From: Rhizobium sp. Leaf371
GTDB taxonomy: Bacteria > Pseudomonadota > Alphaproteobacteria > Rhizobiales > Rhizobiaceae
Direction of reading: 5' to 3'
Assembly (NCBI RefSeq): GCF_001424045.1
Contig: NZ_LMQB01000001.1
Span: 966,083-1,030,082, forward strand
DNA: 64,000 bases
Shown here: one piece after another, positions 1 to 64,000 of the stretch
How positions within the stretch are numbered: position 1 is the stretch's first letter
How the letters are laid out: each line of letters starts with the position of its first letter
The notes under the pieces: model-generated
The model's database searches: none
Told to the model about the DNA's origin: nothing
Seen by the model: the letters and a program-made list of their open reading frames with translations, nothing else
Translations under genes and position numbers: made by a program

Positions 1-54
1 GTTCGAGGAATAGATCTCCCACTTGTCTCCGTTTGCGTCCTTGCATTCTGCCAT
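1..54 (-). CDS. Partial small protein, N-terminus only
   Basis: The minus strand has three consecutive ATG codons (60-52). A purine-rich GGGAG lies just upstream (about 61-66), at good spacing for the third ATG. The frame stays open to the window edge, giving at least 18 hydrophilic residues beginning MAECKDANGDKWEIY. The rest of the gene lies outside the window, so no family can be named. The call rests only on the open frame plus the ribosome site. Confidence 0.35.
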   Translation of the reverse strand, partial: MAECKDANGDKWEIYSSN

Positions 55-327
55 CATCATCTCCCTGTTCGTGACGATGATCTTTTAGGTAACCCGCGAC
101 TTCTTCTCTACCAATCGCCTGCTCGGGAAGGTTGAGGCTTGGAGAACATCCTCCTCGTTAACCAACAGCATTAGCTATCGCGCACATAAAATGCCCGAGG
201 ACCGGGGTCCACCGATTGTGGGCTCGCGCGACGTCCTGTAGCTTTTCGTCGGGGGCCCTGCGATTGCCGCGGGGACGCTGGACGCCCACCTGAACGGTCG
301 TCCAGAGGGTTGTCTCGGGGGAGATCC

Positions 328-687
328 ATGAAAACCTTTTTGCGCATGGCCATTGCAACGACCGTCCTCGTCGCCGGTCCGGTCTCGTCCGCCTTCGCCT
401 TCGGGGCGATTGCGGTCAACGATTCGCAAGGCACGGCGGCCAGCGAAGCGGGATATGGCATGGGATGGGGAGGTTCGCGCCAGGAAGCCGAGCGCAATGC
501 CGTGCGGGAGTGCGAGTCGGCCGGAAACGACGCGTGTACGGTGGCTGTCTGGTTCGAGCGCTGCGGTGCCTATGCCGGCGACCGCGTCAACTACGGCATC
601 GGCTATGGCTCGACCGTGAAGGCGGCCGAAAAGATGGCGACGGACGAGTGCCCGAATTGCGAGATCGTCGTCTCCGATTGTCAATGA
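328..687 (+). CDS. DUF4189-family secreted protein
   Basis: The protein has 119 residues. An N-terminal signal peptide ends around the SSAFA motif, and the mature part begins FGAIAV. Two similar halves follow, each with a Gly/Tyr-rich strand (GYGMGW, YGIGYG) leading to an Ala/Glu helix and Cys pairs (CESAGNDACTV, CPNCEIVVSDC). This is the DUF4189 pattern of small periplasmic cysteine-rich proteins; its biochemical role is unknown. The start at 328 follows GGGGGAG (317-323) with a four-base gap. An in-frame ATG at 310 lies before that ribosome site and would only add residues ahead of the signal peptide. The gene stands alone. Confidence 0.75.
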   Translation: MKTFLRMAIATTVLVAGPVSSAFAFGAIAVNDSQGTAASEAGYGMGWGGSRQEAERNAVRECESAGNDACTVAVWFERCGAYAGDRVNYGIGYGSTVKAAEKMATDECPNCEIVVSDCQ

Positions 688-732
688 CGCCGGCAGCACG
701 GGTGCCGGACATGGCCTGAAGGACAGTGTCCA

Positions 733-867
733 TCAAAGCCGATGGACAGACTCGATATTGGCGCGGGGTGCTGCGGCGCCCCGGTGCGGCACGAGGACGA
801 TCGTCAGAACCGTCGCAACGAGGCACGCAATCAGAATCACGCCAAGGGGCAGGGAGGTCGGTTTCAT
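733..867 (-). CDS. Possible small single-pass membrane protein
   Basis: This 44-residue frame begins MKPTSLPLGVILIACLV and holds one strong hydrophobic segment (about residues 7-26), followed by a basic and polar tail. No clear ribosome binding site precedes the ATG. The composition suits a small inner-membrane protein, but the length and missing Shine-Dalgarno leave it uncertain. It lies among other small membrane-protein frames between the DUF4189 gene and tRNA-Lys. Confidence 0.35.
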   Translation of the reverse strand: MKPTSLPLGVILIACLVATVLTIVLVPHRGAAAPRANIESVHRL

Positions 868-1162
868 CGTTGCAGCGTCCACTCGGTCGACGGAAAGCCA
901 TGGCGCGATACAGGTGTCGTCGCGGCATGCACTCCAAGGTCTTACACACAAGCGCGTTGGCGACATCCGGAGATGGGCCTCGACGCAGATAGGACTATGC
1001 CGGGAGAAACTGTCCGCTAGCTGTCTCCTCTGCAGCCAGGCGTGTGCGGCATGCGCGATCCGGACCGTTGCGGTCACGAAAGGGTGCGCGCGGCTCTGGG
1101 CGGGAGCCCTTGCGTTGACGGACGTCGATCATACATCTCATGCCGAGAAAGGGTGGTGCACC

Positions 1163-1258
1163 ATGTATGATTTCATGATGAAGGAGCTGATCGTCGTCAT
1201 CGCGGCGCTCTGCGCCGTCTCGTTCCTAATGTTTTTTGCGCTGACCATCGCCGCTTGA
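1163..1258 (+). CDS. Small hydrophobic protein (31 aa)
   Basis: The frame encodes a short polar start (MYDFMMKE) followed by a hydrophobic helix of about 22 residues that reaches nearly to the C-terminus. A purine-rich GAGAAAGGG (about 1145-1153) lies 9-10 bases before the ATG. No family is recognised. The ribosome site and single transmembrane segment support a real small membrane protein, but the length is at the limit of what can be called. Confidence 0.45.
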   Translation: MYDFMMKELIVVIAALCAVSFLMFFALTIAA

Positions 1259-1306
1259 GAGCGTTGCAACGAAGGCGGCATGACAGTCCTTGACGTCTTT
1301 CGTCGC

Positions 1307-1447
1307 CTAAAGGACGAACATGCCGATCACCATCGCGATCGGAACGGGAACGCCGACAAGCCAGACCAGAAGCTCGCGCAGCATGAACGCCTGGTAATCG
1401 TCCAGCCCGGCGCCCTTTCGGCCCCGTCGTCTCCATGCATCCAGCAT
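1307..1447 (-). CDS. Small membrane-anchored protein (46 aa)
   Basis: The frame reads MLDAWRRRGRKGAG, then a polar linker (LDDYQAFMLRE), then one hydrophobic helix ending at the C-terminus (MFVL). The Arg/Lys-rich N-terminus before the helix suggests a cytoplasmic basic segment. A strong ribosome site, GGGAGAG (about 1453-1459 on the complement), lies five bases from the ATG. No family is recognised. It is too short for usual length cut-offs and could be missed by automatic annotation. Confidence 0.55.
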   Translation of the reverse strand: MLDAWRRRGRKGAGLDDYQAFMLRELLVWLVGVPVPIAMVIGMFVL

Positions 1448-1719
1448 TGCATCTCTCCCGTCAAAGCCCGCTTTCGCCGCTTCAACTAGGAATATGCCGT
1501 TTCGTTCCGCTTTCCGATTTTCCTGAAGACGGTTCCGAAGTGGTCAAACTGCGGGCTCATGCCGTAAACGTATCGCCGAGTCCCTCTCTCACCTCGTCCT
1601 TCTCGATCCGGCGGTTCTCCGATTCATGGACGGACCGGACGGCCGAGAATCGCGCCGACATGATTTCGGAAATGCTCGGTACGGACGTCACCGACAATGT
1701 CTGAGATAGGAAGAAGTGG

Positions 1720-1795
<76 letters not shown>

Positions 1796-2156
1796 CCGCG
1801 CCGGTCGGTGTGTTGCCCGGCGAAAGTTGGCGGAGATATGCATAGGCGTGCGGTTGCGGTCAACCCATAATTCCGTCGTCAGCTTAATTCTCAACGGGCA
1901 AACGCGGTTCCGTGATCAACGGTCAGCCTCGGCAGGGACGATCGACAGGAGGCTGCCGGGTGGCGGCCTTTGCGGCCCCCGGCCATGAGCGGCATTGCTT
2001 CCGTCATGAGCGACCGCAGGCTTCACATGCGACGTCAGGCGCCATTGCTGGGAGCGGCATCGCGCGATAACACAGGCGTCAAGCGAGTGGGCGAAGCGGG
2101 GTGGGCGGATATATGGCGCCGAACCCTGCGTCACCCGGGTTTCGAAGGGACGGACT
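1796..2156. other. Intergenic, no gene seen
   Basis: This stretch lies between tRNA-Lys and ccdA. Frames crossing it have no convincing start or composition. It presumably holds the tRNA-Lys promoter (minus) and the ccdA promoter (plus), but I could not pick out clear boxes. Confidence 0.4.
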
Positions 2157-2903
2157 GTGTCGATTGCCGATATCTCGATCTGGACCGCGGTGCTGGCCGG
2201 GGCACTGTCGTTCCTGTCGCCCTGCGTGCTGCCCCTGGTGCCGCCCTATCTCTGCTACATGGCGGGGGTTTCGGTCGATCAGTTTCGCGGCGGCGACGGG
2301 CAGGCGGCCGTGGCGACGCGCCGGGCCGTTCTGCCGTCGGCGCTTCTCTTCACGCTCGGCTTTTCCACCGTCTTCATCTCGCTGGGGATCGGCGCGTCAT
2401 CGGTCGGGCTGCTGCTTCGCCAGCATATGGATCTGCTTTCGCGGATCGGTGGCATCGTCGTGATCATCATGGGCCTGCACTTCCTCGGGCTGCTGCGCAT
2501 CGGCCTGCTCGGACGCGAGGCCCGCTTCCAGGGCGGCGGCAAGCCGGCGACGCTGTCGGGCGCCTATATCATGGGGCTCGCCTTCGGCTTCGGCTGGACT
2601 CCCTGCATCGGGCCCGTGCTCGGGACCATCCTCGGCGTCGCCGCAGCGCGCGACACGGTGTCGGAGGGGGCCTCGCTTCTCGCCGTCTACTCGCTCGGCC
2701 TTGCCATTCCGTTCTGGATCGCGGCCGCGTTCTCGGGCGCCTTCATGGGGTTCCTGTCGCGCTTCCGCCGGCATCTCGGGCTGGTCGAGAAGATCATGGG
2801 CGTGCTTCTCATCGTCACCGGCCTTGCCTTCCTGTTCGGTCTGGTCAGCACCGTTTCCATCTGGTTCCAGCAGACGTTTCCGGTGCTGATGCAGATCGGT
2901 TGA
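2157..2903 (+). CDS. ccdA: Cytochrome c biogenesis protein CcdA
   Basis: This 248-residue polytopic protein has about six transmembrane helices. CcdA passes reducing equivalents from cytoplasmic thioredoxin across the inner membrane to periplasmic partners that reduce apocytochrome c. The family hallmarks are visible: SPCVLPLVPPYLC at residues 21-33 and GWTPCIGPVLGT at 146-157, whose cysteines (C23 and C150) form the membrane redox pair. The start is GTG at 2157, with an AAGGGACG site a few bases upstream. No other cytochrome c maturation gene lies nearby. It is followed after 30 bp by an unrelated permease on the same strand. Confidence 0.9.
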   Translation: MSIADISIWTAVLAGALSFLSPCVLPLVPPYLCYMAGVSVDQFRGGDGQAAVATRRAVLPSALLFTLGFSTVFISLGIGASSVGLLLRQHMDLLSRIGGIVVIIMGLHFLGLLRIGLLGREARFQGGGKPATLSGAYIMGLAFGFGWTPCIGPVLGTILGVAAARDTVSEGASLLAVYSLGLAIPFWIAAAFSGAFMGFLSRFRRHLGLVEKIMGVLLIVTGLAFLFGLVSTVSIWFQQTFPVLMQIG

Positions 2904-2933
2904 GACGGGCAGGCACCCTTTCGGGATCATGAC

Positions 2934-3929
2934 ATGAGCGATATCTTCAGCCTCGTCGCACCGTTCTTCGGCCTCATTCTTCTCGGCTATGGTGCCGCGT
3001 ATCTCCTCGGCCGGCGATCGACGGGGGCGGCTGGCGCGTCGAAGCCGGGCCTCGAAGGCATGGCGTGGCTCAATGCCTATATTCTCTATCTCGCTCTGCC
3101 CTCGCTCTTCTTCACGCTCATCTCCCGCACGCCGATCCATGAATTGACCCGATTCGATTTCATCCTCGCCGATGTCGCCGCGACCTATTCCATCTTCACC
3201 CTGCTGTTCGTCGTCGCGCTGTGTCTGCGCCGAACGTCCATGGCAGAAGCCACGGTGCAGGGGCTTGCGGGCGCCTATGGCAATATCGGCTATATGGGGC
3301 CGGGGCTGGCGCTTCTGGCTCTCGGAGAACGGGCGGCTGTGCCGGTGGCGTTGATCTTCTCCGTCGAGAACGTCGCGCATTTCATCACGGCGCCGGCGCT
3401 GATGGCGATTGCGGGGAGCGAGAAGCAGAACCCGGCAAGGCTCGCCTTTTCCGTCCTGCGCAAGATCCTGCTGCATCCCTTCATTCTGGCGACCGTCATC
3501 GGCGTCGGCGCCGCTGCATTCCAGCTGCAGCCGCCGCTCGCGATCCGGCGGCTGATCGAGGCTTTGGCGCCGACGGCGGCGCCCTGTGCGCTGTTCGCCA
3601 TGGGGGTGACTCTCGGGCTCAGACCGCTGAAGCGGGTGCCGGTGGAACTGAGCTATATCGTTCCGGTAAAGCTCCTGCTGCACCCGGCCGTGATGTATCT
3701 CGTCCTGAGCGCCATCGGCAATTTCGACCCGATCTGGGTGCAGGCGGCCGTTCTGCTCGCGGCCCTTCCCACGGCGACGAATGTTTTCGTGATCGCCGAA
3801 CAGTACGGCGTCTGGCAGGAGCGGGCTTCCGCCACCATCCTCGTCACGACGGCGCTGTCGATGCTGAGCGTCACCGCACTTCTCTATCTGATCGGATCAG
3901 GCGGGGTGCCTGCCGATCTTTTCCCGTAA
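2934..3929 (+). CDS. AEC (auxin efflux carrier) family transporter
   Basis: The protein has 331 residues and about ten predicted transmembrane segments, with the two-bundle pattern of the AEC family. The middle carries the family-like AGAYGNIGYMGPGLALLALG (about residues 103-122), and the C-terminal half has a similar LLAALPTATNVFVIAEQYG. Bacterial members export or import organic acids or other small anions; the substrate cannot be read from the sequence. The gene follows ccdA closely. Its 3' end overlaps the convergent hydroxylase gene by 33 bp (3897-3929). Confidence 0.85.
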   Translation: MSDIFSLVAPFFGLILLGYGAAYLLGRRSTGAAGASKPGLEGMAWLNAYILYLALPSLFFTLISRTPIHELTRFDFILADVAATYSIFTLLFVVALCLRRTSMAEATVQGLAGAYGNIGYMGPGLALLALGERAAVPVALIFSVENVAHFITAPALMAIAGSEKQNPARLAFSVLRKILLHPFILATVIGVGAAAFQLQPPLAIRRLIEALAPTAAPCALFAMGVTLGLRPLKRVPVELSYIVPVKLLLHPAVMYLVLSAIGNFDPIWVQAAVLLAALPTATNVFVIAEQYGVWQERASATILVTTALSMLSVTALLYLIGSGGVPADLFP

Positions 3930-5099
3930 CCCGCCGAACATGGTCCGGATCGCGCTGCCGGGCCGCAGGCCTTCCTGCATGACAAGGCTGCGCAGGGCAC
4001 CGGCCGACGAGAGGGCCTGGAGCCCGCCCGTGCGCAGCATCTGCACCGGCAGGAAGCCGGTGAGCAACGAGCGGTTCAGCAGATCGACGCTGACCGTCCG
4101 GCTGAGGATGTCGGCACGGCGGCGCCGGTCGTAGCGATCGCCGATATCCCCGGGGATGGCCGGCCGCTCCGCCAGCATGGACACGAGAGTCATCACATCG
4201 CGCAGGCTGAGGTTCAAGCCCTGCGCGCCGATGGGCGGAAACGCATGCGCGGCCTCGCCGACGAGAATGACCCGCCCTCTGCCGAAATGCGTGGCGGCCA
4301 TGCCGGAGAGCGGGAAAGCCTGTGGTTCGGTGTCCACGGTGACCTTGCCGAGCATGGACTGCATCCGCTCTTCCACCGCGCGCGACAGAGCGGCCGGCTC
4401 CCGCGTCACCATCTCGGCCGCCCGCTCCGGGGTCATCACCCAGACGAGGCTCGAGCGTTTGCCGGGGAGCGGGACCTGCGTGAAAGGGCCCTGCTGCGTG
4501 TGGAACTCTGTCGAAATGTTTTCGTGCGGGCGTTCATGGGCGAAATTGAGCACGACCGCCGTCTGGGGATAGCTCCAGTTGCGGGTCGCAATGCCGCGGG
4601 CCTCGCGAACCAGCGAGCGTCGTCCATCGGCGCCGATCACCAGAGATGCCGTCAGCGCGCGACCGTCGGCCAATCTCAGCGTGCAGATCGTCGCGTCTTC
4701 GACCAGGCTTTCGAGCCGTGCCTCGATGCGTGCAATGGCCGGCGCCTCCGCGATCCGGTCGTTCAGACGATCGAGGAGGTGTGCGTTCGGAAGATTGTAG
4801 CCGAAGGCCTCCAGTCCGATTTCCGCGGCTCGGAAAGTGACGACGGGCGCTCGGAGGAGGCGATCCGTCCCGTCGATGATGCGCAGCGTCGCGAGCGGCG
4901 CTCCAAGCGCCGTGACATCCTCGCCGAGACCAAGCGTTCCGAGGAAGCCGATCGCCTCGTCCATCAGGGCGGTCGTGCGTCGATCGTGCGGGGCGGCGGG
5001 GGCCACGAGGGCGACGCTGCGTCCGTCACGGGAGAGGGCGAGTGCCGCGAGCGCCCCGGCAAGGCCGGCACCGACGATGGCGATGTCGTAATGATCCAT
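3897..5099 (-). CDS. UbiH/UbiF-family FAD-dependent hydroxylase
   Basis: This 400-residue flavoprotein is of the type that hydroxylates the ring of ubiquinone precursors. An N-terminal dinucleotide-binding fold starts MDHYDIAIVGAGLAG (GxGxxG at 10-15). A GADGRRSLVRE segment lies mid-protein, and the second FAD motif reads GRVILVGEAAHAFPPIGAQG (Glu replaces the usual Asp in GDAAH). The start at 5099 follows GAGGACCG at good spacing. A longer upstream extension of the frame is low-complexity and lacks family features. Which ring position it acts on (UbiH, UbiF or UbiL type) cannot be decided here. Confidence 0.85.
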   Translation of the reverse strand: MDHYDIAIVGAGLAGALAALALSRDGRSVALVAPAAPHDRRTTALMDEAIGFLGTLGLGEDVTALGAPLATLRIIDGTDRLLRAPVVTFRAAEIGLEAFGYNLPNAHLLDRLNDRIAEAPAIARIEARLESLVEDATICTLRLADGRALTASLVIGADGRRSLVREARGIATRNWSYPQTAVVLNFAHERPHENISTEFHTQQGPFTQVPLPGKRSSLVWVMTPERAAEMVTREPAALSRAVEERMQSMLGKVTVDTEPQAFPLSGMAATHFGRGRVILVGEAAHAFPPIGAQGLNLSLRDVMTLVSMLAERPAIPGDIGDRYDRRRRADILSRTVSVDLLNRSLLTGFLPVQMLRTGGLQALSSAGALRSLVMQEGLRPGSAIRTMFGGLREKIGRHPA

Positions 5100-5501
5100 G
5101 ATTCGGTCCTCTTCCGCCGCCGTTTCCGCCGCTTGCCGTGCCGCCGCACGGTCGTCTCGCGCAGGGGTCCTGTGCTGGCGGTCCCCAAGGCTTTGCGGCC
5201 CGGCAGCGCCAGTGTCGACCCCACACACGCCCACATCTAGCGCCGGCGCCGTCGTTTTGGAATGGTTGCCATTGCCGCAGGGGGCGGATATGTCCACAGA
5301 GGATTACGATCGGTGCTCGGCAATCGCCTGTTTTTGCTGGCAGGGCGTGGCAAACGATGCATATTACCGACATGCTGGCGGCGACACGGTCGCGGCGGCA
5401 GCGACAAGGTCGCGGCGGAAGAGGCGGTGCGGCGTGACCTTTCCCGTGTTCGGGTCGCCCACCGATTTTACGCGTAGCGTCAGCACAGGATTCGTCTGCC
5501 G
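5100..5501. other. Divergent intergenic region of ubiH-like and pcs genes
   Basis: About 400 bp separate two divergent genes and should hold both promoters. The frames inside are shadow-like. The only clear structure is the 20-bp tandem duplication listed separately. Confidence 0.4.
5381..5420. repeat. Two-copy 20-bp tandem repeat
   Basis: GCGACACGGTCGCGGCGGCA (5381-5400) is followed at once by GCGACAAGGTCGCGGCGGAA (5401-5420), with two mismatches. It lies about 80 bp before pcs. Its function is unknown; a simple slippage duplication is likely. Confidence 0.8.
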
Positions 5502-6227
5502 ATGAAGTTCTTCAACTACAAGCCGGTTCCCTATGCCGAGATCCGGGCTTTTTCGGTCCATGTTCTCACGGCGTCCGGTTCGTTCCTGGCCTTCCTCGGT
5601 GTCGTCGCCGCGGCGGAGCATCGCTTCGTCGACATGTTCTGGTGGCTGGGGCTGGCGCTCGCCGTCGATGGCATCGACGGGCCGATCGCCCGCAAGGTCC
5701 GGGTCAAGGAGGTTCTGCCGAACTGGTCGGGCGACACGCTCGACAATGTCATCGACTACGTCACCTATGTTCTCTTGCCGGCCTTCGCGCTCTACCAGAG
5801 CGGCATGATCGGCGAACCCTGGTCATTTGTCGCGGCGGGCGCGATCGTCATGTCCAGCGCCATCTACTATGCCGACATGGGCATGAAGACCGACGAGTAC
5901 TTCTTCTCCGGCTTCCCGGTCGTCTGGAACATGGTCGTGTTCACGCTCTTCGTCGTGAAGGCGAGCGAGCTTGCCGCATCCATCGTCGTCTTCGTCTCGG
6001 TGTTCCTCACCTTCATGCCGATCAGCTTTCTCCATCCGGTGCGCGTGCGCCGGCTGCGGCCGCTCAACCTTGCGGTCTTCACCGCCTGGTCGGTGCTGAG
6101 CGCCTATGCGCTCCTGATGCATTTCGAGACGCCCGCCTGGGTGGTCTGGGGCGTCGTCGGCACCGGCGTCTATCTCTACGTCATCGGTTTCATCCTGCAG
6201 ATCTTCCCCAAACTCGGACGCGAATAA
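5502..6227 (+). CDS. pcs: Phosphatidylcholine synthase
   Basis: The 241-residue integral membrane enzyme makes phosphatidylcholine in one step from CDP-diacylglycerol and choline, as in rhizobia and related bacteria. The Pcs version of the CDP-alcohol phosphotransferase motif is complete: D59-G60-x2-A63-R64, twelve residues, then G77-x3-D81-x3-D85. About eight hydrophobic segments follow. The N-terminus MKFFNYKPVPYAEIRAFSVH matches what I recall of rhizobial Pcs. The start at 5502 has only a weak AGGA upstream. The gene is followed after 10 bp by a quinone reductase, perhaps co-transcribed. Confidence 0.93.
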   Translation: MKFFNYKPVPYAEIRAFSVHVLTASGSFLAFLGVVAAAEHRFVDMFWWLGLALAVDGIDGPIARKVRVKEVLPNWSGDTLDNVIDYVTYVLLPAFALYQSGMIGEPWSFVAAGAIVMSSAIYYADMGMKTDEYFFSGFPVVWNMVVFTLFVVKASELAASIVVFVSVFLTFMPISFLHPVRVRRLRPLNLAVFTAWSVLSAYALLMHFETPAWVVWGVVGTGVYLYVIGFILQIFPKLGRE

Positions 6228-6237
6228 GGAACAGGCC

Positions 6238-7212
6238 ATGGCAAGAGCAATCATGATCCGCGAGCTTGGCGGTCCTGACGTCCTGAAGATCGAGGGCGTG
6301 ACCGTTCCGCCGCCCTCGCGCGGCGAGGTGCAGATCCGGCAGGAGGCGATCGGCGTCAATTTCATCGACGTCTACTTCCGCACCGGTCTCTACAAGGCGG
6401 CGAGCCTGCCCTTCATTCCGGGCAAGGAAGGTGCGGGGATCGTGACGGCCGTGGGCGATGGCGTCTCGCTGTTTTCCCCGGGCGACAGGGTCGCCTATGC
6501 CGGCGCCGATGGAGCCTATTCGAGCGAGCGCAACATCGACGAGCAGTTGCTGATCAAGGTGCCGGACGATATTCCGCTGGAAACGGCCGCCGCGATGATG
6601 CTCAAGGGCATGACCGCGCAGTACCTCCTCAACCAGACGTTTCCGGTCGGTCCCGGAACGGTTCTCCTGTTCCATGCCGCCGCCGGCGGTGTCGGGCAGA
6701 TTGCGGGGCAGTGGGCAAAGGCCCTGGGTGCGACGGTCATCGGCACGGCGGGCTCGCCCGAGAAGATCGCGATGGCGCTGGAGCACGGCTACGACCATGT
6801 GATCGACTACCGCACGGACGATTTCGTGGCGCGGGTCAAGGACATCACCCACGGCAAGGGTGTCGACGTGGTCTATGATTCCGTCGGCAAGGACACCTAT
6901 CCCGCCTCGCTCGACTGCCTGAAACCGCGCGGCCTCTGGGTCAGTTTCGGAAATTCGTCGGGCGCCGTCGAAGCCTTCAATATCGGCGTCCTTTCCCAGA
7001 AGGGATCGCTGTTTGCAACTCGGCCGACACTCTATTCATATACCTCGACGCGGCCCCAGCTGGAGGCCTGTGCGAACGCGCTGTTCGATGTCGTGCAGAG
7101 CGGCAAAGTGCGGATCAACATCAACCAGACCTATGCTCTCGACGATGCCGGCAAGGCGCATGCGGATCTGGAAGCCAGAAAGACGAGCGGAACAACTTTG
7201 CTGATTCCCTGA
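6238..7212 (+). CDS. NADPH:quinone reductase, zeta-crystallin type
   Basis: This 324-residue medium-chain dehydrogenase/reductase has a GroES-like N-terminal domain and a Rossmann domain with AAAGGVG (147-153). The length, NFIDVYFRTGLYK and the absence of the zinc-ligand cysteines of alcohol dehydrogenases place it with the zinc-free quinone oxidoreductases, which pass electrons from NADPH to quinones. The start at 6238 follows AAGGAA. It lies between pcs and the ABC importer operon; no specific functional link is evident. Confidence 0.88.
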   Translation: MARAIMIRELGGPDVLKIEGVTVPPPSRGEVQIRQEAIGVNFIDVYFRTGLYKAASLPFIPGKEGAGIVTAVGDGVSLFSPGDRVAYAGADGAYSSERNIDEQLLIKVPDDIPLETAAAMMLKGMTAQYLLNQTFPVGPGTVLLFHAAAGGVGQIAGQWAKALGATVIGTAGSPEKIAMALEHGYDHVIDYRTDDFVARVKDITHGKGVDVVYDSVGKDTYPASLDCLKPRGLWVSFGNSSGAVEAFNIGVLSQKGSLFATRPTLYSYTSTRPQLEACANALFDVVQSGKVRININQTYALDDAGKAHADLEARKTSGTTLLIP

Positions 7213-7262
7213 GACGCCGGAACGGCGCCTGGGTATCCGCGGCTTGAGAGGAGAGGAACGGC

Positions 7263-8861
7263 GTGGCAGTTGCAATGCCTGGAGCTGACAGCACCTTGCT
7301 GTCGGTCAACAAGCTGACGAAGACGTTCGGCACATTCGCCGCTTGCGACGGGATCGATCTTGATATCCGGCCTGGTGAGATCCATGCTCTCCTCGGCGAA
7401 AACGGTGCGGGCAAGTCGACGCTCGTCAAGATGCTGTTCGGGGTTCTCGGCCCCACAAGCGGGCAGATCGCGTGGCGGGGCCAGCCGGTGCGCATCTCCA
7501 GCCCAAGCGCCGCGCGCCGCCTCGGCATCGGTATGGTGTTCCAGCATTTCTCTCTGTTCGAGGCGCTGACCGTGGCCGAGAACATCGCCCTTTCGATGGA
7601 TCCGGGCATCTCGCTCAGCAGGATTTCGGACGAGGCCGCCGCCCTTTCGGTCAGCTACGGCCTGCCGCTCGATCCGAAGGCGCATGTGGCCGATCTCTCG
7701 GTCGGAGAGCGCCAGCGGATCGAGATCGTCCGGGCGCTGCTGCAGAACCCGCAGCTGATCATTCTCGACGAGCCGACCTCCGTGCTGACGCCGCAGGAGG
7801 CCGACCGGCTGTTCGAAACGCTGGCGAAGCTCAAGGCCGAGGGACGCTCCGTTCTCTATATCAGCCACCGGCTGGAAGAGGTGCAGCGCATCTGCGACCG
7901 CGCGACCGTTCTGCGCCATGGCAAGGTGACCGGCGCCTGCGATCCGCGGCACGAGACGCCGGCCTCGCTCGCCCGCATGATGGTGGGCAGCGACGTGGCG
8001 CATGTCAGCGCGGTCGGGACGTCGACCAAGGGCCGGGTGCAACTGGAAGCGCGGCATCTCAAAGCCGCGGCCCGCACACCTTTCGCAGTCTCGCTCAAGG
8101 ATATCTGTCTGAGAGTGCATGCCGGCGAGGTGCTGGCGATCGCGGGCGTTGCGGGCAACGGGCAGGGCGAATTGTTCGATGCCTTGTCCGGGGAATATCC
8201 GACGGCTGACAACGACGCCGTCTTCATCCGTGAGAAACCGGTCGGACGGCAGGGCATCAATCAGCGGCGTGCGCTTGGCGCCGGCTTCGTGCCGGAGGAA
8301 CGTCACGGACATGCGGCGGTCTCGGCCCTGCCGCTGTCGGACAATCTCGTGCTCGCGCGCTATTATTCGGACCGGAAGGCGTTCGTCGGTGGCGGTGCGC
8401 TCGGCCTGATCCGCAACGGCGCCGTGAAGCGGGCCGCAAAGCGCATTTCCGAGGCGATGGATGTGCGCAAGAGCGGGGAGGATCCACCCGCCGGCTCGCT
8501 CTCCGGCGGCAACCTGCAGAAATTCATCGTCGGACGCGAACTCGACCGCCAGCCCTCGGTGCTCGTCGTCAACCAGCCCACCTGGGGCGTGGATGCCGGT
8601 GCCGCCAGCCGCATCCGGCAGGCGCTGGTGGATCTGGCGAAGGCAGGATCGGCCGTGCTGATCATCAGCCAGGATCTCGACGAGATCTTCGAGGTCGCCA
8701 CCGAAATCGCCGTGATCAATGAAGGCAAGCTCTCCGATCTCTACCCGGCCGCGGCTCTCTCGCGCGAAAAGATCGGACTGCTGATGGGGGGCATGCATGG
8801 GACGACCGTGTCCGAGGCCGCCGCTGCCGCGACCGTGAAAGAGACACCCCATGCGCATTGA
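7263..8861 (+). CDS. ABC importer ATPase, double NBD, nucleoside type
   Basis: The 532-residue protein has two fused nucleotide-binding domains, as in sugar and BMP/nucleoside importers. The first has GENGAGKST (45-53), LSVGERQR and LIILDEPTSVLT. The second is degenerate at Walker A (GVAGNGQGEL) but keeps LSGGNLQKFIVGREL and VVNQPTWGVD, where Gln replaces the usual Walker B-side residue. Asymmetric domains are usual for this family. The start is GTG at 7263 after GAGAGGA; an ATG at 7275 is the alternative. It overlaps the first permease by 11 bp, so the four genes to 11986 form one transcript by layout. Confidence 0.9.
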   Translation: MAVAMPGADSTLLSVNKLTKTFGTFAACDGIDLDIRPGEIHALLGENGAGKSTLVKMLFGVLGPTSGQIAWRGQPVRISSPSAARRLGIGMVFQHFSLFEALTVAENIALSMDPGISLSRISDEAAALSVSYGLPLDPKAHVADLSVGERQRIEIVRALLQNPQLIILDEPTSVLTPQEADRLFETLAKLKAEGRSVLYISHRLEEVQRICDRATVLRHGKVTGACDPRHETPASLARMMVGSDVAHVSAVGTSTKGRVQLEARHLKAAARTPFAVSLKDICLRVHAGEVLAIAGVAGNGQGELFDALSGEYPTADNDAVFIREKPVGRQGINQRRALGAGFVPEERHGHAAVSALPLSDNLVLARYYSDRKAFVGGGALGLIRNGAVKRAAKRISEAMDVRKSGEDPPAGSLSGGNLQKFIVGRELDRQPSVLVVNQPTWGVDAGAASRIRQALVDLAKAGSAVLIISQDLDEIFEVATEIAVINEGKLSDLYPAAALSREKIGLLMGGMHGTTVSEAAAAATVKETPHAH

Positions 8862-9948
8862 GCTTGAAAAACGACCGAAGGTCTCGCTTCTCTATGCCTT
8901 CCTCTCTCCGGTGATCGCACTGGGCCTGACGATCGTCGCCGGGGCGATCATGTTCGTGATTCTCGGCAAGGATCCCGGCCTCGCGCTGTACAGCTTCTTC
9001 ATCGAGCCGCTGACCGAGGTCTGGTCGCTGCACGAACTTGCCATCAAGGCAGCACCGCTGATCCTCATCGCTGTCGGCCTTTCGGTCTGCTACCGGTCCA
9101 ACAACTGGAATATCGGCGCAGAGGGCCAGTTCATCATGGGAGCCGTGGCGGGCTCCATCATTCCCGTCGTGTTCCACGAATGGCATTCGGCTCTCGTCCT
9201 GCCCCTGATGCTCGTCATGGGCATGATCGGCGGTGCGCTCTATGCCGCGATCCCGGCCTTTCTCAAGGCGCGCATGAACACGAACGAGATTCTGACGAGC
9301 CTGATGCTCGTCTATGTCGCACAACTGTTTCTCGATTGGCTCGTGCGGGGCCCGTGGCGCGACCCCGGCGGGTTCAATTTTCCCGTGACGCGCGAATTCG
9401 CGCCGGAAGCGATCCTGCCGGAGATGCTCGCCTCGGGCCGGGCGAATTACGGCTTCGCCTTCGCCATCGTCGCGGCGCTCGCCATCTGGTTCATGATGCG
9501 CTTCACGCTCAAGGGCTTCGAAATCACGGTGCTCGGCCAGTCGGAGCGGGCAGGGCGCTTCGCCGGCTTCTCTTCGCGCCGGATGATCTGGTTCTCGATG
9601 CTGCTTTCGGGCGCCTTTGCCGGGCTCGCCGGCATTTCGGAAGTCTCCGGCGCCATCGGCAAGCTGCAGCCGGTGATCTCGCCCGGCTACGGGTTCACCG
9701 CCATCATCGTCGCCTTTCTCGGCCGGTTGAACCCGCTGGCAATCATCGTTGCCGGGCTCGTTCTCGGCCTCACCTATCTTGGCGGCGAGGCGGCGCAGAT
9801 CTCTCTCAGCCTGTCCGACAAGGTCGTGCGGGTGTTCCAGGGCCTGTTGCTGTTCTTCGTGCTCTCCTGCGACACGCTGATTCAGTATCGTGTGAGGATC
9901 GTCTGGCGGCAGATGACAGGTGGATCGTCGGCCGAGGGAGCGCACTGA
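8851..9948 (+). CDS. ABC importer permease 1 (BPD_transp_2 family)
   Basis: The 365-residue integral membrane subunit has about nine or ten hydrophobic segments. It carries family blocks such as SNNWNIGAEGQFIMGAVAGS and GYGFTAIIVAFLGRLNPLAI, which match permeases of BMP-type nucleoside importers. With its partner permease it forms the membrane channel. The start at 8851 lies inside the 3' end of the ATPase gene, suggesting translational coupling. Confidence 0.9.
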   Translation: MRIELEKRPKVSLLYAFLSPVIALGLTIVAGAIMFVILGKDPGLALYSFFIEPLTEVWSLHELAIKAAPLILIAVGLSVCYRSNNWNIGAEGQFIMGAVAGSIIPVVFHEWHSALVLPLMLVMGMIGGALYAAIPAFLKARMNTNEILTSLMLVYVAQLFLDWLVRGPWRDPGGFNFPVTREFAPEAILPEMLASGRANYGFAFAIVAALAIWFMMRFTLKGFEITVLGQSERAGRFAGFSSRRMIWFSMLLSGAFAGLAGISEVSGAIGKLQPVISPGYGFTAIIVAFLGRLNPLAIIVAGLVLGLTYLGGEAAQISLSLSDKVVRVFQGLLLFFVLSCDTLIQYRVRIVWRQMTGGSSAEGAH

Positions 9949-9949
9949 T

Positions 9950-10870
9950 ATGGGTATCATCGAAGCCATCCTTCTCACGGTGATCACGGCGGCGACGCCG
10001 CTCGTCATCGCCGCCGCGGGCGAACTGGTGACGGAGCGTTCGGGCGTGCTCAATCTCGGCGTCGAGGGCATGATGATCATGGGCGCGGTCTGTGCTTTTG
10101 CCGCGACGCAGGCGACCGGCTCGCCTTACATCGGCATCCTCGCCGGCATCGTGTCCGGCGCTCTCTTCTCTTTGCTTTTCGGCTTCCTGACGCTGACGCT
10201 GGTCGCAAACCAGGTCGCGACCGGCCTGGCGCTGACCATTCTCGGTCTCGGCCTTTCCGGACAGATCGGCGAGCCCTATGCGGGCCAGTCGGGCATCAAG
10301 CTGCCGCAGATCGTGTTTCCGCTCCTCAGCGACATCCCGTTCCTCGGCCGGGTGCTGTTTCGCCAGGACCTGATCTTCTATCTGTCGATCGCGCTCATCG
10401 CCGGCATTCACTGGTTTCTGTTTCGCAGTCGCGCCGGGCTGAAGCTGAGGTCGGTCGGCGACAGCCATGCCTCGGCGCATGCGCTCGGCATCAACGTCAT
10501 CCGGACGCGCTATCTCGCGGTCATGTTCGGCGGCGCCTGTGCCGGCCTTGCCGGCGCGCAACTGTCGCTCGTCTACACGCCGCAATGGGTGGAGAACATG
10601 TCGGCCGGGCGCGGCTGGATCGCTCTCGCGCTTGTGGTGTTTGCCTCCTGGCGGCCGTGGCGGGTGGTCGCCGGCGGCTATTTGTTCGGCGCGGTCTCGA
10701 TCAGCCAGCTTTATGCACAGGGCAATGGCATCAATGTGCCTTCGCAGCTGCTGTCGGCGCTTCCGTACCTTGCAACGATCCTCGTCCTCGTGCTCATCTC
10801 TCAGAACCGCCGGATGACGATGATCAATACGCCGGCTTCACTCGGTAAGCCCTTCGTGCCTGATCGTTGA
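9950..10870 (+). CDS. ABC importer permease 2 (BPD_transp_2 family)
   Basis: The 306-residue partner permease has about eight or nine hydrophobic segments. It has the typical blocks GELVTERSGVLNLGVEGMMI near the N-terminus and MFGGACAGLAGAQLSLVYTPQW in the C-terminal half. The start at 9950 comes just after the stop of permease 1, with GGGAG upstream. An earlier in-frame ATG at 9920 overlaps permease 1 further and lacks a site. Confidence 0.9.
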   Translation: MGIIEAILLTVITAATPLVIAAAGELVTERSGVLNLGVEGMMIMGAVCAFAATQATGSPYIGILAGIVSGALFSLLFGFLTLTLVANQVATGLALTILGLGLSGQIGEPYAGQSGIKLPQIVFPLLSDIPFLGRVLFRQDLIFYLSIALIAGIHWFLFRSRAGLKLRSVGDSHASAHALGINVIRTRYLAVMFGGACAGLAGAQLSLVYTPQWVENMSAGRGWIALALVVFASWRPWRVVAGGYLFGAVSISQLYAQGNGINVPSQLLSALPYLATILVLVLISQNRRMTMINTPASLGKPFVPDR

Positions 10871-10915
10871 TCCGATCGGCCGCGGATGCCTGTTCGACAA
10901 CATGAGAGGTCAAAA

Positions 10916-11986
10916 ATGAAGAAACTTATCCTCGCTCTCGTCGCCACGACGGCGGCCATCGGCTTTGCCGCGTCGGCAAGCGCCCAGGAAAAAGCCAAGA
11001 TCTGCTTCGTCTATGTCGGTTCCAAATCCGACGGCGGCTGGACGCAGGCGCACGACATCGGTCGTCAGGAGCTGGAAAAGGCGCTCGGCGACAAGATCGA
11101 AACGCAGTTTCTCGAAAATGTCCCAGAAGGTCCAGATGCGGAACGCGCCATCGAGCGCCTGTCGCGCTCCGGCTGCGGCCTGATCTTCACGACGTCGTTC
11201 GGCTTCATGGATGCGACGGTCAAGGTCGCTGCCAAGTTCCCGAAGGTCATGTACGAGCATGCGACCGGCTACAAGACCGCGCCGAACGTCGCTACCTATA
11301 ACAGCCGCTTCTACGAAGGCCGTTATATCCAGGGCCAGATCGCAGCAAAGATTTCCGAGAAGGGTGTCGCAGGCTACATCGCGTCGTTCCCGATCCCGGA
11401 AGTGGTCATGGGCATCGATGCGTTCGTCATCGGCGCGCGCTCTGTCAATCCCGACTTCAAGATCAAGGTCGTGTGGGCGAACACCTGGTTCGACCCGGGC
11501 AAGGAGGCCGATGCGGCCAAGGCTCTGATCGACCAGGGCGTCGATGTGCTGACGCAGCACACCGACACGACGGCGCCGATGCAGGTTGCAGCCGAACGCG
11601 GCATCAAGGCGTTCGGCCAGGCCTCCGACATGATCGCAGCCGGCCCGAAGACCCAGCTGACCGCAATCAAGGACACGTGGGGCGCCTATTACATCAAGCG
11701 CACGCAGGCCTTCCTCGACGGCAAGTGGGCGACCACATCAAGCTGGGACGGCCTGAAGGACGGCATCCTGACAATGGCGCCCTACACCAACATGCCGGAC
11801 GACGTGAAGGCGATGGCGGAAGCGACGCAGAAGAAGATCGAGTCGGGCGAACTCAAGCCCTTCAGCGGTCCCCTGAAGAAGCAGGACGGCAGCGTGTGGC
11901 TGAAAGACGGCGAAACCGCCGACGATGGAACGCTGCTTGGCCTCAACTTCTACGTCGATGGCGTTGACGACAAGCTGCCGCAATAA
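10916..11986 (+). CDS. BMP-family substrate-binding protein of the ABC importer
   Basis: The 356-residue periplasmic binding protein has a classic signal peptide (MKKLILALVATTAAIGFAASASA, cleaved before QEK). The mature protein begins KICFVYVGSKSDGGWTQAHD, the Gly-Trp-containing start of the BMP/PnrA/Med family that binds nucleosides. The start at 10916 follows GAGAGGT. It is the last gene of the importer operon and is followed by a strong terminator. The likely substrate is a purine nucleoside or related compound, by family only. Confidence 0.9.
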   Translation: MKKLILALVATTAAIGFAASASAQEKAKICFVYVGSKSDGGWTQAHDIGRQELEKALGDKIETQFLENVPEGPDAERAIERLSRSGCGLIFTTSFGFMDATVKVAAKFPKVMYEHATGYKTAPNVATYNSRFYEGRYIQGQIAAKISEKGVAGYIASFPIPEVVMGIDAFVIGARSVNPDFKIKVVWANTWFDPGKEADAAKALIDQGVDVLTQHTDTTAPMQVAAERGIKAFGQASDMIAAGPKTQLTAIKDTWGAYYIKRTQAFLDGKWATTSSWDGLKDGILTMAPYTNMPDDVKAMAEATQKKIESGELKPFSGPLKKQDGSVWLKDGETADDGTLLGLNFYVDGVDDKLPQ

Positions 11987-12036
11987 GGGGCAACAGCGGA
12001 TCGCCTGTCGCGATCTCTCCTCCTCACCGCACATCC

Positions 12037-12066
12037 GCAGGGCCGCTTCACGCGGCCCTGCTTTTT
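12037..12066 (+). terminator. Rho-independent terminator of the ABC importer operon
   Basis: A perfect 10-bp stem GCAGGGCCGC / GCGGCCCTGC with a 5-nt loop is followed by TTTTT. It lies 50 bp after the binding-protein stop codon. Confidence 0.9.
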
Positions 12067-12116
12067 AAGCTCTCTGTTGACAAGCAAAGCGTTTTGCCGA
12101 CATTGCTTTTGAATTC

Positions 12117-12138
12117 CATTTCATTTGCAAATGAAATG
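12117..12138. promoter_or_regulatory. 22-bp perfect palindrome, candidate operator
   Basis: The arm CATTTCATTTG is followed directly by its exact inverse complement. Flanking GAATTC (12111-12116) and AATTC (12141-12145) extend the dyad imperfectly to about 35 bp. It lies 112 bp before the GntR-family gene. A second AT-rich near-palindrome, TGTCATATGATATGA, lies at about 12172-12186. Either could be the site of the adjacent regulator; no binding evidence is available. Confidence 0.5.
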
Positions 12139-12249
12139 AAAATTCTACCTCTCTCTCCAAGACACTCATATTGTCATATGATATGATTTTTGCGTCGCCC
12201 GGGAGGAATGTGGCGACAGAACGCGTACCGAGTCGGACGAGGGGGAAGC

Positions 12250-13008
12250 ATGAGACGGGGTCCGCTGGAGACACTGATAACCGGCGTCGATACACGCACG
12301 AGCCACTCGCAGGTCGTCGACGTCCTCGGCCGCGCGATCATCTCGGGAGAATTCCCCGTCGGCACCATTCTGCCGGGCGACCAGGAACTGGCGTTGCGCT
12401 TCAAGGTATCGCGCACCGTTCTCCGCGAGGCCATGAAAACGCTGGCCGCCAAGGGACTGATCGTCCCGCGCGCGCGAATCGGCACGCGGGTCACGGCGCG
12501 CAATCAGTGGAATCTCTTCGATAGCGACATCCTGACCTGGCATTTCCACAACGGCATCGACGAGGACTTCCTGACGCATATCAGCGAAGTCCGCATGGCG
12601 TTCGAGCCACATGCCGCAGCCCTTGCCGCCATCCATGCGACCGAGGCCGAGATCAGCCACATGATGCGGCTGGCCGTCGCCATGGGCGATCCCGCGCATA
12701 CGCCCGAATCGCTGGCCGTCGCCGATCTTCGTTTCCATCTCGCGGTGGCCGAGGCTTCCGCCAATCCCTTCATGCGCAGCGTCGGCAGCCTGATCGAGGC
12801 GGCACTGGTCGGCATCTTCAAGCTCAGCTCGCCGGCCGCGGATCGCGAGGGGATCGAGGACGTCTCGCGCAACCATATTCGCATCGTCGAGCAGATCAGC
12901 CGGCGCGACGAGGCCGGGGCGCGGGCAGCGATGGAAGTGGTCATCCGGGTGGGGCGCGCGCGGGTTCGCGTTGCGATGGACGACGCGCCGGAGACGGCCA
13001 CGGGCTGA
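12250..13008 (+). CDS. GntR-family regulator, FadR subfamily
   Basis: The 252-residue protein has an N-terminal winged helix (about 20-85, with QELALRFKVSRTVLREAMKTL as the recognition region) and a C-terminal all-helical FCD ligand domain (about 100-235). Candidate metal or ligand residues lie in ADLRFHLAVAEASANPF and later NHIRIVEQI. Such regulators usually repress uptake or catabolic genes until a small acid, sugar acid or related ligand binds. The start at 12250 follows GGGGGAA; earlier in-frame ATGs give an unrelated leader. Its position after the BMP importer suggests, but does not show, control of that operon. Confidence 0.88.
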   Translation: MRRGPLETLITGVDTRTSHSQVVDVLGRAIISGEFPVGTILPGDQELALRFKVSRTVLREAMKTLAAKGLIVPRARIGTRVTARNQWNLFDSDILTWHFHNGIDEDFLTHISEVRMAFEPHAAALAAIHATEAEISHMMRLAVAMGDPAHTPESLAVADLRFHLAVAEASANPFMRSVGSLIEAALVGIFKLSSPAADREGIEDVSRNHIRIVEQISRRDEAGARAAMEVVIRVGRARVRVAMDDAPETATG

Positions 13009-13152
13009 CAATCCCGAGCCTGTCCCTGCAGGAATGGTAAAACTTGGCCGATCCCGCCTTGCTGCATTGCGCTGTTCCGCCTATTTCATGAAAACGATGA
13101 GAACGCGCGCCCTCAAACCTGCCGGGCGTCGAGCATCGGTTTTCGAGGATCC

Positions 13153-14448
13153 ATGTCCGAACTGCTCGTTATCTTCGTCCTTCTTCTGATCAATGCCTTC
13201 TTTGCCATGTCGGAAATGGCTCTTGTTTCCGTCAGCCGTCCGCTCCTGAGGCAAATGGCCCGACAGGGAAACGTCCGGGCGGAGATGGCGCTGAACCTGG
13301 CGGAAGACCCGGGCAAGTTCCTCTCGACCGTCCAGGTCGGCATCACGCTCGTCGGCACGCTGGCCGGCGCCTATGGCGGCGCGACGATCGCCGATAAGCT
13401 TGCGCCGGTCCTCAACGATATCCGCTGGATCAACCCCTATGGCAGCACGGTCTCGGTCGCCGTGGTGGTCACGCTCATCACCTATCTCTCCGTCGTCATT
13501 GGCGAGCTCATTCCGAAACAGCTGGCGCTGCGCAACTCCGAAGGCATCGCCATGTTCGTGGCGCGGCCGATGTCCGTGCTGTCCAAAGTCGTCTCGCCTG
13601 TCGTCTACCTGTTCGAAGGTTCGGCAAAAACGTTCATGCGCGTCTTCGGCATCAGCAGCAACAAGGATGCGGTCACGGAAGAAGAGGTTCAGGCCATCAT
13701 GGCCGAGGGTGTCGAAAGCGGCGCCATCGAGAAATCCGAGCATGAAATGCTCCGCCGGATCATCCGGCTCGGAGACCGCAACGTCAAATCGATCATGACG
13801 CATCGCACCGAGGTCAGCTTCATCGAGGCGAACGACACGCTGGAGGCCGTGCGCGCCAAGATCGAACAGACCGCGCATTCCCGCTACCCGGTCATGGACA
13901 CCGCGACGGGGGAAATCCTCGGTGCCGTGCTCGTGAAGGAAGTCCTCAATGTCGGCGCGCGCGGCGCATTCGACATAAGGGCGTTCGTCAAGGAGCTGCA
14001 TGCCCTCCCGGAAACGGCCTCGTGCCTGAAGGCGCTGGAAGCGTTCAAGTCGTCGCGGATCAACATGGCGATGATCGTCGACGAATATGGCAGCATCGAA
14101 GGCATCATCACGATTGCCGATATTCTCGAAGCGATCGTCGGCGTGCTCCCCTCGAACTACGACGATATCGAACATGCCTTGATCCGCCAGCGCGAGGACG
14201 GATCCTATCTCGTGGACGGCCGGACGCCGATCGACGAAATCCACCTGACCATCGGCATCGACGAGATCGATTCGGACGGCAGCTACGAAACCATCGCGGG
14301 CTTTCTCGTGCAGGAACTGCGCAAATCACCCGAAGAGGGCGACATCGCGGAGGCGTTCGGCTACCGCTTCGAGGTGGTCGATATGGACAGCCGGCGGATC
14401 GACAAGATCCTCGTGTCGAAGCTGGATGTCGCTCCGCCGGAGCGATAA
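13153..14448 (+). CDS. CNNM/CorC-HlyC family membrane protein
   Basis: The 431-residue protein has an N-terminal DUF21 (CNNM) membrane domain of three or four helices (about 1-190), a pair of CBS domains (about 205-330, containing MTHRTEVSFI and NMAMIVDEYGSIEGIIT) and a C-terminal CorC/HlyC domain (about 345-425). Families of this layout are implicated in magnesium or cobalt export and are often labelled hemolysin on old, weak grounds. The start at 13153 follows GAGGAT. It is a single gene with a terminator-like hairpin downstream. Confidence 0.9.
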   Translation: MSELLVIFVLLLINAFFAMSEMALVSVSRPLLRQMARQGNVRAEMALNLAEDPGKFLSTVQVGITLVGTLAGAYGGATIADKLAPVLNDIRWINPYGSTVSVAVVVTLITYLSVVIGELIPKQLALRNSEGIAMFVARPMSVLSKVVSPVVYLFEGSAKTFMRVFGISSNKDAVTEEEVQAIMAEGVESGAIEKSEHEMLRRIIRLGDRNVKSIMTHRTEVSFIEANDTLEAVRAKIEQTAHSRYPVMDTATGEILGAVLVKEVLNVGARGAFDIRAFVKELHALPETASCLKALEAFKSSRINMAMIVDEYGSIEGIITIADILEAIVGVLPSNYDDIEHALIRQREDGSYLVDGRTPIDEIHLTIGIDEIDSDGSYETIAGFLVQELRKSPEEGDIAEAFGYRFEVVDMDSRRIDKILVSKLDVAPPER

Positions 14449-14482
14449 GACCCCGTGTTTCCGGCAAATGCAGGACAAACAA

Positions 14483-14510
14483 AAAGGCCGGGGGATGCCC
14501 GACCTTTCGT
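14483..14510 (+). terminator. Probable terminator after the CNNM-family gene
   Basis: AAAGGCCGGG and GCCCGACCTTT form a stem with one mismatch around a short GGAT loop, followed by a weak T-tract (TTTCGTT). A-rich sequence on the other side could allow it to work in both directions. Confidence 0.65.
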
Positions 14511-14626
14511 TCTCAGAGATCTTGTAACCTGCTAGTTCATCCGTAGTCAGATCACCTGATCCTGAGTATCTGCTGTAGTGGTGAATAAAGCTTTAATGTG
14601 TAAGCCTTGTGTCACGCTGGAGCGTT

Positions 14627-14773
14627 TTATTTTTCCTGAACCGAGATGCCGTTTTCGCCGATCTTGAGTTCGACGCCCTCCGGTTCCTTCTCCCGGTCGT
14701 AGATGTAGACGCCCATGACGATGACAAGGACGACCAGAGCGCCCAGCAGGGCGTAAAGTCCGTTTCGGTTCAT
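14627..14773 (-). CDS. Small single-pass membrane protein (48 aa)
   Basis: The frame begins MNRNGLYALLGALVVLVIVMG, a transmembrane helix, then VYIYDREKEPEGVELKIGENGISVQEK, an acidic and polar tail. GGGGA lies about seven bases before the ATG, within AAAGGGGATATCAGC. The clean helix-plus-tail layout resembles small proteins I recall from rhizobial genomes; no function is known. It lies between the CNNM gene and moeA and is below usual length cut-offs. Confidence 0.7.
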   Translation of the reverse strand: MNRNGLYALLGALVVLVIVMGVYIYDREKEPEGVELKIGENGISVQEK

Positions 14774-14884
14774 GCTGATATCCCCTTTGGTACTGATACT
14801 TACCGACGACGGAGATAGGGCGGGCGCCGGATTTGAAAAGATCCTCGCCGTCCTGCGCGGCTCGGCTCGGCTGCAGGGTTTCTG

Positions 14885-16099
14885 CTAGCGGAGCAGGAGG
14901 ATCGTGCAGGGCGATCCCGCCTCGGCTTCCGGGGCTGCCGGCGCCCTGACGATCAGGGCATCCGACTGCGCGAAGGTCTGCATCATCGAGGAGTCCTGTC
15001 GCTCGAATGCCGTTGCCGACAGGCGCCCGTCGGGCAGGCGATCGAGTTTCGCGCGGATGTAGTCCTGACGCTTGTCGTTGGCGGGAAGCGCTCCGGCCGT
15101 GATCGCGGATGCGAGACGATCGCGTCTCTGCAGATGACCGAGGGCGAGGACCAGCGGCTCCAGGAAGAGCAATCCGCAGACGAGGCTCGAGACCGGGTTG
15201 CCGGGCAGGCCAAGCACCTGCATGTCGCCGAGGCGGCCGACCATCAGCGGCTTGCCGGGACGCATGGCGATGCGCCAGAAATCGAGCTCCATGCCCGCGC
15301 CGACCAGTGTCGATTGCACCAGATCATGATCGCCGACGGAGGCGCCGCCGAGCGTGACGAGGATGTTGGCGCCCGCCGTCTGCGCAGCCGTCAGGCGTTC
15401 CTCGATGCTCGACCGCCGGTCCGGCGCGATGCCAAGATCGATGATCTCCGCGCCGTTTTCCCGCGCGATGGCGGCAATACCGAGCGTGTTGGAGGCAATG
15501 ATCTGATCGGGACCGATTGTGCTGCTTCCGGGTGGCAGCAGTTCGTCTCCGGTCGCCAGAATGGCGACGCGCACGCGCCGGTAGACCTCAAGACTGTCAT
15601 AGTTCATGCCAGCCGCCACGGTCAGACGACCGGCGTCCAGCCTTTCGCCCGCGTGCAGCACGACGTCGCCCTGCCTGAAATCCTGTCCTTTCGGGCGGAT
15701 ATGGCGACCTTTGGCGGGGACGAAGCCGGTCCGGATACGGTTGCCGTCCAGCCGTTCCGCATCCTCCTGGATCAGCACGGTATCCGCGCCGTCCGGCACC
15801 GGTGCGCCGGTGAAGATGCGCACGGCCTGGCCCGAGAGAACCGTGCCCGTAAAGCGGTTGCCCGCAGCGGACTCGCCGATGACGGTCACGATAGAGCCGA
15901 CCTTTGAAATATCGTCGCTGCGCAGCGCGTAGCCATCCATGGCGGAGGAGTCGAACGGAGGATGGGTGATGCGGGCGGCGACGTCGCGCGCGAGCACACG
16001 GCCCTGCGCGTCACCCATCGCAACGGTTTCGGTCTCCGTCACCGGGCGGGCCGCCGATAGGAGACGTTCCAGCGCGGTCTCGACCGGAAGCAGGCTCAT
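14885..16099 (-). CDS. moeA: Molybdopterin molybdotransferase MoeA
   Basis: The 404-residue enzyme inserts molybdate into adenylated molybdopterin, the last general step of molybdenum cofactor synthesis. An N-terminal MoeA domain contains [13 protein letters not shown]. The central MoCF domain contains [16 protein letters not shown] and [16 protein letters not shown], with a PGNPVSS motif after it, and a C-terminal beta-barrel domain follows. The start at 16099 overlaps the moaC stop by ATGA, implying coupled translation. The gene is last in the trpD-trpC-moaC-moeA run. Confidence 0.95.
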
Positions 16100-16602
16100 G
16101 CTGTTTCCGCCCCGTCGCGTCCGCGCGCATAGTCGCCGGAGCGCCCACCGGACTTCTTCAAAAGACGGATGCCGCCGATTTCCATGTCGCGGTCGACGGC
16201 CTTCGCCATATCGTAGATCGTCAGGCAGGCGACACTTGCCGCCGTCAACGCTTCCATCTCGACGCCTGTGCGCCCGGTGAGCTTGGCCAGCGTCTCGATG
16301 CGCAGGCCGGGCAGGGCCTCGTCGGGCCGGATATCGACGGAGACCTTGCTGAGCATGAGCGGATGGCAAAGCGGAATGAGATTTGCCGTCTGCTTTGCCG
16401 CCATGATGCCGGCGAGGCGCGCGGTCCCGATGACGTCGCCCTTCTTGGCGTCGCCCGCCAGAATTGTGCGCAGCGTTTCCGGCTGCATGCGGACATAGCC
16501 CTCGGCAACGGCGATACGGACGGTCTCGCTCTTGTCGCCGACGTCCACCATGCTGGCTTCGCCGGTCTCGCCGAGATGGGTGAGCGGCGTTTCAGACATC
16601 AT
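16096..16602 (-). CDS. moaC: Cyclic pyranopterin monophosphate synthase MoaC
   Basis: The 168-residue enzyme converts the MoaA product to cyclic pyranopterin monophosphate. Catalytic-region motifs are intact: [11 protein letters not shown] and [22 protein letters not shown]. The first of two consecutive ATGs (16602) overlaps the trpC stop as ATGA; the second (16599) is equally possible. Confidence 0.95.
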
Positions 16603-17411
16603 TCGGCCGCCTGCCGTGCGGCGTCGGAGAGCAGGAGGCGGGTGGCGGCGGTCACGTCATCCTGCCGCATCAGGCTCTCGCCGACCAGAAACGTGCCGAT
16701 GCCGGCAACCTTCAGGCGCGCGCAATCGGCCGGGGTGAAGATGCCACTTTCGCCGACGAGATGCCGGTCGCGCGGCACCATCGGCACGAGCCGTTCAGAC
16801 ACGGCGAGGTCCACCTCGAACGTTTTCAGATTGCGATTGTTGATGCCGATGAGAGGCGAGGAAAGCCGCAGGGCCCGCTCCGTCTCCGGCTCGTCATGGA
16901 CCTCGATCAGCACGTCCATGCCGAGCTCGAATGCGCAGTCCTCCAGCCGGCGCGCATCGTCGTCCGTGAGCGACGCCATGATCAGGAGAATGCAGTCGGC
17001 GCCCCAGGCGCGCGCTTCATGGACCTGATAGGTCTCGAACATGAAATCCTTGCGCAGTGCCGGCAGATTGCAGGCCGCGCGAGCGGCGGTCAGAAATTCC
17101 GGCGCGCCCTGAAAGCTCGGTCCATCCGTCAGAACCGACAGACACGCCGCGCCGCCCGCCTCATACGCTTTCGCAAGCGCCGGCGGATCGAAGTCCGGGC
17201 GGATGAGGCCCTTGCTGGGGCTTGCCTTCTTGATCTCGGCGATGAGCCCGAAACGGCCGTCCGACCGCTTTGCCTCCAACGCTCTCAGGAAGCCGCGCGG
17301 GGCATCCTGGCCGAGGCTCATGGACTTGAGGTCGTCAAGCGAGACACGCGCTTTCGCGGCGGCGATTTCCTCGCGCTTGTAGAGTTCGATGCGGTGAAGG
17401 ATGTCGCTCAT
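16599..17411 (-). CDS. trpC: Indole-3-glycerol phosphate synthase TrpC
   Basis: The 270-residue (beta/alpha)8 enzyme closes the indole ring in tryptophan synthesis. Visible family blocks include [14 protein letters not shown] (catalytic Lys), [35 protein letters not shown] and VGESGIFTP. The start [17 protein letters not shown] at 17411 comes one base after the trpD stop. An upstream in-frame extension would run into trpD and is rejected. Confidence 0.96.
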
Positions 17412-17412
17412 G

Positions 17413-18432
17413 TCAGGCCTCCGCAGCATTGGATACGCGCACCAGCGCTTCGAGCGCAGCATGGGCCGCACCTGTTTCGAGCGCTTCGCGCGCCATCGAC
17501 ATTCCCTCGGTCAAGGCGCCGGCCCGACCGGAGATGACCAGGGCGGCGGCGGCATTGGCGAGCGAGATATCGCGATAGGGCGTGACGTCGCCGGTGAGGA
17601 CTCCGGCCAGCGCCTTCGCATTGTGCGCGCCGTCGCCGCCCTTGAGGACGGAGAGGTCGACTGTCGGGAGGCCGAAATCGGCGGGAGTGAGGTCGAAGGT
17701 GCGGATCTTCCCGTTCTCGATCGCGGCAACATGTGTCGTGCCGGTCGTGGTGATTTCATCGAGGCCCTCGCCGTGGACGACCCAGACGCTGACGGAGCCG
17801 AGATCGCGCAGCACTTCGGCCACAGGCACCACCCAGTGGGGCGAGAACACGCCGACGAGCTGGCGGCCGACGCCGGCCGGATTGGACAGCGGGCCGAGCA
17901 GGTTGAAGATCGTGCGGGTGCCGAGTTCGACCCGGGTGGGCCCGACATGGCGCATGGCCGAATGGTGCTGCTGGGCGAACATGAAGCCGACACCGGCGTC
18001 GCGGATGCAGCGGGCGATGGCGTCCGGACCGATATCGAGCTTGACACCGAGGCAGGAGAGCGCATCCGCCGTTCCCGACTTCGAGCTCAGCGCGCGGTTG
18101 CCATGCTTGGCGACGGGAACGCCTGCACCGGCGACGATCAGCGAGGCGAGCGTCGAGATGTTGTAGGTTCCCGCGCCGTCTCCACCCGTGCCGACGATAT
18201 CGATCGCATCGGCAGGGGCGTCCACCGTCAGCATGCGGGCGCGCATGGCGCCGACCGCACCGACGATCTCATCGACCGTCTCGCCGCGCACCCGAAGTGC
18301 CATCAGAAATCCGCCGATCTGCGAGGGTGTCGCCGCGCCGGACATGATGATCTCGAAGGCGGCCCGTGCGTCGTCCCGGTCAAGCGATTGACCGAGCGCC
18401 GCTTTGGCGATGAAGGGTTTGAGGTCCGCCAT
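17413..18432 (-). CDS. trpD: Anthranilate phosphoribosyltransferase TrpD
   Basis: The 339-residue enzyme transfers the phosphoribosyl group to anthranilate. It shows the PRPP-binding [14 protein letters not shown] and the [17 protein letters not shown] block that contacts phosphate and anthranilate. The start at 18432 lies 13 bp after the PpiD-like stop, and the run continues into trpC and the moa/moe genes. Confidence 0.96.
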
Positions 18433-18445
18433 ACGCTCCGTCCGC

Positions 18446-20335
18446 CTATCGTTGCGCCAGCGCCGCTTCGGCCAGCTGCTGGTTGATCGAAACGCCGTAA
18501 CGGGTCTGAAGCTCGCTCACCATCTGGTCGAGGATATCGTCCCCGCTTGCCTGGGCGATCGCATCGACCTGACGGTTGTCCTGATCGAGAGCATCGCCGG
18601 CGGCGTTGTCGACGGCCGTGACCTTCAGCAGGATCTGACCTTCGCCATCCGTGCCGGCTGCGTTCGCCACAAGGCCGTTCGGGCCGCTGAATGCTGCGGT
18701 GACGGCGGCAGGCGAAAGGGCGGCGTCCTGAGCGGTGCGCCGCAGGCCCGTCTTCGTCTCCACGGCGATACCGAGTTCGGTCGCGATGGTCTGCAGGGTC
18801 TCGCCCTTTTCGACACGCGCCTTCAGTTCGGCGGCGCGCTTTGCCAGTTCGGCCCGCTGCTGCTCGGCCGTCCAGTCGGCAACGACCTTCTCGCGCGATT
18901 CGTCCAGCGTCCGGTCGCGAGCGGGCATCACATCCTCGACCTCGAACCAGACATAGCCGTCTCGGCCGAGGTTGATCGGCAGGGTGTCGCTGCCGGGATC
19001 GGTCTTGAAGACCTCGGTCAACAGTTCCTGCGGCTGCGGCAGATCGGCGATCTTGTCGCCCTGCGCGTCGTTGCCGCGGGCGTCGACTGCGGGAATGGTG
19101 ACGGCCTTGAGATTGCTTTCGGTCGCTGCATCCTGAAGCGTCGCGCCGGAGATGCGCGCATCCTCGAACTTGTCGTGGATCGCGGTGATCTCGTTGCTCG
19201 CATTGGCAAGGGCGACCTCCTGGCGGAGCTCTTCCTTGACCTCGTCAAACGGCCGGGTGACGGCGGGGCGGATATTGGTCACCCGCAGAACGACCGGGCC
19301 GAAAGCGCCATCGACCACAGGTGTGGTCCCGCCATCCGTAGCCACGGCAAAGGCGGCGTCGCCGAGCTTTGCGTCCGGCACGCGCTCGCGCGTGAAATCG
19401 CCCAAGAGAACATCGCTGGAGGTCTTGCCCTGCTCGGCCACCAGCGCATCGAACGTCGTGCCGGCAGCAAGCTTCACGGCGGCGGCATCGGCATCGGCGC
19501 GGGTCGTGAAGGTCAACTGCTCGACCGTGCGCGTTTCCGGCGTGCTGAAGCTCGCCTTGCGCTTCTCGTAGTCGGCGCGCAACTCGTCGTCGGTGACGCC
19601 CGCCGGGTTGGCGATGTCGGTCGGCTCGAGCTTCACATAGGAGATCTTGCGGAATTCGGGGGCGCGGTATTCGGCCTTGTGCTCCTCGAACCAGGGCGCC
19701 AGGACATCGTCGGCAGGCGCCTTGATCGGATCGACATTGGCATTGGAAAGCAGCAGGTAATCGACCGAGCGCGTTTCGTTCTGGTATGTCTTCAGCGCGT
19801 CGGTGAGAACGGCGGGCGCCTTGAAGCCATCCGACAGCGCCTCGACGATCTGCGAGCGCACCGCAACCTGGCTGCGGTTCGTGATGTAATCGACTTCGCG
19901 CAGGCCGGCATTGCGCAGCACGCTGGAGAAGATGGTGCGATCGAACTGTCCGTTAACAGCGCGGAAGGCGGGGTCCTGGCTGATCAGCGTCGCCAGCCGA
20001 TCCTGCGACAGGCCGAGGTTCATATCGCTCGACAGCTGGTCGAGCGTCGCGCCGGCCACGAGCTGCGAATAGACCTGCGCCTCGACGCCGAAGGCGCGGG
20101 CCTGGTCGCGCGACAGGCGGGTGCCGAACTGGCGCGAGAGCTGGGCCAGTTGCCGCTCATAGGCAAGCCGGAAGTCTGCGGGGGAAACCTTGACGTCGCC
20201 GACCGTCACGACCGCCGTGGCGGAACTCGGCGCGATCGAGGACGAGACGCCCCAGACGGCGAACGATGCGACGAGAACGATCAACAGGCCCTTGACGACC
20301 CATGTCTGGGCGCCTCTCCTCAGCATTTCCAACAT
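18446..20335 (-). CDS. PpiD-like membrane-anchored peptidyl-prolyl isomerase
   Basis: The 629-residue protein starts with an N-terminal transmembrane anchor ([20 protein letters not shown], about residues 11-30). A SurA-N-like chaperone region follows ([22 protein letters not shown], then QDRLATLI), then a central parvulin domain around 250-360 and a second half rich in Ala/Glu/Asp. PpiD-type proteins help outer-membrane and secreted proteins fold at the periplasmic face. The start at 20335 follows GAGGTG; a downstream M (LRRGAQTW) is possible. It heads the trpD-trpC-moaC-moeA run. Confidence 0.88.
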
Positions 20336-20467
20336 TAGACTGCGCACCTCAACCGAAAAAACCACGCGTTCGCCCCGTGGCAAACCGTGTCGTTCCTTAC
20401 TGCATAAATTTCGAAATCGGAATCAATTTCAGGAGAAATTGCAAAGGCCGTCGAACGACGCCTCCGG

Positions 20468-22231
20468 TCAGTCCGGCGCGCGTGCCCCGGTTGTAACCAG
20501 TCCATTGCGGATGAAGGCCTCATAGCAGGGCGTCAGCGTCATTCGGCTGTGCGTGGGAAGAAGGGCCGGCGCGTAGAGTTCGAGCAGCCTCGTCTGCGTT
20601 GGCGTTGCCGGGCAGGTCGGCATCAGAGCGAGATCGACCGTGCGGATCGCCTCCTCCTCCGCCGCGCCCGGGGGCGGGACGGCCCGTGTCGGATCGGCAC
20701 CGACCGCAATGGAACGCGGTGCCTGCCGGCCCATCAGCCACGGGAACGGATTGACGAAGTCGATGGACATGACCGTTTCGAATCGGATGCCCTTTCGAGC
20801 CTCCAGGGCGAGGACGGCCGAGATGGCGCGATCGGCATTTTCGAGCCAGGCCCACTGGAAGTCGAAATCGCTGAACAGCAGGACGGAAAACGGCTCTCCG
20901 GCGGCGGCAAGCTGATCGAAGGCCTTCCGGTTTTCAACGAACATCGTCTCCATCAGCCGGGCCCGGGCCGCAAACTCCGGTCGGATCTTAAAAGCGCCGA
21001 GCGTTCGCAGGTTCTGGTGGTCGAGGCGCACCGTGCCCAGCATGCCGACCGCGGCGCGGCTGGCCTTCTGCACGACGAGAAGGGCCGGAGGAAGGACCAC
21101 CGCGAGCGCCAGCACGGCGACGACGCCGGAGCGCGCCGTCGGCCCATGGCGGCGGAATTGATCGACGGCGACGGCGAGAAGAAGCGGAAAGAGGAAGATC
21201 AGCGGCTGGCTGCCGGTGTTCTGGCTTTCGAAGAACAGGCCCGCAAGGAGGAATGCGGAAATCCAGACGAACGGCAGATCAAAAAGTGCGGAGATCGACT
21301 CGACCGAGGGATGCGAGGATGCCCGGCGCAGCGTCTGGCTGACAAGGGAGAGATTGGTGATGAGAAGCGCCAGGCACAGCCCGGCCGTGGCGAGCGAGAC
21401 GCCGATATTCATCGAGCCGGCCCGGAGCAGGCGCGGCAGAAGTGTTTCATCGTTGAGGTCGAGGAGGGCGAGGATATCGGCGAGATAGGCGGAGACGATG
21501 CCGGTCGAGAGTTCAAGCACGACGAGCACCCCGACGAAGATGCCGGCCGCGATCGCCGCAAGCCTCAGGCTGAGCCGCCCGGCCAGGACCGCCATCGTGC
21601 ACAGGATCGCGCCAGTGACGATGCCGGTGATCTTGGTGAAGAACAGTGCGAGCATGGAGACCGCCACGATGCCGCAGAGCTTTCGGCCGTCCTTGACGAA
21701 GACCAGGGCTGCCGACAGCACATAGAGGATCTGGCAAACCTGGCGATTGTAGATGCCGAAGCCCTCGGCACCGGGATAGGGGTAGAAGCTGCCGATGTTG
21801 AAGGGCAGGAGGGAATAGAGGAGAAACGGGGCGATGAGGGCAAAGGCGAGCGCGGTCGAGCCGCGCTGCACATCCGTCAGGATCACCGCCATCAGCGGCG
21901 CGGTGACCACGAGGAGCGACCAGGCGGACACGAGCAAGGGGTGCCCCTCGGGGAAGAGCCGGTTCAGCCCCGCAAAGAGGTAATAGCCAAGGGCACCGAC
22001 CGGCGCGAAGAAATCGACGGAGGGGATCTGGCCGCTGGCGATCCGGTTGGTCACGTCGAGATAGATGTAGAGATCCCACATCATCGGACCGATGAGCTGG
22101 GGGATGGTGGTGAGGAGCGCAAGGGGCAGCACGAGGAGGGCCGCGGCAAGCGCCAGAACCGGCGCCGATCGCTTCAGCCGAAACCGACGGCGCTCCGGCG
22201 CTGCGCGCATGTCCTTCGCGACGGATGCCAT
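20468..22231 (-). CDS. Polytopic membrane protein, glycosyltransferase-like
   Basis: The 587-residue protein has about ten to twelve hydrophobic segments in its first 400 residues and a soluble C-terminal part of about 180 residues. The acidic MMWDLYIYLDVTNRIASGQIPSVDFFAPVG, right after the first helix, resembles the catalytic loop of GT-C or ArnT-like transferases. That would suggest transfer of sugar from a lipid carrier, but I cannot assign a family. GAGGCG lies four bases before the ATG at 22231; a longer start at 22243 is possible. It lies alone between ppiD and glmU. Confidence 0.7.
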   Translation of the reverse strand: MASVAKDMRAAPERRRFRLKRSAPVLALAAALLVLPLALLTTIPQLIGPMMWDLYIYLDVTNRIASGQIPSVDFFAPVGALGYYLFAGLNRLFPEGHPLLVSAWSLLVVTAPLMAVILTDVQRGSTALAFALIAPFLLYSLLPFNIGSFYPYPGAEGFGIYNRQVCQILYVLSAALVFVKDGRKLCGIVAVSMLALFFTKITGIVTGAILCTMAVLAGRLSLRLAAIAAGIFVGVLVVLELSTGIVSAYLADILALLDLNDETLLPRLLRAGSMNIGVSLATAGLCLALLITNLSLVSQTLRRASSHPSVESISALFDLPFVWISAFLLAGLFFESQNTGSQPLIFLFPLLLAVAVDQFRRHGPTARSGVVAVLALAVVLPPALLVVQKASRAAVGMLGTVRLDHQNLRTLGAFKIRPEFAARARLMETMFVENRKAFDQLAAAGEPFSVLLFSDFDFQWAWLENADRAISAVLALEARKGIRFETVMSIDFVNPFPWLMGRQAPRSIAVGADPTRAVPPPGAAEEEAIRTVDLALMPTCPATPTQTRLLELYAPALLPTHSRMTLTPCYEAFIRNGLVTTGARAPD

Positions 22232-22448
22232 GGATCGCCTCAACGCGGCTGAGTTGTCGAACTGTCCTGCTTATCGCATCGCGATCTTTTCATCGCGTTA
22301 ACGGGCAATCATTGGGACGATCCGCCGAAGCCTTCAACAGGAGCGGCAAAGATCGACGCGCGCAAATCCGCTTCGCAAAACCGGCCCTTTTGTTCTATGA
22401 GGCAGACGATAGGCCCGGCGCCCCGGCCGGACGAGAGTGGAGACACCG

Positions 22449-23831
22449 ATGAGCAACACCCGCACCGCCGAAGCCCGCTCCTGTTTGGCCGTCGTTCTCG
22501 CTGCCGGCGAGAGCACACGGATGAAGTCCTCCATCTCCAAGGTGCTTCATCCCGTCGCCGGCCGTGCGATGATCGCGCATGTGATGGAGGCGCTCGCCGA
22601 TGCCGGGATCGAGGCCGCCGCCCTGGTCGTGGGGCGCGATGCCGATGCGGTCGTCGCCGCCGCACAACGGGCGGATCTGCCCGTCAGCACCCATCTGCAG
22701 ACACAGCGCCTCGGGACGGGGCATGCCGTGCTCGCGGCGCGCGCGGCGATCGCCAAGGGCTATGACGACGTCCTCGTCGTCTTCGGCGATACGCCGCTGA
22801 TCACGGCCGGCCCTCTCAAGGCAGCGCGCGAGCGGCTGGCGGCCGGCGACGATGTGGTCGTCATCGGCTTTCACACGGACCGGCCGACCGGCTATGGCCG
22901 GCTGATCATCGAGAACGACGCCTTGCTTGCGATCCGCGAGGAGAAGGACGCCTCCGAGGCCGAGCGGGCCATCACCTACTGCAATGGCGGGCTGATGGCG
23001 ATGAACGGCCGGCGGGCGCTCGACTTTCTCGACGCGATCGGCAACGCCAATGCCAAGGGCGAATACTACCTGACGGACGCGGTGGAAGTGGCACGTGCGG
23101 CCGGCGCCCGGACGATCGCGATCGAAGCGCCCGAGACCGAACTGATGGGGTGCAACACTCGCGCGGAACTGGCCGTTATCGAAGCGGCCTGGCAGGCGCG
23201 CCGGCGTCATGCGCTGATGATCTCCGGCGTCTCGATGATCGCGCCCGAAACCGTCTTTCTGTCCCATGATACGCAGCTCGCGCAGGATGTGCTCGTCGAG
23301 CCCAACGTCGTCTTCGGACCGGGCGTGACCGTGGAACGCGACGCCGTCATTCATGCCTTCTCGCATCTCGAAGGCGCGCATGTTTCTGCGGGCGCGACCG
23401 TCGGTCCCTATGCACGGCTTCGGCCGGGCGCGCATCTCGGAGAACACGCCAAGGTCGGCAATTTCTGCGAGATCAAGAAGGCGGAGATCGGCGCGGGCGC
23501 CAAGGTGAACCATCTGACCTATATCGGCGATGCTTTCGTCGGCGCCGACACCAATATCGGCGCCGGTACCGTCACCTGCAATTATGATGGCGTGAACAAG
23601 CACATCACCCGCATCGGCGCCAAGGCGTTCATCGGTTCGAATTCCTCGCTGGTGGCGCCCGTTACGATCGGCGATGGCGCTCTGGTCGCGTCCGGCAGTG
23701 TCATCACCGACGACGTGCCGGACGACGCTGCGGCCTTCGGTCGGGCACGGCAGACGATCAAGCCGGGCCGCGCGAAGCTGCTGCGGGAGCGGTATCTGGC
23801 AGAAAAGGCCGCGAAAAGCCCCAAGGGCTGA
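22449..23831 (+). CDS. glmU: Bifunctional GlmU (UDP-GlcNAc synthesis)
   Basis: The 460-residue enzyme acetylates glucosamine-1-P and joins it to UTP, giving UDP-GlcNAc for peptidoglycan and lipid A. The N-terminal uridylyltransferase half has [25 protein letters not shown] and [11 protein letters not shown]. The C-terminal half is a left-handed beta-helix with hexapeptide repeats and the acetyltransferase blocks [13 protein letters not shown] and NYDGVNKH. The start at 22449 follows GTGGAGA; a GTG at 22437 is an alternative. glmS follows, so two steps of the pathway are adjacent. Confidence 0.96.
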
Positions 23832-23961
23832 CACACGCGGCAGATTGGAGGCGGCGTTACCGGCTGATACCGAAAGTGACGGTGGGCCGGTTGCTCCGCG
23901 CGAGAAAAACGGTAGTCACCTTGGTCCTTGAGGTCTGCGGCTAACAATATCGGAGAAGTTC

Positions 23962-25788
23962 ATGTGCGGCATCGTCGGCATCGTCGGAGCACGGCCCGTA
24001 TCGGAGAGGCTGGTCGGTGCCCTCAAGCGGCTCGAATATCGCGGCTATGATTCGGCCGGCGTCGCCACGATCCATGACGGCCAGCTCGAGCGGCGGCGGG
24101 CCGAGGGCAAGCTGTTCAACCTGGAAACGAAGCTCGCCGGCGATCCGCTTCCCGGCATGATCGGCATTGGGCACACCCGCTGGGCGACGCATGGCGCGCC
24201 GACGGAGAACAACGCCCATCCGCATTTCACCGATGGCGTCGCCGTCGTGCACAACGGCATCATCGAGAACTTTTCCGAGATCAAGGACGCACTGATCGCT
24301 GACGGCGCGACCTTCTCCACGCAGACGGACACCGAGGTCGTCGCGCAGCTGCTCGCCAAGTTTCGACGGCACGGGCTGGACGCGAAGGAGGCCATGCAGG
24401 CAATGCTGCGCTCCGTCACCGGCGCCTACGCGCTGGCGGTTCTGTTCGCCGATACGCCGGCCACGATTCTCGCGGCCCGCTCCGGCCCGCCGCTGGCGGT
24501 CGGTTATGGCCGGGACGAGATGTTTCTCGGCTCGGACGCGATCGCGCTCGCGCCCTTCACCAACGAGATCACCTATCTCAACGACGGCGACTGGGCGGTG
24601 CTGACCGCCGATGGCGTCGAAATTCTCGACCATGACGGCAACCGCGTGGCGCGGCCGCGCCAAGTGTCGATCGCCGCCGCCTATATGGTGGACAAGGGCA
24701 ATCACCGGCACTTCATGGAAAAGGAGATCTACGAGCAGCCGGAGGTCATTTCGCACGCGCTCGGGCACTATGTCGATTTCACTGAAAACCGGGTGAGCGC
24801 CGCTGCCTCGGCGATCGATTTCGCGCGCATCCCGAGCCTTGCCATCTCGGCCTGCGGCACGGCCTATCTCGCCGGGCTCATCGGCAAATACTGGTTCGAA
24901 CGCTATGCGCGACTGCCGGTCGAAATCGATGTCGCTTCCGAGTTCCGCTATCGCGACATTCCCCTGTCGCCCGATGCAGCCGCATTGTTCATCTCGCAGT
25001 CCGGGGAAACCGCGGACACGCTCGCCTCGCTGCGCTACTGCAAGGATCTGGGCCTGACGATCGGCGCGGTCGTCAACGCCCGCGAATCGACCATCGCACG
25101 CTCGTCGGACGCTGTCTTTCCGATCCTCGCCGGCCCGGAGATCGGGGTCGCCTCCACCAAGGCCTTCACCTGCCAGCTGGCGGTGCTCGCCGCGCTCGCC
25201 ATCGGGGCGGGACGCGCCCGGGGTGTGATTTCCGTCGAGCAGGAACGCGTTCTCGTGCGGCACCTCGCCGAAATGCCGCGCATCATGGCGAAGGTGCTCA
25301 ACGCCATCCAGCCGAAGATGGAGAGTCTGGCGCGGGACCTCTCCAAATGCCGGGATGTGCTGTATCTCGGCCGCGGCACCAGCTTTCCCCTCGCCATGGA
25401 AGGCGCGCTGAAACTCAAGGAAATCTCCTATATCCATGCGGAAGGCTATGCCGCCGGCGAACTGAAGCATGGGCCGATCGCGCTGATCGACGAAAACATG
25501 CCGGTGATCGTCATCGCGCCGCATGACAGGTTCTTCGAGAAAACCATCTCGAACATGCAGGAGGTCGCCGCACGCGGCGGTCGGATCATCTTCATCACGG
25601 ACGAGCAGGGGGCGAGCGCCTCCAAGCTCGAAACCATGAGCACGATCGTCCTGCCGAACGTCGACGAGCTGATCGCGCCGATGATCTTCTCGCTGCCGAT
25701 CCAGCTTCTGGCCTACCACACCGCCGTGTTCATGGGCACGGATGTCGATCAGCCGCGCAATCTCGCAAAGTCCGTGACGGTCGAATAG
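23962..25788 (+). CDS. glmS: Glucosamine-6-phosphate synthase GlmS
   Basis: The 608-residue enzyme makes glucosamine-6-phosphate from fructose-6-P and glutamine. Its N-terminal nucleophile Cys is directly after Met (MCGIVGIVG). Glutaminase blocks (RGYDSAG, GHTRWATHG) are intact. Two SIS domains carry the sugar-phosphate-binding ISACGTAYLAG, ISQSGETADT and the C-terminal DQPRNLAKSVTVE. The start at 23962 follows GGAGAAG. The 130-bp gap after glmU may hold its own promoter. Confidence 0.97.
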   Translation: MCGIVGIVGARPVSERLVGALKRLEYRGYDSAGVATIHDGQLERRRAEGKLFNLETKLAGDPLPGMIGIGHTRWATHGAPTENNAHPHFTDGVAVVHNGIIENFSEIKDALIADGATFSTQTDTEVVAQLLAKFRRHGLDAKEAMQAMLRSVTGAYALAVLFADTPATILAARSGPPLAVGYGRDEMFLGSDAIALAPFTNEITYLNDGDWAVLTADGVEILDHDGNRVARPRQVSIAAAYMVDKGNHRHFMEKEIYEQPEVISHALGHYVDFTENRVSAAASAIDFARIPSLAISACGTAYLAGLIGKYWFERYARLPVEIDVASEFRYRDIPLSPDAAALFISQSGETADTLASLRYCKDLGLTIGAVVNARESTIARSSDAVFPILAGPEIGVASTKAFTCQLAVLAALAIGAGRARGVISVEQERVLVRHLAEMPRIMAKVLNAIQPKMESLARDLSKCRDVLYLGRGTSFPLAMEGALKLKEISYIHAEGYAAGELKHGPIALIDENMPVIVIAPHDRFFEKTISNMQEVAARGGRIIFITDEQGASASKLETMSTIVLPNVDELIAPMIFSLPIQLLAYHTAVFMGTDVDQPRNLAKSVTVE

Positions 25789-25800
25789 CCGAGGCTGAGC

Positions 25801-25835
25801 GCAGTTGCAGCATGAACTGCTGCACTGCGGCTTTT
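25801..25835 (+). terminator. Possible terminator after glmS
   Basis: GCAGTTGCAGCA pairs with TGCTGCACTGC (one bulged T) around TGAAC and is followed by GG-CTTTTG. The T-tract is short, so efficiency is uncertain. Confidence 0.5.
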
Positions 25836-25904
25836 GCCATTGTCCGCCCGGCCGCAACGCCATATCATCTCTGATGGCTGCACATCAGCGCCGATGGAAT
25901 CAGC

Positions 25905-26615
25905 ATGACGGAAGCTCCGACGCGTATTTCTTTTGCCACCCGGCTGCGAAACAACTTTCTCGCCGGGCTGGTCATCTGCGCGCCGATCGCGATCACCCTG
26001 TGGCTGACCTGGAGCTTCGTGCGCTGGGCCGACAGCTGGGTGAAGCCCTATATTCCCGCGCGCTACAATCCGGACAGTTATCTGAATTTCGCGGTGCCCG
26101 GTTTCGGCCTGCTGATTGCCCTGATCATGATCACGATCATCGGATTTCTCGGCAAGAATCTCATCGGCCGATCGATCGTCAATGTCGGCGAGCAGGTGCT
26201 GAACCGCACGCCGCTGGTGCGCGGTCTTTATAAAAGCCTGAAGCAGATTTTCGAGACGGTGCTGAAGGAGCAGGGCACGCCCTTTAACAAGGCGGCCCTG
26301 ATCGAGTATCCGAGCGCCGGGCTCTGGTCGCTGGTCTTCATCTCCACCGATGCGAAAGGCGAGATCGCCTCGAAATTCGATGCGATGGGACGCGACATGG
26401 TGGCCTGTTTCATGCCGCCGACGCCGGTGCCGACCGCCGGCTTCCTCGTCTTCGTCCAGCGCGAGAAAATCGTTCCGCTCGACATGAGCGCCGAGGATGC
26501 GGCCAAGCTCGTCATCTCGGTCGGCCTGGTCACCCCGCCCGAAGGCGGGCCTGTCGCCACGACGCGCAAGGGACGCAAGGTCCCAGAGCCTGTGCCCGCT
26601 GTGATCGAATCCTGA
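25905..26615 (+). CDS. DUF502 membrane protein
   Basis: The 236-residue protein has two transmembrane segments near the N-terminus (about 15-35 and 63-85). A conserved-looking soluble part follows, with VNVGEQVLNRTPLVRGLYKSLKQI and CFMPPTPVPTAGFLVFVQRE. These are features of the DUF502 family, whose function is unknown. The start at 25905 has a weak GGAA site. It lies between glmS and the convergent recG. Confidence 0.85.
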   Translation: MTEAPTRISFATRLRNNFLAGLVICAPIAITLWLTWSFVRWADSWVKPYIPARYNPDSYLNFAVPGFGLLIALIMITIIGFLGKNLIGRSIVNVGEQVLNRTPLVRGLYKSLKQIFETVLKEQGTPFNKAALIEYPSAGLWSLVFISTDAKGEIASKFDAMGRDMVACFMPPTPVPTAGFLVFVQREKIVPLDMSAEDAAKLVISVGLVTPPEGGPVATTRKGRKVPEPVPAVIES

Positions 26616-26618
26616 TCC

Positions 26619-28724
26619 TCAACCGGCCCGCAGAAACCGGATCGCCTCGTCACGGCGGTGAAGGTACAAAAGCGTGCGCAAGGCTTCGCCGCGCGGCGTC
26701 GTCAGGTCGGGATCGCGCTCGATGACATAGGCGGCGTCCTTGCGCGCAATCTCCAGAAGATCCGAGTGCGCTTCAAGGCTTGCAATACGAAAGCCGGGCG
26801 TGCCCGATTGCCGCGTGCCGAGCAGCTCGCCTTCGCCGCGCAGCTTCAGATCCTCTTCGGCGATCACGAAGCCATCCTCGGTATCGCGCAGGATCGACAG
26901 GCGCGAATGCGCCGTCTGGCTGAGGGGCCCCTTGTAAAGCAGAATGCAGCTCGATGCCTCGTCGCCGCGCCCGACGCGACCGCGCAACTGGTGGAGCTGC
27001 GCCAGGCCGAAGCGCTCCGCATGCTCGATCACCATGATCGTCGCGTCGGGAACGTCGACGCCGACCTCGACCACGGTCGTGGCGACGAGCAGCCGCGTCT
27101 CGCCGTTCTTGAAGGCGAGCATGGCGGCATCCTTGTCCGGACCGGCCATGCGGCCATGGATGAGACCGGCGACGGGTCCGAGGCGCGCGACGAGGATCCT
27201 GAATCGCTCGTCCGCGGACATGAGATCCGAAAGCTCGGATTCTTCGACCAGCGGGCAGATCCAGTAGATCTTCTTGCCGTCTTCGATGGCCGCGCGGAGG
27301 CGTTCGACGACGTCGTCCAGCCGCTCCGTCGGCAGCGTGACGGTCTGGATCGGCTTGCGGCCCGCCGGCTTCTCGGTGAGCTTGGAGACGTCCATATCGC
27401 CGAAGGCGGCAAGCACCAGCGTGCGCGGGATCGGCGTAGCGGTCATCACCAGCATATGCGGCGACACGCCCTTGGCCGTCAGCCGGAGGCGCTGGTGGAC
27501 GCCGAAGCGGTGCTGTTCATCGACGACGGCGAGCAGCAGGCGATGAAAGGCGACGGTGTCCTGGAACAGGGCATGCGTGCCGATCACGATATCGGTCTCG
27601 CCCGAGGCCAGCCGATCGAGCACCGCATCGCGCTCGCGGCTCTTGGTCCGGCCGGTGAGCACGTCGATCCTCACGCCTGCGGGGCCCGCAAGTCGGCTGA
27701 GCGTCGTGAAATGCTGGCGGGCGAGAATTTCCGTCGGGGCCATCAGCGCCGCCTGTCCGCCGGCTTCGACGGCCGCCAGCATCGCCATCAGCGCGACCGC
27801 CGTCTTGCCCGAGCCGACATCGCCCTGGAGAAGCCGCAGCATGCGCTCCTCCCGTGCCATATCGGCGAGGATGTCGGCAACGGCTGCCGTCTGGCTTCCG
27901 GTCAGGGAGAAGGGCAGCGCGGAGATGACGGGGACGCTGAGGGCGCCAGTCGCCTTGACCGGCGTGCCCGGGAGCGCGCGAAGGCGCTGGCGAACGAGCG
28001 AGAGCGATAATTGCCCGGCGAGGAACTCGTCATAGGCAAGGCGCCGCCTTGCGGGAGCGCGTGGATCGATATCGCTCGCGTCGCGCGGCTCGTGAAGAGC
28101 GATGAACGCCTCGCGCGCCGTGAGAAGTTCCTGTTTTTCTAGGAGCGCCTCGTCCAGCCATTCGGGAAAGTGCGGCAGACGGGTGAGGGCTGCCTCGACG
28201 GTCCGCCGCAAGGTTTTTGGCGAAAGCCCCGCCGTCAGCCCGTAGACCGGCTCGACGAGGGCCATGGTGTCTGCGTCTTCCTCGCGCACCATCAGGTCCG
28301 GATGCACCATGGAGGCCCGACCGTTGAACCAGTCGACCTTGCCCGAGACGATGACGATATCGTCGATCGGCAGTTGCTTCTCCAGCCAGTTGCCCTTGAC
28401 CTTGAAGAAAGTCAGCGCCAGCTCACCCGTATCGTCCTGCAGCATGACGCGATAGGGCATTGAGGAGCGACCGGGCGGCGGCGGCAGGTGACGATCGACC
28501 CGGCCCTTGATGGTGACGATGGCGCCGGCCAGCGCATGTGCCACGCCGGGCTGGTGACGGCGGTCCACGATCGAGTGCGGCGCGTGAAAGAGCAGATCCA
28601 CCACACGGCAGTCCTCGATGCTCTCCCGATTGAAAAGCCGGGCCAGGAATTCGCCGACTTTGGGACCAACGCCGGGCAGCGTATCGAGCGAGGCGAAAAG
28701 CGGGTCGAGAAGGGCAGGGCGCAT
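26619..28724 (-). CDS. recG: ATP-dependent DNA helicase RecG
   Basis: The 701-residue helicase reverses stalled replication forks and branch-migrates Holliday junctions. An N-terminal OB-fold wedge domain (about 55-150) precedes an SF2 core with GDVGSGKTAVALMA (motif I), VVDEQHRFG (DEQH box), MTATPIPRTL and QLRGRVGRG. The start at 28724 (MRPALLDPLFASLDTLPGVGPK) matches RecG N-termini I recall. The gene is divergent from sdhE-mfd. Confidence 0.96.
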   Translation of the reverse strand: MRPALLDPLFASLDTLPGVGPKVGEFLARLFNRESIEDCRVVDLLFHAPHSIVDRRHQPGVAHALAGAIVTIKGRVDRHLPPPPGRSSMPYRVMLQDDTGELALTFFKVKGNWLEKQLPIDDIVIVSGKVDWFNGRASMVHPDLMVREEDADTMALVEPVYGLTAGLSPKTLRRTVEAALTRLPHFPEWLDEALLEKQELLTAREAFIALHEPRDASDIDPRAPARRRLAYDEFLAGQLSLSLVRQRLRALPGTPVKATGALSVPVISALPFSLTGSQTAAVADILADMAREERMLRLLQGDVGSGKTAVALMAMLAAVEAGGQAALMAPTEILARQHFTTLSRLAGPAGVRIDVLTGRTKSRERDAVLDRLASGETDIVIGTHALFQDTVAFHRLLLAVVDEQHRFGVHQRLRLTAKGVSPHMLVMTATPIPRTLVLAAFGDMDVSKLTEKPAGRKPIQTVTLPTERLDDVVERLRAAIEDGKKIYWICPLVEESELSDLMSADERFRILVARLGPVAGLIHGRMAGPDKDAAMLAFKNGETRLLVATTVVEVGVDVPDATIMVIEHAERFGLAQLHQLRGRVGRGDEASSCILLYKGPLSQTAHSRLSILRDTEDGFVIAEEDLKLRGEGELLGTRQSGTPGFRIASLEAHSDLLEIARKDAAYVIERDPDLTTPRGEALRTLLYLHRRDEAIRFLRAG

Positions 28725-28879
28725 CGGGGAACTTCACTTGACGAAACGGACTTTGGCAAGGCTGACAAGTCGGCGTGCAGCGTTTATAGGAGCGGCGGGA
28801 CCGTGGCAGCAAGGCTCAATTTCCGCTCGTCCCGAACGACGGTCACGGCACCGGTTACCCGCCGCAAGAGGGACAGTCC

Positions 28880-29200
28880 ATGACAGGCATCACCCGCACC
28901 AGTGCCGATCTCGATCTGCGCCGCCGCAAGATTCTCTTTCGCGCGTGGCATCGCGGGCTGCGCGAGATGGATCTCGTCTTCGGGCAGTTCGCCGACAATG
29001 AGCTTGCCGATCTGCCGGATAGCGATCTCGACGAACTGGAGCGCATCATGTCCGAGGAAGACAACGACCTGGTAAAATGGATTCTGGGCGAGCGTGACCT
29101 GCCCGATCATTTCCGCACGCCGCTCTTTGCCCGCATTTCCGCCTACCGCCCGGATTTCGAACCGCATACGGGACCGGCGGCCACAGGATCTTCTGAATGA
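28880..29200 (+). CDS. sdhE: Succinate dehydrogenase assembly factor SdhE (DUF339)
   Basis: The 106-residue protein helps attach FAD to the succinate dehydrogenase flavoprotein. The diagnostic RAWHRGLREMDLVFGQFAD lies near residues 21-39, with the family's RGxxE core, followed by acidic ELERIMSEEDNDLVKWI. The start at 28880 follows GAGGGAC. Its stop overlaps the mfd start (ATGA at 29197), so the two are coupled, an arrangement I recall in rhizobia. Confidence 0.93.
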   Translation: MTGITRTSADLDLRRRKILFRAWHRGLREMDLVFGQFADNELADLPDSDLDELERIMSEEDNDLVKWILGERDLPDHFRTPLFARISAYRPDFEPHTGPAATGSSE

Positions 29201-32200
29201 TTGCCGGATTCGACAAGAAGAAGATTGCAGGCGTTGCGCGCGAGATCACCATCGGACCCGTGCCGGCCGGCGTCGAGCCGCTGCTGTTGGCCGAGATCGC
29301 ACGCGCGGAAGGGCCGGTCGCCTATATTTTGTCCGACGGGCAGCGCCTGGCCGATATCGAGCAGATGCTCGGTTTTGCCGCGCCCGATATTCCCGTTCTG
29401 ACCCTACCGGGCTGGGACTGTCTTCCCTATGACCGGGTGTCTCCGAGCGCCGACGTCTCTGCCCGGCGGCTGTCTGCGCTGAGCGCACTGATCGCGCATG
29501 CCCGAAAGCCGCATCCGGCCATCGTGCTGGTCACCGTCAACGCCGCGCTGCAGAAGATGGCGCCGAAGGACGTGATCGAGGGGCTCGCCTTTTCCGCCCG
29601 GCCGGGCGCGAACATTCGCATGGACGATGTGGCGGCGCTCCTGTCGCGAAACGGGTTCGAGCGCGTGGCAACGGTGCGCGAGGTCGGCGAATATGCCGTG
29701 CGCGGCGGCATTCTCGATGTGTTCGTTCCCGGCAGCGCGGAGCCGGTGCGGCTGGATTTCTTCGGCGACACGCTGGAGACGATCCGGTCCTTCGATCCCG
29801 CTAGCCAGCGCACGACGGGGCAGGCGCGGTCGCTCGATCTCAATCCGATGAGCGAGGTGTCGCTGACGCCGGAAACGATCAGCCATTTCCGCACGCGCTA
29901 TCTCGCGCTGTTCGGCGCGACGACACGCGACGATGCGCTGTATCAGGCCGTGTCCGAAGGGCGGCGCTATGCCGGCATGGAGCATTGGCTGCCGCTGTTC
30001 TACGATCATCTCGACAGCGTCTTCGATTATCTCCCGGGTTTCCGGATCGTCACCGACCATGTCGTGCGCGAGGCTGCGGCCGAACGCTCCAAGCTCGTTC
30101 ACGACTATTACGACGCGCGGCGCGATACAGGGACGCAGGGCAAGAACCAGGCATCGCAGGGCACGCCCTACAAGCCGGTGCCGCCGGAGCAGCTTTATCT
30201 GACGACCGATCAGTTTTCCGCGGCCCTGACGAGCGGCAACGCCATTCGCCTGTCGCCCTTCTCCGAGCCGGAAGGCGAGGGCCGCAAAGTCGTGACCATC
30301 GATGCGCGCCTGGGCGTGCGCTGGGCGAAGAACGCGAACGAAAGTGCGCCGGAGGGCGAACGCATCAACGTGTTCGACCAGGCCGTGAAATATATCGCCG
30401 ACAAGCGCGCCAAGGGCGCCAAGGTGCTGGTGACCGGCTGGTCGGACGGGTCGCTCGACCGCCTGCTGCAGGTGCTTGCGGAGCATGGGCTCGGCAACAT
30501 CAAGCCGGTCGCGTCGTTCAATGAGGTCGGCAAGCTGAAATCCGGAGAGGCGGCGGCCGCCGTCCTCAGCCTGGAAAGCGGTTTCGAAAGCGGCGATCTC
30601 GTCGTCATCGGCGAGCAGGATATTCTCGGCGACCGCATGGTGCGCCGCTCCAAGCGCCGCAAGCGCGGCGCGGATTTCATCGCCGAAGTGGCCGGGCTCG
30701 ATGAAGGCTCGATCGTCGTCCACGCCGAGCACGGCATTGGACGATTTGTGGGCCTGCGAACCATCGAGGCGGCCGGGGCGCCGCATGCGTGCCTCGAACT
30801 CGTCTATGCCGACGACGCCAAGCTCTATCTTCCGGTCGAGAATATCGACCTTCTCTCCCGCTACGGTTCGGAGGGGAGCGACGCCATCCTCGACAAGCTG
30901 GGCGGCGTGGCGTGGCAGGCCCGCAAGGCCAAGCTGAAAAAGCGGCTTCTCGATATGGCCGGCGGGCTCATCCGCATCGCGGCCGAGCGGCTGACACGGC
31001 GCGCACCCGTGCTGACGACGCCCGAAGGCATCTACGACGAGTTTGCGGCACGCTTTCCCTATGACGAGACCGAGGACCAGATGACCTCGATCGAGGCCGT
31101 CCGGGACGATCTCGGTGCCGGTCGCCCCATGGACCGGCTGGTGTGCGGCGACGTCGGCTTCGGGAAGACCGAGGTCGCGCTGCGTGCCGCCTTCATCGCG
31201 GCGATGAACGGCGTACAGGTGGCGGTCGTCGTGCCTACCACGCTTCTCGCCCGCCAGCACTTCAAGTCCTTCACCGAGCGCTTCCGCGGTCTGCCGATCC
31301 GCCTGGCGCAGGCCTCGCGCCTCGTCGGCTCCAAGGAGCTGGCGCTGACGAAGAAGGAGGTCGCAGCCGGCAAGACCGATATCGTGGTGGGAACCCACGC
31401 TCTGCTCGGAAGCGCCATCAACTTCGCTAATCTCGGCCTCCTCATCATCGATGAGGAGCAGCATTTCGGCGTGAAGCACAAGGAACGGCTGAAGGAGTTG
31501 AAGTCGGACGTCCACGTGCTGACGCTGTCTGCAACGCCGATCCCGCGGACGCTCCAGCTCGCCCTGACCGGGGTGCGGGAACTCTCGCTCATCACCACGC
31601 CGCCCGTCGATCGCATGGCCGTGCGCACGTTCATCTCGCCGTTCGACGCCCTGACGATCCGCGAAACGCTGATGCGCGAGCACTACCGCGGCGGACAGAG
31701 CTTCTACGTCTGCCCACGGCTGGCCGATCTCGACGACGTTCAGGCCTTCCTCCAGTCCGACGTGCCGGAACTGAAGGTCGCCATCGCCCACGGTCAGATG
31801 CCGGCGACCGAACTCGAGGACATCATGAACGCCTTCTACGAAGGACGGTACGATGTGCTTCTGTCGACCACGATCGTCGAATCCGGCCTCGACGTTCCCC
31901 GCGCGAATACGCTGATCGTGCACCGGGCCGACATGTTCGGGCTGGCGCAGCTTTATCAGCTGCGCGGCCGGGTCGGGCGATCGAAGGTTCGCGCCTTCGC
32001 GCTGTTCACCCTGCCGGTGAACAAGACGCTGACGGGTCCGGCCGAACGGCGGCTGAAGGTTCTGCAGTCGCTCGACACGCTCGGCGCCGGTTTCCAGCTG
32101 GCAAGCCACGACCTCGATATCCGCGGTGCGGGCAATCTGCTCGGCGACGAGCAATCCGGTCACATCAAGGAGGTCGGCTTCGAGCTCTACCAGCAGATGC

Positions 32201-32703
32201 TGGAAGAAGCCGTCGCGGAGCTCAAGGGCGACGACGAGGTGACCGACAGCGGTTGGTCGCCTCAGATCTCGGTGGGGACGCCGGTGATGATTCCGGACGA
32301 ATACGTGCCGGATTTGCATCTTCGCCTGATGCTCTATCGCCGGCTCGGCGAGATCACCGAACTGGCCGATATCGACGCGTTCGGGGCGGAACTGATCGAC
32401 CGTTTCGGACCGCTGCCGATCGAGGTGCAGCACCTCCTGAAGATCGTCTACGTCAAATCGCTTTGCCGGACGGCCAATGTCGAGAAACTGGATGCCGGGC
32501 CGAAGGGCGTCGTGGTGCACTTCCGCAACCGCGATTTCCCGAACCCGGTAGGCCTCGTCGGCTATATCGCCAAGCAGGGGACGCTCGCCAAGGTGCGTCA
32601 GGACCAGAGCATCTTCTTCCAGCGCGATTATCCGACGCCCGAGAAGCGGCTTGCCGGCGCCGCCATGCTGATGACGCAACTTGCGGGCATCGCCAAGGCA
32701 TAA
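29197..32703 (+). CDS. mfd: Transcription-repair coupling factor Mfd
   Basis: The 1168-residue translocase removes stalled RNA polymerase at lesions and recruits UvrA. Domains in order: a UvrB-homology region (1 to about 330), a CarD-like RNA polymerase-interacting domain (VVHAEHGIGRFVGL, about 508-521), an SF2 translocase core (GDVGFGKTEVALRA, IIDEEQHFGVKHKE, LSATPIPRTLQLAL, QLRGRVGRS) and the TRCF C-terminal domain with PVMIPDEYVPDLHLRLMLYR. The length is normal. Its UvrA partner is also in this window. Confidence 0.97.
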   Translation: MIAGFDKKKIAGVAREITIGPVPAGVEPLLLAEIARAEGPVAYILSDGQRLADIEQMLGFAAPDIPVLTLPGWDCLPYDRVSPSADVSARRLSALSALIAHARKPHPAIVLVTVNAALQKMAPKDVIEGLAFSARPGANIRMDDVAALLSRNGFERVATVREVGEYAVRGGILDVFVPGSAEPVRLDFFGDTLETIRSFDPASQRTTGQARSLDLNPMSEVSLTPETISHFRTRYLALFGATTRDDALYQAVSEGRRYAGMEHWLPLFYDHLDSVFDYLPGFRIVTDHVVREAAAERSKLVHDYYDARRDTGTQGKNQASQGTPYKPVPPEQLYLTTDQFSAALTSGNAIRLSPFSEPEGEGRKVVTIDARLGVRWAKNANESAPEGERINVFDQAVKYIADKRAKGAKVLVTGWSDGSLDRLLQVLAEHGLGNIKPVASFNEVGKLKSGEAAAAVLSLESGFESGDLVVIGEQDILGDRMVRRSKRRKRGADFIAEVAGLDEGSIVVHAEHGIGRFVGLRTIEAAGAPHACLELVYADDAKLYLPVENIDLLSRYGSEGSDAILDKLGGVAWQARKAKLKKRLLDMAGGLIRIAAERLTRRAPVLTTPEGIYDEFAARFPYDETEDQMTSIEAVRDDLGAGRPMDRLVCGDVGFGKTEVALRAAFIAAMNGVQVAVVVPTTLLARQHFKSFTERFRGLPIRLAQASRLVGSKELALTKKEVAAGKTDIVVGTHALLGSAINFANLGLLIIDEEQHFGVKHKERLKELKSDVHVLTLSATPIPRTLQLALTGVRELSLITTPPVDRMAVRTFISPFDALTIRETLMREHYRGGQSFYVCPRLADLDDVQAFLQSDVPELKVAIAHGQMPATELEDIMNAFYEGRYDVLLSTTIVESGLDVPRANTLIVHRADMFGLAQLYQLRGRVGRSKVRAFALFTLPVNKTLTGPAERRLKVLQSLDTLGAGFQLASHDLDIRGAGNLLGDEQSGHIKEVGFELYQQMLEEAVAELKGDDEVTDSGWSPQISVGTPVMIPDEYVPDLHLRLMLYRRLGEITELADIDAFGAELIDRFGPLPIEVQHLLKIVYVKSLCRTANVEKLDAGPKGVVVHFRNRDFPNPVGLVGYIAKQGTLAKVRQDQSIFFQRDYPTPEKRLAGAAMLMTQLAGIAKA

Positions 32704-32726
32704 AGGGGCCAAGGCATAATGGGGCC
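32695..32726. repeat. 16-bp tandem duplication over the mfd stop codon
   Basis: AAGGCATAAAGGGGCC (32695-32710) is directly followed by AAGGCATAATGGGGCC, with one mismatch. The mfd TAA (32701-32703) lies in the first copy. It looks like a recent slippage duplication. Confidence 0.85.
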
Positions 32727-32735
32727 TACGAATAC

Positions 32736-32768
32736 GTGTCATGCGGTCTATGTCGGACCGCGTGACAC
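32736..32768. terminator. Hairpin between convergent mfd and dsbA-like genes
   Basis: GTGTCATGCGGTC and GACCGCGTGACAC form a 13-bp stem with one wobble pair around a 7-nt loop. The T-rich tail is weak (GCCTTTG). Its position between two convergent stops supports a bidirectional terminator role. Confidence 0.55.
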
Positions 32769-32787
32769 GCCTTTGTCGAAAGCCGCG

Positions 32788-33459
32788 TCAGTTGATGTTG
32801 GTTTGATTCTTCATCTGGGAGATGTCCCGCAGAGCGCCGGTGAGGACTTCCACCGACTGGGCGCCCATGACGGCATATTTGCTCTCGATGATGAAGCAGG
32901 GGACGCCGGTCACGCCCATGTCGCGCGCCACCTCGATTTCGGTCTGGACGTCCGCCGTATCCGCGTTCGATGCGAAGAGCGCGGTGACGACGGCGCGATC
33001 GAGACCGCCCGCTTCGGCGATATCGATCAGCGTTTCGCGGTCGCCAAGATTGCAGCCTTCCTCGAAGTAGGCCCGAAACAGGCCCGACACGACATTCGCT
33101 TGAATGTCCGCACCCTCGGCCTGTGCCCAACGGACGAGCCTGTGCGCGTCGAGCGTATTGGGGGAGATCGTCACGGCATCGAAGTCGAAGGCGACACCAT
33201 CGGCGCGTCCGAGCGCCGTCAGGTTTTCATGCGCCCGGGCCACGGCCTCGCTCCCGCCGAGCTTTGCAGCCAGATGTGCCTTGTGATCGACGCCCTCCGG
33301 CGGCAGATCCGGATTGAGCTGATAAGGGCGCCAGTTGACGGTGACCAGCATTTCGCTTGCAAGCTCCGCGATCGCTTTGTCCAGCCGCGCCTTGCCGAGA
33401 TAGCACCAGGGGCAGACGACGTCCGAGACGACGTCGACAGTGACGTGTTCCATTTTCAT
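32788..33459 (-). CDS. DsbA-family oxidoreductase (FrnE-like)
   Basis: The 223-residue thioredoxin-fold protein has CPWC at residues 16-19 (VVSDVVCPWCYLG), a large helical insertion and the late cis-Pro loop GVTGVPCFIIESKYAVMGAQ. These are features of the DsbA/FrnE-like branch. There is no signal peptide, so it is probably cytoplasmic and acts on thiols or disulfides. The ATG at 33459 overlaps the stop of the upstream binding-protein gene (ATGA); a second ATG at 33453 is also well placed behind GGAAGGA. Confidence 0.87.
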   Translation of the reverse strand: MKMEHVTVDVVSDVVCPWCYLGKARLDKAIAELASEMLVTVNWRPYQLNPDLPPEGVDHKAHLAAKLGGSEAVARAHENLTALGRADGVAFDFDAVTISPNTLDAHRLVRWAQAEGADIQANVVSGLFRAYFEEGCNLGDRETLIDIAEAGGLDRAVVTALFASNADTADVQTEIEVARDMGVTGVPCFIIESKYAVMGAQSVEVLTGALRDISQMKNQTNIN

Positions 33460-35330
33460 TCCTTCCCTTGCTGAGGGGGTTGGCCGGCAGGCGTCTGGGA
33501 GGCCGGCGATGCCGTCACCGTCTGCGCATCGACGTCCCACCAGGTCGGAAGGCCGTAGCCATAGAGCGGCACGGTGTTCGGCCGTCCGATGCGCTTGTGG
33601 CGGCCGACCCATTGTGACGCCACATGGTAAAGCGGTACCGCGTAGAAGTTCGAAACGAGCATTCTGTCGTGGGCGCGGACGGCGGCGGTGAAATCCTCCT
33701 GCGAGCGCGCCTGCAGGATATTGTTGACCAGCGTGTCGACATCCTTGTCGGCGACGCCGGCAAAGTTGTCACTGCCCTCCCGGTTCCGGGATTGCGAGGT
33801 CCAGCGACCGACCTGCTCGATGCCGGGCGACAGGGAGGAGGGGAACGACTTGATGATGATGTCGTAGTCGAAGGACTGGCTGCGCTGCTGGTACTGCGAA
33901 TCATCGACCGTGCGCACGCCGGCGCGGATGCCGACTGCAGCGAGGAAGCGCTGATAGGCCAGCGCCATCTTCTCCTGTCCCTCGTTCTGGGTCATGATCT
34001 CGAAGGCGAGCTGCTGACCGTCGGCGTTCTTCATCTGGCCGTCGCGGATCGTGTAGCCGGCTTCGCGCAGCAGAGTCACGGCTTCGCGCAGGACGTTGCG
34101 GTCGCGTCCGGATGCGTCGGTGACGGGGAGGCGGTAGGTTCCGTCGAGCACGCCGGGCAGGATGCGGTTGCGGATATCGCCAAGCAGGTTCAGCTCACGA
34201 TCGTCGGCTGGCTGGCCGAGATAGGAGAGGCCGGAATTCTGCCAGTAGCTCTGCGTGCGCGTGTAGGCGCCGTCATAGAGGTTCTTGTTGACCCATTCGA
34301 AATCGAAGACGAGAGCCAGACCCTGCCGCAGCTTCGGATTGTCGAACATGGCGCGACGGGTGTTGAACACGAAGCCGAGCATGCCGGAGGGCGTCTTCGG
34401 CGAGAACGTGTCCTTGATGACCTCGCCGGAGCGCACGGCCGGGAAATCGTAACTGCGCGCCCAGCGATTGGGGCTGCCTTCCGGGTAGATGTCGATCTCG
34501 CCCTTCTTGAAGGCTTCGAACAGCGAATTGTCCTGGAGGAAATACTCGACCGAGATGCGGTCGTAATTGTCCTGGCCAATCTTGGAGGGCAGGTCCTTCG
34601 CCCAATAGTTGGGGTCGCGCTCGTAGACGATCCGCTCGCCCGGCGTCACGGAGGCCACCTTGTAAGGCCCCGACCCGATCGGGAACGTCAGCGTCGTCTG
34701 GTCGAAGGTCTCGACCGGGGTGGCGTGCTTCGGCATGATCGGCGTCATGGCGATGAGGAGCGGAAATTCGCGGTCGCTCTTCTCGTTGAAGGTGAAGCGA
34801 ACGCTCCGGTCTCCGACTTTTTCCATTTTCGCGACCTTGTCGAGCCGCGACGCGAACGGCACACGGCCCTTGTCGCGGAAGATCTCGAAGGTGAAGATCA
34901 CATCCTCCGGCGTCACCGGCCGGCCGTCGGACCAGCGCGCCTTCGGATTGATATTGAACTGGATGAAGGTGCGGTCCTCGTCCCACTCCACCGTTTCCGC
35001 GAGCAGGCCGTAGAGCGAGAAGGCCTCGTCGCGCGAGCGCGTCATGAGGGAGTCATAGACGAGATTGCCATATTCCGGATCGAGCATGCCGCGCGCCGTG
35101 GTGCGCATGCTTTTCAGGATGAACGGATTCAGATTGTCGAAAGACCCGACCACGCCATAGGAGATATGACCGCCTTTTTTGACCTGCGGATCGACGTAAG
35201 GAAAATTCTTGAAGCCGGCGGGCAGGGCGGGCGCCCCATGCATGGCGATGCCGTGAACGGGTTCGGCGCTGGCAAGGCCAGCGGCCGTCAGCGAGGTGAA
35301 CAGGGCAAGGCCCAGAAACAATGCGCGCAC
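33456..35330 (-). CDS. Peptide/oligopeptide-type extracellular solute-binding protein
   Basis: The 624-residue periplasmic protein is of the family 5 (DppA/OppA, YejA-like) type. A GTG at 35330 follows GGAGAA and gives a clean signal peptide, RALFLGLALFTSLTAAGLASA. The longer ATG start at 35402 would put 24 extra residues ahead of it. Family blocks include WSDGRPVTPEDVIFTFE, PIGSGPYKVASVTPG, FNTRRAMFDNPKLRQGLALVFDFEWVN and DYDIIIKSFPSSLSPG. No permease or ATPase gene lies beside it, so its transporter is elsewhere or it acts alone. The stop overlaps the DsbA-like start. Confidence 0.88.
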   Translation of the reverse strand: MRALFLGLALFTSLTAAGLASAEPVHGIAMHGAPALPAGFKNFPYVDPQVKKGGHISYGVVGSFDNLNPFILKSMRTTARGMLDPEYGNLVYDSLMTRSRDEAFSLYGLLAETVEWDEDRTFIQFNINPKARWSDGRPVTPEDVIFTFEIFRDKGRVPFASRLDKVAKMEKVGDRSVRFTFNEKSDREFPLLIAMTPIMPKHATPVETFDQTTLTFPIGSGPYKVASVTPGERIVYERDPNYWAKDLPSKIGQDNYDRISVEYFLQDNSLFEAFKKGEIDIYPEGSPNRWARSYDFPAVRSGEVIKDTFSPKTPSGMLGFVFNTRRAMFDNPKLRQGLALVFDFEWVNKNLYDGAYTRTQSYWQNSGLSYLGQPADDRELNLLGDIRNRILPGVLDGTYRLPVTDASGRDRNVLREAVTLLREAGYTIRDGQMKNADGQQLAFEIMTQNEGQEKMALAYQRFLAAVGIRAGVRTVDDSQYQQRSQSFDYDIIIKSFPSSLSPGIEQVGRWTSQSRNREGSDNFAGVADKDVDTLVNNILQARSQEDFTAAVRAHDRMLVSNFYAVPLYHVASQWVGRHKRIGRPNTVPLYGYGLPTWWDVDAQTVTASPASQTPAGQPPQQGKE

Positions 35331-35819
35331 GCGGTTCTCCGATGCGGACGGGCCCGGCAAGAACGCGAGCGGATCCAGAAACGATTCCCGCCAACCTATC
35401 ATGCCGGGTCTTTTTTTGAAGCTTGCGCCGGTAGAATGGCCGTTGTGTGGGGAGCGCGGGTCGAAATCTCACGCGCCTGCACGCAATTTTCGGCGGGCAT
35501 GACTGGATTAGGCACGCGTGACGCGCTAGGAGAGGAAACCGCCACTGGACGGGTCATGCAATTGCCTCAATTGACCAACAGAGGAGCGGACGGCCGAGCA
35601 CTCGCCCAGTCGAGCAAGCGGATGTCGAGCACGCAGATATTGTGGACGAGCAAGCGACATCGGGATGAGCGGGTGTGCTTCTGTGGTTCTCGAGACCATT
35701 CAGGGTCGAGCGCAGAACGATCGCAACCGATCCTGTCGTGAACGTGATGTTGCGCGTCTTGTCGAGAGAGCGCTGCATCCGAGCCGCAGAAACGATGAAT
35801 TCAGGAGACGGATATCGTT
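35331..35819. other. Intergenic region with short repeats
   Basis: Divergent spacer between the binding-protein gene and ialB. No convincing gene is seen. A 15-bp unit is repeated in tandem: GTCGAGCAAGCGGAT (35609-35623) and GTCGAGCACGCAGAT (35624-35638), with a third partial copy near 35645. Short frames crossing the repeats give low-complexity Ser/Cys peptides. Confidence 0.5.
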
Positions 35820-36449
35820 ATGACCTTCAAGCCCACCCTTACCAGGAAAGTCGCAATTTCGGCTTTCGCCGGCGCCGTAGCAGCTGCCGCAATGCCGTCG
35901 GCGTCTTTCGCGCAGCAGGCCGGCCAGCGTGCGCCGCAGGGCTGGTTCAAAGTCTGCACCAAGCAGGAAGATAACGACGTCTGCATAGTGCAGAACCTGC
36001 TCTCCGCCAATAACGGCCAGCTGGTCACCGCTGCCGGCCTCATCAGCGTGCAGGGCAAGGTCAACCGCAAGATCCTTCAGGTCTCGGTGCCGTCCGCGCG
36101 CCTGCTGCCGCCCGGCGTCCAGGTGCAGATCGACGGTGGCAAGCCGATCAAGCTCGACTACGCCATCTGCATGCCCGACAAGTGCGTGGCAGAAGCGCCG
36201 CTGACCGACGCCGTCATCGCCAGCCTGAAGAAGGGCAGCGAGGTCGTGTTCACGTCGATCAACTTCCAGCGCGCGCCGAACCCGATCAAGATGTCGCTCG
36301 AAGGCTTCACCGGCGTCTTCGACGGCGAGCCGATCGAGCAGTCGAAGCTGCAGGAACGCCAGCGCCTGCTGCAGGAAGAAATGCAGAAGAAGGCGGAAGA
36401 TGCCCGAAAGAAGCTTGAGGAAGCCCAGAAGGCTGCCAAGCAGAACTGA
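35820..36449 (+). CDS. Invasion-associated locus B (IalB) family protein
   Basis: The 209-residue secreted protein has an N-terminal signal peptide (to about ASFAQ) and an IalB domain with four cysteines (WFKVCTKQEDNDVCIVQ, YAICMPDKCVAEAPL). It also has the phrase FQRAPNPIKMSLEGFTGVFDG. A highly charged, probably coiled-coil C-terminus (about 175-207, Glu/Lys/Gln-rich) follows. IalB proteins contribute to host-cell entry in Bartonella, but free-living relatives also carry them and their function there is unclear. A strong terminator follows. Confidence 0.9.
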   Translation: MTFKPTLTRKVAISAFAGAVAAAAMPSASFAQQAGQRAPQGWFKVCTKQEDNDVCIVQNLLSANNGQLVTAAGLISVQGKVNRKILQVSVPSARLLPPGVQVQIDGGKPIKLDYAICMPDKCVAEAPLTDAVIASLKKGSEVVFTSINFQRAPNPIKMSLEGFTGVFDGEPIEQSKLQERQRLLQEEMQKKAEDARKKLEEAQKAAKQN

Positions 36450-36473
36450 TCAGTAGCATATCATTTCCCAACA

Positions 36474-36504
36474 AAAAGCCCGGATCCTGCGATCCGGGCT
36501 TTTC
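36474..36504. terminator. Terminator between ialB and hspQ
   Basis: A perfect 13-bp stem AAAAGCCCGGATC / GATCCGGGCTTTT with a 4-nt loop. A and T runs on both sides allow termination of both convergent genes. Confidence 0.92.
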
Positions 36505-36533
36505 TGTCTCTAGACAGGGAACGTTTGTCCCGA

Positions 36534-36866
36534 TCAGTGCGTAACAACCGCCTTCGGCTTGTACTGGCCGATGGTTTCGGGGTCGAAGAACGTTTCGACC
36601 TGCGAGTGACGAACGGGGGTGCCCGTCTCGTCCGACATCAGGTTCTGCTCCGAGACGTAGGCGACATATTCGCTCTCGTCGTTTTCCGCCAGCAGGTGAT
36701 AGAATGGCTGATCGCGATCGGGCCGCACCTCGGCCGGAATGGCGTTCCACCATTCTTCCGTGTTCGCGTATTCCGCATCAACGTCGAAGATCACGCCACG
36801 GAACGGGAAAAGCCGGTGGCGAACCACTTGTCCGATCTGGAACTTTGCATCTCTCTGTTTCATCAT
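36534..36866 (-). CDS. hspQ: Heat shock protein HspQ
   Basis: The 110-residue protein has the HspQ/YccV-type domain: FQIGQVVRHRLFPFRGVIFDVDAEY, then NTEEWWNAIP and DQPFYHLLAENDESEYVAYVSEQNL. In enterobacteria HspQ modulates Lon protease and DnaA turnover. The start at 36866 (MMKQRDAKFQ) has AAAGGA upstream; an ATG at 36887 lies ahead of that site and is less likely. Confidence 0.92.
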   Translation of the reverse strand: MMKQRDAKFQIGQVVRHRLFPFRGVIFDVDAEYANTEEWWNAIPAEVRPDRDQPFYHLLAENDESEYVAYVSEQNLMSDETGTPVRHSQVETFFDPETIGQYKPKAVVTH

Positions 36867-37001
36867 GACCGTATTCCTTTCTTTCAATATGTGGGAGGAA
36901 ACGCTCCGAGATCAAGGGACGAAGGGTGAACACAAAAATATTACACCCTAAAAAAGTCTCATCGTCTGAAAAGCTAATGTTGCGGCTGAAACGACCACTG
37001 A

Positions 37002-37042
37002 AACGGAAAAGGCCGACGCTTGCGGCGTCGGCCTTTTCCGTT
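37002..37042 (-). terminator. Terminator of glnB-glnA
   Basis: An 18-bp perfect inverted repeat, AACGGAAAAGGCCGACGC and its complement, surrounds a 5-nt loop. It lies 14 bp after the glnA stop, with a run of Ts on the transcribed side. Confidence 0.92.
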
Positions 37043-37055
37043 CGTCTGACGTGGA

Positions 37056-38465
37056 TCAACCCGAATAATACATGTCGAATTCGACCGGGTGCGGGGTCAT
37101 ATCGTAGCGCATGACTTCCGCCATCTTCAGTTCGATATAGGCGTCGATCTGGTCGTCGTCGAAGACGCCGCCGGCCGTGAGGAATTTCCGGTCGCGATCG
37201 AGATTTTCGAGCGCTTCGCGAAGCGAGCCGCAGACCGTCGGGATCTTCTTCAGCTCCTTGGCCGGCAGGTCGTAGAGATCCTTGTCCATCGCCTTGCCGG
37301 GATGGATCTTGTTGCGGATGCCATCGAGACCGGCCATCAGCATGGAGGCGAAGGCCAGATAGGGATTTGCCAGCGGATCGGGGAAGCGGACTTCGACACG
37401 CTTCGACTTCGCGCCGGAGCCGAAGGGGATGCGGCAGGAGGCCGAGCGGTTGCGGGCGGAATAGGCCAGCAGAACCGGCGCCTCGTAGCCCGGAACCAGA
37501 CGCTTGTAGGAGTTGGTCGTCGGGTTGGTGAAGGCATTGATAGCCTTGGCGTGGCGAATAATGCCGCCGATGTAGAACAGGCAGTTTTCCGAAAGCCCGG
37601 CATATTCGTCGCCGGCGAAGGTCGGCTTGCCGTCCTTCCAGATCGACTGGTGCACATGCATGCCCGAGCCATTGTCGCCGAAGATGGGCTTCGGCATGAA
37701 GGTCGCCGTCTTGCCGTAGGCGTTCGCCACCTGATGCACGACGTATTTGTAGATCTGGATCTGGTCGGCGCTGCGAACCAGCGTGTCGAATTTCACGCCG
37801 AGTTCGTGCTGCGCAGCCGCCACTTCATGGTGCTGCTTCTCGACCGTCACGCCCATTTCCGACAGGACCGTGAGCATTTCCGAGCGCATGTCCTGGCAGC
37901 TGTCGATCGGCGGGACGGGGAAATAGCCGCCCTTGACGCGCGGACGGTGTCCAAGGTTTCCGGTGTCGTAGGCGGTATCGTCGTTCGACGGCAGTTCTGA
38001 GGAATCGAGCTTGAAGCCGGTATTGTAAGGGTCGGCCTTGTAGCGGACGTCGTCGAAAATGAAGAACTCCGGCTCGGGGCCGACGAAGACGGTGTCGCCG
38101 ATACCGGATGACTTCAGGTAGGCTTCCGCCTTCTTCGCCGTTCCGCGCGGGTCGCGATTGTAGGCCTCGCCCGAGATCGGATCGAGGATGTCGCAGACCA
38201 CGACCATGGTGGACTGGGCGAAGAACGGGTCCATGTGCACCGTGGCCGTATCCGGCATCAGCACCATGTCGGACTCATTGATGGCCTTCCAGCCGCCAAT
38301 GGACGAGCCGTCGAACATGACGCCATCGACGAACATGTCTTCATCGACGCAGGACACATCCATCGTCACGTGCTGAAGCTTGCCCTTGGGATCGGTGAAT
38401 CGAAGGTCGACGAACTTGACGTCGTTTTCCTTGATCTGCTTGAGGATGTCGCTCGCAGTCGTCAT
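37056..38465 (-). CDS. glnA: Glutamine synthetase type I
   Basis: The 469-residue enzyme assimilates ammonia by making glutamine from glutamate. GSI blocks are intact: an N-terminal beta-grasp domain with [11 protein letters not shown], metal and substrate loops [13 protein letters not shown] and [18 protein letters not shown]-binding KPIFGD and the adenylylation loop [10 protein letters not shown] near the expected Tyr397. It follows glnB with a 58-bp gap, so both probably use the sigma-54-type promoter before glnB. Confidence 0.97.
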
Positions 38466-38523
38466 ATCGGAGATGTCCTTCCCTGTCGGTTATAGGCCGC
38501 CGCGCGAATGCGGCGGCGTGAAA

Positions 38524-38943
<420 letters not shown>

Positions 38944-39229
38944 TCAAAATCTCGACGCATTTGCCTTTGGTGTGCGTGGATCGGAAGCGGTTTTTCTCGT
39001 TCCGCGCCAGTATTGCAGGAGAATGCCTATTTCTTGTGAAATGCGAGCGGTTTACGGCAATTTGATGCACTGCGAGACGAATTTGACCGGTTTCAGCATG
39101 ATATTTGAGCGCCAAATATATGCAGATGCTCAGGAATTGGTCAACACGCATTCCTGCGAGACGCTTGATTTCCAGCTTTCGCCTCTTCAGTGTAAGAGCA
39201 GGATCACGCATTTTTGCGGAGGTGGCAAG

Positions 39230-40768
39230 ATGGGTTTCGAGACGAGCATGGCAACCTGGATCGTGACCCCGGAGGACATGGGAAAGGTGGACGCGGCGGC
39301 CGCCGCATCCGGCCTCTCATCCTTCGGCTTGATGCGCGCCGCGGGCTACGCGGTCGCCGCCGCGGCGCTGCGGCATTATCCCGACGCGATCCGCTTCGTC
39401 TGCCTCTGCGGCCCCGGCAACAACGGCGGCGATGCGCTTGTCGCGGCGGAAGCGCTGGCCGACAGCGGCGCAAGCGTTGCGGTGTTTCTCCTGCAAGACG
39501 CCTCGCGCTTCAGCGAAGATGCCGCCACCGCTTTCGCGCGCCTCTCCGTCGCCGGCCAGACCATCGCCGACTATGTCCCCAGCACAGGCGATGTCGTCAT
39601 CGACGGTCTGTTCGGCGCGGGACTCTCGCGTGCCGTTTCGTCTGAGGTCGCCGATTTGATGAAGGCGGTTACCTCTGCGGGACTGCCGGTCGTCGCGATC
39701 GATCTGCCATCCGGGATCGACGGGAGATCCGGCAACGTTCTCGGGGCGTGCTTTCAGGCATCGCATACGGTCACGTTCATGACCCGCAAGCCAGGACATC
39801 TTCTCCTGCCGGGACGTTCAGCCTGCGGCGCGCTCGAGGTCGTCGATATCGGCATTCCCAGGCGAATCCTGCAAGCGCATCGGCGTGCGATTGCCGAGAA
39901 TACTCCGGCGCTTTGGGCGGATGCCGTGCAGGCGCTCGATCCGTCGGCGCACAAGTACCGTCGGGGGCATCTCGTCGTCTTCTCCGGTCCGGCGAACAGC
40001 AGCGGCGCTGCGCGGATGAGCGCAACGGCGGGCCTCTCCTCGGGTGCTGGTCTCGTCACGATGGTCGCGTCATCGCAGGCGATGTCGACGCTTGCCGCGC
40101 ATCTGACGGCGGTCATGCTGAAGCCTGTCGATAGCGAGCCGATGCTGCACGATCTCCTCGACGACAAGCGCCTCAACGCCTTCGTGCTCGGGCCGGGCTT
40201 TGGCGATGCCGAGCGGGCCCGGATGATCGTTGCAAGCCTCTGCGAGCGCTCGCTGGTGCTCGACGCGGATGGGATCACCGCCTTCCGCGAGGATCCGCAG
40301 GCTCTGTTCGCGGCTTTCCAAGGCCCGGTTCGTCTCGTCCTGACCCCGCATGACGGCGAATTCGCCCGTCTTTTCCCGGATCTCGGGTCGGACAAGACGC
40401 TCTCCAAGATCGATCGCGCGACCGAGGCGGCCCGGCGCAGCAATGCTGTCATCGTCCTCAAGGGCTCGGATACCGTCATCGCCGCCCCGGATGGCCGGAT
40501 CGCGATCAACGCGAACGCCCCGCCCTGGCTCGCAACGGCCGGCTCGGGCGATGTTCTCGCCGGCATCATCGGCGCGCATCTGGCCCAGGGCATGCCCGCC
40601 TTCGAAGCCGCGGCAAGCGCCGCCTGGCGTCATGGCGCTGCCGGGCAAACGGCGGGCGAGGGGATGACGGCCGAAGACCTGCTCCGTGCGATCAGGCCGC
40701 TGCCGCACAGACCATGGCGGTCAGACCATAGCGCTCAGACAAGCAGCGAAAACGCTGACAAGACATAG
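39230..40768 (+). CDS. Bifunctional NAD(P)HX epimerase/dehydratase
   Basis: The 512-residue protein repairs hydrated NADH/NADPH. The N-terminal YjeF_N epimerase half has FVCLCGPGNNGGDALVAA and VVAIDLPSGIDG. The C-terminal ADP/ATP-dependent dehydratase half (from about 225) has HLVVFSGPANSSGAARMSA, LVLTPHDGEFARLFP, VVLKGSDTVIAAPDG and LATAGSGDVLAGIIGAHLAQG. The start at 39230 follows GGAGG; an earlier in-frame ATG lies inside glnB and is rejected. Usual names are nnrD/nnrE or yjeF. Confidence 0.93.
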   Translation: MGFETSMATWIVTPEDMGKVDAAAAASGLSSFGLMRAAGYAVAAAALRHYPDAIRFVCLCGPGNNGGDALVAAEALADSGASVAVFLLQDASRFSEDAATAFARLSVAGQTIADYVPSTGDVVIDGLFGAGLSRAVSSEVADLMKAVTSAGLPVVAIDLPSGIDGRSGNVLGACFQASHTVTFMTRKPGHLLLPGRSACGALEVVDIGIPRRILQAHRRAIAENTPALWADAVQALDPSAHKYRRGHLVVFSGPANSSGAARMSATAGLSSGAGLVTMVASSQAMSTLAAHLTAVMLKPVDSEPMLHDLLDDKRLNAFVLGPGFGDAERARMIVASLCERSLVLDADGITAFREDPQALFAAFQGPVRLVLTPHDGEFARLFPDLGSDKTLSKIDRATEAARRSNAVIVLKGSDTVIAAPDGRIAINANAPPWLATAGSGDVLAGIIGAHLAQGMPAFEAAASAAWRHGAAGQTAGEGMTAEDLLRAIRPLPHRPWRSDHSAQTSSENADKT

Positions 40769-40791
40769 GCTCGCAGCCGGATCTCTTCCTG

Positions 40792-41592
40792 CTAAGCGAA
40801 ACGCTTCTGCAATTCGATGGCGCCCCTGGGTGCGTTGACCTTGCCCTCGTGAATGAAGAAGGCGAAGACGTCTCGCGGATGGTGTGGCACGGGATCGGCC
40901 AGCAAGGGCAATCCCTCCGCAACACCGCCGGATCTCCAGGTTTCAAGGCGAGCCTGCCATTCGGAGAGGCGCTTTTCGTCGTAGCAGGTCTCGATATCGT
41001 CGCTGCCCGTCTGCAGACGTGCATAGACGAAGTCAGCGCTCACGTCCGCGAGCAGCGGATACTCCGCGTGATCGGCGCAGACGATGGCGACGTTGTGCCG
41101 TCGCGCCATCTCGACGAATTCCGGGGTCTGAAACGAGACGTGGCGCACCTCGATGGCGTGCCGCAGGGCAAGCCCGTCCTGCTTTTCCGGCAGAAGCGCC
41201 AGAAAAGCCTCGAAATCGGCAGCATCGAACTTCTTCGTCGGCATGAACTGCCAGAGGATCGGCCCGAGCTTGGCGCCGAGTTCGGTCAGGCCCTGCCCGA
41301 GGAACCGGGCAATCGACTCGCCGGCATCCGCCAGCACCTTCTTGTTGGTCGCAAAGCGGCTCGCCTTCAGCGTGAAGACGAAATCATCCGGAACCTCCGA
41401 CGCCCATTTCGCAAACGTCTCCGGCTTTTGCGAGCTGTAATAGGTCCCGTTGACCTCGATCACCTGCAGCGCCTTGCCGGCAAACTCCAGCTGCCGCTTC
41501 TTCGCAAGCCCCTCGGGATAGAACGTTCCTTCCCACGGATCGAACGTCCAGCCACCGATGCCGACACGGACCTTACCCAACTTACCGCTCAT
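40792..41592 (-). CDS. DUF72 domain protein
   Basis: The 266-residue protein is a TIM-barrel-like DUF72 (YecE) member: VRVGIGGWTFDPWEGTFYPEGL at the N-terminus, VIEVNGTYYSSQKPETFAKWASEVPDDFVFTLKASR, then LGPILWQFMP, AIEVRHVSF and FIHEGKVNAP. The family is widespread and uncharacterised. The gene lies convergent to nnrDE and upstream in order of uvrA. Confidence 0.9.
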   Translation of the reverse strand: MSGKLGKVRVGIGGWTFDPWEGTFYPEGLAKKRQLEFAGKALQVIEVNGTYYSSQKPETFAKWASEVPDDFVFTLKASRFATNKKVLADAGESIARFLGQGLTELGAKLGPILWQFMPTKKFDAADFEAFLALLPEKQDGLALRHAIEVRHVSFQTPEFVEMARRHNVAIVCADHAEYPLLADVSADFVYARLQTGSDDIETCYDEKRLSEWQARLETWRSGGVAEGLPLLADPVPHHPRDVFAFFIHEGKVNAPRGAIELQKRFA

Positions 41593-41648
41593 GATGCCAA
41601 CTCATCGCCTGGATCCCTTTCCCTTCGCCCAATTCCCTGCCTCGCGGA

Positions 41649-44570
41649 CTACTCGGCCGCGACAGCTTTGCGGACCGGACGACGCTCCAGCAACTCCTTC
41701 AGGAAATGGCCGGTATGCGACCGCTTCTCCTTGACGATCTGCTCCGGCGTGCCCTCGGCCACGACCTGCCCGCCACCATCGCCGCCCTCCGGACCGAAAT
41801 CGAGTATCCAGTCGGCGGTCTTGATGACCTCCAGATTGTGCTCGATCACGACGACGGAATTGCCTTGGTTGACGAGTTCGTGCAGCAGTTCCAGCAGCTT
41901 CGCCACATCATGGAAATGCAGCCCCGTCGTCGGCTCATCGAGAATGTAGAGCGTGCGTCCGGTCGAGCGCTTGGACAGTTCCTTGGCCAGCTTGACGCGC
42001 TGCGCTTCGCCGCCCGACAGCGTGTTGGCCTGCTGACCGACCTTGATGTACCCGAGCCCGACCTCGTTGAGCGTTACGAGCTTGTCGCGCACCGCCGGCA
42101 CGGCTGCAAAGAACTCGACGCCTTCCTCGACCGTCATGTCCAACACGTCCGCGATCGACTTTCCCTTGAAGGTCACATCCAGGGTTTCGCGATTGTAGCG
42201 TTTCCCATGGCAGACATCGCAGGTGACGTAGACGTCCGGGAGGAAGTGCATCTCGATCTTGATGACGCCATCGCCCTGGCAGGCCTCGCAGCGACCGCCC
42301 TTCACATTGAACGAGAAGCGTCCGGGCTGGTAGCCCCGGGCCTTTGCCTCCGGCAGCCCCGAAAACCAATCCCGGATGGGCGTAAAGGCGCCGGTATAGG
42401 TGGCCGGGTTCGAGCGCGGCGTCCGGCCGATCGGCGACTGGTCGATATCGATGACCTTGTCGATATGTTCGAACCCGTCGATGCGGTCGTGATCGGCCGG
42501 AATTTCGCGCGCGCCCATCACCCGTCGCGCCGCCGATTTGTAAAGCGTTTCGATGAGAAAGGTGGACTTGCCGCCGCCGGAAACGCCGGTCACGGCCGTG
42601 AAGACCCCGAGCGGGATGGACGCCGTGACATTCTTCAGATTGTTGCCGCGGGCACCGACGACGGTCAGTTCCTTTTTCTTCTTCGGCTTGCGCCGCTCGG
42701 CAGGCACCGAGACAGAAAGGTCGCCCGAGAGATATTTGCCTGTCAGAGAAGTAGGGTGATCGATGATCTCCTGCGGCGTGCCGGAAGCCACGACCTGGCC
42801 GCCATGAATGCCGGCAGCCGGACCGATATCGACAACATAGTCGGCCGTCAGAATCGCGTCTTCGTCGTGCTCGACCACGATGACGGTATTTCCAATGTCG
42901 CGCAGATGCCGCAGCGTATCGAGAAGGCGCGCATTGTCCCGCTGATGCAGGCCGATCGACGGCTCGTCCAGCACGTAGAGCACGCCCGTCAGGCCCGATC
43001 CGATCTGCGAGGCGAGCCGGATGCGCTGGCTTTCGCCGCCCGACAAGGTACCGGAATTTCGCGAAAGACTGAGGTAATCCAGCCCGACATCGTTCAGGAA
43101 GCGCAGGCGATCGCGAATCTCCTTCAGGATCCGAACGGCAATCTCGTTCTGCTTCTCCGTTAGGCGGGCGGGCAGATCCTCGAACCAATCCCGCGCGACG
43201 CGGATCGACATGTTCGTCACCTCGCCGATTTGAAGCCGGTCGATCTTGACGGCCAGCGCCTCGGGCTTCAGCCGGAAACCTTTGCAGGCCGGGCAGGGGG
43301 CTGCCGACATGTAACGCTCGATCTCCTCGCGCGCCCAGGCCGATTCGGTTTCTTTCCAGCGCCGTTCGAGGTTGGGGACGATCCCTTCGAACGTCTTCGT
43401 GGTGTTGTACGAGCGTGCGCCATCCGCATACTGGAACACGATCTTTTCGTCCGTCCCGCGCAGGATCGCCTTTTTCGCAGCATCCGACAGATCCGCCCAG
43501 GTGCTGCTCAGCTTGAAGCCGAACGCCTTGCCGAGCGCTTCCAGCGTTTGATTGTAGTAAGGCGACGACGATTTGGCCCAGGGGGCGATCGCCCCGTTTT
43601 TCAGGGTCCGATCGTGTTCCGGAACGATGAGGGCCTCGTCGATCTTCTGCTGACTGCCGAGGCCGTCGCAGGTGGGGCAGGCACCGAACGGATTGTTGAA
43701 GGAAAACAGCCGCGGTTCGATCTCGGAAATCGTGAAGCCGGAGACGGGGCAGGCGAATTTCTCCGAAAACAGCACCCGCTCATGCGTCTCGTTGAGCGAT
43801 TTGTTCGCGGAGCCGCCGGCCGAGGTCTCCTTCTCGGGCAGAGGCTTGTCGGCAAATTCGGCTATCGCAAGACCATCGGCCAGCCTGAGCGATGTTTCCA
43901 GACTGTCGGCCAGCCGCGCAGCAATATCGCCGCGCACGACCAGGCGATCGACCACCACATCGATATCGTGCTTGTATTTCTTGTCGAGCGCGGGGACATC
44001 GGCGATCTCGTAGAACTGGCCATCGACCTTGACGCGCTGAAAGCCCTTTTTCATCAGCTCCGCGAGTTCTTTCTTGTACTCGCCCTTACGGCCCCGGATC
44101 ATCGGCGCGAGGATGTACAGGCGAGCGCCTTCCTCCATCGCAAGGATACGGTCAACCATCTGGCTCACCGTCTGGCTCTCGATTGGCAGCCCGGTCGCCG
44201 GCGAATAGGGGACACCGACGCGCGCGAAAAGAAGGCGCATATAGTCGTAGATCTCCGTCACCGTTCCCACGGTCGAGCGGGGGTTCTTCGACGTCGTCTT
44301 CTGTTCAATCGAAATTGCGGGCGAAAGACCTTCGATCAGGTCCACATCCGGCTTCTGCATCATCTCCAGAAACTGGCGCGCATAGGCCGACAGGCTCTCG
44401 ACGTAGCGCCTCTGCCCTTCCGCATAGATAGTATCGAAGGCGAGCGACGATTTTCCCGACCCGGAAAGGCCGGTCATCACGATCAGTTTGTTGCGCGGGA
44501 GATCGAGGTCGATACCCTTGAGATTGTGCTCCCGCGCACCGCGGATCGAGATGGTCTTGAATTCGCTCAT
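41649..44570 (-). CDS. uvrA: Excinuclease ABC subunit UvrA
   Basis: The 973-residue damage sensor of nucleotide excision repair has two ABC modules. The N-terminal half has [20 protein letters not shown]; the C-terminal half has [28 protein letters not shown] and [13 protein letters not shown]. Zinc-binding Cys clusters are visible ([27 protein letters not shown]...[11 protein letters not shown]). The start at 44570 ([21 protein letters not shown]) is preferred over an in-frame TTG two codons upstream. An SOS box lies in the divergent promoter region. Confidence 0.97.
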
Positions 44571-44710
44571 GGTCAAACGCTCTGTATGGGGACGAAGCCC
44601 TTACTTAAGATCAATACTTCATATGTCGAGCCGGCCTCGGGCGAAACCGCAATTCGAACGTCCCGGTCCGGGCAGGCTCGTTGAGCATCGGAAGCCCGGC
44701 GCGTGCATGG

Positions 44711-44739
44711 TTGACAGGATCATAACGAAGAATTAGAAC
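44711..44739 (+). promoter_or_regulatory. Predicted ssb promoter
   Basis: TTGACA (44711-44716) is a perfect -35, followed by 17 bp and TAGAAC (44734-44739) as a -10-like box. The -10 overlaps the SOS box, so LexA would block it. Confidence 0.6.
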
Positions 44740-44760
44740 AAATAAAGAACAAATTTGCAA
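44732..44760 (-). promoter_or_regulatory. Predicted uvrA promoter
   Basis: On the minus strand TTGCAA (44760-44755), 17 bp, then TCTAAT (44737-44732). The SOS box lies in and next to the -10, giving one LexA site between two divergent promoters. Confidence 0.6.
44736..44750. promoter_or_regulatory. SOS (LexA) box shared by uvrA and ssb
   Basis: GAAC-AAATAAA-GAAC is a perfect match to the alphaproteobacterial LexA box, a direct repeat GAAC-N7-GAAC (GTTC-N7-GTTC on the other strand). Confidence 0.9.
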
Positions 44761-44866
44761 ACTGTTGTGGATTGCCGCGGGTCGAGGGCGAAAAGCCAGA
44801 TCCAACAGCGTAGGCTTTGCGCACATTGCGGGACGTTGGGCCGCTTTCAGGAGACAGGACAAAGAG

Positions 44867-45400
44867 ATGGCTGGTAGCGTAAACAAGGTGATCCTCATCG
44901 GAAACGTCGGGGCGGACCCGGAAATCCGGCGGACGCAGGACGGAAAGCCGATCGCGAACCTGCGCATCGCCACGTCCGAAAGCTGGCGCGACCGAAATTC
45001 GGGCGAGCGACGCGAGAAGACCGAGTGGCATACGGTCGTCGTTTTCAACGAGGGCCTGTGCAAGGTCGTCGAACAATATGTGAAGAAGGGCGCCAAGCTT
45101 TATCTCGAAGGCGCCTTGCAGACACGCAAATGGCAGGACAAGGACGGCAACGACCGCTATTCCACCGAAGTGGTGCTTCAGGGCTTCAATTCGACGCTGA
45201 CCATGCTGGATGGCCGTGACGGCGGCGGCGGTAGTGGTGGTGGAAACCGTGGGAGTTCGGATTACGGCGGGGGCAGCGGACCGAACTATGGCGACGATTT
45301 CGATCGTCCGGCCCAGTCGTCCGGCGGTCGTTCGGGCGGCAGCACCGGCGGGGCGAGCGGTGGCTTCTCGCGCGATCTGGATGACGACATTCCGTTCTGA
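44867..45400 (+). CDS. ssb: Single-stranded DNA-binding protein
   Basis: The 177-residue protein has an OB-fold (about 1-112: SVNKVILIGNVGADPEIRRT, EWHTVVVFNEG, GAKLYLEGALQTRKWQD), a Gly/Ser-rich linker and the acidic C-terminal tip DDDIPF, which binds partner repair proteins. The start at 44867 follows AGGAGA/AGGACAAAGAG. An upstream in-frame extension lacks OB-fold features. It is divergent from uvrA and shares its SOS box. Confidence 0.96.
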   Translation: MAGSVNKVILIGNVGADPEIRRTQDGKPIANLRIATSESWRDRNSGERREKTEWHTVVVFNEGLCKVVEQYVKKGAKLYLEGALQTRKWQDKDGNDRYSTEVVLQGFNSTLTMLDGRDGGGGSGGGNRGSSDYGGGSGPNYGDDFDRPAQSSGGRSGGSTGGASGGFSRDLDDDIPF

Positions 45401-45597
45401 TTCCGTCTTGGACACCGAGTGTCAAATAGCCTTTCCGCCGTTGCGAGCCTGCTTGCGACGGCGTTTCTTATTGCCGGAGCGATGAACGCTGATCTCAAGG
45501 TCTGTCCTTTCGGAAAGGACCTCGCCGCAAGCAACGCATCTGAACGAATTCGCCTTTTCGTCGATGAACGGTTCACTTCGGCGGAATGGCACTTGCA

Positions 45598-45612
45598 GAA
45601 CACATGAGGAAC
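45598..45612. promoter_or_regulatory. SOS (LexA) box of lexA
   Basis: GAAC-ACATGAG-GAAC is a second perfect GAAC-N7-GAAC box, 48 bp before the lexA ATG. A weaker GTTC-N7-GTTT (45623-45637) follows it. A TATAAC (45614-45619) just after the box is a plausible -10. The arrangement indicates autoregulation. Confidence 0.88.
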
Positions 45613-45660
45613 ATATAACACTGTTCTTGCTTTGTTTCGTGACTTTGGAGTCGTTTGATC

Positions 45661-46377
45661 ATGCTGACCCGCAAGCAACAGGAATTGTTGATTTTCATTC
45701 ATGAGCGCATGAAGGAATCGGGTGTTCCGCCATCGTTCGACGAGATGAAGGATGCTCTGGAACTGGCCTCCAAGTCCGGCATCCATCGGCTGATCACGGC
45801 GCTCGAAGAGCGTGGCTTTATCCGGCGCTTGCCAAACAGGGCGCGGGCGCTCGAGGTGATCAAGCTGCCGGACGCCTATCTCGCGTTGACACCGCCGAAG
45901 CGGGGGTTTTCACCGAGCGTCATTCAGGGAAGTCGCCCGTCCTCTGTCCCGGAAACACCGGCGAAGGCTGCCATTGGCATCGGAAACGATAACAGCGTCT
46001 CCGTTCCGGTTATGGGTCGGATCGCTGCCGGGGTGCCGATTTCCGCTATCCAGAACAACACGCATGACATTGCCGTTCCCGCCTTCATGCTCGGCAGTGG
46101 CGAGCATTATGCGTTGGAAGTTCGGGGGGACTCGATGATCGAAGCGGGCATTCTCGATGGTGATACCGTCATCATACGGAATGCGAACAGCGCCAGCCCG
46201 GGCGAGATCGTCGTGGCCTTGGTCGATGACGAAGAGGCGACCTTGAAACGCTTCCGCCGCAAGGGAGCCTCTGTCGCTCTGGAGGCGGCCAACCCGGCCT
46301 ATGAAACGCGGATTTTCGGACCGGACCGGGTCAAGGTTCAGGGGAAGCTTGTCGGCTTGATCCGCCGCTACCAGTAA
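45661..46377 (+). CDS. lexA: SOS repressor LexA
   Basis: The 238-residue repressor has an N-terminal winged helix ([35 protein letters not shown]), a linker, then the S24 autocleavage domain. The Ala-Gly cleavage site is in [12 protein letters not shown], Ser in [12 protein letters not shown] and Lys in [14 protein letters not shown]. The ATG at 45661 is chosen as rhizobial LexA begins MLTRKQ; a TTG at 45655 is in frame. The gene is self-contained and not beside moeA, where I recall it in other rhizobia. Confidence 0.97.
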
Positions 46378-46700
46378 AGAGGATATGGTTTTCGGCGAGG
46401 GGTGGCCGATTGGAGGCGTCGGTCTTCAGGGCAACCATCAGTTTCCCTTGTCCGGAATTCCTCGTCCTGTCCGCTTCGATATTGACCTTGCGCCGTGCAT
46501 TTCATCAATGCGCGGTTTGCTTGTTTTCTCATGGAGTGGCCTTTTTTCCGTTGCTTTCGTTCGACAAGGATGTTGACGGGAGTTGCTATTCTCGAAAGCG
46601 TTGGGGAGGCGAAGAGCGTACTCGAAGCGGACGCAAGCAGTCAGCTCGCGAGATGCATCGGCACGCGTTTTTCAGAGAAACCTGCACGATGGAGAAGCAG
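46378..46700. other. Intergenic after lexA, no gene seen
   Basis: About 320 bp without a supported gene. No clear terminator or operator was found. It should hold the promoter of the 97-aa gene that follows. Confidence 0.35.
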
Positions 46701-46994
46701 ATGGAACTGCTTGCGGACATCGGCGTTAACCGGCCGAACGCTGCGGAGACCGAGATGCCGGGAACATTGGAAAGTTTTGAAGTTCTGGTCTTCGACGATC
46801 GCGAAGGCGAGATTTCACAATCCGATCGACCATTGAGCGTCGAGACCGCCGATGAAGCCTGCGCGTTGGCCAGTCGTCTCGCACGCGGACATGCGGGCAC
46901 GGCGGTCGTCTCAAGGCGGGGCAACACGGCGATCGGCGAAGCCGGCCCAGCCCTCGTTCTTGAGCGGCATGGTCGGATCGGCGATTTCGACTGA
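46701..46994 (+). CDS. Hypothetical acidic protein (97 aa)
   Basis: The frame starts MELLADIGVNRPNAAETEMPG. It has a central ESFEVLVFDDREGEISQSDRPLSVETADEACALASRLARG and ends ERHGRIGDFD. GGAG lies six bases before the ATG at 46701; an upstream ATG at 46689 is possible. There is no signal peptide or membrane segment. The even mix of charged and small residues and coding-like codon use support a real cytosolic protein; no family is recognised. Confidence 0.55.
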   Translation: MELLADIGVNRPNAAETEMPGTLESFEVLVFDDREGEISQSDRPLSVETADEACALASRLARGHAGTAVVSRRGNTAIGEAGPALVLERHGRIGDFD

Positions 46995-47073
46995 AGATCG
47001 CTGATCACGTATCGCTGGCAATGGCGCCGTACCATCTCTTTTTAAGCGCAGACCGTGCGCAAAGGATCACGCT

Positions 47074-47196
47074 ATGAGAATGATTTTCGTCGGGATGCTG
47101 GCATCCGTCCTCAGTATCCTCGTGATCAAGTACGCCAACAACGATCTCGGCAATGGCGTTCCCATGACGACAGTTGGAGCAGCCAGCTCACTCTAA
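47074..47196 (+). CDS. Small membrane or exported protein (40 aa)
   Basis: The frame reads MRMIFVGMLASVLSILVIKYANNDLG..., with one hydrophobic segment near the N-terminus and a short polar tail (VPMTTVGAASSL). AAAGGA lies eight bases before the ATG. No family is recognised; it is too short for standard detection. Confidence 0.55.
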   Translation: MRMIFVGMLASVLSILVIKYANNDLGNGVPMTTVGAASSL

Positions 47197-47263
47197 AGCC
47201 CAACGTCTGTCGGGCTGCTTCTATTCTTCTTGATTTTGGCACCCTTCGATACAATGGCGTCGG

Positions 47264-47602
47264 CTATTCGTGAATGGTATAGGATCCCATCTCGCACAGG
47301 TTTTGCTTGTCTTCAGTTGTCGCCAGGTCCGATCCTTCTTCGAACTCGAACCGCAGGTCGTAGTCGCAAACGTCGCGTCCGTCCGCGATCGTCAGTTCGA
47401 TCGTCTCGCCAGGACTGAGCACCTGCTCTCCGAAGACGTCCCCCTCCCAGTCGCTGACGCCGACGGGTGACGTATAGAATCGCGTGAGAACCGATTGCGT
47501 ACCGTTCTTCAGCGTGAAGACAAGATCTTCCGCTTGCGCTGGGTTTGACAAGAACGTGACGCTCACCAAGAGGGCGCCTGCAATGCTGGCCTTTGTTGTC
47601 AT
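47264..47602 (-). CDS. Small secreted protein of a rhizobial family
   Basis: The 112-residue frame starts MTTKASIAGALLVSVTFLSNPAQA, a signal peptide cut before EDLVF. The mature part, with LTRFYTSPVGVSDWEGDVFGEQVL, DGRDVCDYDLRFEFEEGSD and NLCEMGSYTIHE, resembles a family I recall in Hyphomicrobiales of small periplasmic proteins with a beta fold and one Cys pair. Function unknown. GGAGGAG lies about ten bases before the ATG at 47602. Confidence 0.7.
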   Translation of the reverse strand: MTTKASIAGALLVSVTFLSNPAQAEDLVFTLKNGTQSVLTRFYTSPVGVSDWEGDVFGEQVLSPGETIELTIADGRDVCDYDLRFEFEEGSDLATTEDKQNLCEMGSYTIHE

Positions 47603-48357
47603 GTCGTCTAATCTCCTCCCCAGGAAATTCAAGTGCGTTCGTTCGAAATCGCTAATCGAAGGATAGCGAAGGTCTCATCACATTCAACCAGTTTGTCGCG
47701 CACCTGTCCGGGATGACGGCTATCTCTTTTTGACGTTGCAATCGTGCAGGCACTGTCGCGCCGTCGGGACGCTGGGGCTTTATGCCGTTGACGAAGCAGC
47801 GCGGTCCGGCAAATTTCACGAAAGGGGGGAAGTTCGCAGCATCTGGCCGCGGCGAAATGACGAAATCACTTCCGCGCCATCCCGCACAGGCGAGGGCCTG
47901 TCGTCCTTGTGAAAAGGGAAAATAGTGTAAAGGGAAAATGGACGGCCGCCGTGATCTCGTGGCAGCGACGTGACGTCAATCTGTCGCCCGACCCCGTTCT
48001 AGAACCAACGGCAGTCGCGTCCGGCGCCCTTGTGACAGAATCGATCTCTCCCGTCTACTCTGCGATTAGGCAGGGAATAAGAGCGCCGCATTTGGGGTGA
48101 TCGGCATCCAAACGGGACCCCCATCTGCGAATGGAGTTAGAACAGCCACCGTTTTAATCGGAGGCTTTTTTGTTGTGTGGCGATCCCGTCGGACAGCACA
48201 GTAACGATCACGGTTAAGCCGATATTATGTGCTTTCCGCCAATGCGGCCATGTTTGAACACCGCAAACGACGGGGTTTGCAGTGATATTTCAGTGCCTAC
48301 ATCAGCTTCTTCCACCGTCATTCCATAGTAGTTCTCGGCATCTATAGCTCTAGCCTT
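47603..48357. other. Non-coding stretch at the edge of the accessory patch
   Basis: Over 750 bp with no supported gene. From about 48100 the text GGCATCCAAACGGGACCCCC resembles IS21-type element ends, followed by a clear terminator. A short direct repeat AAAGGGAAAAT occurs twice near 47913-47940. Confidence 0.4.
48144..48171 (+). terminator. Rho-independent terminator in a gene-free stretch
   Basis: AGCCACCG and CGGAGGCT form a stem (one A-A mismatch) around TTTTAAT and are followed by TTTTTT. No upstream coding gene explains it, so it may end a small RNA or be left from a lost gene. Confidence 0.75.
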
Positions 48358-48669
48358 TTAGAAAAGGCTAATTTTTACAATTCCGGCCTTCTTAAATGAT
48401 ATATCCATCGTATTAATTTTGGTCTCAAGGTCAACGGCGGCGACGAATTTGTGTTTGTGCGTGTTTACATCCGCAGCAAAATTACGAAATCCAGCATCAC
48501 CGCCAGCTTCGATAATATCCATACTCCAGTAAGGCTGAAGAAAATCTAATATAAAATTGTCTACGTCTGGTCCAAGCTTAAGAGGCAGAAGATTTCGTAC
48601 AGCCTCGCCGCGAGATTCGGACCAAGGGAAAATCGAATGCTGTTTCTTTTCAGAATATATCGCCGACAT
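48358..48669 (-). CDS. Orphan hypothetical protein in AT-rich DNA
   Basis: The 103-residue frame begins MSAIYSEKKQHSIFPWSESRGEAVRNLLPLKL and continues DNFILDFLQPYWSMDIIEAGG and FVAAVDLETKINTMDISFKK. Base composition is clearly more AT-rich than the neighbouring core genes. GAGA lies four bases from the ATG. No family is recognised. Its composition and place next to a tRNA-Cys-proximal decayed region suggest horizontal origin. Confidence 0.5.
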   Translation of the reverse strand: MSAIYSEKKQHSIFPWSESRGEAVRNLLPLKLGPDVDNFILDFLQPYWSMDIIEAGGDAGFRNFAADVNTHKHKFVAAVDLETKINTMDISFKKAGIVKISLF

Positions 48670-49072
48670 ATATTCTCGTATTGCTTGGTTAGATGAATGT
48701 TTAATATGGATTGCCGCTTGATTGACGTGCTGCTCAAATTTTCCTTTTTCAGGCTAATTTACTTTGGAAAAAAAATATAGTGAATATCTATTTTTATTTA
48801 TTTCACAGTAGTGAAATATGGGTATCTTTGCAGTGATATTCCCATATATTCTTCTTTTTGAAATTTCAATGTCAGCTCAGTTGATCAAATTGAATGCAGA
48901 ATAAAATTTTTCGTCGCTTTCGACTGTCATTGATATTCTCTGTGGTTGATGACTGATTTATTGTTTGAAAGCGTATATTCTGATGCTCTGCTCGCAAATC
49001 TACCAATTTCTGAGATAGAGTAAATCGGGCGAATAGTCCGCCATTCCATCATCATCGGCTTGGATCCTGTCT
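48670..49072. other. AT-rich gene-free stretch with hairpin
   Basis: Strongly AT-rich, no supported gene. ATATGGG-TATC (48816-48826) can pair with GATA-TT-CCCATAT (48835-48847), giving a bulged hairpin. A small dyad TTCACAGTAGTGAA lies just before it. Confidence 0.45.
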
Positions 49073-50044
49073 TCAGACCGGCTCGACCTTATCAATCTGG
49101 ATTGTAGCAGGGTCAGAGAGCCGATTGCCCAAATCCTGTTTGAGCGCGTCGATCAAGGCCAGCTTTTTACGCCGAGCTTGACGCCTTTTTGCCGGGATGT
49201 CGGAGTCGTCGCGCACCGGCGCAACGAGCGGAATATCAAAAAAGCCGTCGCTTCGCAGCGTACCGCCACGTTCCCGCCAGAGCGCATCATAATCGAACAT
49301 CACCGGATCGGCATAGCCGGCATCGCTATGAGCAAATGCCGTCTGCCCGTTTCGAATCCGATCGGAGACGCAGAGGATCCTGCTGACATTTGCGCTTTGG
49401 CACAGCGCGCGGAACATTTCGACGAGCATATCCTGTGGCCGCGTGCCACCAGCAGCTTTGGTGAAGGCTCGGTTGTGCAGGAGAGCATCCTTTCCGCTGC
49501 CGCCTTGGATCCCGCCAACGTAAGCCGTTCGATCTCCATTTCGCTCGCGTGCCAACGTGAAGACGATCGCAAAGATACGCTCTTGCCGGTCCATCAGGCT
49601 CAATACAAGAAGACCTTCGCGAAACAACCACCGCGCGGAGTCCAAGACGAGCAAAAACGAGGGACCGATCCGGTCCATGGTCATCAGGGTAGCGGCTTCG
49701 TTCGGCTTGATGTCAAATGGCCGTCCGATCAACTCCATCAGATCGCAATGATCAATGATCCGACGAAACCGCTCTCGAGCCGTCCAATGCGCGGCGACGA
49801 AACGGACACGGAGAAAACTCCATATTTCCGGCCTTGCGGCAACCAGGCGTTCCAGCATGCTGTCCCGGCGCGCGTGGATTAACGCTGACAATTGCCGCCA
49901 GTGAAAGAGAGCTGATGCACCGTAAAGCAGCGGCAGTCCATAGGGACGATACCGGCGAACGAAAGCCGGCAGCCATCGGAGGCTTGCGTATCGAGTAAGC
50001 TTCGCTGGTTTAACCTGTTCATCCGTCAAGACAGATTTTGCCAT
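49073..50044 (-). CDS. VirK/YbjX family protein (DUF535)
   Basis: The 323-residue protein has the family blocks RPFDIKPNEAATLMTMD, RTAYVGGIQGG, FTKAAGGTRPQDMLVEMFRALC, SDRIRNGQTAFAHSDAGYADPVMFDYDALWRERGG and FFDIPLVAPVRD. VirK/YbjX proteins are linked in enterobacteria to antimicrobial-peptide resistance and virulence-factor localisation, but the mechanism is unknown. AAGGA lies five bases before the ATG at 50044. It is intact while nearby genes are decayed. Confidence 0.8.
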   Translation of the reverse strand: MAKSVLTDEQVKPAKLTRYASLRWLPAFVRRYRPYGLPLLYGASALFHWRQLSALIHARRDSMLERLVAARPEIWSFLRVRFVAAHWTARERFRRIIDHCDLMELIGRPFDIKPNEAATLMTMDRIGPSFLLVLDSARWLFREGLLVLSLMDRQERIFAIVFTLARERNGDRTAYVGGIQGGSGKDALLHNRAFTKAAGGTRPQDMLVEMFRALCQSANVSRILCVSDRIRNGQTAFAHSDAGYADPVMFDYDALWRERGGTLRSDGFFDIPLVAPVRDDSDIPAKRRQARRKKLALIDALKQDLGNRLSDPATIQIDKVEPV

Positions 50045-50241
50045 CAGCTTCCTTAAAGCCCGACCGAAAATTGAGTTAAGCTATTTCAGTAGCTTGTGAT
50101 TCACCGGATTTGCGAAGACCACGAGGATCACATCGGCTGGACTGAAACCGCTCGGCGCCAACATGACAGAAGCAGGCTGCGCTATGCAAGCGGCCGCACC
50201 GATGAGGCGTGGGCTGTCGTCCGGCCATTATGATTGAGGCA

Positions 50242-50360
50242 TACCTCCAAGGTCGGACGCCCGCGCATGCACAAGGCGTACCCTGTGGAATGCGATCCAG
50301 TATATCGCATCGACGGGGTGCCAATGGGCGCAACTACCCAAGGATTTCCCGCCCTTCACG
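50242..50360 (+). pseudogene. IS5-family transposase remnant
   Basis: From 50286 the plus strand reads WNAIQYIASTGCQWAQLPKDFPPFT, a hallmark N-terminal segment of IS5-group transposases. Upstream a different frame gives VGRPRMH (50252-50272), the end of the preceding family segment, so a frameshift separates the two. After 50360 the similarity stops and a stop codon follows. No inverted repeats were found. Confidence 0.8.
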
Positions 50361-50767
50361 AAAATGGGCCGCCACCCGGTGCAGGTGACGGCTGATTTTT
50401 AGGTCGTTGGGAAATTCCACTTTGTCTGTGGTCTTCTGAGTACGGCTGAACTGGATGGAAAGTTGCGAGTGCAGTGCACATGCAAAGTTTTTATTTCGCA
50501 CTTGCACAACGCCACCCGATTATCGTCTGGTGGGGTAACCTTGCTTGAGTTCTCCGTGCATCTTGCTGCTTCGGAGACTGGCTGAGCCGTTGCCCGGTTA
50601 CAGTCTCCGCGGTTCTCCCAAGACGTGAAATGCGCGCCCGCTCGCCTTGATCGGCAAGGGGGGGCTTTTGCGTTTCTGGAGTGAGCATCTCCGGCGAATA
50701 AGCCTCGCCGTCGGACCTAAAGACCGCGCCAGATGACCGCTAGAAGGCCGAGCGCTGGACAAGCAGA
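50361..50767. other. Gene-free stretch between IS remnant and DUF3102 pseudogene
   Basis: About 400 bp with only short, featureless frames on either strand. Probably decayed mobile-element DNA. Confidence 0.35.
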
Positions 50768-51404
50768 CTACCTGTCGCACCACCTATTCCCCCAGTTGTC
50801 TGGCCAAACTCGCGCCAACCCCTCCCGTATCAGCGCATGACCTGCATCACGCCCGTCTTTGAGCTTGATCCGCAAGAGCTTGCGACGCTCATAACGCCGG
50901 ATATCGGCTACCGTCACTTTCTGGCCGTAGACCAAGAGCTCTTCGACGGCGTCTCGGACTGCCTGTGGCTTGGAAGGGGCGGCAAGCTCGTAAGTGGCCG
51001 AGGCGTTCAAATCGGAACCGTGGTTCCATTTTGTGCCGAACACCTCAGCTACCTCCATCATCTTTCGCGCCGTTCGATCGTTCATCTCAAATTGCGCCGC
51101 GATCCACGGAAGGAACATCCCATGAGGCAGTCTTTTTTCTGGCGCCTCAGAGCCAGGCCGATTGCAATGATGCTTTGTGCCGCCGCAAGTGCGTCTTGAT
51201 CAGCGTAGCGTGTTCCCGGACCGAGGCCTCGTGGAACGAAGCCCCAACAAGTCGCCATGAAATTCCACGCGTCTCCAAGGCTTGTCCGCGCCGATATGCC
51301 GCCTCGACCACTTGGGAGAGGAATCCCGAACCGATGAAGTCCTGTGGCTGCGCCAGAGTCCCCAACGAGCCACTCGCTGAGATTGGCAGCCATCGGAACA
51401 ACAA
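50768..51404 (-). pseudogene. Frameshifted DUF3102 protein with nuclease-like tail
   Basis: Three frames together rebuild one protein. The first (51404 to about 51185) ends SVREHATLIKTHLRR. A second continues QSIIAIGLALRRQKK (about 51180-51135). The third reads RLPHGMFLPWIAAQFEMNDRTARKMMEVAEVFG and runs on to 50768. The second shift falls in a six-base A run on the coding strand (51133-51138). The rebuilt block matches DUF3102, common on mobile elements. The C-terminal GRDAGHALIREGLARVWPDNWGNRWCDR resembles the end of thermonuclease (SNase) proteins, so two gene remnants appear fused. It starts 35 bp from tRNA-Cys. Confidence 0.65.
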
Positions 51405-51438
51405 AGAAAATGAGAGCTAAGTGATTGTGATAATTGTT

Positions 51439-51512
51439 TGGAGGCCTCGCCCGGAATTGAACCGGGGTGCAAGGATTTGCAGTCCTCTGCGTCACCACTC
51501 CGCCACGAGGCC
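51439..51512 (-). tRNA. tRNA-Cys (anticodon GCA)
   Basis: A 74-nt cloverleaf on the minus strand: acceptor arms GGCCTCG and CGAGGCC, anticodon loop CTGCAAA (GCA), T-arm CCCGG-TTCAATT-CCGGG and an encoded CCA. It is intact and borders the decayed accessory patch on its 3' side. Confidence 0.95.
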
Positions 51513-51804
51513 TCTTCGGGTCGATCAACGAGCCTTGGCCAGCGTTTAGAATGATCCTAGATGAAGCGCAAGAGGTGGGGTCTGATTTTGCTATTTTTCT
51601 TGGGCCGACTGCAGGAGAATCCCGGAGAAATGTCGCCATGCTGGAGCGACAAATTTAAGGGGATGCGATCGCGCTACTCGCCTATATCATGGGCAACAGC
51701 GTATCGGTCCTGTCACCGGTGCGCGTTTTCCGTGATCCCAAGGCTAAAGCCCAACGACGGTCCGGCGCCACCGGACCGGCGTTGAATGGACTTGAACGCC
51801 GCTC

Positions 51805-52710
51805 TTATTTGAGAAATTCCGCATGGCGGAACGCGGGATCGGGGTAGCGGTAGAAGCCTTGACCGCTGGCGACGCCCAGCTTGCCCTGATCGACGAAATT
51901 CTCCTTGAGGTAAGTCACGATCGGCAAAAGTTCCGTCCGGCCACCGTGCTCGGCCATATGGCTCAGCGCGTTGTAGACGGTACCGATGCCCATCATGTCC
52001 ACCATGCCGATCGGGCCCATTTCCATAGCCGTCCCAATCATCCAGACGCGATCGACATCCTCGAACGAGGCGACGCCGCGGGCAACGAGATCGAGGCCTG
52101 TCGTCACGAAGGAGGCGATCAGCGAGTTCGAGATATAAGCGGCATGTTCCTTGGCGATCAGGATCGGGACCAGCCCCATCCGACGTGAGAAGGCGACGAT
52201 CTCATCGACCAGACCGGCGTCCGTTCCCGGGTGCGGCATGATCTCGAACATCGGCCGTGCCCAGATCGGCCGTGCGACATGGCAGGCGAGGAAGCGTTCG
52301 GGGCGGTCGGTGAACGCGGCGATCTGGCTTGGCAGCATCGTCGATGTGTTGCTCGTAAAAAAAGTCTTGGCCGGGCAGTGAAGCGACAAGCCCTCATATG
52401 TCTCGCGCTTGACGTCGATCGCCTCTGTGACCGACTCGCTCACGAGATCGACATCGACCGCGGCTTTCGCCAGATCGGTCTCATACGTCAGGCGCGACAG
52501 TGTTTCTGCGGGGCTGACCGTCCCCCACCAGCCCTCGGCAGCGAGAGCGGTGGCGAATTGACCATGACGCTCGCGCGAGGACTCCAGCGATCCCTGAGAC
52601 ACATCGTACATGACAACGTCGAGGCCGCGCGCGGCAAAATAGAAGCCGATCTCGGAGCCAACCTGACCCGAGCCTGCGATGAGTATCCTTTTGATCGTCG
52701 TGTTTTCCAT
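51805..52710 (-). CDS. 3-hydroxyacyl-CoA dehydrogenase-like enzyme
   Basis: The 301-residue protein has an N-terminal NAD-binding fold (RILIAGSGQVGSEIGFYFAARGLDVVMYD) and a C-terminal helical dimer domain. Family motifs include FFTSNTSTMLPSQIAAFTDRPERFLACHVARP, KEHAAYISNSLIASF and GVASGQGFYRYPDP. It would oxidise a 3-hydroxyacyl-CoA or a related hydroxy acid; the exact substrate is unclear. The start at 52710 follows GGAGGA. No beta-oxidation partners are beside it. Confidence 0.85.
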   Translation of the reverse strand: MENTTIKRILIAGSGQVGSEIGFYFAARGLDVVMYDVSQGSLESSRERHGQFATALAAEGWWGTVSPAETLSRLTYETDLAKAAVDVDLVSESVTEAIDVKRETYEGLSLHCPAKTFFTSNTSTMLPSQIAAFTDRPERFLACHVARPIWARPMFEIMPHPGTDAGLVDEIVAFSRRMGLVPILIAKEHAAYISNSLIASFVTTGLDLVARGVASFEDVDRVWMIGTAMEMGPIGMVDMMGIGTVYNALSHMAEHGGRTELLPIVTYLKENFVDQGKLGVASGQGFYRYPDPAFRHAEFLK

Positions 52711-53294
52711 ATTCGGCTCCTCCCGAAATTGCATTGTTGTGTCGCTGAACTGTCGAAATCGGCCAGCGATGTCATCAGCCTTGTGAGGCTCATCCGTACG
52801 CCCAAAGCGTGTTGCGATCAGTTCCGATTTACTTTCGGCGCTTTAAGTTCTTGATTTTACGCCTGTCGTTATCGCAAAACCGCTACACACTCGGCGCGAC
52901 AGGCCTTGGTCGCTTTTCCCGAATGTGAGGGTCCCCCGGTTCCTCATCCAGATTGCCGTGCCTATCCGGCGTTCATCTGGCGGCAATCTTGACCGCGACG
53001 GTAATATATTAGTCCAGCTTCAGTTAGCCAAGCGATATCTAAGGTCCGCGCTCACCGGTTCCGCAGCCACGCCCTGACCTTGGGCCGGGCATCCGCCGGG
53101 GGACACGACCAAATGATTTCAGGTCCTTGTCAGGAGGGCGGGTGTTCGAGCTCTCGCCGAAGGTAAATTTGATCGGATGACGTCTAACGTGAGCCCGTGT
53201 TGTCAGGTCCAGCGGCAGAGCGCCTTCGAGATGGACTTCGGCCCAGTGTCGATATGGGCCCCGTGTGCTTGACCTTTGGATCGGCGACCCGCGA
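52711..53294. other. Intergenic, no gene seen
   Basis: Nearly 600 bp without a supported gene. One minus frame (about 53039-53302) lacks family features. The stretch should contain the promoter of the dehydrogenase gene. Confidence 0.35.
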
Positions 53295-54590
53295 CTATCC
53301 ATGCATCAGCCCGAGCATTCGAAACCACAAGTAGTCGAGGGGCACGAGCACAGCGAATGTCAGGGTGGCAAGCGTCAGACACAGAATGATCCCGTCGCGG
53401 GCCGGCACCTCGCCCATGCCCATAGCGACGACGATGGGCGATGCCTGGTACGGCAAGAGCGGCGTCGCGTACCCGATGACTTGCACCATCAGCACTGTCA
53501 AAAGAGGCAGGCCTGAGCCATCTGCCAGTGTTCGGGCGAGCGGCGTGTACAAGGCGGGTACGCCGTTGGCAGTGACGACGAAGTTGAGCGCAGTGTTCAG
53601 ACCCACCAGCGTGCCGAAATTCGACGCAGGCCGCTCCGGGTCCAGCGGCAGGACCGCGAGAAGAAACCGACCGATCATGTCGCCAAGGCCGGTATGCGTG
53701 ACAAATGCCGCGAGACCCAGAATGCCGGCGATGTAGATACAGGTGCGAAAATTGACACCGGACGCGAAGTCTTCACCGGTCAAGAAGCCGATGCGTGGCA
53801 GAAGGCAAATGCAGGCTGCCGCAAGCCCGATCCACGCCGGTCCGATTCCATGGAGGGCATCGGTCATCCAAAGCGCCAATGTAGCGAGCAGGAGGAGTCC
53901 GAGCCGGATCTCCGGCAAGGTTAGAGACGATGACGTCTCTATGGTCGCCGGCCTTTTCGGCTGGGCCGGAAAGAGAAAGCAAATGCAACCGACCAGAACT
54001 GTACCCTTTAGCAGGCCGAGCACCGGTGCGTGAAGAAGCAGATAGGGAAGATACGAAAGGTGGATGCCGAACGTTGTTTCCGCGGTTCCGGCCATGACAA
54101 GATTAGGGACGTTGGCAGGCAGGATGCTGGCCGATAGCTGAAATGTGCCAAATCCGACCGCGAGGGCTAGCCCGATGCGACCGCGACCACCATCTGCCAG
54201 TCCGGCCCTGTCCGCCAGCGCCATGACGACCGGCATCAGCAAAGCGATACGACCCATGTTGGATGGCATGACGAACGCGAGCGCGTAGGTCAGCAGGACG
54301 ACGCCGCCGACCATACACAGCCAGGAGCCGCACAAATACGTGGAGAGAGAGCGGGCGGCGCGATCGGCCAAGCCGACTTTGCGGATCGCGGCACCGAGGA
54401 CAAAGCCGCTGAGCACCAGCCAAAAGGCGGAAGATAGAAACCCGGCAAAGACAACGTCAGCCGGCGCAGCATTCAGCACCATGGCGGCGGCAAAAAACAA
54501 CAATGCCGTAAGGTATTCGGGCAATCGTCCCACCGCCCAGAGGCCGACAGTGATGCTGACAAGCCCGACTGGCAACCAAATTTCTTGCAC
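53295..54590 (-). CDS. SLC13/DASS-family permease
   Basis: The 431-residue integral membrane protein has about eleven or twelve hydrophobic segments. It has the duplicated layout of divalent-anion:sodium symporters, with LTYALAFVMPSNMGRIALLMPVVMAL in one half and FVVTANGVPALYTPLA and GYATPLLPYQASPIVVAMGMG in the other. The likely substrate is a dicarboxylate, sulfate or related anion. The GTG at 54590 follows GAGGG; a longer ATG frame begins with a non-membrane leader and would cross the predicted operator. It is divergent from a LysR gene that probably controls it. Confidence 0.82.
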   Translation of the reverse strand: MQEIWLPVGLVSITVGLWAVGRLPEYLTALLFFAAAMVLNAAPADVVFAGFLSSAFWLVLSGFVLGAAIRKVGLADRAARSLSTYLCGSWLCMVGGVVLLTYALAFVMPSNMGRIALLMPVVMALADRAGLADGGRGRIGLALAVGFGTFQLSASILPANVPNLVMAGTAETTFGIHLSYLPYLLLHAPVLGLLKGTVLVGCICFLFPAQPKRPATIETSSSLTLPEIRLGLLLLATLALWMTDALHGIGPAWIGLAAACICLLPRIGFLTGEDFASGVNFRTCIYIAGILGLAAFVTHTGLGDMIGRFLLAVLPLDPERPASNFGTLVGLNTALNFVVTANGVPALYTPLARTLADGSGLPLLTVLMVQVIGYATPLLPYQASPIVVAMGMGEVPARDGIILCLTLATLTFAVLVPLDYLWFRMLGLMHG

Positions 54591-54621
54591 CGTGCCCTCG
54601 CATCTCCGACTTTCCCAGATA

Positions 54622-54679
54622 CGAAGGATGGAGCAAGTCATGACCTTTGAAAATCTGCGATATCTGATATCATCCTTCG
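54622..54679. promoter_or_regulatory. Inverted repeats between the SLC13 and LysR genes
   Basis: CGAAGGATG (54622-54630) and CATCCTTCG (54671-54679) are exact inverted 9-mers. GATATC-T-GATATC (54659-54671) lies between them. The 107-bp divergent spacer is a typical place for LysR sites. Confidence 0.5.
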
Positions 54680-54697
54680 TCAAACCTAAAGGATCTC

Positions 54698-55618
54698 ATG
54701 CGTCGCCTTGATCTCAACGATCTCTCCTTGTTCCGGCATATCGCCGAATCTGGCAGCATCACCGCCGGCGCTGTGCGTGCGAACACGGCTCTGGCCGCTG
54801 CCAGCACGCGGCTGCGCGGTGTTGAAGATATTCTGGGAACGCAACTCATGGCGCGTAGTCGCCAGGGTGTCACGCTCACGAGGGCCGGCGAAGCTCTGCT
54901 TCTACATGCCCGCAGCCTGTTGGCCGAGGCGGACCGGATGCACGAGGACATGGCGACCTACGCGGATGGAACGGGCGGCCACGTCAGGCTCTTGTCCAAC
55001 ACCAATGCGCTGACCGAATTCCTGCCGGCAGCACTCGGCCGTTTCCTCGCAGCCTTTCCTGGTACGACGGTGGACCTTCAGGAGCGCTTGAGCGACGAGA
55101 TCGTCGGCCTCGTCGCCGAAGGGATCGCCGACCTCGGTATCGTAGCCGGAACGGTCGATACCGGCACGCTTCAGGTGTTGCCGTTTCGGTCGGATCGGTT
55201 TGTGGTCGTGCTGCCACGCGGCGACCGCTTTTCCGATCGATCGTCCCTAGCCTTTGTCGACGCACTCGATCGAGATTTCGTGGGCCTCGATCGCGCCAGT
55301 GCCCTTCAGCGCTTCCTCATTGGTCGCGCCGCTCGGTTCGGACGCAGACTGCGGCTTCGCGTCCAGCTCCGAAGCTTCGACGCCGTATGTCTCATGGTCG
55401 AAGCCGGTGTTGGCATCGGGATTGTGCCGGAAACGACCGCCCGACGAGCGGCGCATACGATGGCAATCGGCACTGTCCCCCTCGCCGACGAATGGGCGCT
55501 CCGCGATTTGCGCATCTGCATCCGTGACCAGGCCAGCCTGTCCGGCAGCGCCCGCCGCCTGCTCGAGCATCTTGTCGAACCTGTCGGAGGAATTCTCGAA
55601 AGCGATACTTCCGCTTGA
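54698..55618 (+). CDS. LysR-family transcriptional regulator
   Basis: The 306-residue regulator has an N-terminal winged helix (LNDLSLFRHIAESGSITAGA, then LRGVEDILGTQLMARSRQGVTLTRAGEAL) and a C-terminal PBP2-like effector domain (about 90-295; VEAGVGIGIVPE). The start at 54698 follows AAAGGA. Being divergent from the SLC13 permease, it probably activates or represses that gene in response to the transported compound, by analogy with the family. Confidence 0.9.
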   Translation: MRRLDLNDLSLFRHIAESGSITAGAVRANTALAAASTRLRGVEDILGTQLMARSRQGVTLTRAGEALLLHARSLLAEADRMHEDMATYADGTGGHVRLLSNTNALTEFLPAALGRFLAAFPGTTVDLQERLSDEIVGLVAEGIADLGIVAGTVDTGTLQVLPFRSDRFVVVLPRGDRFSDRSSLAFVDALDRDFVGLDRASALQRFLIGRAARFGRRLRLRVQLRSFDAVCLMVEAGVGIGIVPETTARRAAHTMAIGTVPLADEWALRDLRICIRDQASLSGSARRLLEHLVEPVGGILESDTSA

Positions 55619-55767
55619 GCCGCACAAATTTTTCCTGAACCTCCGTGGCCCGAACGTTGGTCGCCGATCATTGTGAAGGGGCCAGCTTCGTTGCCGTTCG
55701 AAGATTCCGTGCGGCAATCGGCGGTGTTCGCGCACGATAGCGTACCTTAGCGGACAATAGGCGGGGA

Positions 55768-55828
55768 TGGCGGAAGAGGTGGGATTCGAACCCACGGTAC
55801 GGTCTCCCGCACGCCGGTTTTCAAGACC
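55768..55828 (-). other. attL: 3' fragment of tRNA-Ser (UGA)
   Basis: On the minus strand the sequence reads from the anticodon loop CTTGAAA (UGA) through the variable arm, T-arm and acceptor to an encoded CCA at 55770-55768. The 5' half of a tRNA-Ser is missing: after 55828 the match stops and unrelated DNA follows. This is what integration into the 3' part of a tRNA gene leaves at one junction. Confidence 0.85.
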
Positions 55829-55911
55829 TGTGGGATTTCGTTGATTAACTTGCATATTTCGGCATTTTCTGTGTAATGTTGCAGCATTGTTGCAGAAAAT
55901 GAGAAATCTCG

Positions 55912-57006
55912 ATGGCAAGCATCACGAAACGCGCAGGCAAATGGACGGTGACGGCACGGCTCCCGGACACGTTTAAGGGGCCATGCAGGTCCCGCTCGAT
56001 CTCAAATACCTTTAAGAACAAGCGTGATGCGCAAGTATGGATCGACGCGACGGAATCTGCAATGCGGCTCGGGACGTGGAAAGACCCTCGGCTCGATCCA
56101 AAACCAGGTGCATCGAAAGGATACTTCGATCGCCCCTTCAGAGACGCTATTGCGGATTACAGGGACAAGGTGACACCAAGGAAAAAAGGGGCCGCTCAGG
56201 AGTCGGATATGTTGAACATGTTGGCTCGCGAGGACTTTGCGGCAAAGACTGTTCGCGAGTTGAGCTCTGATGATTTCGTCGAATACCGCGACAGGCGGCT
56301 TGAGGAGTTCTCCGAAAGTACGGTGCGAAACAACCTCAACACCCTCAGCTCAATCTATCGGTGGCTCATTCATGAAAAGAAGGTGCCAGCTGAAAATCCG
56401 ATAGCCGCAATGCGGAATTTTCAGTTCGGAATACCTCAGCCCAAAGGTCACCGCGAGAGACGACTTACCCCGGGCGAGGAAGAACGCATTTGGGAGCAGC
56501 TGAAGGGGGAGACGCCTCAAAACAGGCAATGGGCTTGCCTGTTCCCGCTGTTGCTGGACACAGGAATGCGCGTAGGCGAAGCCGATAGCATCTTGGCAGA
56601 ATGGGTCAACGCATCCAAAGGCTTCATTAGAATACCGAAAACGAAAAATGGTGAAGCTCGGAATGTCGCCCTATCTGACCGAGCATATGAGGCTCTCGCT
56701 GTCCTTGCGGAAGGTGAGCCCGACGACGCCAAGGTGTTTAAGTTTACCAAAGACTCGCGGGACCACGAGTGGCAGAAGATAAGGGAGGCTGCTGGCTGTC
56801 CCGACCTTCGCATCCACGACCTGAGGCACGAGGCACTCAGTCGGATGTCTGCGAGGCGCGTTGATCTGAAAACGTTGATGCGGCAGTCTGGACACAAAAC
56901 CGTAGCAGTTCTCATGAAGTACATTAACCCCACCGATGAGGAACATCGCGAGAATCTATTCGGCAAACCCGAGAGTAGCGGAAGCCAAGACCACGCAACC
57001 GCATAA
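55912..57006 (+). CDS. Tyrosine-type site-specific integrase
   Basis: The 364-residue recombinase has a SAM-like/core-binding region (about 75-165) and a catalytic domain with the set R220 (DTGMRVGEADS), HxxR at 302-305 (IHDLRHEALSRM), H328 (LMRQSGHKT) and the nucleophile Y337 (VLMKYINP). It lies 84 bp from the tRNA-Ser fragment, so it probably integrated the island. The short N-terminal Arg/Lys-rich region resembles arm-binding domains. Confidence 0.92.
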   Translation: MASITKRAGKWTVTARLPDTFKGPCRSRSISNTFKNKRDAQVWIDATESAMRLGTWKDPRLDPKPGASKGYFDRPFRDAIADYRDKVTPRKKGAAQESDMLNMLAREDFAAKTVRELSSDDFVEYRDRRLEEFSESTVRNNLNTLSSIYRWLIHEKKVPAENPIAAMRNFQFGIPQPKGHRERRLTPGEEERIWEQLKGETPQNRQWACLFPLLLDTGMRVGEADSILAEWVNASKGFIRIPKTKNGEARNVALSDRAYEALAVLAEGEPDDAKVFKFTKDSRDHEWQKIREAAGCPDLRIHDLRHEALSRMSARRVDLKTLMRQSGHKTVAVLMKYINPTDEEHRENLFGKPESSGSQDHATA

Positions 57007-57037
57007 CGGAGGGAGTTCTCGGCCACTCCGTGCGCCC

Positions 57038-58225
57038 TCAACGCCGTTGAATCGGCTCCAACATTGCCCCAGCAGGATTGTATTCATACCCCGTGATCGA
57101 CCCATCCTTTACCCGCGCGACCACCTCATCAATGATCTGCAACGGCACAAGATACCATTCCTTCGGCTTCACTGGATTGCCGAAACGGTCCTGAATCGTC
57201 AGATCGAGTCGGGCAGGCGAGAGCACCCGATGGAGAACGTTCTCGAGCCTGCTGCGGTTGATGTTGAATAGTTTGTACGTCGCCACAACCTCAACGTCAG
57301 CGAGCAGGTATGTGGATTCCAAGGCGGCATGCGCGATCCGTGTTTCGACGTTACCGCCTGTCACGCCGACCTTGTGGATCAAGTCCCGGTGGGCGGCGAC
57401 TTCAGGATGATTAGACTTGCTCCGTAACACATAGATCGTGCCGCTCTCCAGGTCATCATTCTCGACAGCCCCACCGAACAATGGCCCGGCATTGGGGTCG
57501 GTGATTCGACGTCCGGCGTCGTCCTTGTATAGCGCCCGCTGGAATGACCTGAGGAGGAGGTCGCTTTCGGTGCCATTGTCGAAAACCACGCGAAGCCGCC
57601 GATCCAGCCGACCGTAGTCCGTTCTGAATTCTTCGCCCATGTCCGCGACGAATGCAATCTGACCGCCGAGGATAAAGAACTCGCCCTTCTTCACGTCAGC
57701 GTCTTCACCAAACCGCCGGGTCTCGCGGGCGGCCCTGTCGAGGTCATCCTTAACGCGGGTAAACAGCGATTTGAAGAACTCGAAGTCTACGCATGGCGTC
57801 CTATCCGCCACCTCCTCGGCAGCACGGACTTCCGCCCGCGGCTTCACATGGGTGAGGTTTGTAAGGTCCACCTCGCCGACCGGCTCGACGCCCAGTTCGG
57901 CAAGCAGGGCGTCGTCATCGAGGTCTTCATTTTCACCCGTGGATGCTGGGTCGGCTGCCAGCAAGCCGTACCGGTCGAATTCAAGCAACAAGGCGCAGCA
58001 GTCCTCCTGCGCGCGCAGCCTATCGAGTCGCACGGCATAGAGGCGCTCGAAAATATCGCGATCCTCACCGTGCAGAGGCGCACGCCCGTGCTCCTCACGG
58101 AAGCGCACAATGTCTTCGAATCCTGCAATAATCCGCTCGTCGCGGGGCGACCTGGCGTTCTGCTTTTTCGCCTCTGGCGCTGCCCCGAGTTCGGCGAGGA
58201 GGTCGTCGTCTGAAATGTCAACCAT
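57038..58225 (-). CDS. GIY-YIG nuclease, T5orf172 type
   Basis: The 395-residue protein carries a C-terminal GIY-YIG fold: SGTIYVLRS (261-269), HKVGVTG (284-290), Arg296 and Glu328 (RLENVLHRVL). The N-terminus has two copies of an acidic linear motif, DDDLLAELG (7-15) and DDDALLAELG (103-112). Between them a region resembles a helical spacer (DERIIAGFEDIVRFREEHGRAP). GIY-YIG domains cut DNA in restriction and mobile-element proteins. Its start overlaps the helicase stop by 8 bp, so it is the last gene of the operon. Confidence 0.8.
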   Translation of the reverse strand: MVDISDDDLLAELGAAPEAKKQNARSPRDERIIAGFEDIVRFREEHGRAPLHGEDRDIFERLYAVRLDRLRAQEDCCALLLEFDRYGLLAADPASTGENEDLDDDALLAELGVEPVGEVDLTNLTHVKPRAEVRAAEEVADRTPCVDFEFFKSLFTRVKDDLDRAARETRRFGEDADVKKGEFFILGGQIAFVADMGEEFRTDYGRLDRRLRVVFDNGTESDLLLRSFQRALYKDDAGRRITDPNAGPLFGGAVENDDLESGTIYVLRSKSNHPEVAAHRDLIHKVGVTGGNVETRIAHAALESTYLLADVEVVATYKLFNINRSRLENVLHRVLSPARLDLTIQDRFGNPVKPKEWYLVPLQIIDEVVARVKDGSITGYEYNPAGAMLEPIQRR

Positions 58226-60284
58226 TCTTCTGCTGCTCTACGTGGTGCTTGAGAGCGACCACACCTTCTGCCATGCGCTTTTCCCATGCGTCAGCCGACG
58301 TGATGTCCGGAGCGCGGCCACGCTCCTGCATGAACTTCCGAGCCCGTAGGGCAAGGTCTCGGGCCTCTTCGTAGGGAATGCTGATCTTCTTGGAGGCGAT
58401 GACCGCGGCGACCTGCTTCAGGGTCTGTTCGCTCATAGATTTCGCGAGGATCGAATAGGCAGCCTCGAACGGATTGATCCTGTCGATCATATCGATGTCG
58501 AGATTCCGAACGTCCATCGCGAATTTCCGGACCCCGTCGATCAGGGCCGATCCGCCCGTCAATTGCCCGGAGTCTTCCAATTCTGCCGCAACCGCCTTGG
58601 CCTTCTGCGTCAGGTTCAAGGCGGCAATAGCATGCTGCCGAATGGCTTCCTGATCGACGTCACTCAGGTCGGGATAACGATCCTTGACGATCTTGCCCAT
58701 ACGGACCTGGGTCAGCTCCTCAGGCACTGTCTCGTCATCAAATAGGCCTTTCTCAAGCGAAGGCTTGTCTTGAACGAAGGCCGTGATGACCTCGTTGAGG
58801 TCTTCTTGGCAGATGCGCTTGGCTTCATTGCTCTGCGGCGTGACAAGACCATTGATCTCGAAATGGAATTGACCGGTCGCTTCATTGAAGCCGACGTTCG
58901 TCCCCTTGGGATTGTAGCCGCCGTCACCATAGTCGAAGTCAGGCAGAGGGCCGCTGTCTGCATTCTTTGGCGTGAAGTTGAATTTCGGCGCGAGCACCTG
59001 CTCCATCAGGAGGCTGGCAGCGATTGCCTTCAGCGTGTCGTTGACGGCGTCCACAACCGCCTCTTCGCTGGCATCGGGTTCGGCGATCAGGTTGGTGAAC
59101 CGAGCAGACGTCTTGCCCGGCGCGTCACGCGTGGCGCGGCCAATAATCTGGATGATCTCGGTCAAGCTGGCGCGGTAGCCTACTGTCAGCGCATGCTCAC
59201 ACCAAATCCAGTCGAAACCTTCCTTTGCCATACCGAGGGCAATGATGATGTCGACATGATCGCGGTCGTTTTTGTGATTGGGGTCTTTCAAAGCCGAAAC
59301 GACCTTGTCGCGCCGCGCAGGTTCATCGTCGACAAGGTCGGCGACCTTGATAAGACGCCCTTCAGGCAGCCGCACCAGATGGAAGCCGGTGGTGCGGTCT
59401 TCACCCTCCCAGGTGCCGAGCGCGTCCATGATCTCGTTGACCTCTTTCACCTTATCCTTCGTGCTCTCCCGAGAGTTGACGTTAGGGATATGCACGATGG
59501 TCTTGAAAGCGGGGTCGAGGACTTTGGTGATCGCGTCGAGATATCGGCCGCTATAGAAGAAATAGCCGATATCCAGAGACTTCAGATGGTCGTAGCCATT
59601 GAGCTGTTCGTAATATGTGTAGGTGACGGTCACGAACTTAGACTCGTCCTGAGGAGCAAGTACGGCCTCGGCATCGCCACGAAAGTAAGACCCCGTCATA
59701 GCGACGAGGTGGACGCGGTCGCGAGACAGAAACTGTCCTAGCTGTGCGCCGAGCTTGTTATCCGGATTCGAACTGACATGATGGAACTCGTCGACGGCGA
59801 TAAGGCAGTCATCGAATGCTTCGATACCGAGCTCTTCAACTGAGAAGCGGAACGTCGCGTGCGTACAGACCAGAACCCGATCCTCGCTCTCAAGGAACTG
59901 CCCGACAGCCTTAACCTTAGACTTTGCGACGGACGTATTCTCGATGCCCGCGACGTTGCATAGGTTCCATTGTGGCTTCACCGTCCAGTCTGCCCAGAAC
60001 CCATACCGCGACAGTGGCTCATCGGCAAAGCTGCCGCCGATCGATCGTTCTGGAACCACGATGATGGCCTTACGGACATTCTGATTATGAAGCTTGTCGA
60101 GGGCGATGAACATCAGCGCCCGGGATTTGCCAGAGGCGGGCGGTGACTTGATCAACAGGTATTGCTCGCCGCGGTGCTCATAGGCACGCTCCTGCATGGT
60201 GCGCATACCAAGTTCGTTGGCCTTGGTCGAAGCACCACTGCCTGCTGTGCGCATGGAAACTGAGGGGATGGTCTTTCCGGTCAT
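58218..60284 (-). CDS. SF2 DEAD/DEAH-like helicase of the island operon
   Basis: The 688-residue protein has a Walker A SPPASGKS (47-54), a DEFH box (165-168) instead of DEAH/DEAD, AMTGSY at motif III, the motif V-like ALGMAKEGFDW (349-359) and motif VI QIIGRATR (379-386). The C-terminal 300 residues lack recognised domains. Helicases of this kind act with restriction nucleases. The start at 60284 overlaps the upstream stop (ATGA) behind AAGGAA; a longer frame is rejected. Confidence 0.85.
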   Translation of the reverse strand: MTGKTIPSVSMRTAGSGASTKANELGMRTMQERAYEHRGEQYLLIKSPPASGKSRALMFIALDKLHNQNVRKAIIVVPERSIGGSFADEPLSRYGFWADWTVKPQWNLCNVAGIENTSVAKSKVKAVGQFLESEDRVLVCTHATFRFSVEELGIEAFDDCLIAVDEFHHVSSNPDNKLGAQLGQFLSRDRVHLVAMTGSYFRGDAEAVLAPQDESKFVTVTYTYYEQLNGYDHLKSLDIGYFFYSGRYLDAITKVLDPAFKTIVHIPNVNSRESTKDKVKEVNEIMDALGTWEGEDRTTGFHLVRLPEGRLIKVADLVDDEPARRDKVVSALKDPNHKNDRDHVDIIIALGMAKEGFDWIWCEHALTVGYRASLTEIIQIIGRATRDAPGKTSARFTNLIAEPDASEEAVVDAVNDTLKAIAASLLMEQVLAPKFNFTPKNADSGPLPDFDYGDGGYNPKGTNVGFNEATGQFHFEINGLVTPQSNEAKRICQEDLNEVITAFVQDKPSLEKGLFDDETVPEELTQVRMGKIVKDRYPDLSDVDQEAIRQHAIAALNLTQKAKAVAAELEDSGQLTGGSALIDGVRKFAMDVRNLDIDMIDRINPFEAAYSILAKSMSEQTLKQVAAVIASKKISIPYEEARDLALRARKFMQERGRAPDITSADAWEKRMAEGVVALKHHVEQQKNG

Positions 60285-61462
60285 TTCACAAATTCCTTGG
60301 CGGCTGTGTTTCCGACTTCCCATGCTTTGGTGACTTGGTCGGGGTGAGCGAGGAAGAATTCACCGCCGAGTGATCGGGAGCGTGGAGCTTCACACAGTAC
60401 GGTTTGCATCGCCTTCTCGCCTGCTAATGCGTGGTCGGATGTTGGATACGCATCAATGCCTTGATCCGCCCCAGAGTGGAGAAGCTCCCATCCAAAGCTG
60501 AAGTTCGGAAAGGCGGAATTCAATGTGTCGCGTCGCGTCTTCGGGCTGCAGGAAAAGCCGGCTTTGACGATGATATGCCCGTTGGCCTGCTTCCCGAGGA
60601 AAGCGTCTGCGTCCCCCCGGAGCTTTAGAATATAGAGGTGCTTAGGTCCCTCGGCCTCACGCACGGTGAAACCACTTTGCGAAACAGGGCCCGCCTTACT
60701 CGGCGCGAGGATATGACGAGCGCCAGCTGGTGCCGACTGGATCACCGCAGACGCACCAAAAACCGCAACCTCTTGGAGGTCCAGTTTCAGGATGTTTTCA
60801 GCCTCTCTCGGGGTCAGTCTTTCACCTCGGGAGCCAATGTGCTGCCACGCCTCTGTGGCAGTGGCGTCGGGCGCGAACTCCCTGACCGGCATCCGGGTCT
60901 CCGGCGTTACGCGCCATGCGCGCTCAACCTTTACAGCATAGTCCCATTTGCCCTTGCTATCCGGATTGGCTTCCTTCTTCCGCCATTCCTCCGGGGACAT
61001 AAACTGCTTCGCATGACCCGTCACGTGCGAGCATTGCAAGACCCCAATGACGTTTCCGCGCTCTGCTTCTGAAGCTTTACTTGCACCATAGATGACGACC
61101 AAAACACCGGGCGCACTGTTCTTGATGAAGCTTTGTCGAGCGCTCTCAAGTGTGAAGCCTAGAAAGCCCCAGTTCCACGGACCGAAACCGTAAAAGCTCG
61201 TCAGCCACACGTTTGGCGGTTTTGAACGGATCGCCTGCATTGGAAACATGAGGTCGGATGTTCGGGCATGCGCATTCTCAAAAGCCCGAACCGAACCATA
61301 CGCTTCAACCACCCGCGACTGCTGGGCAGGCATCATCTTCTCTTTGCGTTCGGGCCAGCCGTGAACCTCGAACATGTTGCGATAACTGCCGTAGTACTCA
61401 CGGGCAACACGGGCGATCGCCTTCGCATCTCCACCAGGCTTATAGCTCCTTTCGGCATTCAC
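60281..61462 (-). CDS. PUA/EVE-like plus GIY-YIG-like protein
   Basis: The 393-residue protein has no clear named family. Residues about 84-235 (NVWLTSFYGFGPWNWGFLGF, PGVLVVIYG, NVIGVLQCS, KWDYAVKVERAWR, AENILKLDLQEVAVFG) follow the PUA/EVE-like pattern of modified-base readers. Residues about 275-370 (HLYILKL, IIVKAGFSCSPKTRRD, Glu349 and GGEFFLAHPDQVTKAW) follow the T5orf172/GIY-YIG pattern. The usual aromatic GIY position is kept, but the YIG half is VKAGFS. Both readings are inferences from short motifs. Its start overlaps the methyltransferase stop as ATGA. Confidence 0.65.
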   Translation of the reverse strand: MNAERSYKPGGDAKAIARVAREYYGSYRNMFEVHGWPERKEKMMPAQQSRVVEAYGSVRAFENAHARTSDLMFPMQAIRSKPPNVWLTSFYGFGPWNWGFLGFTLESARQSFIKNSAPGVLVVIYGASKASEAERGNVIGVLQCSHVTGHAKQFMSPEEWRKKEANPDSKGKWDYAVKVERAWRVTPETRMPVREFAPDATATEAWQHIGSRGERLTPREAENILKLDLQEVAVFGASAVIQSAPAGARHILAPSKAGPVSQSGFTVREAEGPKHLYILKLRGDADAFLGKQANGHIIVKAGFSCSPKTRRDTLNSAFPNFSFGWELLHSGADQGIDAYPTSDHALAGEKAMQTVLCEAPRSRSLGGEFFLAHPDQVTKAWEVGNTAAKEFVK

Positions 61463-64000
61463 TTGCGCACCGCCTTTTGCTTGACGCCGTCCGATGCAGT
61501 CATTTTGGTGTAAAGCTCAAAGAGCTTTTCTAGGCGTTCGGTGTCATTCCGGAAGCGCCGTCCGATGTAGATGCGCTCCAAAGTCTCATCATTGCGCTGA
61601 TGGGCAGCGCGTAGATTTTCAGGCATGGAATCAGGGTCATAAAGGCCTGCGATAGTGGCTGGGTAATGGGCCTCGCGGGCAAGTAGGATTTCCTCGCCGC
61701 AATTGGTGAGGTCAAACTTGTTCTTCTCAGTCAACGGGGGAACAGGGAATGTATTCCAGCCGAGTGTGTTTGAATACCTAAGATCGGTTTTCAGCTTCCC
61801 GCAAACAGTCCCAATCCAGACCATATGAAGTCGAGACGACAAGACAGCCAGATTCCATATTGGCGCATCGTACAGCGCGTACGCCTGATTTGTTGTACCT
61901 GTCCGTCCTCCGAAAAGCGCTGTGGGAAGAAACTCTCTTGTCTCAGAACAGATAGTTGGCGCGATAATTGTCATTTCGCGAGCAAGATTTCGATCTCTAA
62001 ATTGGTGAGGTCGACCGACGAGCGCGTTGTAGCTCGGGTCAGGACTCTCCTGACGAGTCTTTCGCACCAAATCTATACGCTCACTCACGAATCCGTTCGA
62101 TAAAGCAAATTCGAGATCGTCATCATCGATCCATAGGCAGTAGCGCTGCAGGCCACGGATAAATTCCTGAGCGCCATAAAGTGGGATAATCAGGCGTTCG
62201 AAGCGCGGATTATCTTTAATTAGAGCGTCCCGCTCGTTACGATTTAGTGTAAGAAAATTTCCATCTCCGGGAAGATTCCCGTAGTTCATCTTAGATAACG
62301 CAGAAATGGGACTGCTGCGCATTTCGACCACTTTAGCCTCAGAAGGCAAAAGATACGGATTTATCGTTTTAACCTCGTGACGCTGTTCGTCATCAAAAAT
62401 ATATTTACGAACGCGAGAGCGGCCGATGCCTAATATAACGCACGTCACACCTGCGTTGGCAGAAGCGTTGTTACTCCAAGGGAACGAACGATGAGCGAAA
62501 TTAATTTCTAATCCCATTGAGAAAAGATGAGGCCAATAGATCGGAATTTGGGTACCTTGGGCAACGGAATTTGTCGTTACAAAAGCGAATTCTCCAGAAT
62601 TCCTTTTTATGTAATCTGCAGCTTTTTCAACCCAACAAAAAACGTAGTCGAGCGACGCGCTGGACTTTAAATCTTTTAATACCGTCTTGATCTCGCTTTT
62701 TTGCTCGGCTGACTGATTTCTGCGACCAAGATATGGCGGGTTACCGCAGATATACGTTTCACCACCTTCATTCTCAAAATCGATTTGCGCCTGATCAAGA
62801 GGCGTTTGGAATAAGTCATCCCCGTGTAGCTTCACGCCTGTGCCGGTCGGCGGACAGACGCTGAACCAGTCTAGGCGCAGCGCATTGCCACAGACGATCC
62901 AATTCTCAGCATCTAGCGGCAAGAACTCGATAAGTGCTTCCTTCTGCCCACGATAGAGAACATCGCACTGATATTCGGCAATTATCAAAGCGAGGCGGGC
63001 AATCTCAGCCGGAAAGTCGCGCAGTTCGATCCCCCGGAAATTCGTGAGGGGTATCTCTGTTCGTCGGTCGGGCTCGCCGCGGCGCTTGTTAATCTCCGCC
63101 TCTATCTCCCGCATCTGCTTATAAGCGATGACCAGAAAATTGCCGGAGCCGCAGGCTGGATCGAAGACTCTGATCCGGGACATTCGGTTCTTGAGGTTCA
63201 GCAGTTTGCGCGCGTTATCACCGGCATCCGCCAGCTTCTCGCGTAAATCGTCGAGAAAGAGAGGATTCAAAACCTTCAGGATATTCGGCACGCTGGTGTA
63301 GTGCATGCCGAGTGCCCCACGCTCGTCATCGTCTGCAACGGCCTGAATCATAGACCCGAAGATATCGGGGTTTATGAGTTTCCAGTTCAGGCCGCCGATA
63401 TGCAGCAAATAGGACCTGGCAATTTTGCTGAATCTTGGGACCTCAGTGCTTCCAGAAAAGAGGCCACCATTGACGTAAGGAAAACCGTTCGCCCACCTTG
63501 GAAGGTTTGCCTGAGTTCGATCCGCAATCTTCGTATTCATGGCCCTGAAGAGGGTTCCGATGACCTCATGTGTATTGGAAGAGTCGCGGTCGCTCATCTG
63601 ATCGATAGTGGACGTAAACACACCCTCACCATTGAAAATGTCTGTATCCTCGGCAAAGAAACAGAAGATCAGTCGCGCCATAAAATGGTTCATGTCGGGG
63701 CGACGTGCTGCGGCCGCCCACTCGGGGTTATCCTTTAGGAGCTCCACATAGAGCTTGTTCAAACGTCCCGTGGCCCGAATGTCGAATGAGCTCTCGCGGA
63801 TTTGCTTGACCGTAGTGATACCCGCCAAAGGAAGGAAGAACCCGAAGTGATCCGGGAACTGCGGGTAGTCGCAAACGACCGTCTCCCCGCTCGTCAGGTC
63901 TTCGGCCTCAAAGGCGACGCCATCGGTTGCGAGAATGAACTTCGCCTTGTTGGATGCGGTCTTCGGGCTGGTGCGTAGCGCCACAAGCGTTTCGCCTACC
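61459..64000 (-). CDS. MmeI/YeeA-like adenine DNA methyltransferase, 5' end missing
   Basis: At least 846 residues are visible; the frame is open to the window end and 63984 is an internal GTG, so the N-terminus lies outside. From that codon, FDPACGSGNFL is at 274-284 (SAM binding) and NPPY at 415-418 (adenine catalysis), followed by GRRNQSAEQKSEIK as in MmeI-like enzymes. A region before (NHFMARLIFCFFAEDTDIF, about 99-117) is the family's spacer. The C-terminal part should recognise DNA. MmeI-type proteins often carry an N-terminal PD-(D/E)XK nuclease domain; whether this one does cannot be seen. Confidence 0.85.
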   Translation of the reverse strand, partial: VGETLVALRTSPKTASNKAKFILATDGVAFEAEDLTSGETVVCDYPQFPDHFGFFLPLAGITTVKQIRESSFDIRATGRLNKLYVELLKDNPEWAAAARRPDMNHFMARLIFCFFAEDTDIFNGEGVFTSTIDQMSDRDSSNTHEVIGTLFRAMNTKIADRTQANLPRWANGFPYVNGGLFSGSTEVPRFSKIARSYLLHIGGLNWKLINPDIFGSMIQAVADDDERGALGMHYTSVPNILKVLNPLFLDDLREKLADAGDNARKLLNLKNRMSRIRVFDPACGSGNFLVIAYKQMREIEAEINKRRGEPDRRTEIPLTNFRGIELRDFPAEIARLALIIAEYQCDVLYRGQKEALIEFLPLDAENWIVCGNALRLDWFSVCPPTGTGVKLHGDDLFQTPLDQAQIDFENEGGETYICGNPPYLGRRNQSAEQKSEIKTVLKDLKSSASLDYVFCWVEKAADYIKRNSGEFAFVTTNSVAQGTQIPIYWPHLFSMGLEINFAHRSFPWSNNASANAGVTCVILGIGRSRVRKYIFDDEQRHEVKTINPYLLPSEAKVVEMRSSPISALSKMNYGNLPGDGNFLTLNRNERDALIKDNPRFERLIIPLYGAQEFIRGLQRYCLWIDDDDLEFALSNGFVSERIDLVRKTRQESPDPSYNALVGRPHQFRDRNLAREMTIIAPTICSETREFLPTALFGGRTGTTNQAYALYDAPIWNLAVLSSRLHMVWIGTVCGKLKTDLRYSNTLGWNTFPVPPLTEKNKFDLTNCGEEILLAREAHYPATIAGLYDPDSMPENLRAAHQRNDETLERIYIGRRFRNDTERLEKLFELYTKMTASDGVKQKAVRK

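What the first reader, a model, noticed from the sequence alone, without database searches (positions are those of the whole stretch)
57038..64000. Four-gene methyltransferase-EVE/GIY-YIG-helicase-GIY-YIG operon: candidate defence system
Four adjacent minus-strand genes overlap by 4, 4 and 8 bp, so they are one translation-coupled unit. They encode an MmeI/YeeA-like adenine methyltransferase, a PUA/EVE-like plus GIY-YIG-like protein, an SF2 helicase with DEFH, and a T5orf172-type GIY-YIG nuclease. They sit in a tRNA-integrated island next to an integrase. Restriction-modification units usually pair a methyltransferase with one nuclease, and MmeI-type enzymes may act alone. I recall no named system (BREX, DISARM, classical types I-III) with this set. 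Inference: a modification-guided restriction system with two nucleases.
Basis: partly seen in the sequence, partly recalled or inferred. Interest (0 to 1): 0.82.

Follow-up and report, generated by a model that had tools for sequence, protein, structure and literature searches.

The report
Restriction operon with swappable cargo slot
Three of the four genes form a known but little-understood bacterial DNA-restriction operon, and the fourth, a probable cutter of modified DNA, occupies a slot inside it where other bacteria carry different defence or toxin genes, which suggests that one core machine is equipped with exchangeable second weapons.

Summary
The four coupled genes are real. Three are the published DnmA-YeeB-YeeC core: an MmeI-like adenine methyltransferase (MT) without the fused nuclease motif, an SF2 helicase (HEL) and a T5orf172 GIY-YIG protein (T5). 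The fourth, EG, reads as a PUA/EVE-like plus GIY-YIG fusion (domain evidence individually weak). MT-EG-HEL recurs in that order in 16 of 35 EG loci, but EG is in only 2 of 18 HEL loci of a class sample. There the MT|HEL junction is empty in 8, filled in 9, undetermined in 1; fillings include EG, BrnT, RhuM, PDDEXK_4, YhcG and zeta-like proteins. Some cargo families are PADLOC defence candidates. The recognition domain of MT varies independently of HEL, while HEL and T5 vary together; EG tracks neither closely. Best reading: a type I-like RM core on a 14.3-kb tRNA-Ser island with an exchangeable second-line effector, here probably a modification-dependent nuclease. The core is known; ten literature searches did not show the slot. 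No function was tested.

The parts
55768..55828 (.). att-like repeat: copy of the tRNA-Ser(TGA) 3' part; partner copy at window-equivalent 70102 (L002:18102-18191)
   Evidence: 34 bp exact, then a short mismatched stretch and 21 matching bp
55912..57006 (+). tyrosine integrase of the island
   Evidence: Phage_integrase E 4e-22
57038..58225 (-). T5: YeeC-like protein with C-terminal T5orf172 GIY-YIG domain
   Evidence: Pfam T5orf172 3e-10, MUG113 5e-12; Y265, K285, G287, R296, E328 invariant in 16 of 16
58218..60284 (-). HEL: YeeB-like SF2 helicase (ORF also open from an ATG at 60323)
   Evidence: DEAD and ResIII; GKS, DEFH and QIIGRATRD motifs invariant in 16 of 16
60281..61462 (-). EG: helical N-terminal module, PUA/EVE-like domain, GIY-YIG domain; cargo of the MT|HEL slot
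   Evidence: A3/A4 alignments, AF2 model pLDDT 84.6, Foldseek, Pfam on relatives
61459..64000 (-). MT: MmeI/DnmA-like N6-adenine methyltransferase; gene continues to about 64209 outside the window
   Evidence: Five MmeI Pfam domains on the full 916 aa; no [DE]xK column in 4 or more of 16 within residues 1-110

Best explanation
The operon is a type I-like restriction-modification core (MT-HEL-T5) carrying an exchangeable second-line effector (EG). MT reads a short site with its recognition domain (TRD) and marks host adenines. When it meets unmarked foreign DNA it recruits HEL, which moves on DNA with ATP, and T5, which cuts. MT's former nuclease domain may serve as the docking face. EG is a modification-dependent (type IV-like) nuclease: its EVE-like domain binds a modified base and its GIY-YIG domain cuts, so phages that escape the core by base modification are met by a second enzyme in the same operon. 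The MT|HEL junction is a slot in which other genomes carry toxins, other nucleases or candidate defence genes. Shown by sequence: gene set, motifs, slot, cargo diversity, separate TRD and EG histories, mobile island. Inferred: complex formation, cleavage, what EG binds, and antiphage activity.
For: Core identity: Pfam, MmeI 5hr4 aligned from residue 89 onward, published dnmA-yeeB-yeeC. Specificity carried by MT: in 16 loci TRD mean identity is 0.38 against 0.73 for HEL; in 13 non-redundant loci TRD does not track HEL (Mantel r 0.22, p 0.12) while HEL-T5 (r 0.72) and HEL-MT N-terminus (r 0.68) do, p 0.0005 each. HEL and T5 persist where MT is in two pieces (L087, L092) or has no match (L086) among 13 plasmid regions, as expected if they cut only through MT. 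Slot: class sample 8 empty, 9 filled, 1 undetermined of 18 loci; phylum sample 11 empty, 4 filled between MT and HEL, 4 not decidable of 19 new loci; 13 plasmid regions 5 empty, 7 filled, 1 without MT. Cargo includes PDC-S02, PDC-S26, PDC-S67, BrnT, RhuM, Schlafen AlbA_2 and zeta-like proteins. A same-family genome matches the window at 81% DNA identity across T5 and HEL, the match ending at 60276 next to the HEL/EG junction, and has an empty slot. EG: GIY-YIG residues invariant in 37 aligned sequences; the first eight Foldseek hits are PUA-superfamily proteins (some so named from recall). Island with integrase and relaxase; neighbouring Mrr gene.
Against: In B. subtilis, deletions of dnmA, yeeB or yeeC did not change plaquing of three phages, and deletion of dnmA did not change plasmid uptake, so the core is not active everywhere. 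Foldseek E-values for EG are weak (best 0.031, none at or below 0.001; shell proteins appear from rank 9; no clear GIY-YIG hit). EVE Pfam hits are marginal (6 of 34 members, best E 0.021) and a profile search of solved chains gave nothing significant (an EVE-family protein by recall at E 0.41, below a ferrochelatase at 0.28). The base that EG recognises is unknown. The docking idea is not specific: MT's catalytic domain also co-varies with HEL (r 0.58, p 0.001). EG is not a randomly drawn cargo: core-linked EGs cluster on the tree (0 of 500 shuffles as low). The Mantel tests rest on 11 to 16 chosen loci, and with near-duplicates kept EG tracked T5 (r 0.34, p 0.016) and HEL (r 0.26, p 0.04). 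Variable TRDs are also expected in ordinary MmeI enzymes.
Confidence: 0.6

Rival explanations
1. One reading: an obligate four-gene system in which EG is a required subunit and both nucleases cut together under guidance of methylation.
For: MT-EG-HEL in this order and on one strand in 16 of 35 EG loci; core-linked EGs cluster on the tree.
Against: EG in only 2 of 18 class-sample core loci; other genes fill the same slot; EG does not track HEL in 11 non-redundant loci (r 0.05, p 0.31); EG lies after T5 in L017; L016 and L031 EGs beside other methylase genes nest among core EGs, and one clade of core EGs is rejected (AU p 5e-6).
Confidence: 0.1
2. A relic: MT is a working orphan methyltransferase and HEL, T5 and EG no longer restrict, as proposed for B. 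subtilis.
For: PMC9973331 and PMC7261158 report no phage or uptake phenotype for the B. subtilis locus. Some plasmid copies have a broken or missing MT.
Against: All four frames of the window are intact; helicase and GIY-YIG motifs invariant in 16 of 16; TRD diversified; HEL relatives in 259 plasmid records. PMC9973331 reports that deletion of Vibrio crassostreae dnmA and yeeB homologues raised sensitivity to some phages and not to others.
Confidence: 0.15
3. The slot genes, EG included, are selfish or stabilising riders (addiction modules, homing-type GIY-YIG genes) that use the operon for expression and do not help defence.
For: Toxin or TA-like genes occur in the slot (L052 BrnT and L060 zeta-like; L096 as annotated; L063 by appearance only) and overlap the MT start (L088, L090, L097). 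T5orf172 genes were surveyed as phage homing endonucleases in PMC10448857 (search listing only).
Against: EG joins its nuclease to a PUA-like domain; several cargo families are PADLOC defence candidates; EG also sits beside unrelated RM genes, e.g. L031 methylase-ResIII and L032 Type ISP.
Confidence: 0.13

Closest known systems
B. subtilis dnmA(yeeA)-yeeB-yeeC (PMC7261158, PMC9973331; passages read)
   Same: MmeI-like MTase without fused nuclease motif, then SF2 helicase, then T5orf172/GIY-YIG protein, in this order
   Different: EG inserted between MTase and helicase; the passages read describe no variable slot or separate TRD history; the B. subtilis locus was found inactive against the phages tested
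MmeI type IIL enzymes
   Same: MTase, TRD, spacer and C-terminal domains
   Different: MmeI has a PD-ExK nuclease in its N-terminus (PMC7261158 passage); here no [DE]xK column is conserved and cutting is presumed to be by separate genes
EVE-nuclease fusions (type IV-like; Bell et al. 2020, PMC7641849; passages read)
   Same: EVE-like domain fused to a GIY-YIG nuclease, a class named in that paper
   Different: Here placed inside a DnmA-type operon; MmeI does not occur in that paper's main text
BREX with auxiliary or backup nucleases, and BrxU (PMC12839542 section 35 part 1; PMC12707154 passages)
   Same: Methylation-based core with embedded, varying effectors; a type IV enzyme beside a modification-protected system
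   Different: No PglZ or BrxC hit was shown among the operon proteins scanned; only the MTase core resembles PglX
PrrC inside the EcoprrI type I locus (PMC12707154, passage)
   Same: Second-line effector gene embedded in an RM operon
   Different: PrrC is an anticodon nuclease triggered by inhibition of the enzyme; EG has a GIY-YIG domain and its trigger is unknown

Membership tests
DnmA-YeeB-YeeC type I-like RM | MmeI-like MTase, helicase, T5orf172 gene adjacent in this order | tested here: met
   in the window EG separates MT from HEL
DnmA-YeeB-YeeC type I-like RM | MTase lacks the N-terminal PD-ExK nuclease motif | tested here: met
   no [DE]xK column in 4 or more of 16 within residues 1-110; phmmer match to MmeI starts at residue 89
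DnmA-YeeB-YeeC type I-like RM | restriction that depends on MTase, helicase and nuclease together | not testable with these tools
   needs experiment; proposal cited through PMC7261158
Type IIL MmeI | nuclease and MTase in one chain | tested here: not met
   MmeI_N domain matched, catalytic motif not found
Type IV EVE-nuclease fusion | EVE/PUA-like domain fused to a nuclease domain | tested here: inconclusive
   AF2 pLDDT 84.6 and invariant GIY-YIG residues, Foldseek top hits PUA-like but E at least 0.03; Pfam T5orf172 in 11 and EVE in 6 of 34 members, all weak. Probable, not proved
Type IV EVE-nuclease fusion | cuts DNA only when it is modified | not testable with these tools
   needs experiment
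BREX | PglZ and BrxC present | tested here: inconclusive
   none among hits shown for the four operon proteins in PADLOC and NCBIfam (MT's PADLOC list was cut at 25 of 46); Mrr and relaxase scanned by Pfam; other island ORFs not scanned
Classical type I RM | separate HsdM, HsdS and HsdR | tested here: not met
   recognition domain is within MT; helicase and nuclease domains are on separate genes

The most novel reading that the evidence does not exclude
The DnmA-type operon is a plug-in platform: a conserved helicase-nuclease engine takes its target from an exchangeable methyltransferase recognition domain, and the junction between methyltransferase and helicase is a docking bay for second-line effectors controlled by, or guarding, the core. 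In the window's variant the effector is an EVE-GIY-YIG nuclease that catches modified phage DNA.
Probability: 0.4. Interest if true: 0.77.

Novelty: new variant of a known kind. Interest (0 to 1): 0.6.

Why it matters
If right, a widespread but neglected RM family works with interchangeable parts: one engine, exchangeable target readers and exchangeable second weapons. It also offers a search rule for new antiphage genes: read what stands between the MmeI-like methyltransferase and the YeeB helicase. By my count 16 kinds of gene were seen there with MT on the other side, several with no Pfam family, and the window's EG has no PADLOC or NCBIfam hit. Whether the lack of an insert bears on the silence of the B. 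subtilis copy is only a thought; PMC9973331 itself points to missing C-terminal stretches in its YeeB and YeeC.

Tried and rejected
Considered and dropped: BREX, DISARM or MADS membership of MT (PADLOC and NCBIfam matches are partial or far below cut-off); MT as a self-sufficient type IIL enzyme (motif not found); L028's EG as a broken gene (its tblastn match ran upstream through stops; the EG ORF 8949-9932 itself is open, 327 aa); conservation of the upstream Mrr gene (among the loci held only a weak hit in L044, but many loci do not reach upstream of MT). A six-row EG alignment could not be used for the collection scan. My first count of plasmid regions took MT as absent where it was not annotated (H10, H12, H20); one search showed MT in two pieces in H10 and H12, so these two slots count as empty and only H20 has no MT match.

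The VIA-align library was not available. Morgan et al. 2009 was not held, so its type I-like proposal is cited through PMC7261158, and the Vibrio crassostreae result through PMC9973331. L062, L069 and L085 slots could not be judged, and in L072 and L073 MT was not within the 1.5 kb fetched. PMC10448857, PMC12923530 and PMC11090510 were seen only in a search listing. Rows left out: L028 and L046 from the EG alignments and tree; L021, L025 and L088 from the non-redundant Mantel set; G204 from the helicase count.
Full report
1. What is in the sequence. Four open minus-strand genes occupy 57038 to the window end. MT starts outside the window; taken whole it has 916 aa. MT and EG overlap by GTGA, EG and HEL by ATGA (if HEL starts at 60284), HEL and T5 by 8 bp. 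The 8-bp HEL/T5 overlap recurs in annotated plasmid copies, for example L089, L091 and L093. 132 bp upstream of MT lies an Mrr-type restriction gene on the same strand (Mrr_cat 2e-35), and further on a MobA-like relaxase gene. A 34-bp exact copy of the tRNA-Ser(TGA) 3' end lies at 55768-55801, beside the integrase at 55912-57006; the complete tRNA lies at window-equivalent 70102-70191. So the operon sits on an island of about 14.3 kb with its own integrase and a relaxase gene.

2. What the proteins are. MT matches five MmeI Pfam domains over its full length. MmeI's solved structure 5hr4 aligns only from residue 89 of MT, and among 16 homologues no column in residues 1-110 shows [DE]xK in four or more members, so the fused nuclease motif appears lost. 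HEL has invariant GKS, DEFH and QIIGRATRD motifs in 16 of 16, and T5 has invariant Y265, K285, G287, R296 and E328 in a T5orf172/MUG113 domain. EG has no Pfam hit of its own. In an alignment of 37 sequences (window, 33 of the 35 scan loci, and L006, L008, L009) the GIY-YIG positions Y277, K300, G302, R310, E349 and E368 are invariant. Of 34 members scanned singly, 11 hit T5orf172 (best E 6e-4) and 6 hit EVE (best E 0.021), all weakly. A profile search of solved chains gave nothing significant; a UPF0310 protein that I recall as EVE family came at E 0.41, below a ferrochelatase. The AF2 model (mean pLDDT 84.6) gives as its first eight Foldseek hits an McrB N-terminal domain (E 0.031, probability 0.96), a YTH domain, two proteins that I recall as EVE proteins (1zce, 2ar1), three TRIP4 entries (ASCH) and 5y7d, which I recall as ASCH. 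From rank 9 unrelated shell proteins appear, no hit is at or below E 0.001, and no GIY-YIG structure ranks high. I take EG as PUA/EVE-like plus GIY-YIG with moderate confidence.

3. The core is known. MT-HEL-T5 has the order of B. subtilis dnmA-yeeB-yeeC. Passages read in PMC7261158 and PMC9973331 state that DnmA makes m6A at GACGAG, that such MmeI homologues lack the nuclease motif and are flanked by genes like yeeB and yeeC, that a type I-like system had been suggested, that deletions in B. subtilis did not change plaquing of three phages, that loss of dnmA did not change plasmid uptake, and that deletion of Vibrio crassostreae homologues raised sensitivity to some phages. PMC9973331 also notes that an uncharacterised neighbour might be another member of the locus in some bacteria.

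4. EG is a recurring but optional member. A scan of genome contigs with an EG profile gave 35 loci. In 17 of 35 EG lies with the core: between MT and HEL in 16 (with a further gene in the slot in L015, L019 and L028) and after T5 in L017. T5 is seen in 14 of the 17; the contigs of the other three end before it. The other 18 have no match to HEL or T5 in the stretch held. Of those looked at, L031 EG precedes a methylase and a ResIII helicase, L032 EG follows a Type ISP protein, L016 has a methylase upstream and a reverse-transcriptase gene downstream, and L045 has an Mrr gene next to EG. In a class sample of 385 genomes EG matched 9, three of them only in the N-terminal module. A helicase search of the same sample matched 18 genomes; I dropped one weak partial match (G204), leaving 18 loci in 17 genomes. 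EG is in 2 of these 18.

5. The MT|HEL junction is a slot. In the same 18 loci it is empty in 8 and filled in 9; in L062 MT was not within the fetched flank. Fillings: EG (window), EG plus a small gene pair that looks like a toxin-antitoxin pair (no family search made), BrnT, RhuM, PDDEXK_4, YhcG, a zeta-like protein with a 66-aa ORF, and two proteins without Pfam hit. A phylum sample of 398 genomes gave 23 with HEL, 19 of them new loci: 11 empty, 4 filled between MT and HEL (PDDEXK_4, RhuM, PDC-S67, a 205-aa unknown), 2 with an HTH-M78 gene before HEL but MT not reached, 1 with a 270-bp gap, 1 at a contig end. Of 259 plasmid records with HEL I fetched 13 regions: 5 empty (in L087 and L092 MT is in two pieces), 7 filled, and L086 with a YhcG-like gene before HEL but no MT match. 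The filled ones include a YhcG nuclease, a Schlafen AlbA_2 protein with a partner, an annotated RelE/ParE set and unknowns. PADLOC lists PDC-S02, PDC-S26 and PDC-S67, candidate defence genes, among the cargo. Separate loci share cargo families: RhuM twice, PDDEXK_4 twice, YhcG three times (L086 included), PDC-S67 twice.

6. Parts have separate histories. For 16 loci with complete core genes (window, 12 EG loci, 3 plasmids) the TRD averages 0.38 identity, HEL 0.73, T5 0.61, MT's first 110 residues 0.67, its catalytic domain 0.63 and its C-terminus 0.80. After removal of three near-duplicates, Mantel tests give HEL-T5 r 0.72 and HEL-MT N-terminus r 0.68 (p 0.0005 each) and HEL-MT catalytic domain r 0.58 (p 0.001), but TRD-HEL r 0.22 (p 0.12) and TRD-T5 r 0.26 (p 0.06). 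EG-HEL is r 0.05 (p 0.31) on 11 loci, against HEL-T5 r 0.67 on the same loci. With duplicates kept, EG-T5 was r 0.34 (p 0.016) and EG-HEL r 0.26 (p 0.04) (all). In a genome of the same family the DNA matches the window at 81% over T5 and HEL, the match ends at 60276 next to the HEL/EG junction, and only patches of 72 and 75% follow in MT; its slot is empty. On an EG tree of 34 rows core-linked EGs cluster (0 of 500 shuffles as low) yet are not one clade: L016 pairs with L013 (97/99) and L031 with the Stakelama pair (98/96), and the AU test rejects one core clade (p 5e-6). The program warned of long branches (L041, L027, L019).

7. Mechanism. Inference from sections 2 to 6: MT is both modification and specificity subunit. 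HEL and T5 can be kept while the TRD changes, and they persist in plasmids with a broken or missing MT, which would be hard if T5 cut on its own; but such copies may also simply be dead. HEL's co-variation with MT's N-terminal domain makes that domain a candidate docking face, though the catalytic domain co-varies too. EG would add a modification-dependent layer, much as BrxU restricts phages with modified cytosines beside BREX (PMC12707154 passage; PMC12839542 section 35 part 1). None of these steps has been tested.

8. Novelty. EVE fusions with GIY-YIG nucleases are named by Bell et al. 2020 (PMC7641849 passages). Embedded auxiliary effectors are described for BREX and PrrC for type I RM. 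In ten literature searches I found no paper describing the MT|HEL slot, its cargo range or the separate TRD history for the DnmA family. That is absence from an open-access library, mostly judged from listings and passages.

Noticed in passing
L002:12342-13316 - (window-equivalent about 64342-65316): Mrr-type nuclease gene 132 bp upstream of MT on the same strand; in L045 an Mrr-type gene, and in L044 a gene with a weak Mrr match, also follow an EG gene directly.
   Followed up: partly
L088, L090, L097 (plasmids), upstream of MT: Genes annotated as HigA antitoxin or VapC toxin overlap the MT start by 4 bp, so the 5' edge of the operon may be a second cargo site.
   Followed up: no
L028:8856-8948: Sequence similar to part of EG's N-terminal module, with stop codons, lies just upstream of a shorter, open EG gene, as if the module had been lost there.
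   Followed up: no
L032, L033, L034, L042: EG relatives outside the core carry a different N-terminal domain (pattern TYQQVGEAVGWGHPTGRGLG or close) that looks to me like the DNA-binding part of alkyltransferase-like proteins (recalled; no Pfam hit for L032 and L042).
   Followed up: no
L016: EG 59% identical to the window's lies between an N6/N4 methylase gene and a reverse-transcriptase gene.
   Followed up: partly
L087 and L092 (plasmids): MT is in two pieces (in L092 around an IS5 transposase gene) while HEL and T5 remain.
   Followed up: partly
window 55878-55897 and window-equivalent 70003-70022: A 20-bp direct repeat just inside both island ends, possibly an integrase arm site.
   Followed up: no
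L095 (Nitrobacter plasmid): Empty-slot core flanked by a SAVED-domain gene and an AAA ATPase-McrC pair: a larger defence cluster.
   Followed up: no
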